From positions 1-40,840 of the forward strand of contig JARKOY010000089.1 of NCBI GenBank assembly GCA_029975555.1: DNA of 40,840 nucleotides. The letters are read 5' to 3'. A program made the position numbers and the translations under genes. This stretch comes from Spirochaetia bacterium (GTDB taxonomy: Bacteria; Spirochaetota; Spirochaetia; Treponematales; Rectinemataceae). The notes beneath the pieces were generated by a model. The model did no database searches. It had not been told where the DNA came from and saw only the letters and a list, made by a program, of their open reading frames with translations. Positions 1 through 40,840 of this stretch are shown here, piece by piece; within the stretch, counting starts at the first letter, position 1; each line of letters begins with the position of its first letter.

Positions 1-230
1 CCGCTGATGAAGCGGCTCAGGAGGGGTTCGAGGGGGATGGGGCGCTTGAGGTAATAGGACAGGCGAAAGGTTTGGACAGAGAAGGTGGAGTGACAGCGGG
101 GGCACTGGTAGCGCGGCACGCGTCCGAAGGCCTTGGTGAGATAGCTTCCTTTTGCGTGAGCCCAAGGGGCTTTTGGTGCCTGGGTATGCCAGGCACATTC
201 GGGATTGGGGCAAAAGGGGAACTGTTGCAT
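1..230 (-). CDS. Zinc-ribbon transposase-like protein, 5' part only
   Basis: The reading frame opens with ATG at 228-230 and runs leftward off the window, giving about 76 residues. A strong ribosome binding site (AAAGGAGG, minus strand) lies seven to eight bases before the start. The peptide has two cysteine pairs: an N-terminal CPNPEC and a second pair in the segment YQCPRCHSTFSVQTF. This is the zinc-ribbon arrangement found at the N-terminus of several insertion-sequence transposases and related proteins, where it helps bind DNA. The rest of the protein, including any catalytic domain, is outside the window, so the family cannot be fixed. No terminal inverted repeat was recognised. It could also be a domesticated zinc-ribbon protein. 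Confidence 0.55.
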   Translation of the reverse strand, partial: MQQFPFCPNPECAWHTQAPKAPWAHAKGSYLTKAFGRVPRYQCPRCHSTFSVQTFRLSYYLKRPIPLEPLLSRFIS

Positions 231-246
231 CGGTGATACCTCCTTT

Positions 247-266
247 GGAGACCGCAGTCGGTCTCC
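247..266 (-). promoter_or_regulatory. Hairpin just upstream of the transposase-like gene
   Basis: GGAGACCG and CGGTCTCC form a perfect 8-bp inverted repeat with a 4-base loop. It ends only a few bases before the AAAGGAGG ribosome binding site of the minus-strand gene. A hairpin here could shield the start region from read-through translation, as is known for some insertion sequences, or be a protein-binding palindrome. The role is inference. Confidence 0.4.
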
Positions 267-391
267 TCACTATGAGAGACGCCTTCCTTCTTCACTTCTG
301 CTTCAACTTTTGCACAAGCTTGAGAACACTAATGATTGCGTTGGAGGCCCCCCTTGCGTGCAGCGCACTTCTGGATAGAGAGGTATACAGC

Positions 392-421
392 AAAGTGGAT
401 AGTTCGCTATCCACTTTTTTT
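392..421 (+). promoter_or_regulatory. Long palindrome with T-run: upstream activator site or terminator
   Basis: AAAGTGGATAG, loop TTCG, CTATCCACTTT: a perfect 11-bp inverted repeat followed by a run of T. Read as RNA it is a textbook rho-independent terminator on the plus strand with a stable UUCG loop. However, no convincing plus-strand gene precedes it in the window. It sits about 185-210 bp upstream of the predicted start of the sigma-54 promoter at 575-590, a usual distance for an enhancer bound by an NtrC-type activator. A related GGATAG half-site occurs at 373-378. Both roles are possible. Confidence 0.5.
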
Positions 422-574
422 GTGCACGCGCGTATCATGGCGCCAATCCATGAGGGGACGGCATCTGAAGGCGCTACTAATAAGGCTCTAAAAGCGGGCT
501 TGGTGCGGCGCTGAAAGTGCTGGGAGCGGCGCACAATCCTGGCTCCGGACGAATCGTTCAATAATTCCATATTC

Positions 575-590
575 TGGCATGTGTTTTGCT
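575..590 (+). promoter_or_regulatory. Sigma-54 (-24/-12) promoter of the sugar/polyol operon
   Basis: TGGCATG-TGTT-TTGCT matches the sigma-54 consensus TGGCACG-N4-TTGCW at all but one position, with correct GG-to-GC spacing. The predicted transcript starts near 601, about 73 bases before the binding-protein gene at 674. The same operon encodes an NtrC-type activator with an intact GAFTGA motif, the protein class that opens such promoters. This agreement of site, position and regulator is why I rate it well above a chance match. Confidence 0.75.
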
Positions 591-673
591 TCTACATACG
601 CGGTTGTTAACCAATTTCCGGAGTTTTTGCGCCTGTGGGCGGCGAATTCCGGATACAATCCAAGGAGGATACT

Positions 674-1657
674 ATGAAAAAACGGTATTCAGCAGTGTTC
701 GCCATTCTGCTCATTCTTTTGGCAATTGTCCCAGTGTTTGGGCAGGCAGCCAAGAAGCAGCTGACCTTCCTTTTCATGCCTGGCGTGCAAGACCCCTTCT
801 ATACCACTATGGAAAAGGGCGTCAGGGCGAAGTGCAAAGAGCTCGGGGTCAACTTGATTGTCGCGGAATATCCGAAAGCGTGGGGGCCTGAGTATCAGGT
901 GCCCATTCTTCAGGCATATGCCCAGCGCGGCGGCTTCGATGGACTGCTCATAGCGCCGACATCCGTCGATGCGCTCAAGGCTCCACTCAAAGCCATCTAC
1001 GACAAAGGAATTGAGATTATCACCGTCGATACGTTCATCGGGGATGGCGATTATTCCAAACCGAACACCGACTACAATTTCCCGCTTTCGTATATCGGCT
1101 CGGATAACTATCTCGGTGGGAAAATGATCGCAGAGCATCTCGCGAAGCTCGTTGGGGAAAAAGGCAAGGTGTTCTGCGAAGCGACAAACCCCGATGCCTC
1201 GTCGGTGGCCGCACGCGTCAAAGGCTTCCGCGACGGCATCGCCCAATTCCCGAACATGAAGCTCGTGGGCGTAGAGTGGTGCCTCGATGTCCAGCAGAAA
1301 GCGCAGGAACAGACGCTCGCCGCATTGCAGAAGGATAAGGACATTGTCGGAATTTTTGGCACCAATGTATTCAGCGCACAGGGAGCGAACCAGGCAGTCG
1401 TCAATGCAGGCCTTGTGGGGGCGATCAAGATAGCCTCGTGGGATGCGACCATCACCAATATCGAAAATCTTAAAAAGGGCGTTATCGACCTTGTGCTCGC
1501 CCAGAAACCTGGAGAGATGGGGTCGCTCGGTGTCGAATGGCTGTACAAGTATCTGACTCAGAAAGTGTCAGTGCCCAAAAAAGTCATTCCTGGCTTCGAA
1601 TTCTTCACCAAGGACAACGTGAACGATCCGAACATGCAGCAGTACATCTATCAGTGA
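674..1657 (+). CDS. Periplasmic sugar-binding protein of an ABC importer (RbsB-like)
   Basis: The 327-residue protein begins at ATG 674 behind AAGGAGGAT. The first 24-25 residues form a Sec signal (MKKR, then a hydrophobic stretch, then VFGQA). The mature part starts with LTFLFMPGVQDPFYTTMEKG, the opening strand and helix of the LacI-like periplasmic-binding fold (Peripla_BP_4), which captures ribose-, galactose- or fructose-type ligands. Later segments fit the second lobe and hinge: IGSDNYLGGKMIAEHL, then GIFGTNVFSAQGANQAV, then IASWDAT. It is the first gene of the operon, followed by a stable hairpin and then two permeases and an ATPase, so it is the capture subunit. The ligand is not readable; a polyol or pentose/hexose is suggested by the kinase and the MtlD-like enzyme downstream. 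Confidence 0.9.
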   Translation: MKKRYSAVFAILLILLAIVPVFGQAAKKQLTFLFMPGVQDPFYTTMEKGVRAKCKELGVNLIVAEYPKAWGPEYQVPILQAYAQRGGFDGLLIAPTSVDALKAPLKAIYDKGIEIITVDTFIGDGDYSKPNTDYNFPLSYIGSDNYLGGKMIAEHLAKLVGEKGKVFCEATNPDASSVAARVKGFRDGIAQFPNMKLVGVEWCLDVQQKAQEQTLAALQKDKDIVGIFGTNVFSAQGANQAVVNAGLVGAIKIASWDATITNIENLKKGVIDLVLAQKPGEMGSLGVEWLYKYLTQKVSVPKKVIPGFEFFTKDNVNDPNMQQYIYQ

Positions 1658-1698
1658 GTACTAAACGAGAAGAATAACTGAAAGTCCCGTAACGGGTT

Positions 1699-1735
1699 CT
1701 CATGTCTCCTCTTCCCTGCGAAGGGGAGACATGAG
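1699..1735 (+). other. Intercistronic mRNA hairpin after the binding-protein gene
   Basis: CTCATGTCTCC at 1699-1709 pairs perfectly with GGAGACATGAG at 1725-1735. The stem continues inward through a wobble pair and CTTC/GAAG to a 5-base loop. There is no T-run after it, so it is not a standard terminator. Structures like this between a binding-protein gene and its permease genes are known to protect the upstream message and raise binding-protein yield. That function is inferred here. Confidence 0.6.
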
Positions 1736-1758
1736 AGTATCAACGAGAGAGGTGCAAA

Positions 1759-2883
1759 TTGGCAGTCGAACGCACGTTGAAGGATGCACGATTCAAATAC
1801 ATTTCGCCTGGAAGTGGCGGTTTTTTTCAGACTTCCTTAGGGCGCTTTTCGGCGCGAAATTGGGCGTTGCTTTTCCTTATACTCATGATTGTCGTGTTCA
1901 GCATCGGAAGCTCTGGCTTTTTCGACATCGTCAATTTCCAGAACATCATTCACCTCTCGACAGGAGCATTTTTGTTGGCTGCGGCTGAGCTGCTCGTCGT
2001 CATCACGGGGGGCATCGATCTATCGATCGGGTATGTGTATGGGCTTTCATCGGTGCTAGGCGCGAAGGTTATGCAGATTCTGTACGCAGGAGGCGCCGCC
2101 GGTATGCCCGTCTGGCAGGTGATCGCGCTCGGCTGTCTTGCGGCGCTTTCTGTTTCGATTTTGCCGGGGCTGGCGAACGGCGTGCTGATCACCCACTTCA
2201 AGGTGCCGCCTTTTATTGCCACCATGGGCATGTGGGGCATCTGCAACGGCATTACGCTCTTTCTTGCCGATGGGTTCATGCCGGTGATGGGCGCCCCGTC
2301 GGAAATCAATGCAATAGGAAACAGTTATTTTCTCTATATTGATCCATCGAAATCCATCAGCTTTTTTACAAAGCCTTCATATATCACGCAGGCGGACATC
2401 AGAAGTATTCTGAGGCTTGTTCCCAATTCGCTCTTTTTGAGCCTGGCGGTGCTGCTGGTGCTAGGGTTTGTACTCGGGCGGACGCGGTTCGGCAAGCACA
2501 CCTACGCGATCGGCGGGAGCATGGACGCGGCAGTTCGCTCGGGCATCGATGTGAAACGGCACCTTATCATGATCTATGTAATTGCTTCATTTGTTTCCGG
2601 CGTCGCGGGTCTTTTCAATCTTTTTCAGACCGGTATAGGAAATTATACGCCTTCGGGCGCGAACTATGAGCTCATGGCGGTGGCTGCGGTGGTGATAGGT
2701 GGTGCAAGTCTTACCGGAGGAAAGGGGCGCATTTTGGGCACGGCGGTGGGGGTGCTCGTGCTGGCGGTGCTGGAAAACGGCCTGCAGATCATTGGGGTAT
2801 CGGCATTCTACCGGTACATCGGAGTCGGCGTGCTGCTCACGATCGCGGTGATCATCGATCGCGCATTCCCGGATCTATTCTGA
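1759..2883 (+). CDS. Sugar ABC transporter permease, RbsC/MglC family (first of two)
   Basis: A 374-residue integral membrane protein starting at TTG 1759 behind GAGAGAGGTG. It belongs to the BPD_transp_2 family of inner-membrane permeases. Family hallmarks are ELLVVITGGIDLSIGYVYGL near residue 75, LANGVLITHFKVPPFIATMGM near 140, GRTRFGKHTYAIGGSMDAAVRSGIDV near 240, and the late VAAVVIGGASLTGGKGRI loop. The gene lies 101 bases after the binding protein and 15 bases before a second permease of the same family. Two different permeases with one ATPase suggest a heterodimeric membrane channel. The N-terminal 35 residues before the first hydrophobic segment are somewhat long for the family, so a later start is possible. 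Confidence 0.9.
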   Translation: MAVERTLKDARFKYISPGSGGFFQTSLGRFSARNWALLFLILMIVVFSIGSSGFFDIVNFQNIIHLSTGAFLLAAAELLVVITGGIDLSIGYVYGLSSVLGAKVMQILYAGGAAGMPVWQVIALGCLAALSVSILPGLANGVLITHFKVPPFIATMGMWGICNGITLFLADGFMPVMGAPSEINAIGNSYFLYIDPSKSISFFTKPSYITQADIRSILRLVPNSLFLSLAVLLVLGFVLGRTRFGKHTYAIGGSMDAAVRSGIDVKRHLIMIYVIASFVSGVAGLFNLFQTGIGNYTPSGANYELMAVAAVVIGGASLTGGKGRILGTAVGVLVLAVLENGLQIIGVSAFYRYIGVGVLLTIAVIIDRAFPDLF

Positions 2884-2898
2884 GAGAGGAGAGGCCTC

Positions 2899-3957
2899 AT
2901 GCGAACCGAAGCTGCGAAGAAAACAAACAATCTTCCCGAAATGCTGGGGCGGAACTGGATTGCGCTCTTTATTGTGCTGCTTGTGGCTTTTTTTTCGCTG
3001 GTGACTCGCGCCTTTTTTAGCTTTGATACTGTCCAGCTCATTTTTTTCAATGGGACTGAGGTTTTTTTACTCGCCATAGCCGAGCTCTTTGTCATTATAA
3101 CCGGGGGCATCGACCTGTCCGTTGGCTTTGTAATGGGCTTTGCGACGGTGGCCTCTTCCAAATTGATGGTGGCGTGCGTCGCGCTTGGCCTTTCCCCATT
3201 CTGGAGTATCCTGGCCGCGAGCGCGGTGACGCTTCTCATTGGCCTTGTTCCAGGGCTCGTCAACGGATGGCTCGTTGCCTACCTCAGGGTTCCTGCGTTT
3301 ATCGCCACATTTTCCATGTTAGGGGTGACGCACGGCATCTCCGAGCTTCTGACCCAGGGTGTTCCGACGAAAAACCTGCCCGCGCTTGCCGGCGATATCG
3401 GGAATGGCTCGTTCATGTATGTTGCACCAGGCGGAGTGATCAGCTTTTTCTCCAGGCCGCAGGTGGCGCGCGGACAAACAGTCCTCGCAATTATTCCGAA
3501 TATGGTGGTCTTGTCGTTCCTTTTCATTTTTCTATTTGCATTTATTTTGGGGAAAATGAAGTTCGGGCGGCACCTGTATGCGATCGGCGGCAATATCGAT
3601 GCAGCCATCCGCTCGGGCATCAATGTAAAGCGAGACCTCATAAAGGCATATGTCATCTCGTCTCTGTTTGCGTCGCTGGCGGGCCTGAGCTATGTCATGA
3701 AATACATTACGGGTAAGCCGGATGCTGGCGCGAACATGCTGCTGGAGGCGATCGCCGCAGTGGTGATCGGCGGTGCGAGTATGGCGGGTGGTTCGGGAAC
3801 GGTGGGGCGCACAATCTTGGGAGCACTGGTCATCGCAATCCTCGAGACGGGTCTGCGCATTATTGGCATGCAAACATTCATGACCTATATCCTAGTCGGC
3901 GTTATCCTCATTCTTGCAGTTATCATTGACCAAGTCTTCCCAAATAGGAACCGGTAA
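2899..3957 (+). CDS. Sugar ABC transporter permease, RbsC/MglC family (second)
   Basis: A 352-residue membrane protein starting at ATG 2899 after GAGAGGAGAGG. It is clearly homologous to the preceding permease. Shared segments include ELFVIITGGIDLSVGFVMGF, VNGWLVAYLRVPAFIATFSM, KFGRHLYAIGGNIDAAIRSGINV and IAAVVIGGASMAGGSG. About eight to ten hydrophobic helices can be counted. The pair looks like an old tandem duplication that has diverged. It should form the second half of the transmembrane channel, contacting the ATPase through the EAA-like GGNIDAA region. Coupled spacing (15 bases upstream, 19 downstream) places it firmly in the operon. Confidence 0.9.
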   Translation: MRTEAAKKTNNLPEMLGRNWIALFIVLLVAFFSLVTRAFFSFDTVQLIFFNGTEVFLLAIAELFVIITGGIDLSVGFVMGFATVASSKLMVACVALGLSPFWSILAASAVTLLIGLVPGLVNGWLVAYLRVPAFIATFSMLGVTHGISELLTQGVPTKNLPALAGDIGNGSFMYVAPGGVISFFSRPQVARGQTVLAIIPNMVVLSFLFIFLFAFILGKMKFGRHLYAIGGNIDAAIRSGINVKRDLIKAYVISSLFASLAGLSYVMKYITGKPDAGANMLLEAIAAVVIGGASMAGGSGTVGRTILGALVIAILETGLRIIGMQTFMTYILVGVILILAVIIDQVFPNRNR

Positions 3958-3976
3958 AATCAGGTAGGAGGGAACA

Positions 3977-4738
3977 ATGGCGCACCTGTTGGAAGCGAAA
4001 AACATCACAAAGCGATTCGGCGGCCTGACCGCGGTCGACAATGTCAGCTTTCATGTGGATGCAGGCGAAGTCGTGGCGCTCGTCGGAGATAACGGCGCAG
4101 GGAAATCCACTCTTATAAAGATAATATCCGGCGTCCACAAGCCTGATGAAGGTGAAATTTTTCTCAATGGACAGAAAATTCACATCGATTCGCCCATCGA
4201 TGCGATCTCGCACGGGATTGAGACAATCTATCAAGACCTTGCGCTTGCGGAGAACATGGATGTACCCTCCAACATTTTCCTTGGCCGCGAACGCACAAAG
4301 AAAGTCCTTGGTTGCATCAATGTCGTCGATTATGAGCACATGTCGAGCGAATCGCGCAAGGTCCTTGACAGGCTCGATATCCGAATTCCTTCGCTCAAGG
4401 CCAACATCCGTAACCTATCAGGTGGTCAGCGTCAAGCGGTCGCCATTTCGCGCTCGATTTACTGGAATGCAAAAGTGCTCATCATGGACGAGCCGACTGC
4501 TGCGCTCGGCATTTCAGAGCAGAAAAAAGTGCTTGAGCTGGTGAGTTCGCTCAAGAAGCAGGGGATCGCGATTATCATCATAAGCCATCAGATGTATGAT
4601 GTCTTTTCGGTGGCCGACAGGATAATCGTCATGAGGCGGGGCATAAAAGCGGGAGAGCGCCTGGTAAAGGATACGACAAGTGAGGAAGTTGTCAGCCTCA
4701 TTGTCGGAGCCGAGTCTGTCGAAAAAAGATCGCAATGA
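3977..4738 (+). CDS. Sugar ABC transporter ATP-binding protein (FrcA/RbsA-like, single domain)
   Basis: A 253-residue ATPase starting at ATG 3977 behind GTAGGAGGG. Walker A is GDNGAGKST (37-45), the signature is LSGGQ (147-151), Walker B is VLIMDEP with D171/E172, and the switch histidine is in IIISHQ. RbsA and MglA carry two nucleotide-binding domains in about 500 residues. This protein has one domain, as in FrcA-type fructose importers and similar single-domain members, so a homodimer would energise the two permeases. The stop codon overlaps the start of the sensor kinase gene (ATGA), indicating translational coupling between transport and sensing. Confidence 0.93.
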   Translation: MAHLLEAKNITKRFGGLTAVDNVSFHVDAGEVVALVGDNGAGKSTLIKIISGVHKPDEGEIFLNGQKIHIDSPIDAISHGIETIYQDLALAENMDVPSNIFLGRERTKKVLGCINVVDYEHMSSESRKVLDRLDIRIPSLKANIRNLSGGQRQAVAISRSIYWNAKVLIMDEPTAALGISEQKKVLELVSSLKKQGIAIIIISHQMYDVFSVADRIIVMRRGIKAGERLVKDTTSEEVVSLIVGAESVEKRSQ

Positions 4739-6936
4739 GATTCTTTGCAAAAACATTCAATTCTTTCGTCTCGGTAATAGTCCTGCAGGCGATTCTGGTC
4801 ATTCTGCTGGTTTCCGGCAGCATTACGAGGAGCCAAGAGGAAGACAGCAAGAAGGAATTAAAAGCGGAAGCGCTCAACGTCTATGACAATTTCAATTCGT
4901 GGAAGCGCGCGCTGTGGGGAGCAATTGTCGACGTGAGCAAATCTGAGGAATTGCGGCACATGATCGCCGCTCAGAAGCATATCGCGCCCGACGAGCCGCT
5001 CGACGCATATCTCCGCAAGGCTGCACTGCAGGCGGGGGCGGAATTCCTCATCATAAAGAACAGCTGGTCAACATTTTCCGCCGTCCGTGTGCTCACTGAA
5101 AAGCCTCTTCCGAGTCCCGCGGCGCAAAACTTTTTTATCGACAGGCCGCATCCGTATGTCGAGATGGTGCTTGCCGACAATGTTCTCTATTTTTGCGGCT
5201 CGGTCAGAGTGGGCGCAGCCGATGGCCGGTACCTTGATCTTTTCATTCTCAAACGTGTGGACGATGCGCTCATGCGCCAGCTCAGTTTCAATCCGAGGGT
5301 GAGAGCACTGGTATCGCTGAATAGTCATTTTGTCGTAGGGACGATTGCTGGCACCAGCTTCCTTGCATGGATGCAGGGCAGAAGCTTTAGCACATCTTAT
5401 ACAGTCGTGAATGAGCTCGTCGAAGAAGGGGTGCCATATGCGGTGGTTATCCAGCAATCGGGCACCGCGCGCCTTGCCGGCAAGTCTGTTTCATCTACCA
5501 ATATTTCCGGTTTTCCGGTCGACGCACCGACTTCGCTTGGAAGCTTGCCTCCAAAGATTGAAGCCACCCTATCCATCTGCACGTTTCTTTCTCTTTCGGA
5601 ATATCGTGCGCGAGTGAATTCCATCAACCGCTCGATACTGCTTGTCTCGCTTTTTGTAACCTTGTTTACGATTTTGTTGAGCGCAGGGCTCAGCAAAGCG
5701 GTGACTGACCCTATACGCCAGCTGCGCAAGGCCATGATGCGCCTCAAATCAGGAGAGAAGCCGGCACCCCTTTTTGGACCTAAAAAAGGCGAGATTGCCG
5801 ACCTTTTCCAGGGCTTCAACGATATGGCTGCCCAGATTGCGGAAGATAGCCGCGCCCTTTCCGCCCACATTCGTGAAATCACACGGATAAAGGAATACAA
5901 CGACAAGATATTCAATTCAATTCAGGAGAAAATACTCGTTATCAACGCACAGTTTTCGGTCGAAAAAGCCAACAGGGCATTTCTGGAATACTGCGGCCAA
6001 GCTGAAGATGCCGTGCTGGGGCGCAATATTGACGAATTGTCGCTCGCGCTGTTCGATGAGCCTGTGCATACCAGTATCCGCGCCATCATTTCTGGCGGAA
6101 AATCCTCAGACGTGCAGGTTCGCCGCACATCCTCGGGGCTCTCGTTCGAAATTAAATTTTATTCTCTGTTCGAAGAGAACGTCGCTGGGCCGTCAATTCA
6201 TTGCATTATGGTCATCGAAGATATCACTGCCAAGGTCGCCTATGAAGAAAAAATACGCCAGGCAGAAAAGCTGGCGAGCATCAGCATGCTTTCGGCCGGC
6301 GTCGCGCATGAGATCAACAACCCCCTCAGCTCGATTCTGACGAATGTGCAGAATCTCATCAAAGCCGAACGAGATGTTGAGCGCCTACAAGACCTCCAGC
6401 TCGTCGAACAAGAGACCAAGCGCATCGCAAGGATTGTTCGAAGCCTGCTCGAGTTTTCCTCTTCGAAGTGCGCAAAAAAGCCTGCAACCGATATCAATGC
6501 GGCGATTCGGCACATTGTCCAGCTTGTCGGATACTCACTCCGAAAAGAGAGCGGCATCGCCATTGAGCTGCAGTTGGGCGAAAAGCTCCCCCTTGCGGCC
6601 ATTGGCGAAGATGAATACAAACAAATCATTCTCAATTTGATCAAGAATGCGCTGGAAGCGATCGGGACGTCGGGCCGCATTTGCATAGAAACCTCATTCC
6701 TGCCTTCTGAATCCATGGTACAATGCATTGTCAGCGACACCGGTACTGGTATTCCGGATGCCCTGTTACCGCGGATATTTGATCCGTTTTTCTCGACGAA
6801 GGTCGACTCAGGGAACAGTGGCCTTGGACTTTCGGTAGTCTATGGCCTTGTATCGAAATTCAAAGGCCTCATCGATGTAGAGAGCAAGGAAGGCAAAGGA
6901 ACCGCGGTGCGCATCAGGCTGCCTACAGCGGAATGA
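4735..6936 (+). CDS. Membrane sensor histidine kinase with HAMP and PAS domains
   Basis: A 733-residue kinase whose ATG overlaps the ATPase stop. A membrane segment at about 10-30 is followed by a large extracytoplasmic sensor region (about 30-295) that I cannot assign with certainty, though its size suits a Cache-type fold. A second membrane helix lies at about 300-320, then a HAMP linker (AVTDPIRQLRKAMMRLKSGE) and a PAS domain (about 395-510). The HisKA domain has the phospho-acceptor H525 in SAGVAHEINNPLSSI. The ATPase domain has the N box around N634/N638, DTGTGIPD, and a GNSGLGLSVVYGL G2 box. The domain order is that of NtrB-like kinases, partner to the NtrC-type regulator encoded next. 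Location inside the importer operon suggests it senses the transported compound or the loaded binding protein. Confidence 0.92.
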   Translation: MRFFAKTFNSFVSVIVLQAILVILLVSGSITRSQEEDSKKELKAEALNVYDNFNSWKRALWGAIVDVSKSEELRHMIAAQKHIAPDEPLDAYLRKAALQAGAEFLIIKNSWSTFSAVRVLTEKPLPSPAAQNFFIDRPHPYVEMVLADNVLYFCGSVRVGAADGRYLDLFILKRVDDALMRQLSFNPRVRALVSLNSHFVVGTIAGTSFLAWMQGRSFSTSYTVVNELVEEGVPYAVVIQQSGTARLAGKSVSSTNISGFPVDAPTSLGSLPPKIEATLSICTFLSLSEYRARVNSINRSILLVSLFVTLFTILLSAGLSKAVTDPIRQLRKAMMRLKSGEKPAPLFGPKKGEIADLFQGFNDMAAQIAEDSRALSAHIREITRIKEYNDKIFNSIQEKILVINAQFSVEKANRAFLEYCGQAEDAVLGRNIDELSLALFDEPVHTSIRAIISGGKSSDVQVRRTSSGLSFEIKFYSLFEENVAGPSIHCIMVIEDITAKVAYEEKIRQAEKLASISMLSAGVAHEINNPLSSILTNVQNLIKAERDVERLQDLQLVEQETKRIARIVRSLLEFSSSKCAKKPATDINAAIRHIVQLVGYSLRKESGIAIELQLGEKLPLAAIGEDEYKQIILNLIKNALEAIGTSGRICIETSFLPSESMVQCIVSDTGTGIPDALLPRIFDPFFSTKVDSGNSGLGLSVVYGLVSKFKGLIDVESKEGKGTAVRIRLPTAE

Positions 6937-6944
6937 GGATTGCA

Positions 6945-8357
6945 ATGATACGACCATCGACTGTGTTGATTGTCGACGACGAAGAGGGCATCCGGCATGG
7001 TCTCAGGCGGCTGTTCGAGGGAGAAGGGTACGAGGTGCTTTGCGCCGAGGACGCCGGCCAGGCCGAAACGATTGGTACTACACAAAAAATCGACATCGCG
7101 ATTCTGGACGTCCGCCTGAAGGGAGCTACGAGCGGGCTCGAGCTCCTTGCTCGCCTCAAACGCGAAGACGGCGACCTCCCCGTCATCGTCATCACTGGGT
7201 ACGGCAGCATCGAATCCGCGATCGAGGCGATGAAACGCGGCGCTTCCGATTATATTCTCAAACCTGTCGACAACGAAGCGCTGCTGGCGCTCGTGCGCCG
7301 CAACCTCGAGGTGGCGCAACTCAAGCGCGACAACCGATACCTTAAAAAAGAACTCTTGCAAAAGACCTACCAACGACAGATCATCACCAAAAATCCCGAG
7401 ATGCTCAATATTCTCGCAAGGCTCGACAGTGTGAAAGATAGCAGCGCTTCGATCCTCATAACCGGCGAAAGTGGAACCGGCAAGGAAGTCTTCGCTCGGT
7501 ATATCCATTTTACGAGCGCGAGGAGCGCAGGCCCCTTTGTCAGCATTAACTGCGCGGCGCTTTCGGAAGAACTGCTTTTGAGCGAGCTCTTCGGCCACGA
7601 AAAAGGCGCCTTTACCGGCGCAATCGAACGCAAAATTGGCAAATTCGAACTGGCCGACAATGGCACGCTTTTCCTCGATGAAATTGGCGACATGTCGCTT
7701 TCGATTCAAGCAAAGCTTTTGCGCGTGCTTGAGGAAAGCAGCTTTGAGCGAGTGGGTGGGACCAAGCGCATCAACGTGGATATCAGAGTGGTCGCCGCCA
7801 CGAACCACGACCTCCATGAGCTCATCCGGGCTGGAAAGTTTAGGAGTGACCTATACTACCGCATCGCCATCATCGAGATCAAATTGCCGCCTTTGCGCGA
7901 GCGCATCGAAGATATCCCTTATCTGGCTGAGTATTTTATCACTACGTATTCAGAGCGATACAAAAAGCATATCGATGGGATAAGCCCCGAGGTGATGCAG
8001 CGCTGGCTTTCGTATCGCTGGCCGGGCAATATCCGCGAGCTGCAGAATGTGATTCATCAGGCAGTCTTGCTCTGCACGGGCAGCAGGATCGAGGCGGAGA
8101 CGCTTTTGAACTGTGGGGATGAGGTGGCTAAGGCTGAGATGGAAGCCGGGCCAGCAGCACCCGGAGCCGATGCATTCGAGCCTGGCCGCTATCCTTCCCT
8201 CAAGGAGCTGGGCGAGGCGGCCGCTGCCTTCTATGAGCGCCAGCGCATCGAATCCGCGCTCGCACAGGCCAGTGGCAACAAGAGCAGCGCAGCCCGCGCG
8301 CTCGGCATTACCCGCAAAACTCTGCTCGAAAAGTTGAGGAGGTATGGCATATGCTGA
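6945..8357 (+). CDS. NtrC-family sigma-54-dependent response regulator
   Basis: A 470-residue regulator. I prefer ATG 6945, with GAGG six bases upstream; ATG 6933, overlapping the kinase stop, would add four residues. The receiver domain (about 1-120) has VLIVDDEEG and the phosphorylated D55 in ILDVRL. The AAA+ domain has Walker A GESGTGKE (from 174), the sigma-54-contacting GAFTGA loop (221-226), Walker B FLDEIGD and the arginine segment FRSDLYYRI. The C-terminal Fis-type helix-turn-helix is KSSAARALGITRKTLLEKLRR. It should activate sigma-54 promoters when phosphorylated by the upstream kinase. The near-consensus -24/-12 site at 575-590, before this operon, is the obvious target. Confidence 0.95.
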   Translation: MIRPSTVLIVDDEEGIRHGLRRLFEGEGYEVLCAEDAGQAETIGTTQKIDIAILDVRLKGATSGLELLARLKREDGDLPVIVITGYGSIESAIEAMKRGASDYILKPVDNEALLALVRRNLEVAQLKRDNRYLKKELLQKTYQRQIITKNPEMLNILARLDSVKDSSASILITGESGTGKEVFARYIHFTSARSAGPFVSINCAALSEELLLSELFGHEKGAFTGAIERKIGKFELADNGTLFLDEIGDMSLSIQAKLLRVLEESSFERVGGTKRINVDIRVVAATNHDLHELIRAGKFRSDLYYRIAIIEIKLPPLRERIEDIPYLAEYFITTYSERYKKHIDGISPEVMQRWLSYRWPGNIRELQNVIHQAVLLCTGSRIEAETLLNCGDEVAKAEMEAGPAAPGADAFEPGRYPSLKELGEAAAAFYERQRIESALAQASGNKSSAARALGITRKTLLEKLRRYGIC

Positions 8358-9709
8358 CCATTTCAGGCACCGGCTGCGCACTCATGGATTATCTGTACGC
8401 GGACGTCCGGCTCGATGCGGAGGCATTTGTGCGCTATCGATCGAGGGCAGGCGGCGATGGTGGGCTCGAGCCGGGAAAACTCGTGTTTGTCGAAGACCTC
8501 GAGCGCTTTGCAGGTAAGCCATTCACGGAGATTTTGAAAGAGCTGACGGGCGGCGCAAGGCCGGACAGGGCGAACATCGGTGGGCCTTCCATCGTTTCGC
8601 TCATCCATGCAGCGCAGATGCTCGAAGGGCACGATGTGCGCGTGCGGTTCTTCGGGGCGCGGGGAAATGATGAAAGTGCTGATAGCATAATGAATATTGT
8701 CGAACGAATGCCGCTCGATGGCTCCGGGTATCGTGTGTTTGAAGGGCATACGCCGTTTACGCAGGTGTTTTCGGACCCTACGTACGATCATGGCCACGGC
8801 GAGCGCACTTTTGTGAACGAGCGGGGAGTCGCCGACCTGTTTGCGCCTGCGCACCTGCCGGATTCCTTTTTTGATGCCGACATCGTCGCATTTGGGGGTA
8901 CTGCGCTGGTGCCGCAGATCCACGACAACCTGACGTCGCTGTGCAGGCGCGCGCGAGCCAATGGTGCAGTGGTTGTCGTCAACACCGTCTACGATTTCCG
9001 GAACGAAGCCAAAGTGCGCCGACAAAAAGGCAGCAACCTGTCGGAGGCCGGCACATTGGAAGGTGGGCGAAGCAACGGCAGGCGCTGGCCGCTTGGAGAA
9101 AACGATGAAACGTACCGGTTCATCGATGTGCTCGTGACTGACAGGGAAGAGGCACTCAGGCTGAGCGGCACGAAGAGCTCCGAAGCAGCGCTTGCATTTT
9201 TCCATGCACAGGGAACGGGGGCGGCGATCATCACCGATGGGGCCCGCGACATCCTTTTTTATTCAGATGGCTCGTTGTTTTCGGCGCCAGCAGTCTCAGA
9301 GCTGCATCTCAGGAGGCTCGGGGAGGATGGTGTAGCAACCTTCAGCTTGCCTGTGTCGGCGGAGATACGCCGTGTCCTTGCGAGTGCGGAACAACTAACC
9401 GGCGATACGACCGGCTGTGGCGACAACTTCGTTGGGGGGCTCCTGGCATCGATTGCGCTGCAGCTTGAAGCAGGCGAGAAGCGCGGAAGGCTTGATCTCG
9501 TCGATGCCTGCTCCATGGCGATCGTTTCTGGAGGTTTTTCGTGTTTTTACATCGGTGGCACTTACCAAGAGACTCATTCTGGCGAAAAGCGGCAGAGCAT
9601 TGAGCGGTATTACAAGCTTTACCGTGAACAGCTCACGATGAGTAGCTCGGGTGGGGCGCGGCCGGCTAAAGCAGGCTCGGATACACTTACTCAAGATGCA
9701 CCAAGGTAG
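8351..9709 (+). CDS. PfkB/ribokinase-family carbohydrate kinase
   Basis: A 452-residue protein starting at ATG 8351 inside the end of the regulator gene (7-base overlap). The C-terminal signature DTTGCGDNFVGGLLASI is the PfkB motif, with D358 as the expected catalytic base. The N-terminal half carries a family-like substrate-binding segment (GGPSIVSLIHAAQML). The reaction would be ATP-dependent phosphorylation of a sugar or sugar alcohol. It is longer than usual (300-350 residues), with extra N-terminal sequence (about residues 20-65), a hydrophilic insert near 215-255 and a C-terminal tail. Adjacent to an MtlD-like dehydrogenase, it probably phosphorylates the imported compound before oxidation. 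The substrate is inference. Confidence 0.85.
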   Translation: MLTISGTGCALMDYLYADVRLDAEAFVRYRSRAGGDGGLEPGKLVFVEDLERFAGKPFTEILKELTGGARPDRANIGGPSIVSLIHAAQMLEGHDVRVRFFGARGNDESADSIMNIVERMPLDGSGYRVFEGHTPFTQVFSDPTYDHGHGERTFVNERGVADLFAPAHLPDSFFDADIVAFGGTALVPQIHDNLTSLCRRARANGAVVVVNTVYDFRNEAKVRRQKGSNLSEAGTLEGGRSNGRRWPLGENDETYRFIDVLVTDREEALRLSGTKSSEAALAFFHAQGTGAAIITDGARDILFYSDGSLFSAPAVSELHLRRLGEDGVATFSLPVSAEIRRVLASAEQLTGDTTGCGDNFVGGLLASIALQLEAGEKRGRLDLVDACSMAIVSGGFSCFYIGGTYQETHSGEKRQSIERYYKLYREQLTMSSSGGARPAKAGSDTLTQDAPR

Positions 9710-9719
9710 CACCAAGCAT

Positions 9720-10901
9720 ATGTCGACCCTCGTGCAGTTCGGCGCCGGCAACATCGGCCGCTCCTTTATCGGCCAACTGTTTGCGAGCAGCGGCTATGAG
9801 GTCGTATTTGTCGATGTCGCAAAGCCGCTCGTCGAAGCGCTCAACGCACGGCGAGAATACTCTATTGTCATAAAGAGAAGCGATGCGCCCGATGAGCTGC
9901 TCACCGTCTGCAATGTGCGCGCCATCGATGCCGATGACGGCGCGGCGGTTGCCGAGGCGGTCGCTGAAGCCGAGTATGTCGCGACAAGTGTGGGACTTGG
10001 CGCCCTGCCACATATTTTCCCTGCAATTGCACAGGGCATTGCGCTGCGCGCTCAACGTTCCCCAAATCGCCCTCTGGACATCATCATCGCAGAGAACATC
10101 CACCACGGGGCTCGGCATTTTCGGCAGGCCCTTGGGCAGCTCCTCGGCTCCGACTCGTCCATTCTTGAAAACATTGGCCTCGTCGAAACTTCCATCGGCA
10201 AAATGGTGCCGATTATGCCCAAAGAAGCGCTGGCCACCGATCCGTTGCTGCTCTTCGCCGAGGAATACGACGAACTCATCGTCGACAAACATGGGTTCAA
10301 AGGTCCACTTCCGGCCATATCGACCTTACACGCCGTCGAAAACATCCGCGCCTATGTCGACCGCAAACTCTTCATCCACAATCTGGGCCACGCAGTCGTC
10401 GCCTATTGCAGCTTCATCCGGTCCCCGAGCACCCGCGCCATCTGGCAAGCCCTCGAGGTGCCGGGCGTGCCCGAACGGGCCAGAAAATCCATGTGCGAGT
10501 CGGCAGCCGCGCTTGTCCGAGCCTATCCGAAGGACTTCACCACCCCAGCCCTCGACGTCTACATCGAGGACCTCTTGCGGAGGTTCGCAAACAAGGCCCT
10601 CGGCGACACCGTCTACCGCGTCGGCCGCGACCTCTACCGCAAGCTCGCCCGGGATGATCGGCTCATCGGCGCGGCCCTCCTTGCCGCGCGCAACAACTGT
10701 CCCTTCGGCACCATCGCCGAAGCTGTTCGCGCCGCCACTTCCTTCCGCGCCGTCGACGGAGAAGGCCGCCTTTTCCCGCGCGATGCCGAATTTATCGCCA
10801 AGGAGGTGCCCAAAGGCCTTGCGGGTATCCTGCGCGATGTGTGCGGCCTGCGCGAGGGCGAGGTGCTCGATCGAAAAGTTATTGAACAGATTCTCTTATA
10901 A
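9720..10901 (+). CDS. mtlD: Mannitol-1-phosphate 5-dehydrogenase-like enzyme
   Basis: A 393-residue polyol-phosphate dehydrogenase of the mannitol dehydrogenase family. The N-terminus LVQFGAGNIGRSFIGQLF matches the NAD-binding glycine motif and the sequence FGAGNIGRGFIG of MtlD. The active-site segment KLFIHNLGHAVVAY provides the K(x4)N(x2)H residues (K216, N221, H224). Length is close to MtlD (about 382). I chose ATG 9720, where homology starts at residue 3; ATG 9696, overlapping the kinase gene, is an alternative, and neither has a strong ribosome binding site. MtlD normally acts on mannitol-1-phosphate made by a PTS. Here an ABC importer and a PfkB kinase would supply the phosphate ester. 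Another hexitol or pentitol phosphate is possible. Confidence 0.85.
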   Translation: MSTLVQFGAGNIGRSFIGQLFASSGYEVVFVDVAKPLVEALNARREYSIVIKRSDAPDELLTVCNVRAIDADDGAAVAEAVAEAEYVATSVGLGALPHIFPAIAQGIALRAQRSPNRPLDIIIAENIHHGARHFRQALGQLLGSDSSILENIGLVETSIGKMVPIMPKEALATDPLLLFAEEYDELIVDKHGFKGPLPAISTLHAVENIRAYVDRKLFIHNLGHAVVAYCSFIRSPSTRAIWQALEVPGVPERARKSMCESAAALVRAYPKDFTTPALDVYIEDLLRRFANKALGDTVYRVGRDLYRKLARDDRLIGAALLAARNNCPFGTIAEAVRAATSFRAVDGEGRLFPRDAEFIAKEVPKGLAGILRDVCGLREGEVLDRKVIEQILL

Positions 10902-10975
10902 CGCTTGTGCGGAGAAATGTCGGATGTGCGTGCACGGTCGGGTGCGCCACCTGCCGCGCTTGTCCCCCTCGCTCC

Positions 10976-12364
10976 TCACACTCCCTGCTGCGGCTCATGC
11001 GGATGACGACTGATCGCTGACTCCCACTTCGTCTTTGAAATGAGGAATATCGCGATGAGCGAAGCCATGTAGTTCGAGAAGAGATTGCCCCAGAACACCG
11101 CATAGTATTGCAGGTACTTTTCGGTGAAGAGAATGAACAGATAGCGCAAAAACCAGATGCGCAAGATCCCGAGCACGAGGGGAATCTTCGTGCGCCCCAA
11201 GCCGATGAATGCGCCCTGAATTGTGATCGTTATGCCAAAACCGATGACCGAATACGTATAGATGTGCAGCGCATTGTTCGCGATTTCGAGGACGTCTGGC
11301 CGCCGCGTGAACAGAACCGTCAGGTGTGGCGACAGAGGCACGATGATCGCGATGATGATCGCGGCGGTGATGGCGCTGAGGATGGTGCCGCCGATCATGG
11401 AGTTTTTTGCCTTGCTTGGATTTCCTGCGCCGATGTTCATGCTGACCATCGTGGTCACGGCCGAGCTGAAGGCGCCAGGAAGGATGAAGGCGACCTGGGT
11501 GATGTTGTTCGCGATCCCTTGTCCGTTGAGCACGACCGGCCCGTATTTCTCGACTTCGGTGTTGATGAGGAAGAATCCGAGATTCAGAATGAATGAGTTG
11601 AGCATCGCCGGAGCGCCTATCTGAAACAGCTGCTTCGCGATCGCACCGTCGAACCTGAAGCCGCGAAGTTCGAGCCTGTCGGGGTCTTGCTTCACGAAGA
11701 GCTCCCAGAACATCCACACCGTGATCAGCACGTTCGCGGAGAGGGAAGAAAGGACGCACCCCACGATACCCAGCCGCAGCGCATAGATGAACACGAAATT
11801 GAAGATGATCTTGAGCATGAGCATGAGCAGCATCCTGATGAAGGGGGCCTCAGGCTTGCCGTTCGCATTCTTAATGCCGTTGTAGATGGATTCCAGGAAA
11901 GAGAAAGGGAGCACGAGCGCGTAGAGCGAGAGATACAGAAAGACGTTGTGCGATATCTCTGCGTTCACGCGCGAAGAAATGACTCCGCCCGCAAGAATAA
12001 GAAGAGGCGCGGATGCACAGCCGAGGATCGAGCCCATGACGACGATCTGCGTCGAAGTGCGCTTCGATTCTTCAAAATTGCCGCCTCCGTTGAGCTGCCC
12101 TATGATGGCCATGGCGGCGACGCTCAGCCCCTGCGCCAATGCCATGGCCATGTTGATCACAGGCTCGCTGAAGGTCACCGAGCTCGCCACGAGGGTCCCC
12201 GCGATGTTATTGACAAAAAGCCCATCCATGAGGGGCATGAGCGCCTGCACCACGCCGAGCATCAAAGTCGGGGCGGCGAGAAAGGCGAGGGTGGGTGGAA
12301 TCGAGCCCTGTAAGATAAAATTGCGTCGTTGTTCAGTCGACTGATGCAAAAACACCGAGTGCAT
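10976..12364 (-). CDS. MATE-family efflux transporter
   Basis: About 462 residues with roughly twelve hydrophobic helices in two related halves. The N-terminal motif FILQGSIPPTLAFLAAPTLMLGVVQALMPLMDGLFV and the AMALAQGLSVAAMAIIGQLNG segment are typical of MatE proteins, which export cationic drugs or metabolites using sodium or proton gradients. The middle repeat FQIGAPAMLNSFILNLGFFLINTEVEKYG marks the second half. I prefer ATG 12364; an in-frame TTG at 12403 would add 13 residues, and neither start has a good ribosome binding site. The gene is divergent from a GntR-type regulator with a palindrome in between, so that regulator may control it. The substrate is unknown. Confidence 0.87.
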   Translation of the reverse strand: MHSVFLHQSTEQRRNFILQGSIPPTLAFLAAPTLMLGVVQALMPLMDGLFVNNIAGTLVASSVTFSEPVINMAMALAQGLSVAAMAIIGQLNGGGNFEESKRTSTQIVVMGSILGCASAPLLILAGGVISSRVNAEISHNVFLYLSLYALVLPFSFLESIYNGIKNANGKPEAPFIRMLLMLMLKIIFNFVFIYALRLGIVGCVLSSLSANVLITVWMFWELFVKQDPDRLELRGFRFDGAIAKQLFQIGAPAMLNSFILNLGFFLINTEVEKYGPVVLNGQGIANNITQVAFILPGAFSSAVTTMVSMNIGAGNPSKAKNSMIGGTILSAITAAIIIAIIVPLSPHLTVLFTRRPDVLEIANNALHIYTYSVIGFGITITIQGAFIGLGRTKIPLVLGILRIWFLRYLFILFTEKYLQYYAVFWGNLFSNYMASLIAIFLISKTKWESAISRHPHEPQQGV

Positions 12365-12467
12365 AAAGTTGTTGTTTAAGGTGTATTCTTTTTTCGAGAA
12401 CAAATCAAGACATTACACGCAGAATATTGTGCCGTGGTCCGCGGCACACAAGATAAATAGATGATAG

Positions 12468-12484
12468 ATATCAGTTGCTGATAT
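12468..12484. promoter_or_regulatory. Palindromic operator-like site before the GntR-type regulator
   Basis: ATATCAG-TTG-CTGATAT is a perfect inverted repeat with 7-bp arms in the space between the divergent MATE and GntR-family genes. It contains GATATCA, the core of the palindrome found in the TRAP promoter region at 16962-16971. FadR-type regulators bind such short palindromes, so autoregulation and shared control of both loci are plausible. A second inverted repeat, GTGCCG/CGGCAC, lies at 12429-12447. Confidence 0.5.
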
Positions 12485-12486
12485 TC

Positions 12487-12515
12487 TTGATTTCAAAGTA
12501 GAATTACAGTATGCT
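12487..12515 (+). promoter_or_regulatory. Candidate sigma-70 promoter of the GntR-type regulator
   Basis: TTGATT, a 17-base spacer and TATGCT precede the regulator start at 12532. The predicted start of transcription near 12522 leaves just room for the AAGGAG ribosome binding site at 12521-12526. The -35 box lies three bases downstream of the operator-like palindrome. Confidence 0.35.
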
Positions 12516-12531
12516 GACAAAAGGAGCTAAT

Positions 12532-13224
12532 ATGAAAGAAGAATCCGACACCATCGTCATAGAAAAGCGGAGTCTGGCGGAGCAAGTCTATGTATACCTC
12601 TGCAATTCGATCAGCAACGGCAAACTGAAGTATGGCGACACGATCAACACCAAGCGCCTCGCGGAAGAGCTCCAGATCAGCATGATGCCCGTGCGGGAGG
12701 CGCTGAAGAGGCTCGAGATGGAAGGGGTCGTGGAGATAAAACCCCGGTCCATGTGCCTCCTGCGCACCCCCACGAAGAAAGAGATCATGGACGCGATCGC
12801 CGCGCGGGAGATGTTTGAAATATACAGCGTAAAGTCGATCTATGCATCCATCGAAAATGAGCGGCTTGACATCCTGCGCGAGATCATCGGCAAGATGAAA
12901 GAGGCCATCACAGAAGAGCCCATTAACTTAAAAAGATACATTAAATACGACTGGCAGTTCCACAAGGACCTCTGCAGCCTTGCGGGAAACCAATTCGTGG
13001 ACAAATTCTACAAAGAGCTGAACATTCGCCTCAACATGCACTACATGTACGATATCGGCATCACGCCGAACGTCTCGCAAACTTTTAAAGACCACATTGA
13101 GCTGGTCGAAGCCCTGGCGGCCCATTCCACGGCGGCCGTCAACATTATCGAGAGACACCTGCGCATCAGCAGGCAGAACATCCTGAGCGGTAGGTTTTTC
13201 GCCATTCAGGATGCCGCAGGCTGA
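12532..13224 (+). CDS. GntR-family transcriptional regulator, FadR/FCD subfamily
   Basis: A 230-residue regulator starting at ATG 12532 with AAGGAG five bases before. Residues about 12-75 form the GntR winged helix: LAEQVYVYLCNSISNGKLKYGD, then TKRLAEELQISMMPVREALKRLEMEGVVEI. The remainder is the all-helical FCD ligand domain, with conserved polar positions in YDWQFHKDLCSLAGN and ERHLRIS that usually bind a metal and an acidic ligand. Family members sense sugar acids or organic acids and usually repress catabolic and uptake genes. Its neighbours are an SDR dehydrogenase and a TRAP importer with palindromes in their promoter, so it is the likely controller of that cluster. Confidence 0.92.
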   Translation: MKEESDTIVIEKRSLAEQVYVYLCNSISNGKLKYGDTINTKRLAEELQISMMPVREALKRLEMEGVVEIKPRSMCLLRTPTKKEIMDAIAAREMFEIYSVKSIYASIENERLDILREIIGKMKEAITEEPINLKRYIKYDWQFHKDLCSLAGNQFVDKFYKELNIRLNMHYMYDIGITPNVSQTFKDHIELVEALAAHSTAAVNIIERHLRISRQNILSGRFFAIQDAAG

Positions 13225-13319
13225 GCGTTGCGCGAGGGCCGAGCGCGTGTTCGTCTCGCCCACGTGGTGTGATCTTGAGGGCTTGATGGCTCCGGAAAGA
13301 CCTCGCGCGCGTTGGTCCT

Positions 13320-14060
13320 TCAATCCATCAGTTGTCCGCCGTTCACGTTCAGAATTTCACCCGTAATAAACGAGGACCTCTCCGAGGCGAGAAAGAGGGC
13401 GGCCTGTGCGACTTCTTCCGGCTTGCCCATCCGTTTGAGGGGAATCGCCGCGATGACTTCCTGCCTTTTCTCCTCGGACCAGTCGGCGCTCATGTCCGTT
13501 TCGATGGCGTGGGGTGCGACCGCATTGACGCGGATGCCGTACTCGGCGAGCTGGCGTGCGAGCGATTTTGTCAGCGTGTTGATCGCCCCCTTGGACGTGC
13601 CATAGACGGGCGCCGCCGTGATGTCGCCCATTTTCCCCGCAATGGACGTGATGTTGATGATGGTTCCCGAACGCTGGCGGATCATGAAGGGCACGACCGC
13701 CTTACAGAAATAGAAGTTGCCGTTGACGTTCACATCCATGACCTGCAGCCACTGCTCCCTGGTCAGGTCGAGCACCGTGCCCCGGGCGATGATGCCCGCA
13801 TTGTTGACGAGGATATCGATGCGCGCCCTCGCGCCGGCTACAGCCTCTACGGCGCTGTGCACCGCCTCCGCGTCCGTGATGTCGAGCGGACAGGCGATCG
13901 CATCGTAGTGCTGGCTTTTCAGTGACTCTGCGGCCTTCTCCGCGCCGCTTCGATCGACTAGCACGACGCAGGCTCCTTCGCGGGCGAAGAGCCTCGCAAT
14001 TTCAAAGCCAATCCCCCTTGCAGCGCCGGTGATTATGGCAACTTTTCCCTGCAGTTCCAT
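13320..14060 (-). CDS. Short-chain dehydrogenase/reductase (SDR, FabG-like)
   Basis: A 246-residue classical SDR starting at ATG 14060 with GAAGGAGGGACA upstream. Motifs are the cofactor glycine motif TGAARGIG (11-18), an aspartate at 36 that favours NAD over NADP, NNAG (86-89), and the catalytic S139, Y153 and K157. The C-terminus FITGEILNVNGGQLMD is also typical. It should oxidise or reduce a hydroxyl group of a small metabolite. The gene lies 13 bases downstream of the TRAP large permease in the same orientation, so it probably acts on the imported sugar acid or hydroxy acid. A role in fatty-acid synthesis (true FabG) is less likely given this context. Confidence 0.9.
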   Translation of the reverse strand: MELQGKVAIITGAARGIGFEIARLFAREGACVVLVDRSGAEKAAESLKSQHYDAIACPLDITDAEAVHSAVEAVAGARARIDILVNNAGIIARGTVLDLTREQWLQVMDVNVNGNFYFCKAVVPFMIRQRSGTIINITSIAGKMGDITAAPVYGTSKGAINTLTKSLARQLAEYGIRVNAVAPHAIETDMSADWSEEKRQEVIAAIPLKRMGKPEEVAQAALFLASERSSFITGEILNVNGGQLMD

Positions 14061-14073
14061 TGTCCCTCCTTCC

Positions 14074-15348
14074 TCAGAAAAGCAACCGTGGTATCGCAAG
14101 CACGAGATTCGGAAAAAATATCAGCACCGAGACCGCAAGGACTGTTGCGAAAACCCAGGGCCACATTTCTTTGATGTATTCCGAGATCGGCACATCGAGG
14201 ACCGTGCACACCGCACTCATGGCCAGCCCCACAGGCGGCGTCATGTTGCCCGCCGTAATGATGGTGCAGAAGAGAATTCCGAAGTGCACGGGGTCCCATC
14301 CCACCTTTACTGCCAGCGGCAAAAAGATCGGCGTAAAAAGCAGAATGATTACGGACCCGTCGATGAACATCCCAAGCACCAGGAGTATTGCGATGATGAT
14401 GAACATGACGATGTAGCGGTTCATCGAAAGCCCGAGGATGGCCCCCGAGAGAAGGTCTGGGATCCTCTCGAAAGGAATGCCGTAGCCGAAAATGCCGCAC
14501 AGGGCGATGATGAACATGATGCCACCCACGTCCAACACGCTCGAGGCCAGGGTGTGGATCAGCTTTTTGAGCGTCAGCTCCTTATACGCGAACACACCGA
14601 CGAGGATCGCATACACGCAGGCGAAGGAACCTACTTCCGAAGGTGTAAAAATGCCGACCCGCAATCCGACCAGCAGCAACACCGGAAACATGAGCGCCCA
14701 GATGTTTTCTTTTATTGCGGCGAGCCGTTCTCTGAGGCTCGCTTTTGTGCGCTCGGGTTTGTAGCCTCGTTGTTTCGAGATCGTCCACACCGTCGTCATG
14801 TAGACCACCATCAAAAATAGCCCGACAAAAATGCCTGCCGCGAAGAGCTTTCCTATCGAGACCTCGCCGGTGGTGCCGTAGAGGATGATGCCCACGCCAG
14901 GCGGTATTGTCGCCGTGATGAGCGCCGTCCACGCGGTGCAGTTGGCGGTGAAGCCCGGGGAATAGCCCTGCTTGATCATCGCGGGGGCGAGAATGCGGGC
15001 TTCCATGGACGCATCGGCAATTGCCGAACCGGAAACGCCGCCCATGAGTGTGGAGAGCACGACATTGACTTGCGCCAGCCCCCCGCGCATGTGGCCCGTC
15101 AGCACCGAGGCCAGCCTGATGAGCCGCGTCGTAATGCCGGAGGCATTCATCAAATTGCCCGCGATAATAAAGAGGGGCACCGCGAGCAGGGTAAAGTTCT
15201 GCGTCTGGGATATCGGAAGTTGGACTACCATCGTAAAGGGCAGTTCTGGGTGCTGGAAGAAGAACGCCATGCCCGCAATGCCCATTGCGTAAGCGATCGG
15301 CATGCCTGCCGCCAGAAACACGATAAAAAGAATCGCCACGAGCAGCAT
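14074..15348 (-). CDS. dctM: TRAP transporter large permease DctM
   Basis: A 424-residue membrane protein starting at ATG 15348, six bases after the DctQ stop. About twelve hydrophobic segments are present. Typical DctM stretches are FTLLAVPLFIIAGNLMNASG, the loop LMGGVSGSAIADASMEARILAPAM, and GNMTPPVGLAMSAVC near the end. DctM is the main transport subunit of the inner membrane and couples uptake of an acidic solute to the sodium gradient. It acts with the small permease and the binding protein encoded immediately upstream. Confidence 0.93.
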   Translation of the reverse strand: MLLVAILFIVFLAAGMPIAYAMGIAGMAFFFQHPELPFTMVVQLPISQTQNFTLLAVPLFIIAGNLMNASGITTRLIRLASVLTGHMRGGLAQVNVVLSTLMGGVSGSAIADASMEARILAPAMIKQGYSPGFTANCTAWTALITATIPPGVGIILYGTTGEVSIGKLFAAGIFVGLFLMVVYMTTVWTISKQRGYKPERTKASLRERLAAIKENIWALMFPVLLLVGLRVGIFTPSEVGSFACVYAILVGVFAYKELTLKKLIHTLASSVLDVGGIMFIIALCGIFGYGIPFERIPDLLSGAILGLSMNRYIVMFIIIAILLVLGMFIDGSVIILLFTPIFLPLAVKVGWDPVHFGILFCTIITAGNMTPPVGLAMSAVCTVLDVPISEYIKEMWPWVFATVLAVSVLIFFPNLVLAIPRLLF

Positions 15349-15353
15349 ACCCT

Positions 15354-15818
15354 TCACCCCCTCTGCAGCAGCCGTCTGAGCTTGAGGATGACGGTCGCGG
15401 ATTGAAGAAGGCTGCCCACGGGGATACTGAGGATCACCCACGAATAACTGAAGCCAGGGATGCCCTGAAACACCCGCCTGCGCGAAAAGATACTCAGCTT
15501 GATGCCGTTGTAGATCAGGATCGCGAGGAATCCGAGAATGAGGGCATAGATGGCGATCGCGATGTATCTTCTCATGCGCTGCGGAAAATGGCTCACCAAC
15601 AGATCGATGTTGATGAGCTTGTCGGCCCTCATTGCGGCGTCCGCGCTGAGAAAGACCCCCCACGCGAACAGAAAAAGGGACATGTCCTGAGACCAGTTTA
15701 TCGGATGTTTCAGCGTCCTTGCGATCGCACTGGAGAAGATGAGCACCAGCGAAACGGTAAAACATGTCGCCGAGATGAAGACTTCCGCCTTGCCAAGAAA
15801 CTGATAGATTTTTTTCAT
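15354..15818 (-). CDS. dctQ: TRAP transporter small permease DctQ
   Basis: A 154-residue protein with four hydrophobic segments starting at ATG 15818. An in-frame ATG at 15836 would add six residues but leaves the GGGAG ribosome binding site inside the gene. The segment NWSQDMSLFLFAWGVFLSADAAMRADKLINIDLL is the characteristic DctQ core, and the end LSIPVGSLLQSATVILKLRRLL also fits. It forms a complex with DctM. The gap to dctM is five bases, consistent with coupled translation. Confidence 0.9.
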   Translation of the reverse strand: MKKIYQFLGKAEVFISATCFTVSLVLIFSSAIARTLKHPINWSQDMSLFLFAWGVFLSADAAMRADKLINIDLLVSHFPQRMRRYIAIAIYALILGFLAILIYNGIKLSIFSRRRVFQGIPGFSYSWVILSIPVGSLLQSATVILKLRRLLQRG

Positions 15819-15889
15819 GTATATCGCTCCCGCCATCTTGCCTGGAATTAAAAAGACCGCCCGATTTTGAAGATCAGGCGGACAACGAT

Positions 15890-15915
15890 GGCGGCGCCGT
15901 AGATCGGGCGCCGCC
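15890..15915 (-). other. Intercistronic hairpin after dctP
   Basis: GGCGGCGC and GCGCCGCC form an 8-bp GC-only stem with a 10-base loop, eleven bases beyond the dctP stop codon on the transcribed strand. CCGCC and GGCGG at about 15857-15881 can form a second weaker stem. No T-run follows, so transcription probably continues into dctQM. It likely protects the dctP message, giving more binding protein than permease. Confidence 0.55.
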
Positions 15916-15925
15916 CCGACAGGAC

Positions 15926-16924
15926 TTACTTCGTTTTGCCGAGCTCCTTGTAGACCTGATCGCGCACGGCGAGCAAGTTGAGTTTTTGGTATGCCTTTTC
16001 GCCGGCGGCCTTGAAGGCGGCCATGTCGATGTCGCTCGCGGGAATGATGGTCATGCCCGCTGCTTTCAGTACATTGAGGTTCTTCGGATCGATCTCGTTG
16101 AGGTAGCGCCTGGAGACTTCGAGCCCCGCCTTGTTGCACTCCTCCTCGAGGATTTTCTGGTACTCGGCGGGCAACGAATTGAACCACTTGCTCGATACGA
16201 CTTCGAAGTTGATGAGAAGGATGTGCTTTGTCTCGCAGGCGTATTTCGTCACTTCCTGGAACTTTCCGCTCGCGGCCGCGGTGAAGGACAGCTCGACACC
16301 GTCGATGGCCTTTGTCTGAAGCCCGGAATACATGTCGCCGTAGGCCATTGCGACCGGCGTGGCCCCAATGGCCCGGATGGACTCCTGCCAGATCGGCGCG
16401 GGCGGCGTCCTGATGCGGAGCCCCGAGAGGTCAGAAGGTTTACGGATCGGCTTGTTCGTGATCATCTGGCGGAAACCCTGAACCCACATGAATGAGAGGA
16501 TCTTGAACCCCTGCGTGCGCTCAAGCTCTGCCTTCCATGCGGCGACCGACGGAAGGGTATTCAATTTTTCGACTTCCTCGAGGTTGTCAACGAAGTAGGG
16601 GCCATTCATGACTGCGATCGCAGGCACATACTGGCCGAGTCTCGCCGCGTCGGTGTTCTGCCCGACGTTTGAGCCCTGACGGATCTGTTCGAGGATGTCC
16701 TCTTCGACGCCCAGCTGTGCGCTTGGAAAGACCTCGATTTTCAGGTTCCCGTTCGTCCTCGCAGATACCGCCTCCGCCCACTTTAGAAATGCCTCGTGGT
16801 AGGGGTCCTGCGTTGTCAGCACGTGGTTGAATTTGAGCACATATTTTTTCTCTGTCTGTGCGGAGACGACCAGGATACCGGCGATCAGGAAGAAAACGAC
16901 GAAGAACACGAATTTTCTTTTCAT
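15926..16924 (-). CDS. dctP: TRAP transporter substrate-binding protein DctP
   Basis: A 332-residue exported protein starting at ATG 16924 behind AAGGAGG. A Sec signal (MKRKFVFFVVFFLIAGILVVSAQ) precedes a DctP domain. KFNHVLTTQDPYHEAFLKWAEAV, the segment IEVFPSAQLGVEEDILEQIRQG, and SDLSGLRIRTPPAPIWQESIRAIGATPV are all characteristic. The arginine in GLRIRTP normally grips the ligand carboxylate. It delivers an acidic solute to DctQM. It is first in the TRAP operon and is followed by a hairpin. The ligand cannot be read, but neighbouring enzymes suggest a sugar acid or hydroxy acid. Confidence 0.94.
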   Translation of the reverse strand: MKRKFVFFVVFFLIAGILVVSAQTEKKYVLKFNHVLTTQDPYHEAFLKWAEAVSARTNGNLKIEVFPSAQLGVEEDILEQIRQGSNVGQNTDAARLGQYVPAIAVMNGPYFVDNLEEVEKLNTLPSVAAWKAELERTQGFKILSFMWVQGFRQMITNKPIRKPSDLSGLRIRTPPAPIWQESIRAIGATPVAMAYGDMYSGLQTKAIDGVELSFTAAASGKFQEVTKYACETKHILLINFEVVSSKWFNSLPAEYQKILEEECNKAGLEVSRRYLNEIDPKNLNVLKAAGMTIIPASDIDMAAFKAAGEKAYQKLNLLAVRDQVYKELGKTK

Positions 16925-16942
16925 TCTAAGCCTCCTTGAAGC

Positions 16943-16989
16943 TTGCTAATATCTAAGATATATGATATCATCGATTAAGAGGTTGTCAA
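16943..16989. promoter_or_regulatory. Divergent promoters sharing one palindromic operator
   Basis: Plus strand: TTGCTA (16943-16948), 17 bases, TATCAT (16966-16971), directed at the epimerase-like gene. Minus strand: TTGACA (16984-16989), 16 bases, TATCAT (16962-16967), directed at dctP. The two -10 boxes overlap face to face and form the palindrome ATGATATCAT (16962-16971). A second palindrome, ATATCT-A-AGATAT, is at 16949-16961. A repressor bound here would shut both promoters. The GntR-family regulator at 12532 is the obvious candidate. Its own upstream region contains the same GATATCA core. Confidence 0.6.
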
Positions 16990-16997
16990 GATAAAAA

Positions 16998-17897
16998 ATG
17001 ATCGAGATTCGAGATCACCAGCGCTGTGCGCTGCCGGAAAGTGTAAGTATCGACGCAGGAATGGGCGGGCTTCCGTGCGTGCGCGTGCGGAACAGCCATG
17101 CGGAGTGTTCGATCTATGTGTACGGGGCGCATGTCGTGAGCTTCACGCCTCGAGGCAAAAAGGACTTGTTGTGGTTGAGCCCTTACAGCTTTTTTAAGGA
17201 AGGTTTTCCCATTCGCGGAGGAATTCCCATCTGTTTTCCATGGTTCGGCAAGCGCGAAGGGCGAGAGGACCTTCCCCTGCACGGTTTTGTCCGGACACGC
17301 ATCTGGTCCATAGAGTCGGCGGAAGATCTCGCCGACGGGCGAACAACCATCGTTTTTTCTTTAGAGAGCACGGACCCGCCTGCAGAGGCCTGGCCGTACC
17401 GCTTCAGACTGCAGCTGTCCATGACGGTAGGAGAGGCGCTGGAGATGGCCCTCATCATCCAAAACCTCGAGGACGTGCCGGTCACCTGCGAAGATGGATT
17501 TCACACTTATTTTAGGGTAGAAGACCCCGGGCAGTGTGAAGTGACGGGATTGAATGAGGTAGAATATATAGACAGGATAAAAGGGGACGTCCGGGCGGTG
17601 CAGCTGGGGCCCGCTCGCTTTGAAGACGAGATGGTGCACGCCTTCATGCATGTCCCGCCGGTTCTGGAACTTGTGGATCTCGTAGAGGAGCGCAGAATAC
17701 GTATCGAGCAGCAGCACATGGGCTCGACGCTCTTGTGGAACCCTGGATCGCGGGCCGGCGCCGCGAATCCTGAAATACGGGAAGCCTGGAACCAGTTCGT
17801 CTGCGTGGAGTCCGCCAACTGCCTGGACTGCAGGCTTACAATCCCCGCGCGGGGATTGCACCGCAGCCTGCTGCGTTTGCGTTTGGTGGATATTTAA
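16998..17897 (+). CDS. Aldose 1-epimerase-like / D-hexose-6-phosphate mutarotase family protein
   Basis: A 299-residue protein starting at ATG 16998. It has the YeaD-type signatures of the galactose-mutarotase fold: LLWLSPYSFFKEGFPIRGGIPICFPWFG, then LPLHGFVRTRIW, then EDGFHTYFRVED, then LLWNPG and NQFVCVESAN. The histidines in HGF and FHTYF and the glutamate of CVE correspond to catalytic residues that interconvert anomers of a sugar phosphate. Divergence from the TRAP operon with a shared operator, and the reductase downstream, point to processing of a carbohydrate-derived substrate. Annotation as a general mutarotase is safe; the specific sugar is not known. Confidence 0.88.
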   Translation: MIEIRDHQRCALPESVSIDAGMGGLPCVRVRNSHAECSIYVYGAHVVSFTPRGKKDLLWLSPYSFFKEGFPIRGGIPICFPWFGKREGREDLPLHGFVRTRIWSIESAEDLADGRTTIVFSLESTDPPAEAWPYRFRLQLSMTVGEALEMALIIQNLEDVPVTCEDGFHTYFRVEDPGQCEVTGLNEVEYIDRIKGDVRAVQLGPARFEDEMVHAFMHVPPVLELVDLVEERRIRIEQQHMGSTLLWNPGSRAGAANPEIREAWNQFVCVESANCLDCRLTIPARGLHRSLLRLRLVDI

Positions 17898-17970
17898 AAG
17901 GGTCCCGGCGTTGCTGACTTGACGTGGTTTACAGATCAGCGCCCGGTTGACTTTGGAGAGGAGTCGTGAG

Positions 17971-19074
17971 ATGAGCCTTACAATTAGGATCGAAAGAGAG
18001 AAACTCGAGCAGTTTTGCGCGGCGGTGTTTATGAAGCTCGGCCTCTCTCCCGATGAGGCGAAGGATTCGGCAGAAATTTTGGTCGCCGCGGATGCGCGCG
18101 GCATCGAGAGCCACGGCGTAGGGCGCCTCTGGCGGTACAAGAACGGGCTCCAGCGGGGAATCATGGCAGGAGGCGTCCAGGCCACGGTGCTGCGCGAAAC
18201 ACCGCTTTCGCTCGTCCTCGACGCGAACGGCGCCATGGGCTTGAGCCTCAGCAAGCGCACCATGGCGCGCGTCATCGAAAAGGCGAAAGGGAGCGGCGCG
18301 GCATTTTCCTCGGTGCGCAACTCCAATCACTTCGGCATCGCGGGGTATTATTCGGAGATGGCGGCCAGGCAGGACATGATAGGGGTCTGTATGACCAACA
18401 CGGCCGCACTCGGCGTTCCGACCTTTGCGCGCAAGGCGATGTTCGGCACGAACCCCATCGCCTTTTCCATACCTGCACACGACGGACGAATGTTCACGCT
18501 CGACATGGCGACCACCGTGGTCACGAGGGGCAAGATCGAGGTCTACGACCGGGAACAGAAGCCGCTGCCGGCAGGATGGGCCGTCGACACCAGGGGCGTG
18601 GGCACCACTGATGCCCACCGCCTCCTCGAGGACATGCTCTACCAGCGCGGCGGTGGCATTTTGCCCCTGGGCGGCGAGGGAGAACTGTTCAGTGGGTACA
18701 AGGGCTACGGGCTCGCGGAAGTCGTCGACATCATGACCGCGATCTTGAGTGGCGGCGTGTTTGGTCAGTCGGTGGTGGACAGCCAGGCGACATCGGCGCG
18801 CGTCTGTCACTTTTTCGGCGCGATCCGCCTCGACCTGTTCCGCGATCCGGAGGACATCAAGTCCGACATGGATCGCCTCTTAAGCGAACTCGAACACGCC
18901 GAGCCCGCCGAAGGCTGCGCGAAAGTTTACTACGCGGGCCTTAAAGAGCACGAGGCGGAAGCCGAGAGCGCGCGCCTCGGGGTACCCTTGAGCGAAAAGG
19001 TAGCGGATCAGCTGAAGAGGATAGGGGAAGAGCTGGGCGTGCCCCTTCCCCCTCCGCTGCGTGCAGCCCCATGA
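17971..19074 (+). CDS. Malate/L-lactate dehydrogenase family oxidoreductase (Ldh_2)
   Basis: A 367-residue enzyme starting at ATG 17971 behind GGAGAGGAG. Family features are ADARGIESHGVGRLWRY near residue 41, the segment VRNSNHFGIAGYYSEMAARQDMIGVCMTN with the catalytic histidine, GTNPIAFSIP, LDMATTVVTRGKI and KGYGLAEVVDI. Members reduce 2-oxo acids with NAD(P)H: malate, ureidoglycolate, sulfolactate, or 2,3-diketo-L-gulonate (DlgD/YiaK). YiaK is encoded with a TRAP transporter in enteric bacteria, which resembles this cluster. It follows the epimerase-like gene by 73 bases and is probably cotranscribed with it. Confidence 0.92.
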   Translation: MSLTIRIEREKLEQFCAAVFMKLGLSPDEAKDSAEILVAADARGIESHGVGRLWRYKNGLQRGIMAGGVQATVLRETPLSLVLDANGAMGLSLSKRTMARVIEKAKGSGAAFSSVRNSNHFGIAGYYSEMAARQDMIGVCMTNTAALGVPTFARKAMFGTNPIAFSIPAHDGRMFTLDMATTVVTRGKIEVYDREQKPLPAGWAVDTRGVGTTDAHRLLEDMLYQRGGGILPLGGEGELFSGYKGYGLAEVVDIMTAILSGGVFGQSVVDSQATSARVCHFFGAIRLDLFRDPEDIKSDMDRLLSELEHAEPAEGCAKVYYAGLKEHEAEAESARLGVPLSEKVADQLKRIGEELGVPLPPPLRAAP

Positions 19075-19164
19075 GCGGATGAGCGCTCGGGGTCACTTTT
19101 CAGCATCCTTCGTGTTTTCATAAGAAAGAGCAAGAAAGAACGAACTGCGGCGCTGGCACGCCCC

Positions 19165-19197
19165 AGCTGCGGCCTATGGATAACACCGGCCGCAGCT
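19165..19197. terminator. Inverted repeat between convergent genes
   Basis: AGCTGCGGCC and GGCCGCAGCT form a perfect 10-bp stem with a 13-base loop in the 165-base gap between the convergent reductase and peroxiredoxin genes. It lacks a T-run on either strand, so it may be a factor-dependent or bidirectional transcription end or an mRNA-stabilising structure. Confidence 0.4.
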
Positions 19198-19239
19198 TCG
19201 GCATAACCTATCCGCTGCAGCCCGATATTATGTGGTAGT

Positions 19240-19893
19240 TTACTTCTTTTCCAGCGCCCTGTGGCAGAACCACCAATCGAAGCCTTCGTATTTTTTTAGC
19301 CTTTCCTCGGCTTCTTTGATCGTCTTGGGGGGTGGAATGATGACCCTGTCTCCGATGAGGCTGTTGTTCGGCCAGTCCGCGGGAAGAGCAACTCCCGTGT
19401 CGGATACCTGCAGGGCCTTCGCCGCGCGCACGAATTCGCCTATGTTGCGCCCGATCTCTTGCGGGTAGTACACGATGAGCCTGACTTTGCCCTGCGGATC
19501 GACGATGAATACGGCGCGGACCGTGTTGGTCCCCTTGCCGGGGTGCAAAAGCCCGAGTTTTTCTGCAATGCTGTCGTTCGCTGCGGCGATGGGGAAGCTG
19601 ATGTTCACGCCGAGTTTTTCCTTAATCCACTCCGTCCACTTGATGTGACTGAATACCTGGTCGACCGACATGCCGATCAGCTTGACGCCCAGGTCCTCGA
19701 ATTCCTTTGCGTGCTGTTCGAACGCGACGAACTCGCTCGTGCAGACAGGGGTAAAGTCTGCGGGGTGGCTGAAGAGCAAAAACCAAGAACCTTTCAGGTC
19801 CTGCGGGAGCTTGAGTATGCCGTGCGTGGTCACGAGCTCCATTTCCGGAAAATCATCGCCGAGGAGCGGCATTGAGAAGCGTTTTTCTTCCAT
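19240..19893 (-). CDS. Peroxiredoxin, Prx6-like (AhpC/TSA family)
   Basis: A 217-residue thiol peroxidase starting at ATG 19893 behind GGAGG. The peroxidatic cysteine is C51 in [12 protein letters not shown]. The long C-terminal domain ends with [16 protein letters not shown], where C210 lies in the DWWFC motif seen in archaeal-type Prx6 proteins, in which C-terminal cysteines take part in disulfide exchange. It reduces hydrogen peroxide and organic peroxides in the cytoplasm. A near-consensus sigma-54 promoter precedes it, and a GAF-AAA+ activator gene is divergent, so expression is probably induced rather than constitutive. Confidence 0.95.
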
Positions 19894-19958
19894 AAAGTTA
19901 TACCTCCAACATTGAAGATCGGTAGCCTGAACACAGTGGCGCTACCGTAAGAAGTAAA

Positions 19959-19974
19959 AGCAAAAAATGTGCCA
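19959..19974 (-). promoter_or_regulatory. Sigma-54 (-24/-12) promoter of the peroxiredoxin gene
   Basis: Read on the minus strand, TGGCAC-ATTTT-TTGCT matches the sigma-54 consensus with the right spacing. Transcription would start near 19949, about 56 bases before the peroxiredoxin ATG. A GGTAGC/GCTACC inverted repeat (19921-19946) lies in the transcribed leader. The activator-type gene divergent to it makes the assignment convincing. Confidence 0.75.
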
Positions 19975-20050
19975 AAATTTTTAAACATCTTATTTTGATA
20001 CAATATAAGCAAAACAATCCTTAAAGAGGAAGTATGGGTTTTCTATGGGT

Positions 20051-20096
20051 TTTCGGATCACCGAAATAATGGTATATTTTCACCAGATTTTCGGTG
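20051..20096. promoter_or_regulatory. Repeated half-sites, probable activator binding region
   Basis: TTTCGG-ATCA-CCGAAA is a perfect 6-bp inverted repeat at 20051-20066. CACCGAAA (20059-20066) recurs inverted as TTTCGGTG at 20089-20096. The cluster is about 100-150 bp upstream of the predicted peroxiredoxin transcript start, the usual place for enhancers of sigma-54 activators. It also sits immediately before the activator gene, so autoregulation is likely. As RNA the same repeats could pair alternatively. Confidence 0.55.
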
Positions 20097-20106
20097 GAGG
20101 CCCTTG

Positions 20107-21669
20107 GTGCACGTCAATACTTCGGTTATGAGTTCCGACGCGATGCTCGCGTTGATCCTCGAGTCCATCCGCAAACTCATAGATTATGAGCTTGCGGTCA
20201 TATTGCGGTACGATGAAGCACAGCAGATGCTCAGTGTCACAAAAGCTGCCGGGCCTCTGGCGCATTCGGCCCTCACGGGGTACGCGATCTCGCTGAAAAA
20301 CCGTAAGGACCTTGCGGCCATTCTGCAGGGCAAAAGGCCGCACCTCTTTTCAGAATCGGAAGAGCACATCGACACTTACGCGGACATCATTCATTTGCCG
20401 CTGAACCACTCCTGTCTAGTCTCGCCGCTCATCCTCGGCGATGATATCGTCGGCCTGCTCACCTTCGATCACAGGATGTGCAACCGCTTCAGTCCACAGA
20501 TCATCGGCTTCATTGAGATGATATCGACGCTCGTCGCAGCGCTCCTGGTGCAGTTCGACGTCTCGAACGAACTCATCGAGCGGACCGAACGGCTCCTCAA
20601 TGAGCGCAACAGCCTGCTCGCCTCCGGTTCGGACGTCTTCAGGAACCTAATCGGCAACTCTCCCCAGTGGGTCCGCGTGCTCGATGCAATCAGGCTTGTC
20701 GCCGCCACCGAAGCGCCGGTACTCATATTGGGCGAAACTGGCACGGGAAAAGAGGAAGTCGCCCGTGCGATCCACAGGCTCTCGTCGCGCGTCGACAGGC
20801 CCTTTGTCCCGGTCAACTGCTCGGCTCTGTCTGCCTCGCTCGCGGAGAGTGAGCTCTTCGGCCATGAAAAGGGCTCGTTTACCGGCGCCCTTGCCCTCCG
20901 CAAGGGGCGCTTCGAGCTTGCGGATAAGGGCACGCTCTTCCTCGACGAAGTGGGAGACCTGCCTATGGAACTGCAGCCGAAACTGCTGCGCGCACTCTCG
21001 GACGGCATCTTCGAGCGCGTCGGTGGGGAAAAACCCGTCAAGGTCGATGTGCGGATCATCGCGGCAACCAACGTCGATCTGGCGCAGGCGATTCAAGGCG
21101 GCCGTTTCCGAGAGGACCTGTACTATCGCCTCTCGGTGTTCCCCATCACCCTTCCTCCCCTGAGGGAGCGCGCGTCGGACATCGAGCTTTTGGCCTTTCA
21201 CTTCCTCAACCTCATCAGGGAGAGGCCTGGAAATTCAGGGCTACATTTGAGTGAAGAGGCCTTCCGTGTGCTCCTTTCGCACCCCTGGCCAGGCAACGTC
21301 CGAGAGCTGAAGAATGCCCTCGAGCGGGCGGCGATCCTCGCGGGGAATAGCGAGATCCGCCCAGAGCACCTGGGGCTCGGGCTTCACTCTCCACCATGGC
21401 GTGCGACTTTGGCACAGCACTCCTCGGCGAAGCCAGCCTCCGCCGCAGAAAGACAGGCGGCATACCCGGAAGATGGCGGCGAGGGCGCGCTTCCCCTCCA
21501 GAGCACAATAAAAAGGCGCATCGAGGAGGCCCTGCAGGCCTCCGGAGGAAAGATATACGGCGCGGACGGCGCGGCGGCGGCCCTGAACCTCAAACCGAGC
21601 ACCCTCCAGAGCAAGATGAAAAAGCTCGGGATACGGAGGGAGTGGTTTTTGGCGTCCAGGCGCGGATAA
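20107..21669 (+). CDS. GAF-domain sigma-54-dependent transcriptional activator (NorR/FhlA-like architecture)
   Basis: A 520-residue regulator. GTG 20107 is chosen because GGAGG at 20096-20100 is six bases upstream; TTG 20104 is too close. A GAF sensor domain covers about 10-155. The AAA+ domain has Walker A GETGTGKE (from 209), GSFTGA (256-261, the serine variant of GAFTGA), Walker B FLDEVGD and FREDLYYRL. After a linker rich in alanine and serine comes a Fis-type helix-turn-helix (GADGAAAALNLKPSTLQSKMKKLGI). There is no receiver domain, so activity depends on a ligand or redox signal at the GAF domain. The divergent peroxiredoxin with its sigma-54 promoter is the best target candidate. Confidence 0.93.
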   Translation: MHVNTSVMSSDAMLALILESIRKLIDYELAVILRYDEAQQMLSVTKAAGPLAHSALTGYAISLKNRKDLAAILQGKRPHLFSESEEHIDTYADIIHLPLNHSCLVSPLILGDDIVGLLTFDHRMCNRFSPQIIGFIEMISTLVAALLVQFDVSNELIERTERLLNERNSLLASGSDVFRNLIGNSPQWVRVLDAIRLVAATEAPVLILGETGTGKEEVARAIHRLSSRVDRPFVPVNCSALSASLAESELFGHEKGSFTGALALRKGRFELADKGTLFLDEVGDLPMELQPKLLRALSDGIFERVGGEKPVKVDVRIIAATNVDLAQAIQGGRFREDLYYRLSVFPITLPPLRERASDIELLAFHFLNLIRERPGNSGLHLSEEAFRVLLSHPWPGNVRELKNALERAAILAGNSEIRPEHLGLGLHSPPWRATLAQHSSAKPASAAERQAAYPEDGGEGALPLQSTIKRRIEEALQASGGKIYGADGAAAALNLKPSTLQSKMKKLGIRREWFLASRRG

Positions 21670-21703
21670 TATTACGGGCCAACAGAGTCGACGACGGGCC
21701 TTG

Positions 21704-21732
21704 TTGAGGCAGGTTCAGCTGCCATGTATACT
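21704..21732 (+). promoter_or_regulatory. Candidate sigma-70 promoter of aroQ
   Basis: TTGAGG, a 17-base spacer and TATACT place a transcript start near 21739, just before the GGAGAGGGG ribosome binding site of the dehydroquinase gene at 21754. This suggests aroQ is transcribed on its own despite lying 84 bases after the activator gene. Confidence 0.45.
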
Positions 21733-21753
21733 GACAAGGAGAGGGGAAAAGAT

Positions 21754-22209
21754 ATGACAAAACTTCGTATCGCAGTGATCCACGGCCCTAACCTCGACAT
21801 GCTGGGCATAAGAGAGAAAGATATCTACGGCACCAAGAGCCTGCAAGATATCAACGATGAAATGCTGCGCGAGGCAGAGGACTACGGGCTCAACCTCTCC
21901 TTTTTCCAGTCGAACTCGGAGGGAGGCCTGATCGATTACATCCATGCCTGCAAGGGAAATACTGATGGGATCATTCTCAATGCGGGCGCCTACACGCATT
22001 ATTCCATCGCGCTCCGCGATGCGATAGCCGCAGTAGGCATACCGACAGTCGAAGTGCATCTTTCAAATATCTACAAAAGGGAGGACTTCAGGCATATATC
22101 CGTCATCGCTCCTGTGTGTATCGGGCAGATAAGCGGTTTTGGATATTATAGCTACCTACTTGGCCTTCAGGCTCTGCGCAAAGCGCTCGATGAAGCAGGG
22201 CTGTCGTGA
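21754..22209 (+). CDS. aroQ: Type II 3-dehydroquinate dehydratase
   Basis: A 151-residue enzyme starting at ATG 21754 behind GGAGAGGGG. It carries the type II motifs HGPNLDMLGIREKDIYG (R20 and catalytic Y25), FQSNSEGGLIDYIH, LNAGAYTHYSIALRDAI and EVHLSNIYKREDFRH (catalytic H102). The dodecameric enzyme interconverts 3-dehydroquinate and 3-dehydroshikimate. In most bacteria it serves the shikimate pathway, while in some it serves quinate breakdown. The usual family sequence is GPNLNLLG and NPGAYTHTS; the D, M and A replacements here are conservative. No other aromatic-pathway gene is nearby. Confidence 0.95.
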   Translation: MTKLRIAVIHGPNLDMLGIREKDIYGTKSLQDINDEMLREAEDYGLNLSFFQSNSEGGLIDYIHACKGNTDGIILNAGAYTHYSIALRDAIAAVGIPTVEVHLSNIYKREDFRHISVIAPVCIGQISGFGYYSYLLGLQALRKALDEAGLS

Positions 22210-22355
22210 GTATGCAAGCGCGCCTTTAACGACCAGGCCACCACGAAATGATCCTTCATTGGGCACATTGGGAAGCTCGGCGAGGACCCTCTCCGGTGAG
22301 TGACGCCAAGGAGCGCCGGGGCACAGGGGCGAGCAGCCACCTCATTCCATGAATC

Positions 22356-23081
22356 CTACATCCTGAACGCCAGGCCCGCCTCGAGGCTCAGACAGTTGAG
22401 CGTGCGGTCGCCCGCGTCGATGGGATTCGTTCCGCCGCCGCTTGAATCCAAAGCAAAGTAATAAGCCATGGTGTAGCGCCCGCGCACCCAGAGCCAGAAG
22501 TCCTTAGCGAGCTGGCCATAGAGGGATGCCTCTGGCCCTGCGATGCCCCCTATCAGCATGTAGGATGGTTTCGAGTTGTCGTAGTCAGTCACGTCGAGGA
22601 TGCTGAGGCCAAGCCGCGCTCCCAGATTGAGCCGCGCGATCTTTGCAAGCTCGATCGAGTAGCCGAGCATCACCATATCGTTCATCTGGAGGCGCACGCC
22701 GTTGTCGTTCGGGGTGACGAAGAATTCGAGCCCGAGCCCCGAGAGGAAGGAAGAACCGCTTGTCCCGAAAGATTCAAAGCCAAGGCTGAAGTTGAAGGGG
22801 CTGGCCCACGTCGCGAGGTGGCTCGCCAGGGGGCCGGAGAGGCTTGGGTAATCGTACCCGATGAAAAAGAGATTGGTGTTTTGGGGAGCCTTCGACTCGG
22901 CTTGAGGCTGAGCCTGTTGCTGCGGCTGCTGTTGAGAGGTTTGTTGCTCGGTGACCCACGCGGGCGTGACGGTTTTCGGATCGGCGCCGTCGGCGTAGGC
23001 TGGGCTGCAGACCATGAGTGCGGCGATGACGGCCAGGACAGGCAATGTCCTTTTCAGTGTATTCATTGTGTTTGTGTTCAT
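22356..23081 (-). CDS. Predicted outer-membrane beta-barrel protein
   Basis: A 241-residue exported protein starting at ATG 23081 behind AAAGGAGG; an in-frame ATG five codons on is less well placed. A Sec signal ends near SPAYA. A glutamine-rich low-complexity stretch (about 45-62: repeated Q with P, A) is followed by alternating hydrophobic and polar segments with many glycines and aromatics, such as FNFSLGFESFG, LEFFVTPNDNGVRLQM and LNLGARLGLSILDV. The C-terminus LSLEAGLAFRM resembles a closing beta strand. I do not recognise a named family. The start overlaps the stop of the upstream lipoprotein gene by four bases (ATGA), so the two are coexpressed. Confidence 0.75.
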   Translation of the reverse strand: MNTNTMNTLKRTLPVLAVIAALMVCSPAYADGADPKTVTPAWVTEQQTSQQQPQQQAQPQAESKAPQNTNLFFIGYDYPSLSGPLASHLATWASPFNFSLGFESFGTSGSSFLSGLGLEFFVTPNDNGVRLQMNDMVMLGYSIELAKIARLNLGARLGLSILDVTDYDNSKPSYMLIGGIAGPEASLYGQLAKDFWLWVRGRYTMAYYFALDSSGGGTNPIDAGDRTLNCLSLEAGLAFRM

Positions 23082-23989
23082 TGTGCGCCTCCTTTCTGCT
23101 CGATCGGGAGCGTGTAGGTGAGTGGCACGAAGATTTCGACGTATTTGCCGTTCTCGATTTTGTAGCTTCTCCGTATACCGTCGATCTTGAGCTGCGTTGC
23201 GCCAGCCATCGCTGCGGCGTCGATTGCGGCGAAGAGTTCTTCGGTGCTGTGAACAGCTTTGCCGCCTACGGCGGTGATGATGTCTTGCGGAGAGAACCCT
23301 GCCTTTTCAGCGGGGCTCTCCTTGAATATCCAGAGCACGATGACGCCGGAATTCTTGAGGATTCCCGCTGCCTGTGCTTGAGCGTCAGAGAGCGCCCCGA
23401 GCGCCGCGCCAAAACGTGGGTTTGGCATGGTCAGCGGAGCTTTGCGCGCCTTTGCGAGGACCACGATCGCCTTGCCGAGCCGCTCGGCGGCATCCCTGGT
23501 GGGAGTGCGGAGCGAGGACTTATTGCCACCCGTCAGATAGACGAGAAGGCCCCACTTGTATTCTTTGTTGAGTGTTGGATAGTGCTCTAGCAAAATCGAG
23601 CTCACCTGATCGAACGGAATAATGAGGCTTGCGCTCTTGATGAAATTGCCTTCGCTCCACTGCCATTTTGCCCGGAGCCCATAGGGGTCGACGTCGAGAT
23701 CAGAGAGATGGATTCCGGCGCTGAACTCCACGAATGAGCTCTGAAGGTTCTTGATGGCGCCCACGGCCTCTGCCTCGGACCAATTCGAGTCGAACATCGT
23801 CAAATAAGTCTCGTCGTCGTAGATTTTAGGCCAGATGTCGGTTTTCGGTGGGGCGGCAGGAGGTGGTGGCGCAGCGGCGGTTGACGGAGGCGTCGCCTGG
23901 GCCGGTGCACTCCCCTGCGGCGGAGCGCTCGCGCATCCTAAGACAAGAAACATGACGATGATCGCTGGAATGAACCTCAACATTTTCAT
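23078..23989 (-). CDS. PDZ-domain lipoprotein
   Basis: A 303-residue protein starting at ATG 23989 behind GGGAGGCAGG. The signal peptide ends in a lipobox LVLG-C with C19 as the lipidated residue, followed by a proline/alanine-rich tether. The central 150 residues are unassigned. A PDZ domain follows at about 215-270: GVIVLWIFKESPAEKAGFSPQDIITAVGGKAVHSTEELFAAI, the carboxylate-binding fold of HtrA and Tsp proteins. No protease triad is visible, so it is probably a scaffold or chaperone at the periplasmic face of a membrane. It is coupled to the beta-barrel gene and divergent from the phosphatase-like gene. Confidence 0.8.
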   Translation of the reverse strand: MKMLRFIPAIIVMFLVLGCASAPPQGSAPAQATPPSTAAAPPPPAAPPKTDIWPKIYDDETYLTMFDSNWSEAEAVGAIKNLQSSFVEFSAGIHLSDLDVDPYGLRAKWQWSEGNFIKSASLIIPFDQVSSILLEHYPTLNKEYKWGLLVYLTGGNKSSLRTPTRDAAERLGKAIVVLAKARKAPLTMPNPRFGAALGALSDAQAQAAGILKNSGVIVLWIFKESPAEKAGFSPQDIITAVGGKAVHSTEELFAAIDAAAMAGATQLKIDGIRRSYKIENGKYVEIFVPLTYTLPIEQKGGAQ

Positions 23990-24022
23990 GGCCTGCCTCC
24001 CACAGCACAATCTGGAAAAAAT

Positions 24023-24051
24023 ATGATGACACTCAGTGTGCCGGCTGTCAA
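24023..24051 (-). promoter_or_regulatory. Candidate promoter of the lipoprotein operon
   Basis: On the minus strand a perfect TTGACA (24046-24051) is followed after 17 bases by CATCAT (24023-24028), a weak -10. The palindrome ACACT-C-AGTGT at 24029-24039 lies in the spacer and could be an operator. Confidence 0.35.
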
Positions 24052-24070
24052 TCTTGAACTCATCGATCGT

Positions 24071-24113
24071 AAGGATAAAAATCCTTGTAACGCGTCCCCT
24101 AAGAGACTATACT
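24071..24113 (+). promoter_or_regulatory. Promoter with operator-like palindrome before the phosphatase-like gene
   Basis: TTGTAA (24085-24090), a 17-base spacer and TATACT (24108-24113) form a good sigma-70 promoter, with a start near 24120 and the gene at 24134. AAGGAT-AAAA-ATCCTT (24071-24086) is a perfect inverted repeat touching the -35 box, so a regulator bound there would affect polymerase access. Confidence 0.55.
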
Positions 24114-24133
24114 TTGCATTTCGGAGGCACACA

Positions 24134-25354
24134 ATGAAGAAAGCCAACATGAATATCTTTGCATGGGTGGTCGCAACCATCATGGCCTTTGTCCTGCCAA
24201 TGATGGCGCTCGCAGCCGATAATTCTCAGACGCTGACGGGCACCGTCGTCGAGGTGCAGAAATATGGGAACCTGACGATGGACCTGAAGCCCAAAGCGCT
24301 CTACGATGCAGGATTTGCGCTTGGCGATGTGCTCACGGTCATGGTGAGCGGCAACGTCTTATCTATCCCCTTCTGCACGTCCTACAGCGATGTGGATACA
24401 GGGAGTCTCGTGCTCCGCGACGATCAGAAGAACGATCTGCTCGTCGTGGCCATCAACATGGGTAATTTCTCCACCAAGTACAATGTCAAAGTGGGCGATA
24501 AGATCAGCTTCGCACTCAAGGAGAAGGCGGGCTATCTCTCAGAGTACCTGATCCGCCAGCTTAAGCGCACCAACGTCCGCTCCGACTACGCGACCGATTC
24601 GGTGTTCGCAAATTTCCGCAGCATCGCGACGACGGGTATCGCGCCGGGGCTCATCTACCGCAGCAGCAGCCCCGTCAACAATGAGATCGGCCGCGCCGCC
24701 TACGCGGATGCGCTCGCGAAGGCTGCCGGTATCAAGACCGTGCTCAATCTTGCCGACTCGGCGAAGGATATCGCAGGCTATCTCGCCGCGCCGGGCTTCA
24801 AGTCCGAATACTACAAATCGCTCTATGAGGCGGACAGCGTCGTGCCGCTCAACATGGGTGTGGACCTTGCGGCGCCAGAATTCGGCCAGAAACTCGCCGA
24901 GGGCGTGCGCTTCCTCATCGCCCACGACGGGCCCTTCCTCCTGCACTGCACCGAGGGCAAAGACCGCGCCGGCTTCGTGAGCGCCGTGTTCGAGGCCCTG
25001 ATGGGCGCCAGCCTCGATGAGATCGTCGCCGACTACATGATGAGCTACGAGAACTACTACGGCGTAAAGAAAGGCACCGATCAATACAATGCGATTGCGA
25101 ACAGCAATATTGTGGCGTCGATGACCACTGTGGTCTGCGGACTTCCGAAAGGCACCGACATATCCGGCATTCCGCTCGCAAAGTTCGCGGAGTGGTATCT
25201 CCAGAGCATAGGCCTCAGCAGCAGTGAAATCGCCGCCCTCAAGGCGAAGCTCTCGACGCCGATTCCGGTCTCTGAGGCCAGCACAGAGCTGATCATATTT
25301 GAGTTCAGTGGCTGGGCCGGAGCCGAAAGACAGCCCGTAGAGCTCGCTTCCTGA
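24134..25354 (+). CDS. Exported tyrosine-phosphatase-like protein with an N-terminal SAM-hydroxide-adenosyltransferase C-terminal-like domain
   Basis: A 406-residue protein starting at ATG 24134, six bases after GGAGG. A Sec signal ends near MMALA. Residues about 32-130 (TGTVVEVQKYGNLTMDL, then SYSDVDTGSLVL at 83, then LVVAINMGNFSTKYNVKVGDKISF) resemble the C-terminal beta domain of the DUF62 SAM hydroxide adenosyltransferases/halogenases. The N-terminal catalytic half of that enzyme is absent. Residues about 145-370 are a protein-tyrosine/dual-specificity phosphatase domain with FRSIATTGIAPGLIYRSSSP and the signature HCTEGKDRAG (nucleophile C272, arginine of CX5R present), as in the Y_phosphatase3 family. 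The phosphatase should be active outside the cytoplasm. Its substrate is unknown. Confidence 0.85.
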   Translation: MKKANMNIFAWVVATIMAFVLPMMALAADNSQTLTGTVVEVQKYGNLTMDLKPKALYDAGFALGDVLTVMVSGNVLSIPFCTSYSDVDTGSLVLRDDQKNDLLVVAINMGNFSTKYNVKVGDKISFALKEKAGYLSEYLIRQLKRTNVRSDYATDSVFANFRSIATTGIAPGLIYRSSSPVNNEIGRAAYADALAKAAGIKTVLNLADSAKDIAGYLAAPGFKSEYYKSLYEADSVVPLNMGVDLAAPEFGQKLAEGVRFLIAHDGPFLLHCTEGKDRAGFVSAVFEALMGASLDEIVADYMMSYENYYGVKKGTDQYNAIANSNIVASMTTVVCGLPKGTDISGIPLAKFAEWYLQSIGLSSSEIAALKAKLSTPIPVSEASTELIIFEFSGWAGAERQPVELAS

Positions 25355-25445
25355 TGTTCGGGTAGATCCTTCGGGGGCTCTTGGAAGCATCTCGCCTCCA
25401 CGGCTTCCCGAGGAAGTTGCCCTCCTACGGGCAGGGCTGCCGCGC

Positions 25446-25910
25446 TCAGGCGATGATCTTCAGCACGATCCACAGGATAAGCAGGGCCCACAGCGCGACA
25501 AACACGATGGACGCGGCCGTAGCGGCAGGCGTTCGGACGCGGTCGCCTGTCGCTAGGTGTCGCCAAGCCTCGCGCCTGCACCTGATCATGACGTCGCGCG
25601 GAATGAGTTTTAGGGCAAGGGCTATCATGGCAGGAAGGATGACAAGGTCGTCGAGTTGTCCCAGGATGGGTATGAAATCAGGGATGAGATCGATGGGACT
25701 GAGGGCGTAGGCCACGGTGGCGCCAATGAGGAGCTTGGCGGCCCAAGGCGTCTGCGGAGCTTTAAGGGCGAGGAAAAGAGCCCACATCTGTCGCTTGAGT
25801 TTTTGAGCCCTTTTCTTCAGACTTGCATAGCAAGGGGCAGACCTGCATACCAGCGGCGTGGCCTTTGGATGGCCACCTGTCCCTTGTGTTCTGCTCTTAT
25901 AGGGGGTCAT
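25446..25910 (-). CDS. YkvA-like DUF1232 membrane protein
   Basis: A 154-residue protein whose ATG (25910) overlaps the stop of the MFS gene (ATGA), so its translation is coupled. The segment APQTPWAAKLLIGATVAYALSPIDLIPDFIPILGQLDDLVILPAMIALALKLIP is the DUF1232 hallmark (SPIDLIPDxIPxxGxxDD). A hydrophobic helix lies at the C-terminus. The function of the family is not established. The first 40 residues are basic and lack similarity I can see, so a start at ATG 25787 (MWALFL) is possible. Confidence 0.82.
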   Translation of the reverse strand: MTPYKSRTQGTGGHPKATPLVCRSAPCYASLKKRAQKLKRQMWALFLALKAPQTPWAAKLLIGATVAYALSPIDLIPDFIPILGQLDDLVILPAMIALALKLIPRDVMIRCRREAWRHLATGDRVRTPAATAASIVFVALWALLILWIVLKIIA

Positions 25911-27121
25911 GCGGGGACGTCAGCGCCGGTGGACTGCCGCAGAAGGCTCCTCGTCCTAAAGAAGAAAGGCAGGGCGGTGAGCTGTGTAGCCACCGAGAAG
26001 ATTACGAGGAGGGTCAAGGACCTGTCGTACAGAACCCCCATGATCCAGCTTCCCACAAACCAAAAAGCGCCAAACCCTGCATTGAAGATGCCGAAGGCCG
26101 TGCCGCGCCGCTCTTTCGACACAATCGTGGTGACCGCCGACTTTAAGATAGACTCTTGCGCACCCATGCCGATGCCCCAGAGCACCACGCCCGCAACCGC
26201 CATGGTTTGAGTGCCCGCCAGAAACACGAGCGGCGCAAAAAGCGCGGCAAGTGCCGACGATATGATGATGGCCGTCATCCCCCTTCGGTCGTACATTCTC
26301 CCGAAGAAAAGCGCAGAGAGCGCATCTACGCCCATCGCCACGGAGTAGAGCACCGGCACCACATTGTCAGGGAAGAGTTTCACCTTGGTCATGTGGAAGG
26401 CCATGAGCGGGAAGTCGGCGAACCCCAGAGCCAGAAAACCGATCCCCGCGAAGTAGAACCAATACGCCGACCGCAGTCCATGGCCAGCCACACGCGCCTG
26501 CTCCCTCTCGAACTCGTGCGGCCGCGGGTATTTGTGCTTTGCCACAAGGAGTATCATCAGTGTCACCGCCGCAGGTATGGCGAGGATCGCGAAGCTCAAC
26601 GCGTAGGCGGAGAGCTTGTCGCCGCCCCCCTTCAGCGTGAGCACAAAGAAGAGCACGAGCGGACCTATGAAGGCCCCGATCTGATCGAGAACCTCTTGGA
26701 GCGCAAAGCCCTTGCCAGCTCCAACCTCCGTGGCGGCAAACGAGGCAAGGGTCGTCTTTGCAGGATTTCGTATTGCCTTGCCGAAGCGCTCGAGCACAAT
26801 GAGCCCACATGCGTAAGCCCAACCGAGCCCCGGAGCCAGCGCCAACGCGGGGATTGCGATCAGATTGATCGCGTACCCGGCGATCGTAATGAGCCAGTAT
26901 CGCTTCGTCTTGTCGCTGATGTACCCAGTGATCAGACGCAGCGCGTAGCCGATAAATTCGCCGAGGCCCGAGACGAATCCCACCGTCGATGCCGAAGCCC
27001 CCAGCAAAAGGAGGTACGGCCCCAGGATGCTCCGCGCCCCCTCGTAGGTCAAATCTGAGAAGAGGCTCACTATACCGAGCAGCACGAGAAACGTGTACGC
27101 CGCCTTTTTCTTGCTTTCCAT
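25907..27121 (-). CDS. Major facilitator superfamily transporter
   Basis: A 404-residue membrane protein starting at ATG 27121 behind AAGGAGCG, with about twelve hydrophobic helices. The opening SLFSDLTYEGARSILGPYLLLLGAS and the MFS A-type loop LITGYISDKTKRYWLI are characteristic of a broad group of bacterial MFS exporters. The middle loop ends near residue 215 and the second half begins with AYWFYFAGIGFLALGFADFPLMAFHM. The gene is divergent from a ChrB-N-like regulator gene with strong palindromes between them, which suggests regulated export of a toxic ion or metabolite. The substrate cannot be read. Confidence 0.88.
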   Translation of the reverse strand: MESKKKAAYTFLVLLGIVSLFSDLTYEGARSILGPYLLLLGASASTVGFVSGLGEFIGYALRLITGYISDKTKRYWLITIAGYAINLIAIPALALAPGLGWAYACGLIVLERFGKAIRNPAKTTLASFAATEVGAGKGFALQEVLDQIGAFIGPLVLFFVLTLKGGGDKLSAYALSFAILAIPAAVTLMILLVAKHKYPRPHEFEREQARVAGHGLRSAYWFYFAGIGFLALGFADFPLMAFHMTKVKLFPDNVVPVLYSVAMGVDALSALFFGRMYDRRGMTAIIISSALAALFAPLVFLAGTQTMAVAGVVLWGIGMGAQESILKSAVTTIVSKERRGTAFGIFNAGFGAFWFVGSWIMGVLYDRSLTLLVIFSVATQLTALPFFFRTRSLLRQSTGADVPA

Positions 27122-27155
27122 ACGATGCGCTCCTTGCAACACCTGTTTCAATCGA

Positions 27156-27213
27156 GCATATACTATTTTGATAGTATATGCAACTTGTGTTGCATACAAT
27201 CGGCCGATATACT
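27156..27213. promoter_or_regulatory. Palindromes and promoter between the MFS gene and the ChrB-N-like gene
   Basis: GCATATACTAT-TTTG-ATAGTATATGC (27156-27181) is a perfect inverted repeat with 11-bp arms. TGCAAC-TTGT-GTTGCA (27179-27194) is a second. On the plus strand TTGTGT (27185-27190), 17 bases and TATACT (27208-27213) form a promoter whose start would fall at about 27220, the A of the ATG of the ChrB-N-like gene. On the minus strand the first palindrome lies where the MFS promoter should be. A dimeric regulator bound here could control both directions. Confidence 0.6.
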
Positions 27214-27219
27214 TATGCC

Positions 27220-27768
27220 ATGGAATTTCTCTGCACATGGCTGCTCTTCGCCTATCAGGTGCCTGCCAGCCCCTCGACCCACCGCTCCTACGTTTGGCGG
27301 AAGCTGAAAGCGCTGGGGGCCCTCTACCTCCAGAACTCGCTCTGCATCTTGCCGTCCATAAGCCCCGTGGAAGAAAGATTGCGTCAGCTCCACGAGGAAA
27401 TCCTCAGCCGCAGGGGTACGGCGATTCTTCTCCATATCAGCCTCCTCGACGAGGCGGAACGGGAGGACATCATCGCGCGCTTCAAGCGGCAGATGGAGGA
27501 CGAGTACGGAGAGTTCATCGAACAGTGCGAGGAATTCCATACGGAGCTGGCCAAGGAACGGGCCAAAAACCATCTCACCTTCGGCGAGCTCGAGGAGAAC
27601 GACGTCGACCTCGCGAAGCTCCGGCAGTGGCTACCTAAGCTCCGCGCCCGCGACTTTTTTCAAGTCGACATCGCCAAGGAGGCCGAGGCAGCCTTGGAAT
27701 CATGCGAAGCGGACTTCAGGCAGTTCGAGGCTGAAGTCGAGGCGGCTTCGGGGTACGGAGGGGAATGA
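27220..27768 (+). CDS. ChrB N-terminal-domain-like protein
   Basis: A 182-residue protein starting at ATG 27220. WLLFAYQVPASPSTHRSYVWRKLKALGALYLQNSLCILP at residues about 5-43 is the characteristic start of ChrB proteins, which regulate chromate resistance genes. The rest is charged and helical, with probable coiled-coil stretches (EEFHTELAKERAKNH, EAEAALESCEADFRQFEAEVEAA). The C-terminal chromate-sensing part of full ChrB is not present, so the ligand may differ. No ribosome binding site precedes the ATG; the promoter spacing suggests a leaderless transcript. It is divergent from an MFS transporter and may regulate it. Confidence 0.78.
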   Translation: MEFLCTWLLFAYQVPASPSTHRSYVWRKLKALGALYLQNSLCILPSISPVEERLRQLHEEILSRRGTAILLHISLLDEAEREDIIARFKRQMEDEYGEFIEQCEEFHTELAKERAKNHLTFGELEENDVDLAKLRQWLPKLRARDFFQVDIAKEAEAALESCEADFRQFEAEVEAASGYGGE

Positions 27769-27797
27769 CCAATAAGATCACATCTCTCAAATGATGG

Positions 27798-27840
27798 TAT
27801 AATTGATTATATATATCTGAACAGGGACAGCTGGTGTCTC
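27798..27840 (+). promoter_or_regulatory. Extended -10 promoter and operator-like site of the WYL regulator gene
   Basis: TGGTATAAT (27795-27803) is an extended -10 box without a clear -35. GGGACA-GCTGG-TGTCTC (27824-27840) follows, downstream of the predicted transcript start. Nearly the same site, GGGACA-N5-TGTCCC, occurs at 29082-29098 before the next gene. A repressor bound here would block elongation or initiation. Autoregulation by the WYL protein is the simplest reading. Confidence 0.5.
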
Positions 27841-27888
27841 TGCGCGGACGATACAATAAAAACAAAATCGGGATGACAGAAGGTTACC

Positions 27889-28923
27889 ATGAGCCAAACC
27901 GAACGAATTTTCTACATAGATCGCGAAATCAGGGAGCGCGGGGGCGTGTCTGTCGCCAGCGTGGCCGCAAGATTCGAAGTCTGCGGCCGTCAGGTGAAGC
28001 GCGACATAGAGTACATGCGTGACAGACTCGGAGCGCCCATCGTCTGGTCCGCTGCCCGTCGCCGGTACGAATACTCCCAGGCATGGGACAGTCTCCGCGG
28101 GGCAGACGAGAAGTCACTCCTCTCCCTCGCATTCCTGAAATCCATCCTCGCCCAGTACGCGTACATCCCCGTGCTCTCCAAGGAACTCATCGCCCTCATC
28201 GAGGAACGAATACCAAGCCACTACGCTGCAATAGCCAACAAGGTTCAGTACGAACTGCCCGACCTCGAGCGCATCGAAGACAGCGTCGCCTTCGCCCTGT
28301 GCCGGGCCCTCCTCGAAGCTGTGCCGCTGTCCATCGACTACGTCGATGCGAAAGGCGCACGAAGCGCGCGCTCCATACTTCCCGTCCGGCTCGTCAACTA
28401 TGCGGGCAAGTGGTACTGCGCGGCCCTCGACTCAAAAACCGGCGAACTTCGAACCTTCGCCGTGTCGCGCATTGCGATAGCCGCCCCAACGGATGCCGGA
28501 TCAGCATCTGAGGCCGCAGGGCAAGCCTCCGAGGCGCCAGGCAGCCGCGAAATCCCGGCACCAGAGCCCATTTCCGTGGCGAGTCTTCCCTCTGAAGAAG
28601 CGATCGACAGTTTTCTTTCGTCCTCTTACGGCATCTTCAAGGGCGAGCCCATAGGCCGCGCCACCCTGCGATTCTACGGAGGCGCGGCGCGCGCCGTGCG
28701 CGAACAGCTCTGGCACCGTGACCAAGAACTCTCCAACGCCACCGCTCCGGACGGCAGCCCAGCCCTCGACATGAGCATCCCCGTGCACGACTGGACCGAA
28801 CTTTTGGGCCGCGCCCTGCGCTGCGGCGCCAACTGCGAGGTGATCGGACCTCCGGAATTCCGCGCCCGCTGGGCCGAGGAGATAGCCAAGATGAGGGCGC
28901 TGGCGGAAAAAGCAGATCGTTGA
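27889..28923 (+). CDS. WYL-domain transcriptional regulator
   Basis: A 344-residue protein starting at ATG 27889 behind AGAAGG. The N-terminal winged helix (about 1-65) has VSVASVAARFEVCGRQVKRDIEYMRDRLGAPI, typical of the HTH_11 group that precedes WYL domains. The WYL domain lies around 145-200, with LSIDYVDAKG and VRLVNYAGKWYCAALDSKTGELRTFAVSRI, and a WCX-like C-terminal extension ends in WTELLGRALRCGANCEVIGPPEFRARWAEEI. A spacer rich in alanine and serine (about 205-235) separates the two. WYL regulators bind ligands or nucleic acid, and several (BrxR, CapW) control phage-defence operons. Here a CRISPR locus begins 1.5 kb downstream, with one exported protein gene between. Confidence 0.9.
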   Translation: MSQTERIFYIDREIRERGGVSVASVAARFEVCGRQVKRDIEYMRDRLGAPIVWSAARRRYEYSQAWDSLRGADEKSLLSLAFLKSILAQYAYIPVLSKELIALIEERIPSHYAAIANKVQYELPDLERIEDSVAFALCRALLEAVPLSIDYVDAKGARSARSILPVRLVNYAGKWYCAALDSKTGELRTFAVSRIAIAAPTDAGSASEAAGQASEAPGSREIPAPEPISVASLPSEEAIDSFLSSSYGIFKGEPIGRATLRFYGGAARAVREQLWHRDQELSNATAPDGSPALDMSIPVHDWTELLGRALRCGANCEVIGPPEFRARWAEEIAKMRALAEKADR

Positions 28924-29081
28924 GATGTTGCAATATTCGATGCGCTCCGCAATTCGGGGCGTTGTGCAGCGTAGATCGTTGGGGTTGTTTGAGTATGCCA
29001 GCGCCGACGCGCTGACCAAGCCGACAGCTCCCGCCACAATTCGCGCGCGGAGCAGGCCGTCTAGCGATTTTTTTTATTGTC

Positions 29082-29115
29082 GGGACAACGGGTGTCCCAC
29101 CTGATGGAGTATAAT
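29082..29115 (+). promoter_or_regulatory. Promoter with WYL-type operator before the TagO-like gene
   Basis: GGGACA-ACGGG-TGTCCC (29082-29098) is a perfect 6-bp inverted repeat placed over the -35 region of a TATAAT box at 29110-29115. It matches the site before the WYL regulator gene. The surrounding 328-base gap (28924-29251) otherwise holds an A/T tract at 29068-29079 and no convincing gene. Confidence 0.5.
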
Positions 29116-29251
29116 AAAATTTGCCAAGGAGAGCGAGGTCGAGAACGCAAAGCAACCGATGATGGCGATGCCGCCACGGGATGCGGGGAGTGCGGGCGCA
29201 CGGAAGCCCAGGCACCTACACCGCCGGTTTTTGGGTTTTAGGAGGTAACGC

Positions 29252-29941
29252 ATGCAAAAAACGCAGGCCTTTTTCTTAAAAAAACTTTTTGCAGTCCTGA
29301 TGCTCGTCGCCGTGACCGTTGCAGCCCACGCTCAGGCCACCGGCTCCTACGAAGAACTCGTCGCCGCGCTACGTCAGGCGGCAGCCGAAAAAAACGACGG
29401 GCGCAGGCTCGCCCTGTACGACGCCCTCATGCGGGATTTCGGCATCGCAGAGAACCCTGGAGCGCCGGTAGGCGGAACCATACAGGGCCCCTCGAAGTGG
29501 GTGTTCAACCAGAAGGTCGATCCCTTGACCGACAAACGGCGCTACTTCTTTCTGCTGAAAGCCGACAGCGGCACCAACGAGTACGGCAACAAGCCGACGC
29601 TCATCGTGCGTTCGGACGGAGACGACCTCGAGCTGTACATCAACTGGGACACTTACCTCGGCAACGACACCAACGACTATAAGTACGAAGAGAAATATGT
29701 CACCACCCGCGTCGACTCCGACCAGCCAGAGACTCTGTTGTGGAGCAACTCCACCGACAACAAAGCCTCATTCTGTCCCTGGCATTACACCCTCGACCTC
29801 GTGCGGCGCTTGGGCGAAGGCACCACCTTCGTCGCCCGCTGCACCCCCTACAACGCCAGTCCCATCACCGCAGTCTTCGACATCCGCGGCCTCAAGGCAC
29901 TCTCGATGCCCTACAACGACGTGCTGGGGTGGTGGAAGTGA
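29252..29941 (+). CDS. Exported protein resembling TagO/VasI (type VI secretion-associated family)
   Basis: A 229-residue protein starting at ATG 29252 behind TAGGAGG. A Sec signal ends at AHAQ. After a short helical region, the C-terminal 150 residues follow the VasI/TagO pattern: SKWVFNQKVDPLTDKRRYFFLLKADSG, then KPTLIVRSDGDDLELYINWDTYLG, then TTRVDSDQPETLLWSNSTDNKASF, then TFVARCTPYNASPITAVFDIRGL. This family includes periplasmic proteins linked to some type VI secretion clusters, but many members stand alone. No secretion genes are present here. It follows the WYL regulator and shares its operator-like site. Confidence 0.75.
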   Translation: MQKTQAFFLKKLFAVLMLVAVTVAAHAQATGSYEELVAALRQAAAEKNDGRRLALYDALMRDFGIAENPGAPVGGTIQGPSKWVFNQKVDPLTDKRRYFFLLKADSGTNEYGNKPTLIVRSDGDDLELYINWDTYLGNDTNDYKYEEKYVTTRVDSDQPETLLWSNSTDNKASFCPWHYTLDLVRRLGEGTTFVARCTPYNASPITAVFDIRGLKALSMPYNDVLGWWK

Positions 29942-30469
29942 GGGGGGGATTGAGGCCGAGACCTGGCACCAACGTTGGTCATGGCCGGGAGGACATGAGC
30001 CGTGGAGCAAACACATTCTTGCGCCGTGAAGAGGAGGTGGTATAATCAATCATATATAAATAATCAAGTTATGGAGGAAAGTAGATTGATTTCAGAGGGT
30101 TGTAATCTTTTCGTACATGAAGTTTAAGGTAGTCCAAGATTCATAATATGGGAATAACAATATTTGAAGAAAGCCATAATTTATGGAAAACATCAATACA
30201 ATGAGCGTTTTAGAACAACTTAACGCTCATACTCCTCGAAAGGGGAGGGATGATTCACATAAACTGAAATTGCATCTACTGGTGTCTGTGCTTATCTCTC
30301 TGGAAGAAGGCTCTGAAATTCTAGGCTACACACTGTGTTGCCACGACAACTATAAGGTTATTGGTAACCCATGAGTTAGAGAGAAATGTTCTGGAGGAGG
30401 AGAGGGGCGAAATGTTTTCGCTTCTGATAATAGCTGTAATGCGCTATTGCGCTATTGAGTGTAAATAGA
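29942..30469. other. AT-rich junction between the GC-rich chromosome and the cas operon
   Basis: This 528-base stretch holds the change in base composition, at about 30030. It includes a promoter candidate (30019-30046) and a weak 63-codon frame at 30183-30374 with no good ribosome binding site and no recognisable motif. A tandem repeat TGCGCTAT x2 lies at 30440-30455, just before cas3. I see no tRNA or integrase remnant that would mark an insertion site. Confidence 0.5.
30019..30046 (+). promoter_or_regulatory. Candidate promoter for the cas operon
   Basis: TTGCGC, a 16-base spacer and TATAAT with an upstream TG (TGGTATAAT) form a good extended promoter in the junction region. The cas3 start is about 420 bases further on, so a long leader or a second promoter must be assumed. 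The -10 region resembles that before the WYL regulator gene (27795-27803). Confidence 0.4.
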
Positions 30470-33217
30470 ATGCAACAAAAAAATAACATATACCAATATT
30501 GGGGTAAAGCTGATACAAAAGACCAAAAATCCATACACTATCATCCTTTGCCCTATCATTGTCTTGATGTTGCGGCGGTTATATATTTATTGCTTTATCA
30601 GCAGCACAGATATTGTACAGAATGGGCAAGACGTACAGGCTTATGCGAAGAGCAGATTAGCTGTTTAGTCGTATTAGCTTTCATGCTTCATGATATTGGG
30701 AAATTCTCAGTTACATTTCAATCTCTCAATCCTAAGCTTTTTACTATCCTTTTCCCTAACAAAAAACAAAAGGAATATATTAAACGACATGACACATTGG
30801 GCTTTCTTATATGGCGAGAAAAGATAAAACAATATATTGCTAGTCAAAATAAAGAGCTTTCTGATTTTCTAGATATAATAATCAAGTCGTCTTTAGGACA
30901 CCATGGCGTTCCTCCGGAAGAAGACGATAAAGGTGGAGCCCTACCTTTGAAGGTGAGTAGATTCTTTGATAAGGAAGATTGTGATGCTGTTTTAGAATTT
31001 GTTCAGCAATGTATTGTGTTTTTACAACCTCCTGAGTTGCCTCTAAACCCAAAATCCTTTAAAGACAAGCTAAAGGAGATCTCCTGGGAAATTGCGGGAG
31101 TTGGATTTCTTGCAGATTGGATAGGTTCAGATATTTCTTTTTTCCCTTACATGGAAAAAGTAGTTCCGCTTGAGAAGTACTGGAAAGATTATGCAATACC
31201 ACGTGCCATAAAAGCACTAGATCATATTCGGTGGACATCAACAAAATGCCGTCAATTTATTGGGATCAATACATTATTCCCATTTATCTCGGATCCGACA
31301 CCTTTGCAGGCTTGTGTCACGAGTATGGCGATTTTTCAAGGTCCGAAACTTTTTATAATTGAAGATGTAACTGGCTCTGGAAAAACAGAAGCTGCTGTTG
31401 TGCTTGCAGCACGGATGCTGGCAGAAGACAAAGCCGATGGCATTTATATTGCCTTACCTACTATGGCAACAGCGAATGCAATGTATAGCCGTATGAGCTC
31501 AGCTTATAGAAATTTATTTGCTATTGGAGAGCGGCCATCTTTGGTTTTGTCTCACGGTGCAAGGCACCTTTCAACCGATTTTACAGAATCAATTGTGATT
31601 AATAATCAAGAAGAGATAAGTGCAGCTTATTCAGATCATGAGACCACTGCCTCAGCAAACTGTAACTCTTGGTATGCTGATAATCGGAAAAAATCTCTCC
31701 TTGCCGATGTAGGTGTAGGGACTATAGACCAAATCCTTATGGCAGTATTGCCAGTACGGCATCAAGCCTTGCGCCTTGTAGGATTGCATAGGAAAATCAT
31801 AATTGTCGATGAAATACATGCTTATGATCCCTATATGTTACAGCTTTTAGGTGTTTTGCTTGAAGCTCATGCGAGAGCAGGTGGGTCAGCAATATTGTTA
31901 TCCGCAACGCTTCCTATAGATAAACGGGTTAGTTTAATCAAGCATTTCTATGCTGGGCTGTCTGAAAGTGATATAGATGTTACTACGTTACAGAAAACAG
32001 AATTCCCTCTTATTACCATGGTCAATAAGGCAGGGATAGAGTCATATCCTATAGCGACAAAGGATGAAGCAAAGCATAAGATTAATATTGCATTCTTCCA
32101 TTACTATGATAATGTTTTGCAATATATTAAAGCAAAATCTGATAGTGGATCATGTGTCTGTTGGATAAGAAATACCGTTGATGATACCCGTAAAGCATTT
32201 TTCGATTTAATAAAAATTGGGATCCCCTTGGATAAAATTGATCTTTTCCATAGTCGTTTTGCTATGGTGGACCGAGTGCAAATTGAAAATAGGACAATAG
32301 CCTATTTTGGAAAAAGATCAAGCTCAAAGGAACGGAATGGACGTGTTTTAGTCGCTAGTCAAGTAGTTGAGCAGTCTTTGGATCTTGATTTTGATGAATT
32401 AATCTCTGACCTTGCTCCTATTGATTTAATCATACAACGAGCTGGTCGATTACATCGCCATATTCGTTCAAAAAATGGAGATATTTTAGCTGATTCCTGT
32501 AACAGAGATGAACGACCAGATCCTATTCTTTATGTTTACGCACCTGAATTCGTTGAATCGGCAGATAAAACGTGGCTAAGCGGTGATTTTTCTGGTACTG
32601 CGGCCATATATACTGATAGAGGTAAACTGTGGAGGACGCAAAAAGTACTTATTGAAAAAAAGCATTGGATAATGCCTGATGATGCTAGATATCTGATTGA
32701 GTTTGTATATGGCGAGGAGAATAGTTACAACGTTCCCGAAGGACTAACTAAGTTTGTAGATGAAGCGGAAGGAATGAATCGTTCAAAGCAGGCTATGGGA
32801 GATTTGAATGCTTTAATATTGCGGAATGGTTACTGTCGCAATGCCGTTACTTTTGACCAATGGAATGAAGATGACCACATACCTACAAGGCTTACAGAAG
32901 AGAACACTGAAATAGTACTCGCAGTATATTTAAACAATGAACTACTTCCATATGCCCAAGTAGAAGATTACCCATGGGATTGGAGTAGTTTGTCAATATC
33001 AAAAAAACAATGGGACAAATGTAAATACCATTTACCGCCTGATTTAACAAATTTGATTGATGAGCTTAAGAAAAAAAATCATCGACTGTCTTATTCTAAT
33101 TTTGTCATTGTAGATGAACGTTCCGATTCTGCACATGCTTGTGGAAGACGAATATCAAAACTATATGATCCCCGACTTGGATGGGGAGATGATTTTCAGA
33201 AGGAGGAAACGCATTGA
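30470..33217 (+). CDS. cas3: CRISPR-associated helicase/nuclease Cas3 (type I-E)
   Basis: A 915-residue protein; ATG 30470 is preferred, though TTG 30455 is in frame and neither has a strong ribosome binding site. The N-terminal HD nuclease domain has HCLDVAAV, LHDIGKF (H74/D75) and LGHHGVPP. The SF2 helicase part has Walker A GSGKTEAA (from 302), DEIHAYD (from 447), LSATLP, the segment VVEQSLDLDFDELISDLAPID and QRAGRLHRH (from 656). A C-terminal domain completes the type I-E layout. Cas3 is recruited by Cascade to unwind and degrade target DNA. All catalytic motifs look intact. Its stop overlaps the casA start. Confidence 0.96.
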   Translation: MQQKNNIYQYWGKADTKDQKSIHYHPLPYHCLDVAAVIYLLLYQQHRYCTEWARRTGLCEEQISCLVVLAFMLHDIGKFSVTFQSLNPKLFTILFPNKKQKEYIKRHDTLGFLIWREKIKQYIASQNKELSDFLDIIIKSSLGHHGVPPEEDDKGGALPLKVSRFFDKEDCDAVLEFVQQCIVFLQPPELPLNPKSFKDKLKEISWEIAGVGFLADWIGSDISFFPYMEKVVPLEKYWKDYAIPRAIKALDHIRWTSTKCRQFIGINTLFPFISDPTPLQACVTSMAIFQGPKLFIIEDVTGSGKTEAAVVLAARMLAEDKADGIYIALPTMATANAMYSRMSSAYRNLFAIGERPSLVLSHGARHLSTDFTESIVINNQEEISAAYSDHETTASANCNSWYADNRKKSLLADVGVGTIDQILMAVLPVRHQALRLVGLHRKIIIVDEIHAYDPYMLQLLGVLLEAHARAGGSAILLSATLPIDKRVSLIKHFYAGLSESDIDVTTLQKTEFPLITMVNKAGIESYPIATKDEAKHKINIAFFHYYDNVLQYIKAKSDSGSCVCWIRNTVDDTRKAFFDLIKIGIPLDKIDLFHSRFAMVDRVQIENRTIAYFGKRSSSKERNGRVLVASQVVEQSLDLDFDELISDLAPIDLIIQRAGRLHRHIRSKNGDILADSCNRDERPDPILYVYAPEFVESADKTWLSGDFSGTAAIYTDRGKLWRTQKVLIEKKHWIMPDDARYLIEFVYGEENSYNVPEGLTKFVDEAEGMNRSKQAMGDLNALILRNGYCRNAVTFDQWNEDDHIPTRLTEENTEIVLAVYLNNELLPYAQVEDYPWDWSSLSISKKQWDKCKYHLPPDLTNLIDELKKKNHRLSYSNFVIVDERSDSAHACGRRISKLYDPRLGWGDDFQKEETH

Positions 33218-34782
33218 ATCTTATTAAGGATAAATGGATCCCAGCGAAACGGAAAGATCATACTATATCTAAAATTGCTCCTTGGGAAATTGGCGCTGAC
33301 AACAATCCAGTTGTGGAAATAAGTGCTCCTCGTCCAGATTTTCGTGGGGCACTTTACCAGTTTTTGATCGGTCTTCTACAGACAGCCTATGCTCCTCAAG
33401 ACGATGATGAATGGTTAGAGCACTGGGAAACTATTCCGTCTTGCAGTGAGCTTAAAAAAGCTTTCGAGAAGTATTCGGTTGCTTTTGAGCTGTATAATGA
33501 AAATGGACCTGCCTTTATGCAAGATTACGATATGCAAAAGGATTTTACAAAAAATAATAATGAAATTAAGTCTCTGCTAATTGATTCTCCTGGTGAGAAT
33601 ACTATTAAGCAGAATAAAGATCATTTCGTTAAAAGAAGTGTAATTACAAATCTTTGTGAATCTTGTACAGCGTCCGCTTTATTTACATTGCAGATAAATG
33701 CTCCATCAGGGGGACAAGGGCATAGAACTGGATTACGTGGCGGTGGGCCTATTACGACCCTAGTCATATCTAATACGGCTGATTCATTGTGGAAATTAAT
33801 CTGGCTCAATATTCTCTCCCTTGAATATAAGTTTGGTAAATGTCCCGATAAGGCAGATGATAAAGTATTCCCTTGGATGGGGCCTACACGTGATAGTAGA
33901 GCTGATAAAAAAGTCTACCCAATGGACGTAAATGAATTACAGCAATACTGGGGGATGCCTAGACGCATTCGACTTAATAAGCCATCTAAAAGTGGGATAT
34001 GTGATATTTGTGGCTCTTATGCTACCCAATTATATTCAAGTTATGTCGCACAAAATTATGGAGTCAGCTATAGCTCGACATGGACTCACTCGCTTAGTCC
34101 ATATCGATGGCAAATTGAAAAAGATAAAAGCACAAGCCTTATAGCAATCAAAGGCAAACAAGGAGGGATTAGTTATCATGATTGGCTTTCATTAACACTC
34201 ATTACCAATCCAAAGCAACAAGAGATTGCTGCAGTAGTTCGATCATTCAACTCGAGTAAACTATGGAAACTCAATGAATTTGATTTTTCAGTTTGGTGCT
34301 TTGGATATGATATGGACAATATGAAAGCCCGTTGTTGGTATGAGCAAAAGTTGCCACTGCTGGTAATTCCTGAAGAGAAAAAAGGTGAATATATAGAAAA
34401 AATACAACTTCTTACAGAAGCAACACAGGAATGTATAAAAGTATTACAAGAGGCTATTAAAGAGGCTTGGTCAAGCAATCCTTCACAGGGGGATTATTCG
34501 TTCATTGATAGAATATTTTATCAAGAGACAGAAACAGAATTTTTTGAAGTTGCCAACTCTATTCAAAAATGTCTTCTTAGTGGCAAAAGCCTTTGTAGGC
34601 ATTTATTGCATTGGCATTCCACACTGATTTCATTTTCTGAAAAAATATTTGATCAATTCGCATTGCAAGATACTGATGAAATACGGAACATGAAACGTAT
34701 CGCCCTTGCAGAAAAATCACTTATGAGTAAATTGCGAAGCAAAAATATGAAATCGATGCAGGCACTTAAGGAGTGTATATGA
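33214..34782 (+). CDS. casA: Cascade large subunit Cse1/CasA (Cas8e)
   Basis: A 522-residue protein starting at TTG 33214, overlapping the cas3 stop, with AAGGAGGAAA just before. The N-terminus MNLIKDKWIPAKRKDH is the family opening (usually NLLxxxWIPV). GALYQFLIGLLQTAY and the segment SGGQGHRTGLRGGGPITTLV, in the region of the L1 loop, also match. ICDICGSY near 265 may be a zinc-binding pair. The subunit recognises the PAM and recruits Cas3. Length agrees with E. coli CasA (502). Confidence 0.95.
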   Translation: MNLIKDKWIPAKRKDHTISKIAPWEIGADNNPVVEISAPRPDFRGALYQFLIGLLQTAYAPQDDDEWLEHWETIPSCSELKKAFEKYSVAFELYNENGPAFMQDYDMQKDFTKNNNEIKSLLIDSPGENTIKQNKDHFVKRSVITNLCESCTASALFTLQINAPSGGQGHRTGLRGGGPITTLVISNTADSLWKLIWLNILSLEYKFGKCPDKADDKVFPWMGPTRDSRADKKVYPMDVNELQQYWGMPRRIRLNKPSKSGICDICGSYATQLYSSYVAQNYGVSYSSTWTHSLSPYRWQIEKDKSTSLIAIKGKQGGISYHDWLSLTLITNPKQQEIAAVVRSFNSSKLWKLNEFDFSVWCFGYDMDNMKARCWYEQKLPLLVIPEEKKGEYIEKIQLLTEATQECIKVLQEAIKEAWSSNPSQGDYSFIDRIFYQETETEFFEVANSIQKCLLSGKSLCRHLLHWHSTLISFSEKIFDQFALQDTDEIRNMKRIALAEKSLMSKLRSKNMKSMQALKECI

Positions 34783-35306
34783 ATAATATCGTAGTTCTAT
34801 GTAATCCAGACGATCAAAAGCATCTCATGGAGTGGTGGAACACAATGCATAGCAACCGAGCTGTCAGAGCAGAGTTGCGTCGTGCCGAAAAGCCTGAAGC
34901 AGTTTTTTTAACTGAAGGTTTCCATATGCTTTGGCGAGAGTTTGTTGGCTCATATTGGGCTAAAGAAAAAAATTTGCTTGGTCTTGCTGCTGTTGCAGGC
35001 ATTTTGGCATATATAGATACAGATGGTAACCTTTCTTTTGCTTCTGCCTGTGCAACAGGAGCAGATGGTCCCCCTGTCAGTGAATTGCGATTTTCTCAAT
35101 TACAGAAAAGTCATTCGCTTGATGAATTCTACACTAGGATGAGGCGTATTCTGCATATACTGAAGAATAAGGCCAATATCATATCTGTTGCTGATGATGT
35201 TTTACATTGGTATGTAGAGACTTTACAAGGAGAAAAGGATAACAATCCTCGTAAGCATATTTTGGTGCGCTGGGGGATGGAATATTTCCAATCCCTTAAA
35301 ATATAG
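34779..35306 (+). CDS. casB: Cascade small subunit Cse2/CasB (Cas11)
   Basis: A 175-residue helical protein. ATG 34779 is chosen, five bases after AAGGAG and overlapping the casA stop; GTG 34773 is the alternative. The pattern LMEWWNTMHSNRAVRAELRRAEKPEAV near the start, then FSQLQKSHSLDEFYTRMRRILHIL, is typical of Cse2. Two copies line the belly of Cascade and stabilise the crRNA-target duplex. Position between casA and cas7 is canonical. Confidence 0.93.
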   Translation: MNNIVVLCNPDDQKHLMEWWNTMHSNRAVRAELRRAEKPEAVFLTEGFHMLWREFVGSYWAKEKNLLGLAAVAGILAYIDTDGNLSFASACATGADGPPVSELRFSQLQKSHSLDEFYTRMRRILHILKNKANIISVADDVLHWYVETLQGEKDNNPRKHILVRWGMEYFQSLKI

Positions 35307-35346
35307 GCAAAAAGCAGAGCAAAAATTAAAAGACAAGGAGAAGAAA

Positions 35347-36432
35347 ATGGATAAGTTTATTCAGCTTCACATCTTAACGTCATTTCCACCAGCTAATTTA
35401 AACCGCGATGATTTGGGAAGGCCCAAGACAGCAAAAATGGGTGGTGTAGATCGACTTAGGATATCGTCGCAAAGTCTGAAAAGAGCCTGGCGAACCTCCA
35501 CGGTTTTTCAAACAGCTTTAAGCGGACATATCGGTGATCGGACGAAAAATCTTGGGCATAGAGTATATAATAAATTTGTTGAAAAAGGCATAGAGGAACA
35601 AAAGGCAAAAGAATGGGCTCAAAAAATAGCAGGCTGTTTTGGAAAACTGAAATCTGCAGATCCCAAGAATGCCAGCGCACATAAAGAGCTCGAAATTGAA
35701 CAACTAGCTCATATCTCACCAGAAGAATGGGATGCTGTATATAAGCTTTGTGATACTCTTATATCGCAAAAGAGGCCTCCTAAAGATGATGAACTCAATC
35801 TTTTACGTATCCCGGAAAGTGCAGCAGACATAGCACTTTTTGGTCGTATGCTTACAAAAGATACATTGAATAGAAATATAACAAAGTATGGACAAGAAGC
35901 TTCTTGCCAAGTTGCCCATGCTATTAGTGTTCATCCAGTCGTTATTGAAGATGATTATTTTACTGCAGTGGACGATTTGAATACTGGGGAAGAAGATGTT
36001 GGTGCTGGCCATATTGACGAAGCCGGTTTTGCATCTGCACTTTTTTATATTTATGTATGCATTGATCGAGAACAGCTGGTCGAAAATCTTGGTGGCAATA
36101 CTGAGCTTGCAAATAAGACCCTGGGTGCTTTACTGGAGGCAGCTCTTACAGTGAGCCCTACAGGCAAACAGAATAGTTTTGCCAGTCGAGCGTATGCATC
36201 GTATGTCCTTGTTGAAAAAGGTTCCATTCAGCCTCGTTCCCTTTCTGTAGCATTTCTGAAACCTATTCGTGGAGAGAACTACGGCGAAGACGCCTATAAA
36301 GCTCTTGAGAATACCTATAAACGAATAGATGAAGCATATGAAATAGATGCGAAAACCATAAAAAGGCGAATCCTTAATGCATTCACAGGGGAAGGCAAAT
36401 TATCAGAGTTGGTCAAGTTTATACAGGAGTAA
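35347..36432 (+). CDS. cas7: Cascade backbone subunit Cas7e (CasC/Cse4)
   Basis: A 361-residue protein starting at ATG 35347 behind ACAAGGAG. The first 50 residues (FIQLHILTSFPPANLNRDDLGRPKTAKMGG, then RLRISSQSLKRAWRTS) are the family signature. SPTGKQNSFASRAYASYVLVEKG near 275 is also conserved. Six copies form the crRNA-binding backbone. Length agrees with E. coli CasC (363). Confidence 0.96.
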   Translation: MDKFIQLHILTSFPPANLNRDDLGRPKTAKMGGVDRLRISSQSLKRAWRTSTVFQTALSGHIGDRTKNLGHRVYNKFVEKGIEEQKAKEWAQKIAGCFGKLKSADPKNASAHKELEIEQLAHISPEEWDAVYKLCDTLISQKRPPKDDELNLLRIPESAADIALFGRMLTKDTLNRNITKYGQEASCQVAHAISVHPVVIEDDYFTAVDDLNTGEEDVGAGHIDEAGFASALFYIYVCIDREQLVENLGGNTELANKTLGALLEAALTVSPTGKQNSFASRAYASYVLVEKGSIQPRSLSVAFLKPIRGENYGEDAYKALENTYKRIDEAYEIDAKTIKRRILNAFTGEGKLSELVKFIQE

Positions 36433-36435
36433 TCA

Positions 36436-37179
36436 ATGGCTCAATATCTTGTCTTCCGTCTCTATGGACCTATGGCTTCATGGGGGGAGATCGCAGTTGG
36501 AGAAGTTCGTCATAGTTCTTCGTATCCAGGACGATCATCAATACTAGGTATTATTTCGGCTGCTCTTGGGATCAGGCGTACAGAGAAAGAAAAGCTAACA
36601 GCGTTGTTTGACGGTTATGATATCTGCATTAAAAACGTTTATCCAGGATATCTTCTTAGAGACTATCATACTATCCAAGTACCTGATTCTCTATGCAAAA
36701 TGATATTTGCAACCCGTAGGGATGAGTTGTTATGCGAGAAAGATCGTCTAGGGACAATTCTTTCTACAAGAGAATACCGCTGCGATTCCCTCAATATTGT
36801 ATCGATAAGAGAACGGGTTCAATCGCCGTATTCTCTAGAGGAAATTCAAGAGAAGCTCATTTATCCTACATTTGTATTGTATTTAGGGAGGAAAAGTTGT
36901 CCTCTTTCTATTCCATTAAATCCACAACTCATTTCTGCTAAAGGTTTTAAAGACTCTTTCGATAGAGCCATTTTCCCTCCTATTATCACCACACAAGATG
37001 GGAAAGACGAAACAGAGTGGTTCTTTCAAAAAATCAGAGCCAGATACTATTGGGATGGTGATGCCTTTGATATGCAGGCTCAGCAGGTCCATGAGCGCTA
37101 TGATCAACCTGTTGATCGAGAGAGATGGCAATTCGCTCCCCGACAGGAAAATTACTTTTCAGACAAGGAGTCAGGATAA
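36436..37179 (+). CDS. cas5: Cascade subunit Cas5e (CasD)
   Basis: A 247-residue RAMP protein starting at ATG 36436, four bases after cas7, with CAGGAG upstream. The N-terminus YLVFRLYGPMASWGEIAVGEVRHSSSYPGRSSILGIISAALGIRR matches the family (L..PLASWG.......R....PSKSALLGLLAAALGI). FVLYLGRKSCPLSIPLNPQL is the second conserved block. Cas5e caps the 5' handle of the crRNA. Its stop overlaps the cas6e start by one base. Confidence 0.95.
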   Translation: MAQYLVFRLYGPMASWGEIAVGEVRHSSSYPGRSSILGIISAALGIRRTEKEKLTALFDGYDICIKNVYPGYLLRDYHTIQVPDSLCKMIFATRRDELLCEKDRLGTILSTREYRCDSLNIVSIRERVQSPYSLEEIQEKLIYPTFVLYLGRKSCPLSIPLNPQLISAKGFKDSFDRAIFPPIITTQDGKDETEWFFQKIRARYYWDGDAFDMQAQQVHERYDQPVDRERWQFAPRQENYFSDKESG

Positions 37180-37880
37180 TGTATTTTTCTCGTATCCGAA
37201 TTAACCCAGAAACTTGTATGAATTACAAGATACTGAGACTTTTTCAAGGGAATATGTATTCTGTTCATCAATTAATTTGGCAACTATTCTCTAATCAACC
37301 AGCTACAAAGAGGGATTTTTTATTTCGACAAGAATACGAATATAAGCAGCTAGAAACTCCAAGAGGTCCCAAAGGAATTCCTATCTTTTATGTTGTATCT
37401 GAGAGGCAACCACTGTCTTTCACAGATGAACTCATTGTCGATGTAAAAGACTATAATCCCAAAATAACATGTGGAATGGAGTTTGATTTTAAAGTTCGGG
37501 TTAATCCTGTCATTGCCCGCTTGATTTCTGGGAAAAATCATTCATCAAAGCATGATGTATTGATGGAGACAAAACGATTGGCAAAACAACAAGGCATTAC
37601 TGATAAGTCTATAATACGGACGATGATGAATAATGCTGTAATCAAGTGGTTCATAGAAAAAGGGGATCGGTTTGGTTATACTATAAAAAGCCCCATTGAG
37701 GTGTCCTCTTATCTCCAGCACAGAATTAGTAAAAAGAACGCCCAAATTCAATTTAGCTCTGTAGATTTGTCCGGGGTACTTGAAGTAATAGAACCGACCT
37801 CGTTTCTTGAACTTTTATCCAAAGGTATTGGACATTCGCGTTCCTTTGGCTGTGGCATGATGATGATAAAAAGGCGTTAA
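37179..37880 (+). CDS. cas6e: crRNA-processing endoribonuclease Cas6e (CasE)
   Basis: A 233-residue protein starting at ATG 37179 (TAATG overlap with cas5), AAGGAG at 37165-37170. MYFSRIRINPET, then YSVHQLIWQLFSNQPATKRDFLFRQE is typical of Cas6e, including the histidine of VHQLIW that sits at the catalytic position in characterised members. The glycine-rich end GIGHSRSFGCGMMMIKRR is the RNA-binding loop. It cuts the repeat hairpin of the precursor RNA; the repeats here have the expected stable stem. Confidence 0.94.
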   Translation: MYFSRIRINPETCMNYKILRLFQGNMYSVHQLIWQLFSNQPATKRDFLFRQEYEYKQLETPRGPKGIPIFYVVSERQPLSFTDELIVDVKDYNPKITCGMEFDFKVRVNPVIARLISGKNHSSKHDVLMETKRLAKQQGITDKSIIRTMMNNAVIKWFIEKGDRFGYTIKSPIEVSSYLQHRISKKNAQIQFSSVDLSGVLEVIEPTSFLELLSKGIGHSRSFGCGMMMIKRR

Positions 37881-37884
37881 AACC

Positions 37885-39190
<1,306 letters not shown>

Positions 39191-40840
39191 ATGTTCCCCG
39201 CGCATGCGGGGATAAACCGACAAGATAAGGAAAGACTATGGATGCGAAGCAATGTTCCCCGCGCATGCGGGGATAAACCTTCAACTATTCGCTTGGTTAC
39301 AACGAGGCAAACATGTTCCCCGCGCATGCGGGGATAAACCGTCATCATAGAGGACGGTATTCTGTCCGCCAGAATGTTCCCCGCGCATGCGGGGATAAAC
39401 CGCCAATATCGGAGCTTTTTCAGGCTGTGCATGAATGTTCCCCGCGCATGCGGGGATAAACCGAATTCTTTTGCGCGCTCCGGCGTGATGCCTAACATGT
39501 TCCCCGCGCATGCGGGGATAAACCGTATTGCGGTTGTTACCAGCGCAATGGCAGTGCATGTTCCCCGCGCATGCGGGGATAAACCGTGTGCCGATATAGG
39601 CCATATCGGCAGATCGACATGTTCCCCGCGCATGCGGGGATAAACCGGATAGACAGCAGTGGGCTTTCCGTCGGCAGATATGTTCCCCGCGCATGCGGGG
39701 ATAAACCGATAACCCGCGCGGCAGTCAATCTGTCCAACGTATGTTCCCCGCGCATGCGGGGATAAACCGTCATGCGGCAACCTACGAGACAGGTGCACGT
39801 GATGTTCCCCGCGCATGCGGGGATAAACCGCTGGCCGAGCAGGACTGCCAGCGCCATGACGGATGTTCCCCGCGCATGCGGGGATAAACCGCATCGCTTT
39901 TACATCCCGGCAGCCGCGGTCGAATGTTCCCCGCGCATGCGGGGATAAACCGATTGAGTCTGAAAATGCGCCCAAAGAGGCGGAGATGTTCCCCGCGCAT
40001 GCGGGGATAAACCGATGTGGTGTGAAAAACACAAAATTGAGTACGAATGTTCCCCGCGCATGCGGGGATAAACCGTATGACCATGAGCCTGGTAACGCTG
40101 GCTATAAATGTTCCCCGCGCATGCGGGGATAAACCGCTTGCCATGCACAATGGTGCGGGAGACGAAAAATGTTCCCCGCGCATGCGGGGATAAACCGTTT
40201 CCCTGCCGTGCCGGAGTAGGTCCCATTGAATGTTCCCCGCGCATGCGGGGATAAACCGGTTCTTGTTAGCGAAATACAAACATTTGATAAATGTTCCCCG
40301 CGCATGCGGGGATAAACCTATTCCGCGCCGCTGCGTCCGAGGGTATAGCGCATGTTCCCCGCGCATGCGGGGATAAACCGTATGAGAATGGCAAGGAGTA
40401 TGATGTTGACGAATGTTCCCCGCGCATGCGGGGATAAACCGCTCAAGCTCATCAGCGAGTGTCATCTGCAACGATGTTCCCCGCGCATGCGGGGATAAAC
40501 CGCTCGTCGAATTGTACCCAGTTCGACGCTGCGTATGTTCCCCGCGCATGCGGGGATAAACCGACTCCTGTAGATGTTACAACATATTTGACGCTATGTT
40601 CCCCGCGCATGCGGGGATAAACCGTCCTCGTTATACCTGCCGGCAAAGACCTCCTCATGGTCCCCGCGCATGCGGGGATAAACCGTATGACCATGAGCCG
40701 GGTAACGCTGGCTATAAATGTTCCCCGCGCATGCGGGGATAAACCGTAACGAACGTTGTCGGGTCTTGACCGGGGAGCATGTTCCCCGCGCATGCGGGGA
40801 TAAACCGTTTTGGCGCACCAGCAGCCGCACAGGCAACGTA
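39191..40840 (+). CRISPR. Type I-E CRISPR array, 27 repeats in view, continues beyond the window
   Basis: Repeats are 29 bases. Each begins ATGTT and ends GATAAACCG, and has the stem CCCCGC-GCAT-GCGGGG, close to the E. coli type I-E repeat. Starts fall every 61 bases from 39191 to 40779, except two steps of 62 where spacers 5 (39464-39496) and 13 (39953-39985) are 33 bases; the other spacers are 32. Three repeats vary: numbers 2 (39252) and 19 (40291) end in T, and number 25 (40657) has G for T at position 4. The last complete spacer ends at 40839. Spacers 15 (40076-40107) and 25 (40686-40717) are identical except for one base. Both strands of the array stay open for long stretches, but no protein is encoded. 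Confidence 0.99.

Follow-up and report, generated by a model that had tools for sequence, protein, structure and literature searches.

A near-identical spacer pair in a type I-E CRISPR array of a Spirochaetia bacterium and its target in a tailed-phage family

In a type I-E CRISPR array from a Spirochaetia bacterium, spacers 15 and 25 are identical at 31 of 32 bases, and a matching site preceded by AAG is present in a tailed phage. We regard independent capture of one protospacer as the probable origin of the pair, albeit with considerable reservation, and as better supported than duplication within the array or an artefact; this weighing is a matter of judgement. Whether such spacers are copies or traces of separate encounters alters the reading of arrays as infection histories. 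The pair itself is an ordinary example of a known phenomenon, the repeated spacer, and is informative through its phage target and the control arrays.

The array and the spacer pair

The window, i.e., the whole stretch of 40,840 nucleotides that was analysed, is contig C166 from a draft genome of 3.27 Mb in 179 contigs, with an estimated contamination of the bin of 2.41%. The complete type I-E gene content, including cas1e and cas2e, was found in a single operon by matches to NCBIfam models; for Cas3 and Cse1, one of two whole-length models each (PRK09694 and PRK09693) stayed below its cut-off, and other models scored above theirs. The array likewise conforms to type I-E, with 27 repeats of 29 bp and 32-nt spacers (range 32–33 nt) forming units of 61 bp, with a few of 60 or 62. 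The features of the locus and of the pair are as follows:

30455..39172, + strand: type I-E operon cas3, cse1, cse2, cas7, cas5, cas6e, cas1, cas2
39191..40840, + strand: type I-E CRISPR array, running to the end of C166 and cut there
40076..40107, + strand: spacer 15, leader-nearer copy, T at 40090; three mismatches to phage contig L105, PAM AAG
40657..40685, + strand: repeat 25, T>G at 40660 (ATGG versus ATGT in the other repeats)
40686..40717, + strand: spacer 25, leader-farther copy, G at 40700 as in the phage; two mismatches to L105, PAM AAG

The only difference between the two spacers is at position 15, and their neighbours are unrelated to each other. Repeat 25 is the single mismatched copy among 61 genome copies of the 28-base repeat core, and repeat 15 is free of its T>G change. 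These observations confirm the preliminary description, which had reported the one-base T/G difference, the unrelated neighbours and the altered repeat. Within 30 genomes of the family, including this one, the pair was found only as the two array copies.

Another contig of the same genome, C31, ends within an array piece of 34 repeats whose repeat is identical to that of C166, and we infer that it is probably the leader-far continuation of the C166 array. When the 61 spacers on the two contigs were compared with one another on both strands, three pairs only had 12 or fewer differences, namely 15/25, B0/B1 and B14/B30, so chance similarity of 15 and 25 was rejected. The other two pairs lie on C31, outside the window: B0 and B1 are identical and adjacent at the contig edge; B14 and B30, also identical, are separated by 16 units and surrounded by unrelated neighbours. 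The B14/B30 spacer contains a short inverted repeat (ATCGCC/GGCGAT). A search for targets of B0/B1 and B14/B30 returned none in viral contigs and only the array copies in their own genome.

Several other features of the locus were recorded. The cas2 frame (38774–39190 region) codes for 132 amino acids, with the Cas2e profile spanning residues 2–87; it stops 18 bases 5' of the first repeat, and the leader seems to overlap its end. On the minus strand of C31, a lone 32-base sequence (32968–32999), which we take to resemble a type I-C repeat, lies 24 bases past the last I-E repeat and is present as a single copy in the genome with up to three mismatches allowed. A second I-E cas1, GC-rich and 64% identical, is found on contig C97 (17794–18684), accompanied by a separate array built on a different repeat; this contig may be a contaminant of the bin. 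The array repeat was not found in nine other genomes of the genus, nor Cas1 in 29 other genomes of the family (one genome per species in each case).

The phage target and repeated sampling of one phage family

A pattern derived from the spacer core identified a single contig among the IMG/VR viral contigs, IMGVR_UViG_3300002219_000028 (L104, or L105 when reversed). The protospacer at L104 2756–2787 has an AAG PAM and a G at position 15, and differs from both spacers at two further positions, both silent. Because the phage carries G, spacer 25 is the unaltered form and spacer 15 holds the unusual base; a common origin of the base in spacer 25 and the T>G change in repeat 25 was rejected accordingly. 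Self-targeting was also rejected, as the genome contains no further copy within three mismatches, and so was capture from the array itself, where the spacer is preceded by CCG and not by AAG, as read from the sequence.

The protospacer is located inside a gene of 146 amino acids, which in the related contig L106 (IMGVR_UViG_3300033233_000189) lies among the genes for a head-tail adaptor, one unassigned protein and a minor tail protein. The Arg in the target frame SMTMS-R-VTLAIT would become Leu with the T of spacer 15, a change at codon position 2. The corresponding protein of L106 is 93% identical and keeps the Arg (codon CGC), with a site too divergent to count as a match of the pair spacers. 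The distant L109 protein (48% identical) aligns an Asn at this position, beside a gap, and L108 stops short of the site. Of 67 coding differences between the phages and the spacers, only 6 fell on codon position 2; these counts exclude spacer 15, set aside seven differences outside the listed genes, and are not independent, as three relatives were pooled. An earlier argument that the T/G difference is silent in the frame YDHEPGNAGY was dropped since the actual target uses a different frame, and degenerate patterns for that alternative frame found nothing in the viral contigs.

No phage with T at position 15 was detected, as a codon-free pattern applied to the viral contigs recovered only L104 and L106. 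The suggestion in the preliminary description that two variants of one phage had been sampled, and the search it proposed for targets with either base, were thus borne out for the G variant with its AAG PAM and not for the T variant. A blastn search with the spacer gave weak partial matches in two phage records (best E 0.9, 21/32 bases) and weak matches in six plasmid records (best E 0.7), a query of 60 spacers joined by N had no match among phages at E 5, and the spacer core had none in the genome contigs. The protein encoded by the target gene was found neither in isolate phages nor in the family genomes, the latter in a search run without a positive control. Its portal neighbour matched 610 phage records, every one at less than 60% identity. 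The closest Cas1 among the genome contigs searched is that of Treponema sp. UBA4873 (82%). The spacers link an uncultured host to a tailed-phage family that we found only in metagenome-derived contigs.

The pair is part of a larger set of spacers matching this family. Comparison with L105, L106, L108 and L116 assigned 12 of the 27 window spacers to it at five or fewer mismatches and 13 at eight or fewer, with best-match mismatches of 0, 1, 1, 2, 2, 2, 2, 2, 3, 5, 5, 5 and 8 if both pair copies are included. Apart from spacers 15 and 25, these are:

39526..39557, + strand: spacer 6, five mismatches, PAM GAG, L106
39709..39740, + strand: spacer 9, two mismatches, PAM AAG on L106 and AGG on L105
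39831..39862, + strand: spacer 11, one mismatch, PAM AAG, L108
39892..39923, + strand: spacer 12, two mismatches, PAM AAG, L108
39953..39985, + strand: spacer 13, exact, PAM AAG, L105
40137..40168, + strand: spacer 16, two mismatches, PAM AAG, L108
40198..40229, + strand: spacer 17, five mismatches, PAM AAG, L105
40320..40351, + strand: spacer 19, five mismatches, PAM CAT, L106
40381..40412, + strand: spacer 20, two mismatches, PAM AAG, L106
40625..40656, + strand: spacer 24, one mismatch, PAM AAA, L105
40808..40839, + strand: spacer 27, eight mismatches, PAM AAG, L105; borderline

The other 14 window spacers had at least 12 mismatches, and none of the 34 spacers of C31 matched the family (all at 11 or more), a contrast between the two contigs with a Fisher p of 1e-5 at five mismatches and 3e-6 at eight. 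Shuffled spacers (1220) gave 10–15 mismatches. As a mapping control, we used 2114 spacers of 30–34 nt from other genomes, taken from all 65 arrays that were detected at 57 of 80 loci. Four of these spacers reached exactly eight mismatches on five contigs; because of them, we treat the match of spacer 27 as borderline. Of the 13 matching spacers, 10 have the AAG PAM expected for type I-E on one or more of the phage contigs, the exceptions being spacers 6, 19 and 24. Five of the matching spacers (16, 17, 19, 20 and 24) lie between the two copies of the pair.

Separate captures or copies

Independent capture had been put forward as the better explanation in the preliminary description, and the data support this in part. 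Speaking for it are the AAG-flanked target with G, the 12 of 27 spacers matching one phage family (13 with the borderline match), five of them between the copies, and the behaviour of repeated spacers in other arrays. As a control, we analysed 2032 spacers in 61 I-E arrays that lie close to other relatives of Cas1. Four entries were omitted: L069 (at 0) and L084 (at 15415) have a different type of repeat, L075 (at 16297) is a false array, and L092 (at 12907) is a duplicate entry. The control contained 31 near pairs, spread over ten arrays. All 11 tandem (5) or block (6) pairs were exact, whereas 12 of the 20 lone pairs differed by 1–5 bases or by a shift and eight were exact; seven of the 12 came from a single array, L024, in three clusters. 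With the pairs of this genome added, the contrast had a p of 0.0006 by pairs and of 0.023 by clusters, which were counted by hand. We favour independent capture because tandem and block duplications in the control stay exact and lone pairs often differ, and this observation suggests a way to tell a copy from a capture.

Since one phage lineage was sampled repeatedly, a double capture at one site is unsurprising. We simulated 12–14 draws from the 524 AAG sites of L106 (17.2 kb), and the probability of hitting one site twice was 0.12–0.16 with uniform draws and 0.16, 0.32 and 0.60 with log-normal site strengths of sigma 0.5, 1 and 1.5. Published data on E. coli plasmids attribute about 70% of spacers to the hottest quarter of sites and about 10% to the coldest half (PMC6282206); this split gave 0.24–0.28 for 12–13 draws. 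For an assumed phage of 40 kb and 27 draws, the value was 0.46. Features of the spacers themselves were given no weight as proof of a hot site: an AA end occurs in both copies and in 6 of the 61 spacers, an inner AAG is absent from both copies and from 22 of the 27 window spacers, and the literature, as represented in PMC6282206, is divided on the AA motif.

If independent capture is correct, the type I-E system would have encountered one tailed-phage lineage repeatedly and drawn a large number of spacers from it, with primed or interference-driven acquisition as the probable mode. The AAG-flanked site in the small head/tail-module gene would have been captured first as spacer 25. Several more spacers against this phage family would have followed, and spacer 15 would have been taken later from a phage copy with a G to T change. 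For a type I-F system, it was reported that freshly acquired spacers direct where, and on which strand, subsequent ones are taken (PMC5059440), which fits the many spacers from one phage. Against independent capture stand the missing T phage, the exchange of an Arg that L105 and L106 both retain, the scarcity of spacer–phage differences at codon position 2, and the fact that both silent differences from L105 are common to the two copies, with no silent difference between them; the Asn aligned in L109 tempers the argument from the Arg. The origin of seven of the 12 differing control pairs in the single array L024 also counts against it. Moreover, a published reconstruction assigns most repeated spacers to duplication (PMC11472070).

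A duplication within the array followed by mutation is the less likely but still serious alternative. The site would have been captured once with G, the unit copied by replication misalignment or recombination between repeats, and spacer 15 changed from G to T. The preliminary description had argued that a block duplication would have copied the neighbours too; this does not refute copying, because a tandem copy of units 15–24 with later loss of nine units gives the same pattern. The adjacent and the distant exact pairs on C31, the latter with unrelated neighbours, point in the same direction, as do the eight exact lone pairs of the control and the nature of the sole 15/25 difference, a replacement at codon position 2. 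In the reconstruction, which used SpacerPlacer, 805 candidates for repeated spacers were resolved into 695 duplications, 43 rearrangements, 8 reacquisitions, 7 independent insertions and 52 others; according to its own text, the settings discourage repeated insertion (PMC11472070). A review also favours duplication, stating that a second encounter could conceivably yield the same spacer twice and that identical series are unlikely to arise in this way (PMC8047081). However, the copies are not identical, and none of the tandem or block control pairs differ. Internal control repeats had 27 substitutions in 51,296 nt, and at this rate a one-base difference is expected in only about 3% of copied pairs, although the rate may be too low for spacers if selection or recombination keeps repeats alike. 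Pairs with one mismatch were seen four times against 0.7 expected from 21 exact pairs (p = 0.006). Copying would further require two array events plus a mutation. The two units share neither neighbours nor the variant of repeat 25, but both could have been erased by a subsequent deletion or by exchange inside the repeat.

We consider it quite improbable that the pair is an artefact, either of an assembly error or strain mixture, with no single cell containing both units as written, or of one wrong base near the contig end. The number of contigs and the estimated contamination of the bin would allow for it, and the I-E locus on C97 may have been binned from a foreign genome. In addition, C166 and C31 both break off within the array, in the case of C31 at the B0/B1 duplicate, and no more than 190 bases separate unit 25 from the contig end. 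Yet the copy nearest to that end has the base of the phage, and units 15 to 25 are all 61 bp with no mark of a join in the contig sequence.

Regarding function, both crRNAs would probably guide Cascade to one site and be redundant, because position 15 is outside the seed, which in E. coli comprises positions 1–5 and 7–8 (PMC5904413). A run of mismatches at positions 7–20 abolished binding there (PMC5904413), and a single mismatch at position 15 should have a small effect. The probable redundancy speaks against spacer 15 as a needed update after escape, and we find it hard to credit that the phage altered its site under pressure from spacer 25 and that the imperfect older crRNA primed the capture of spacer 15; if true, the pair would be a fossil of phage escape and host counter-move.

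Comparison with known systems

Duplicated spacer-repeat units as described in PMC11472070 and PMC8047081 resemble the present case in that a spacer occurs twice in an array with unlike neighbours, and the C31 pairs fit this description. The pair 15/25 departs from it in its one-base difference, and a copying step is not seen in any sister array. The hot prespacers of type I-E primed adaptation (PMC6282206) share the AAG PAM with our system, and the uneven use of sites makes a double capture possible; those data come from plasmids in engineered E. coli, with short times and many cells, whereas here the history of one natural array is inferred. A natural counterpart is the array of Treponema sp. 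UBA4873 (L024, from about 11288), in whose 126 spacers the clusters 20/22, 40/45/55 and 43/48/50 cover shared sequence with differences or shifts. Spacers 43/48/50 and 40/45/55 parallel the pair described here, but several of the UBA4873 pairs differ at four or five positions or by a two-base shift, so that recapture is plainer there.
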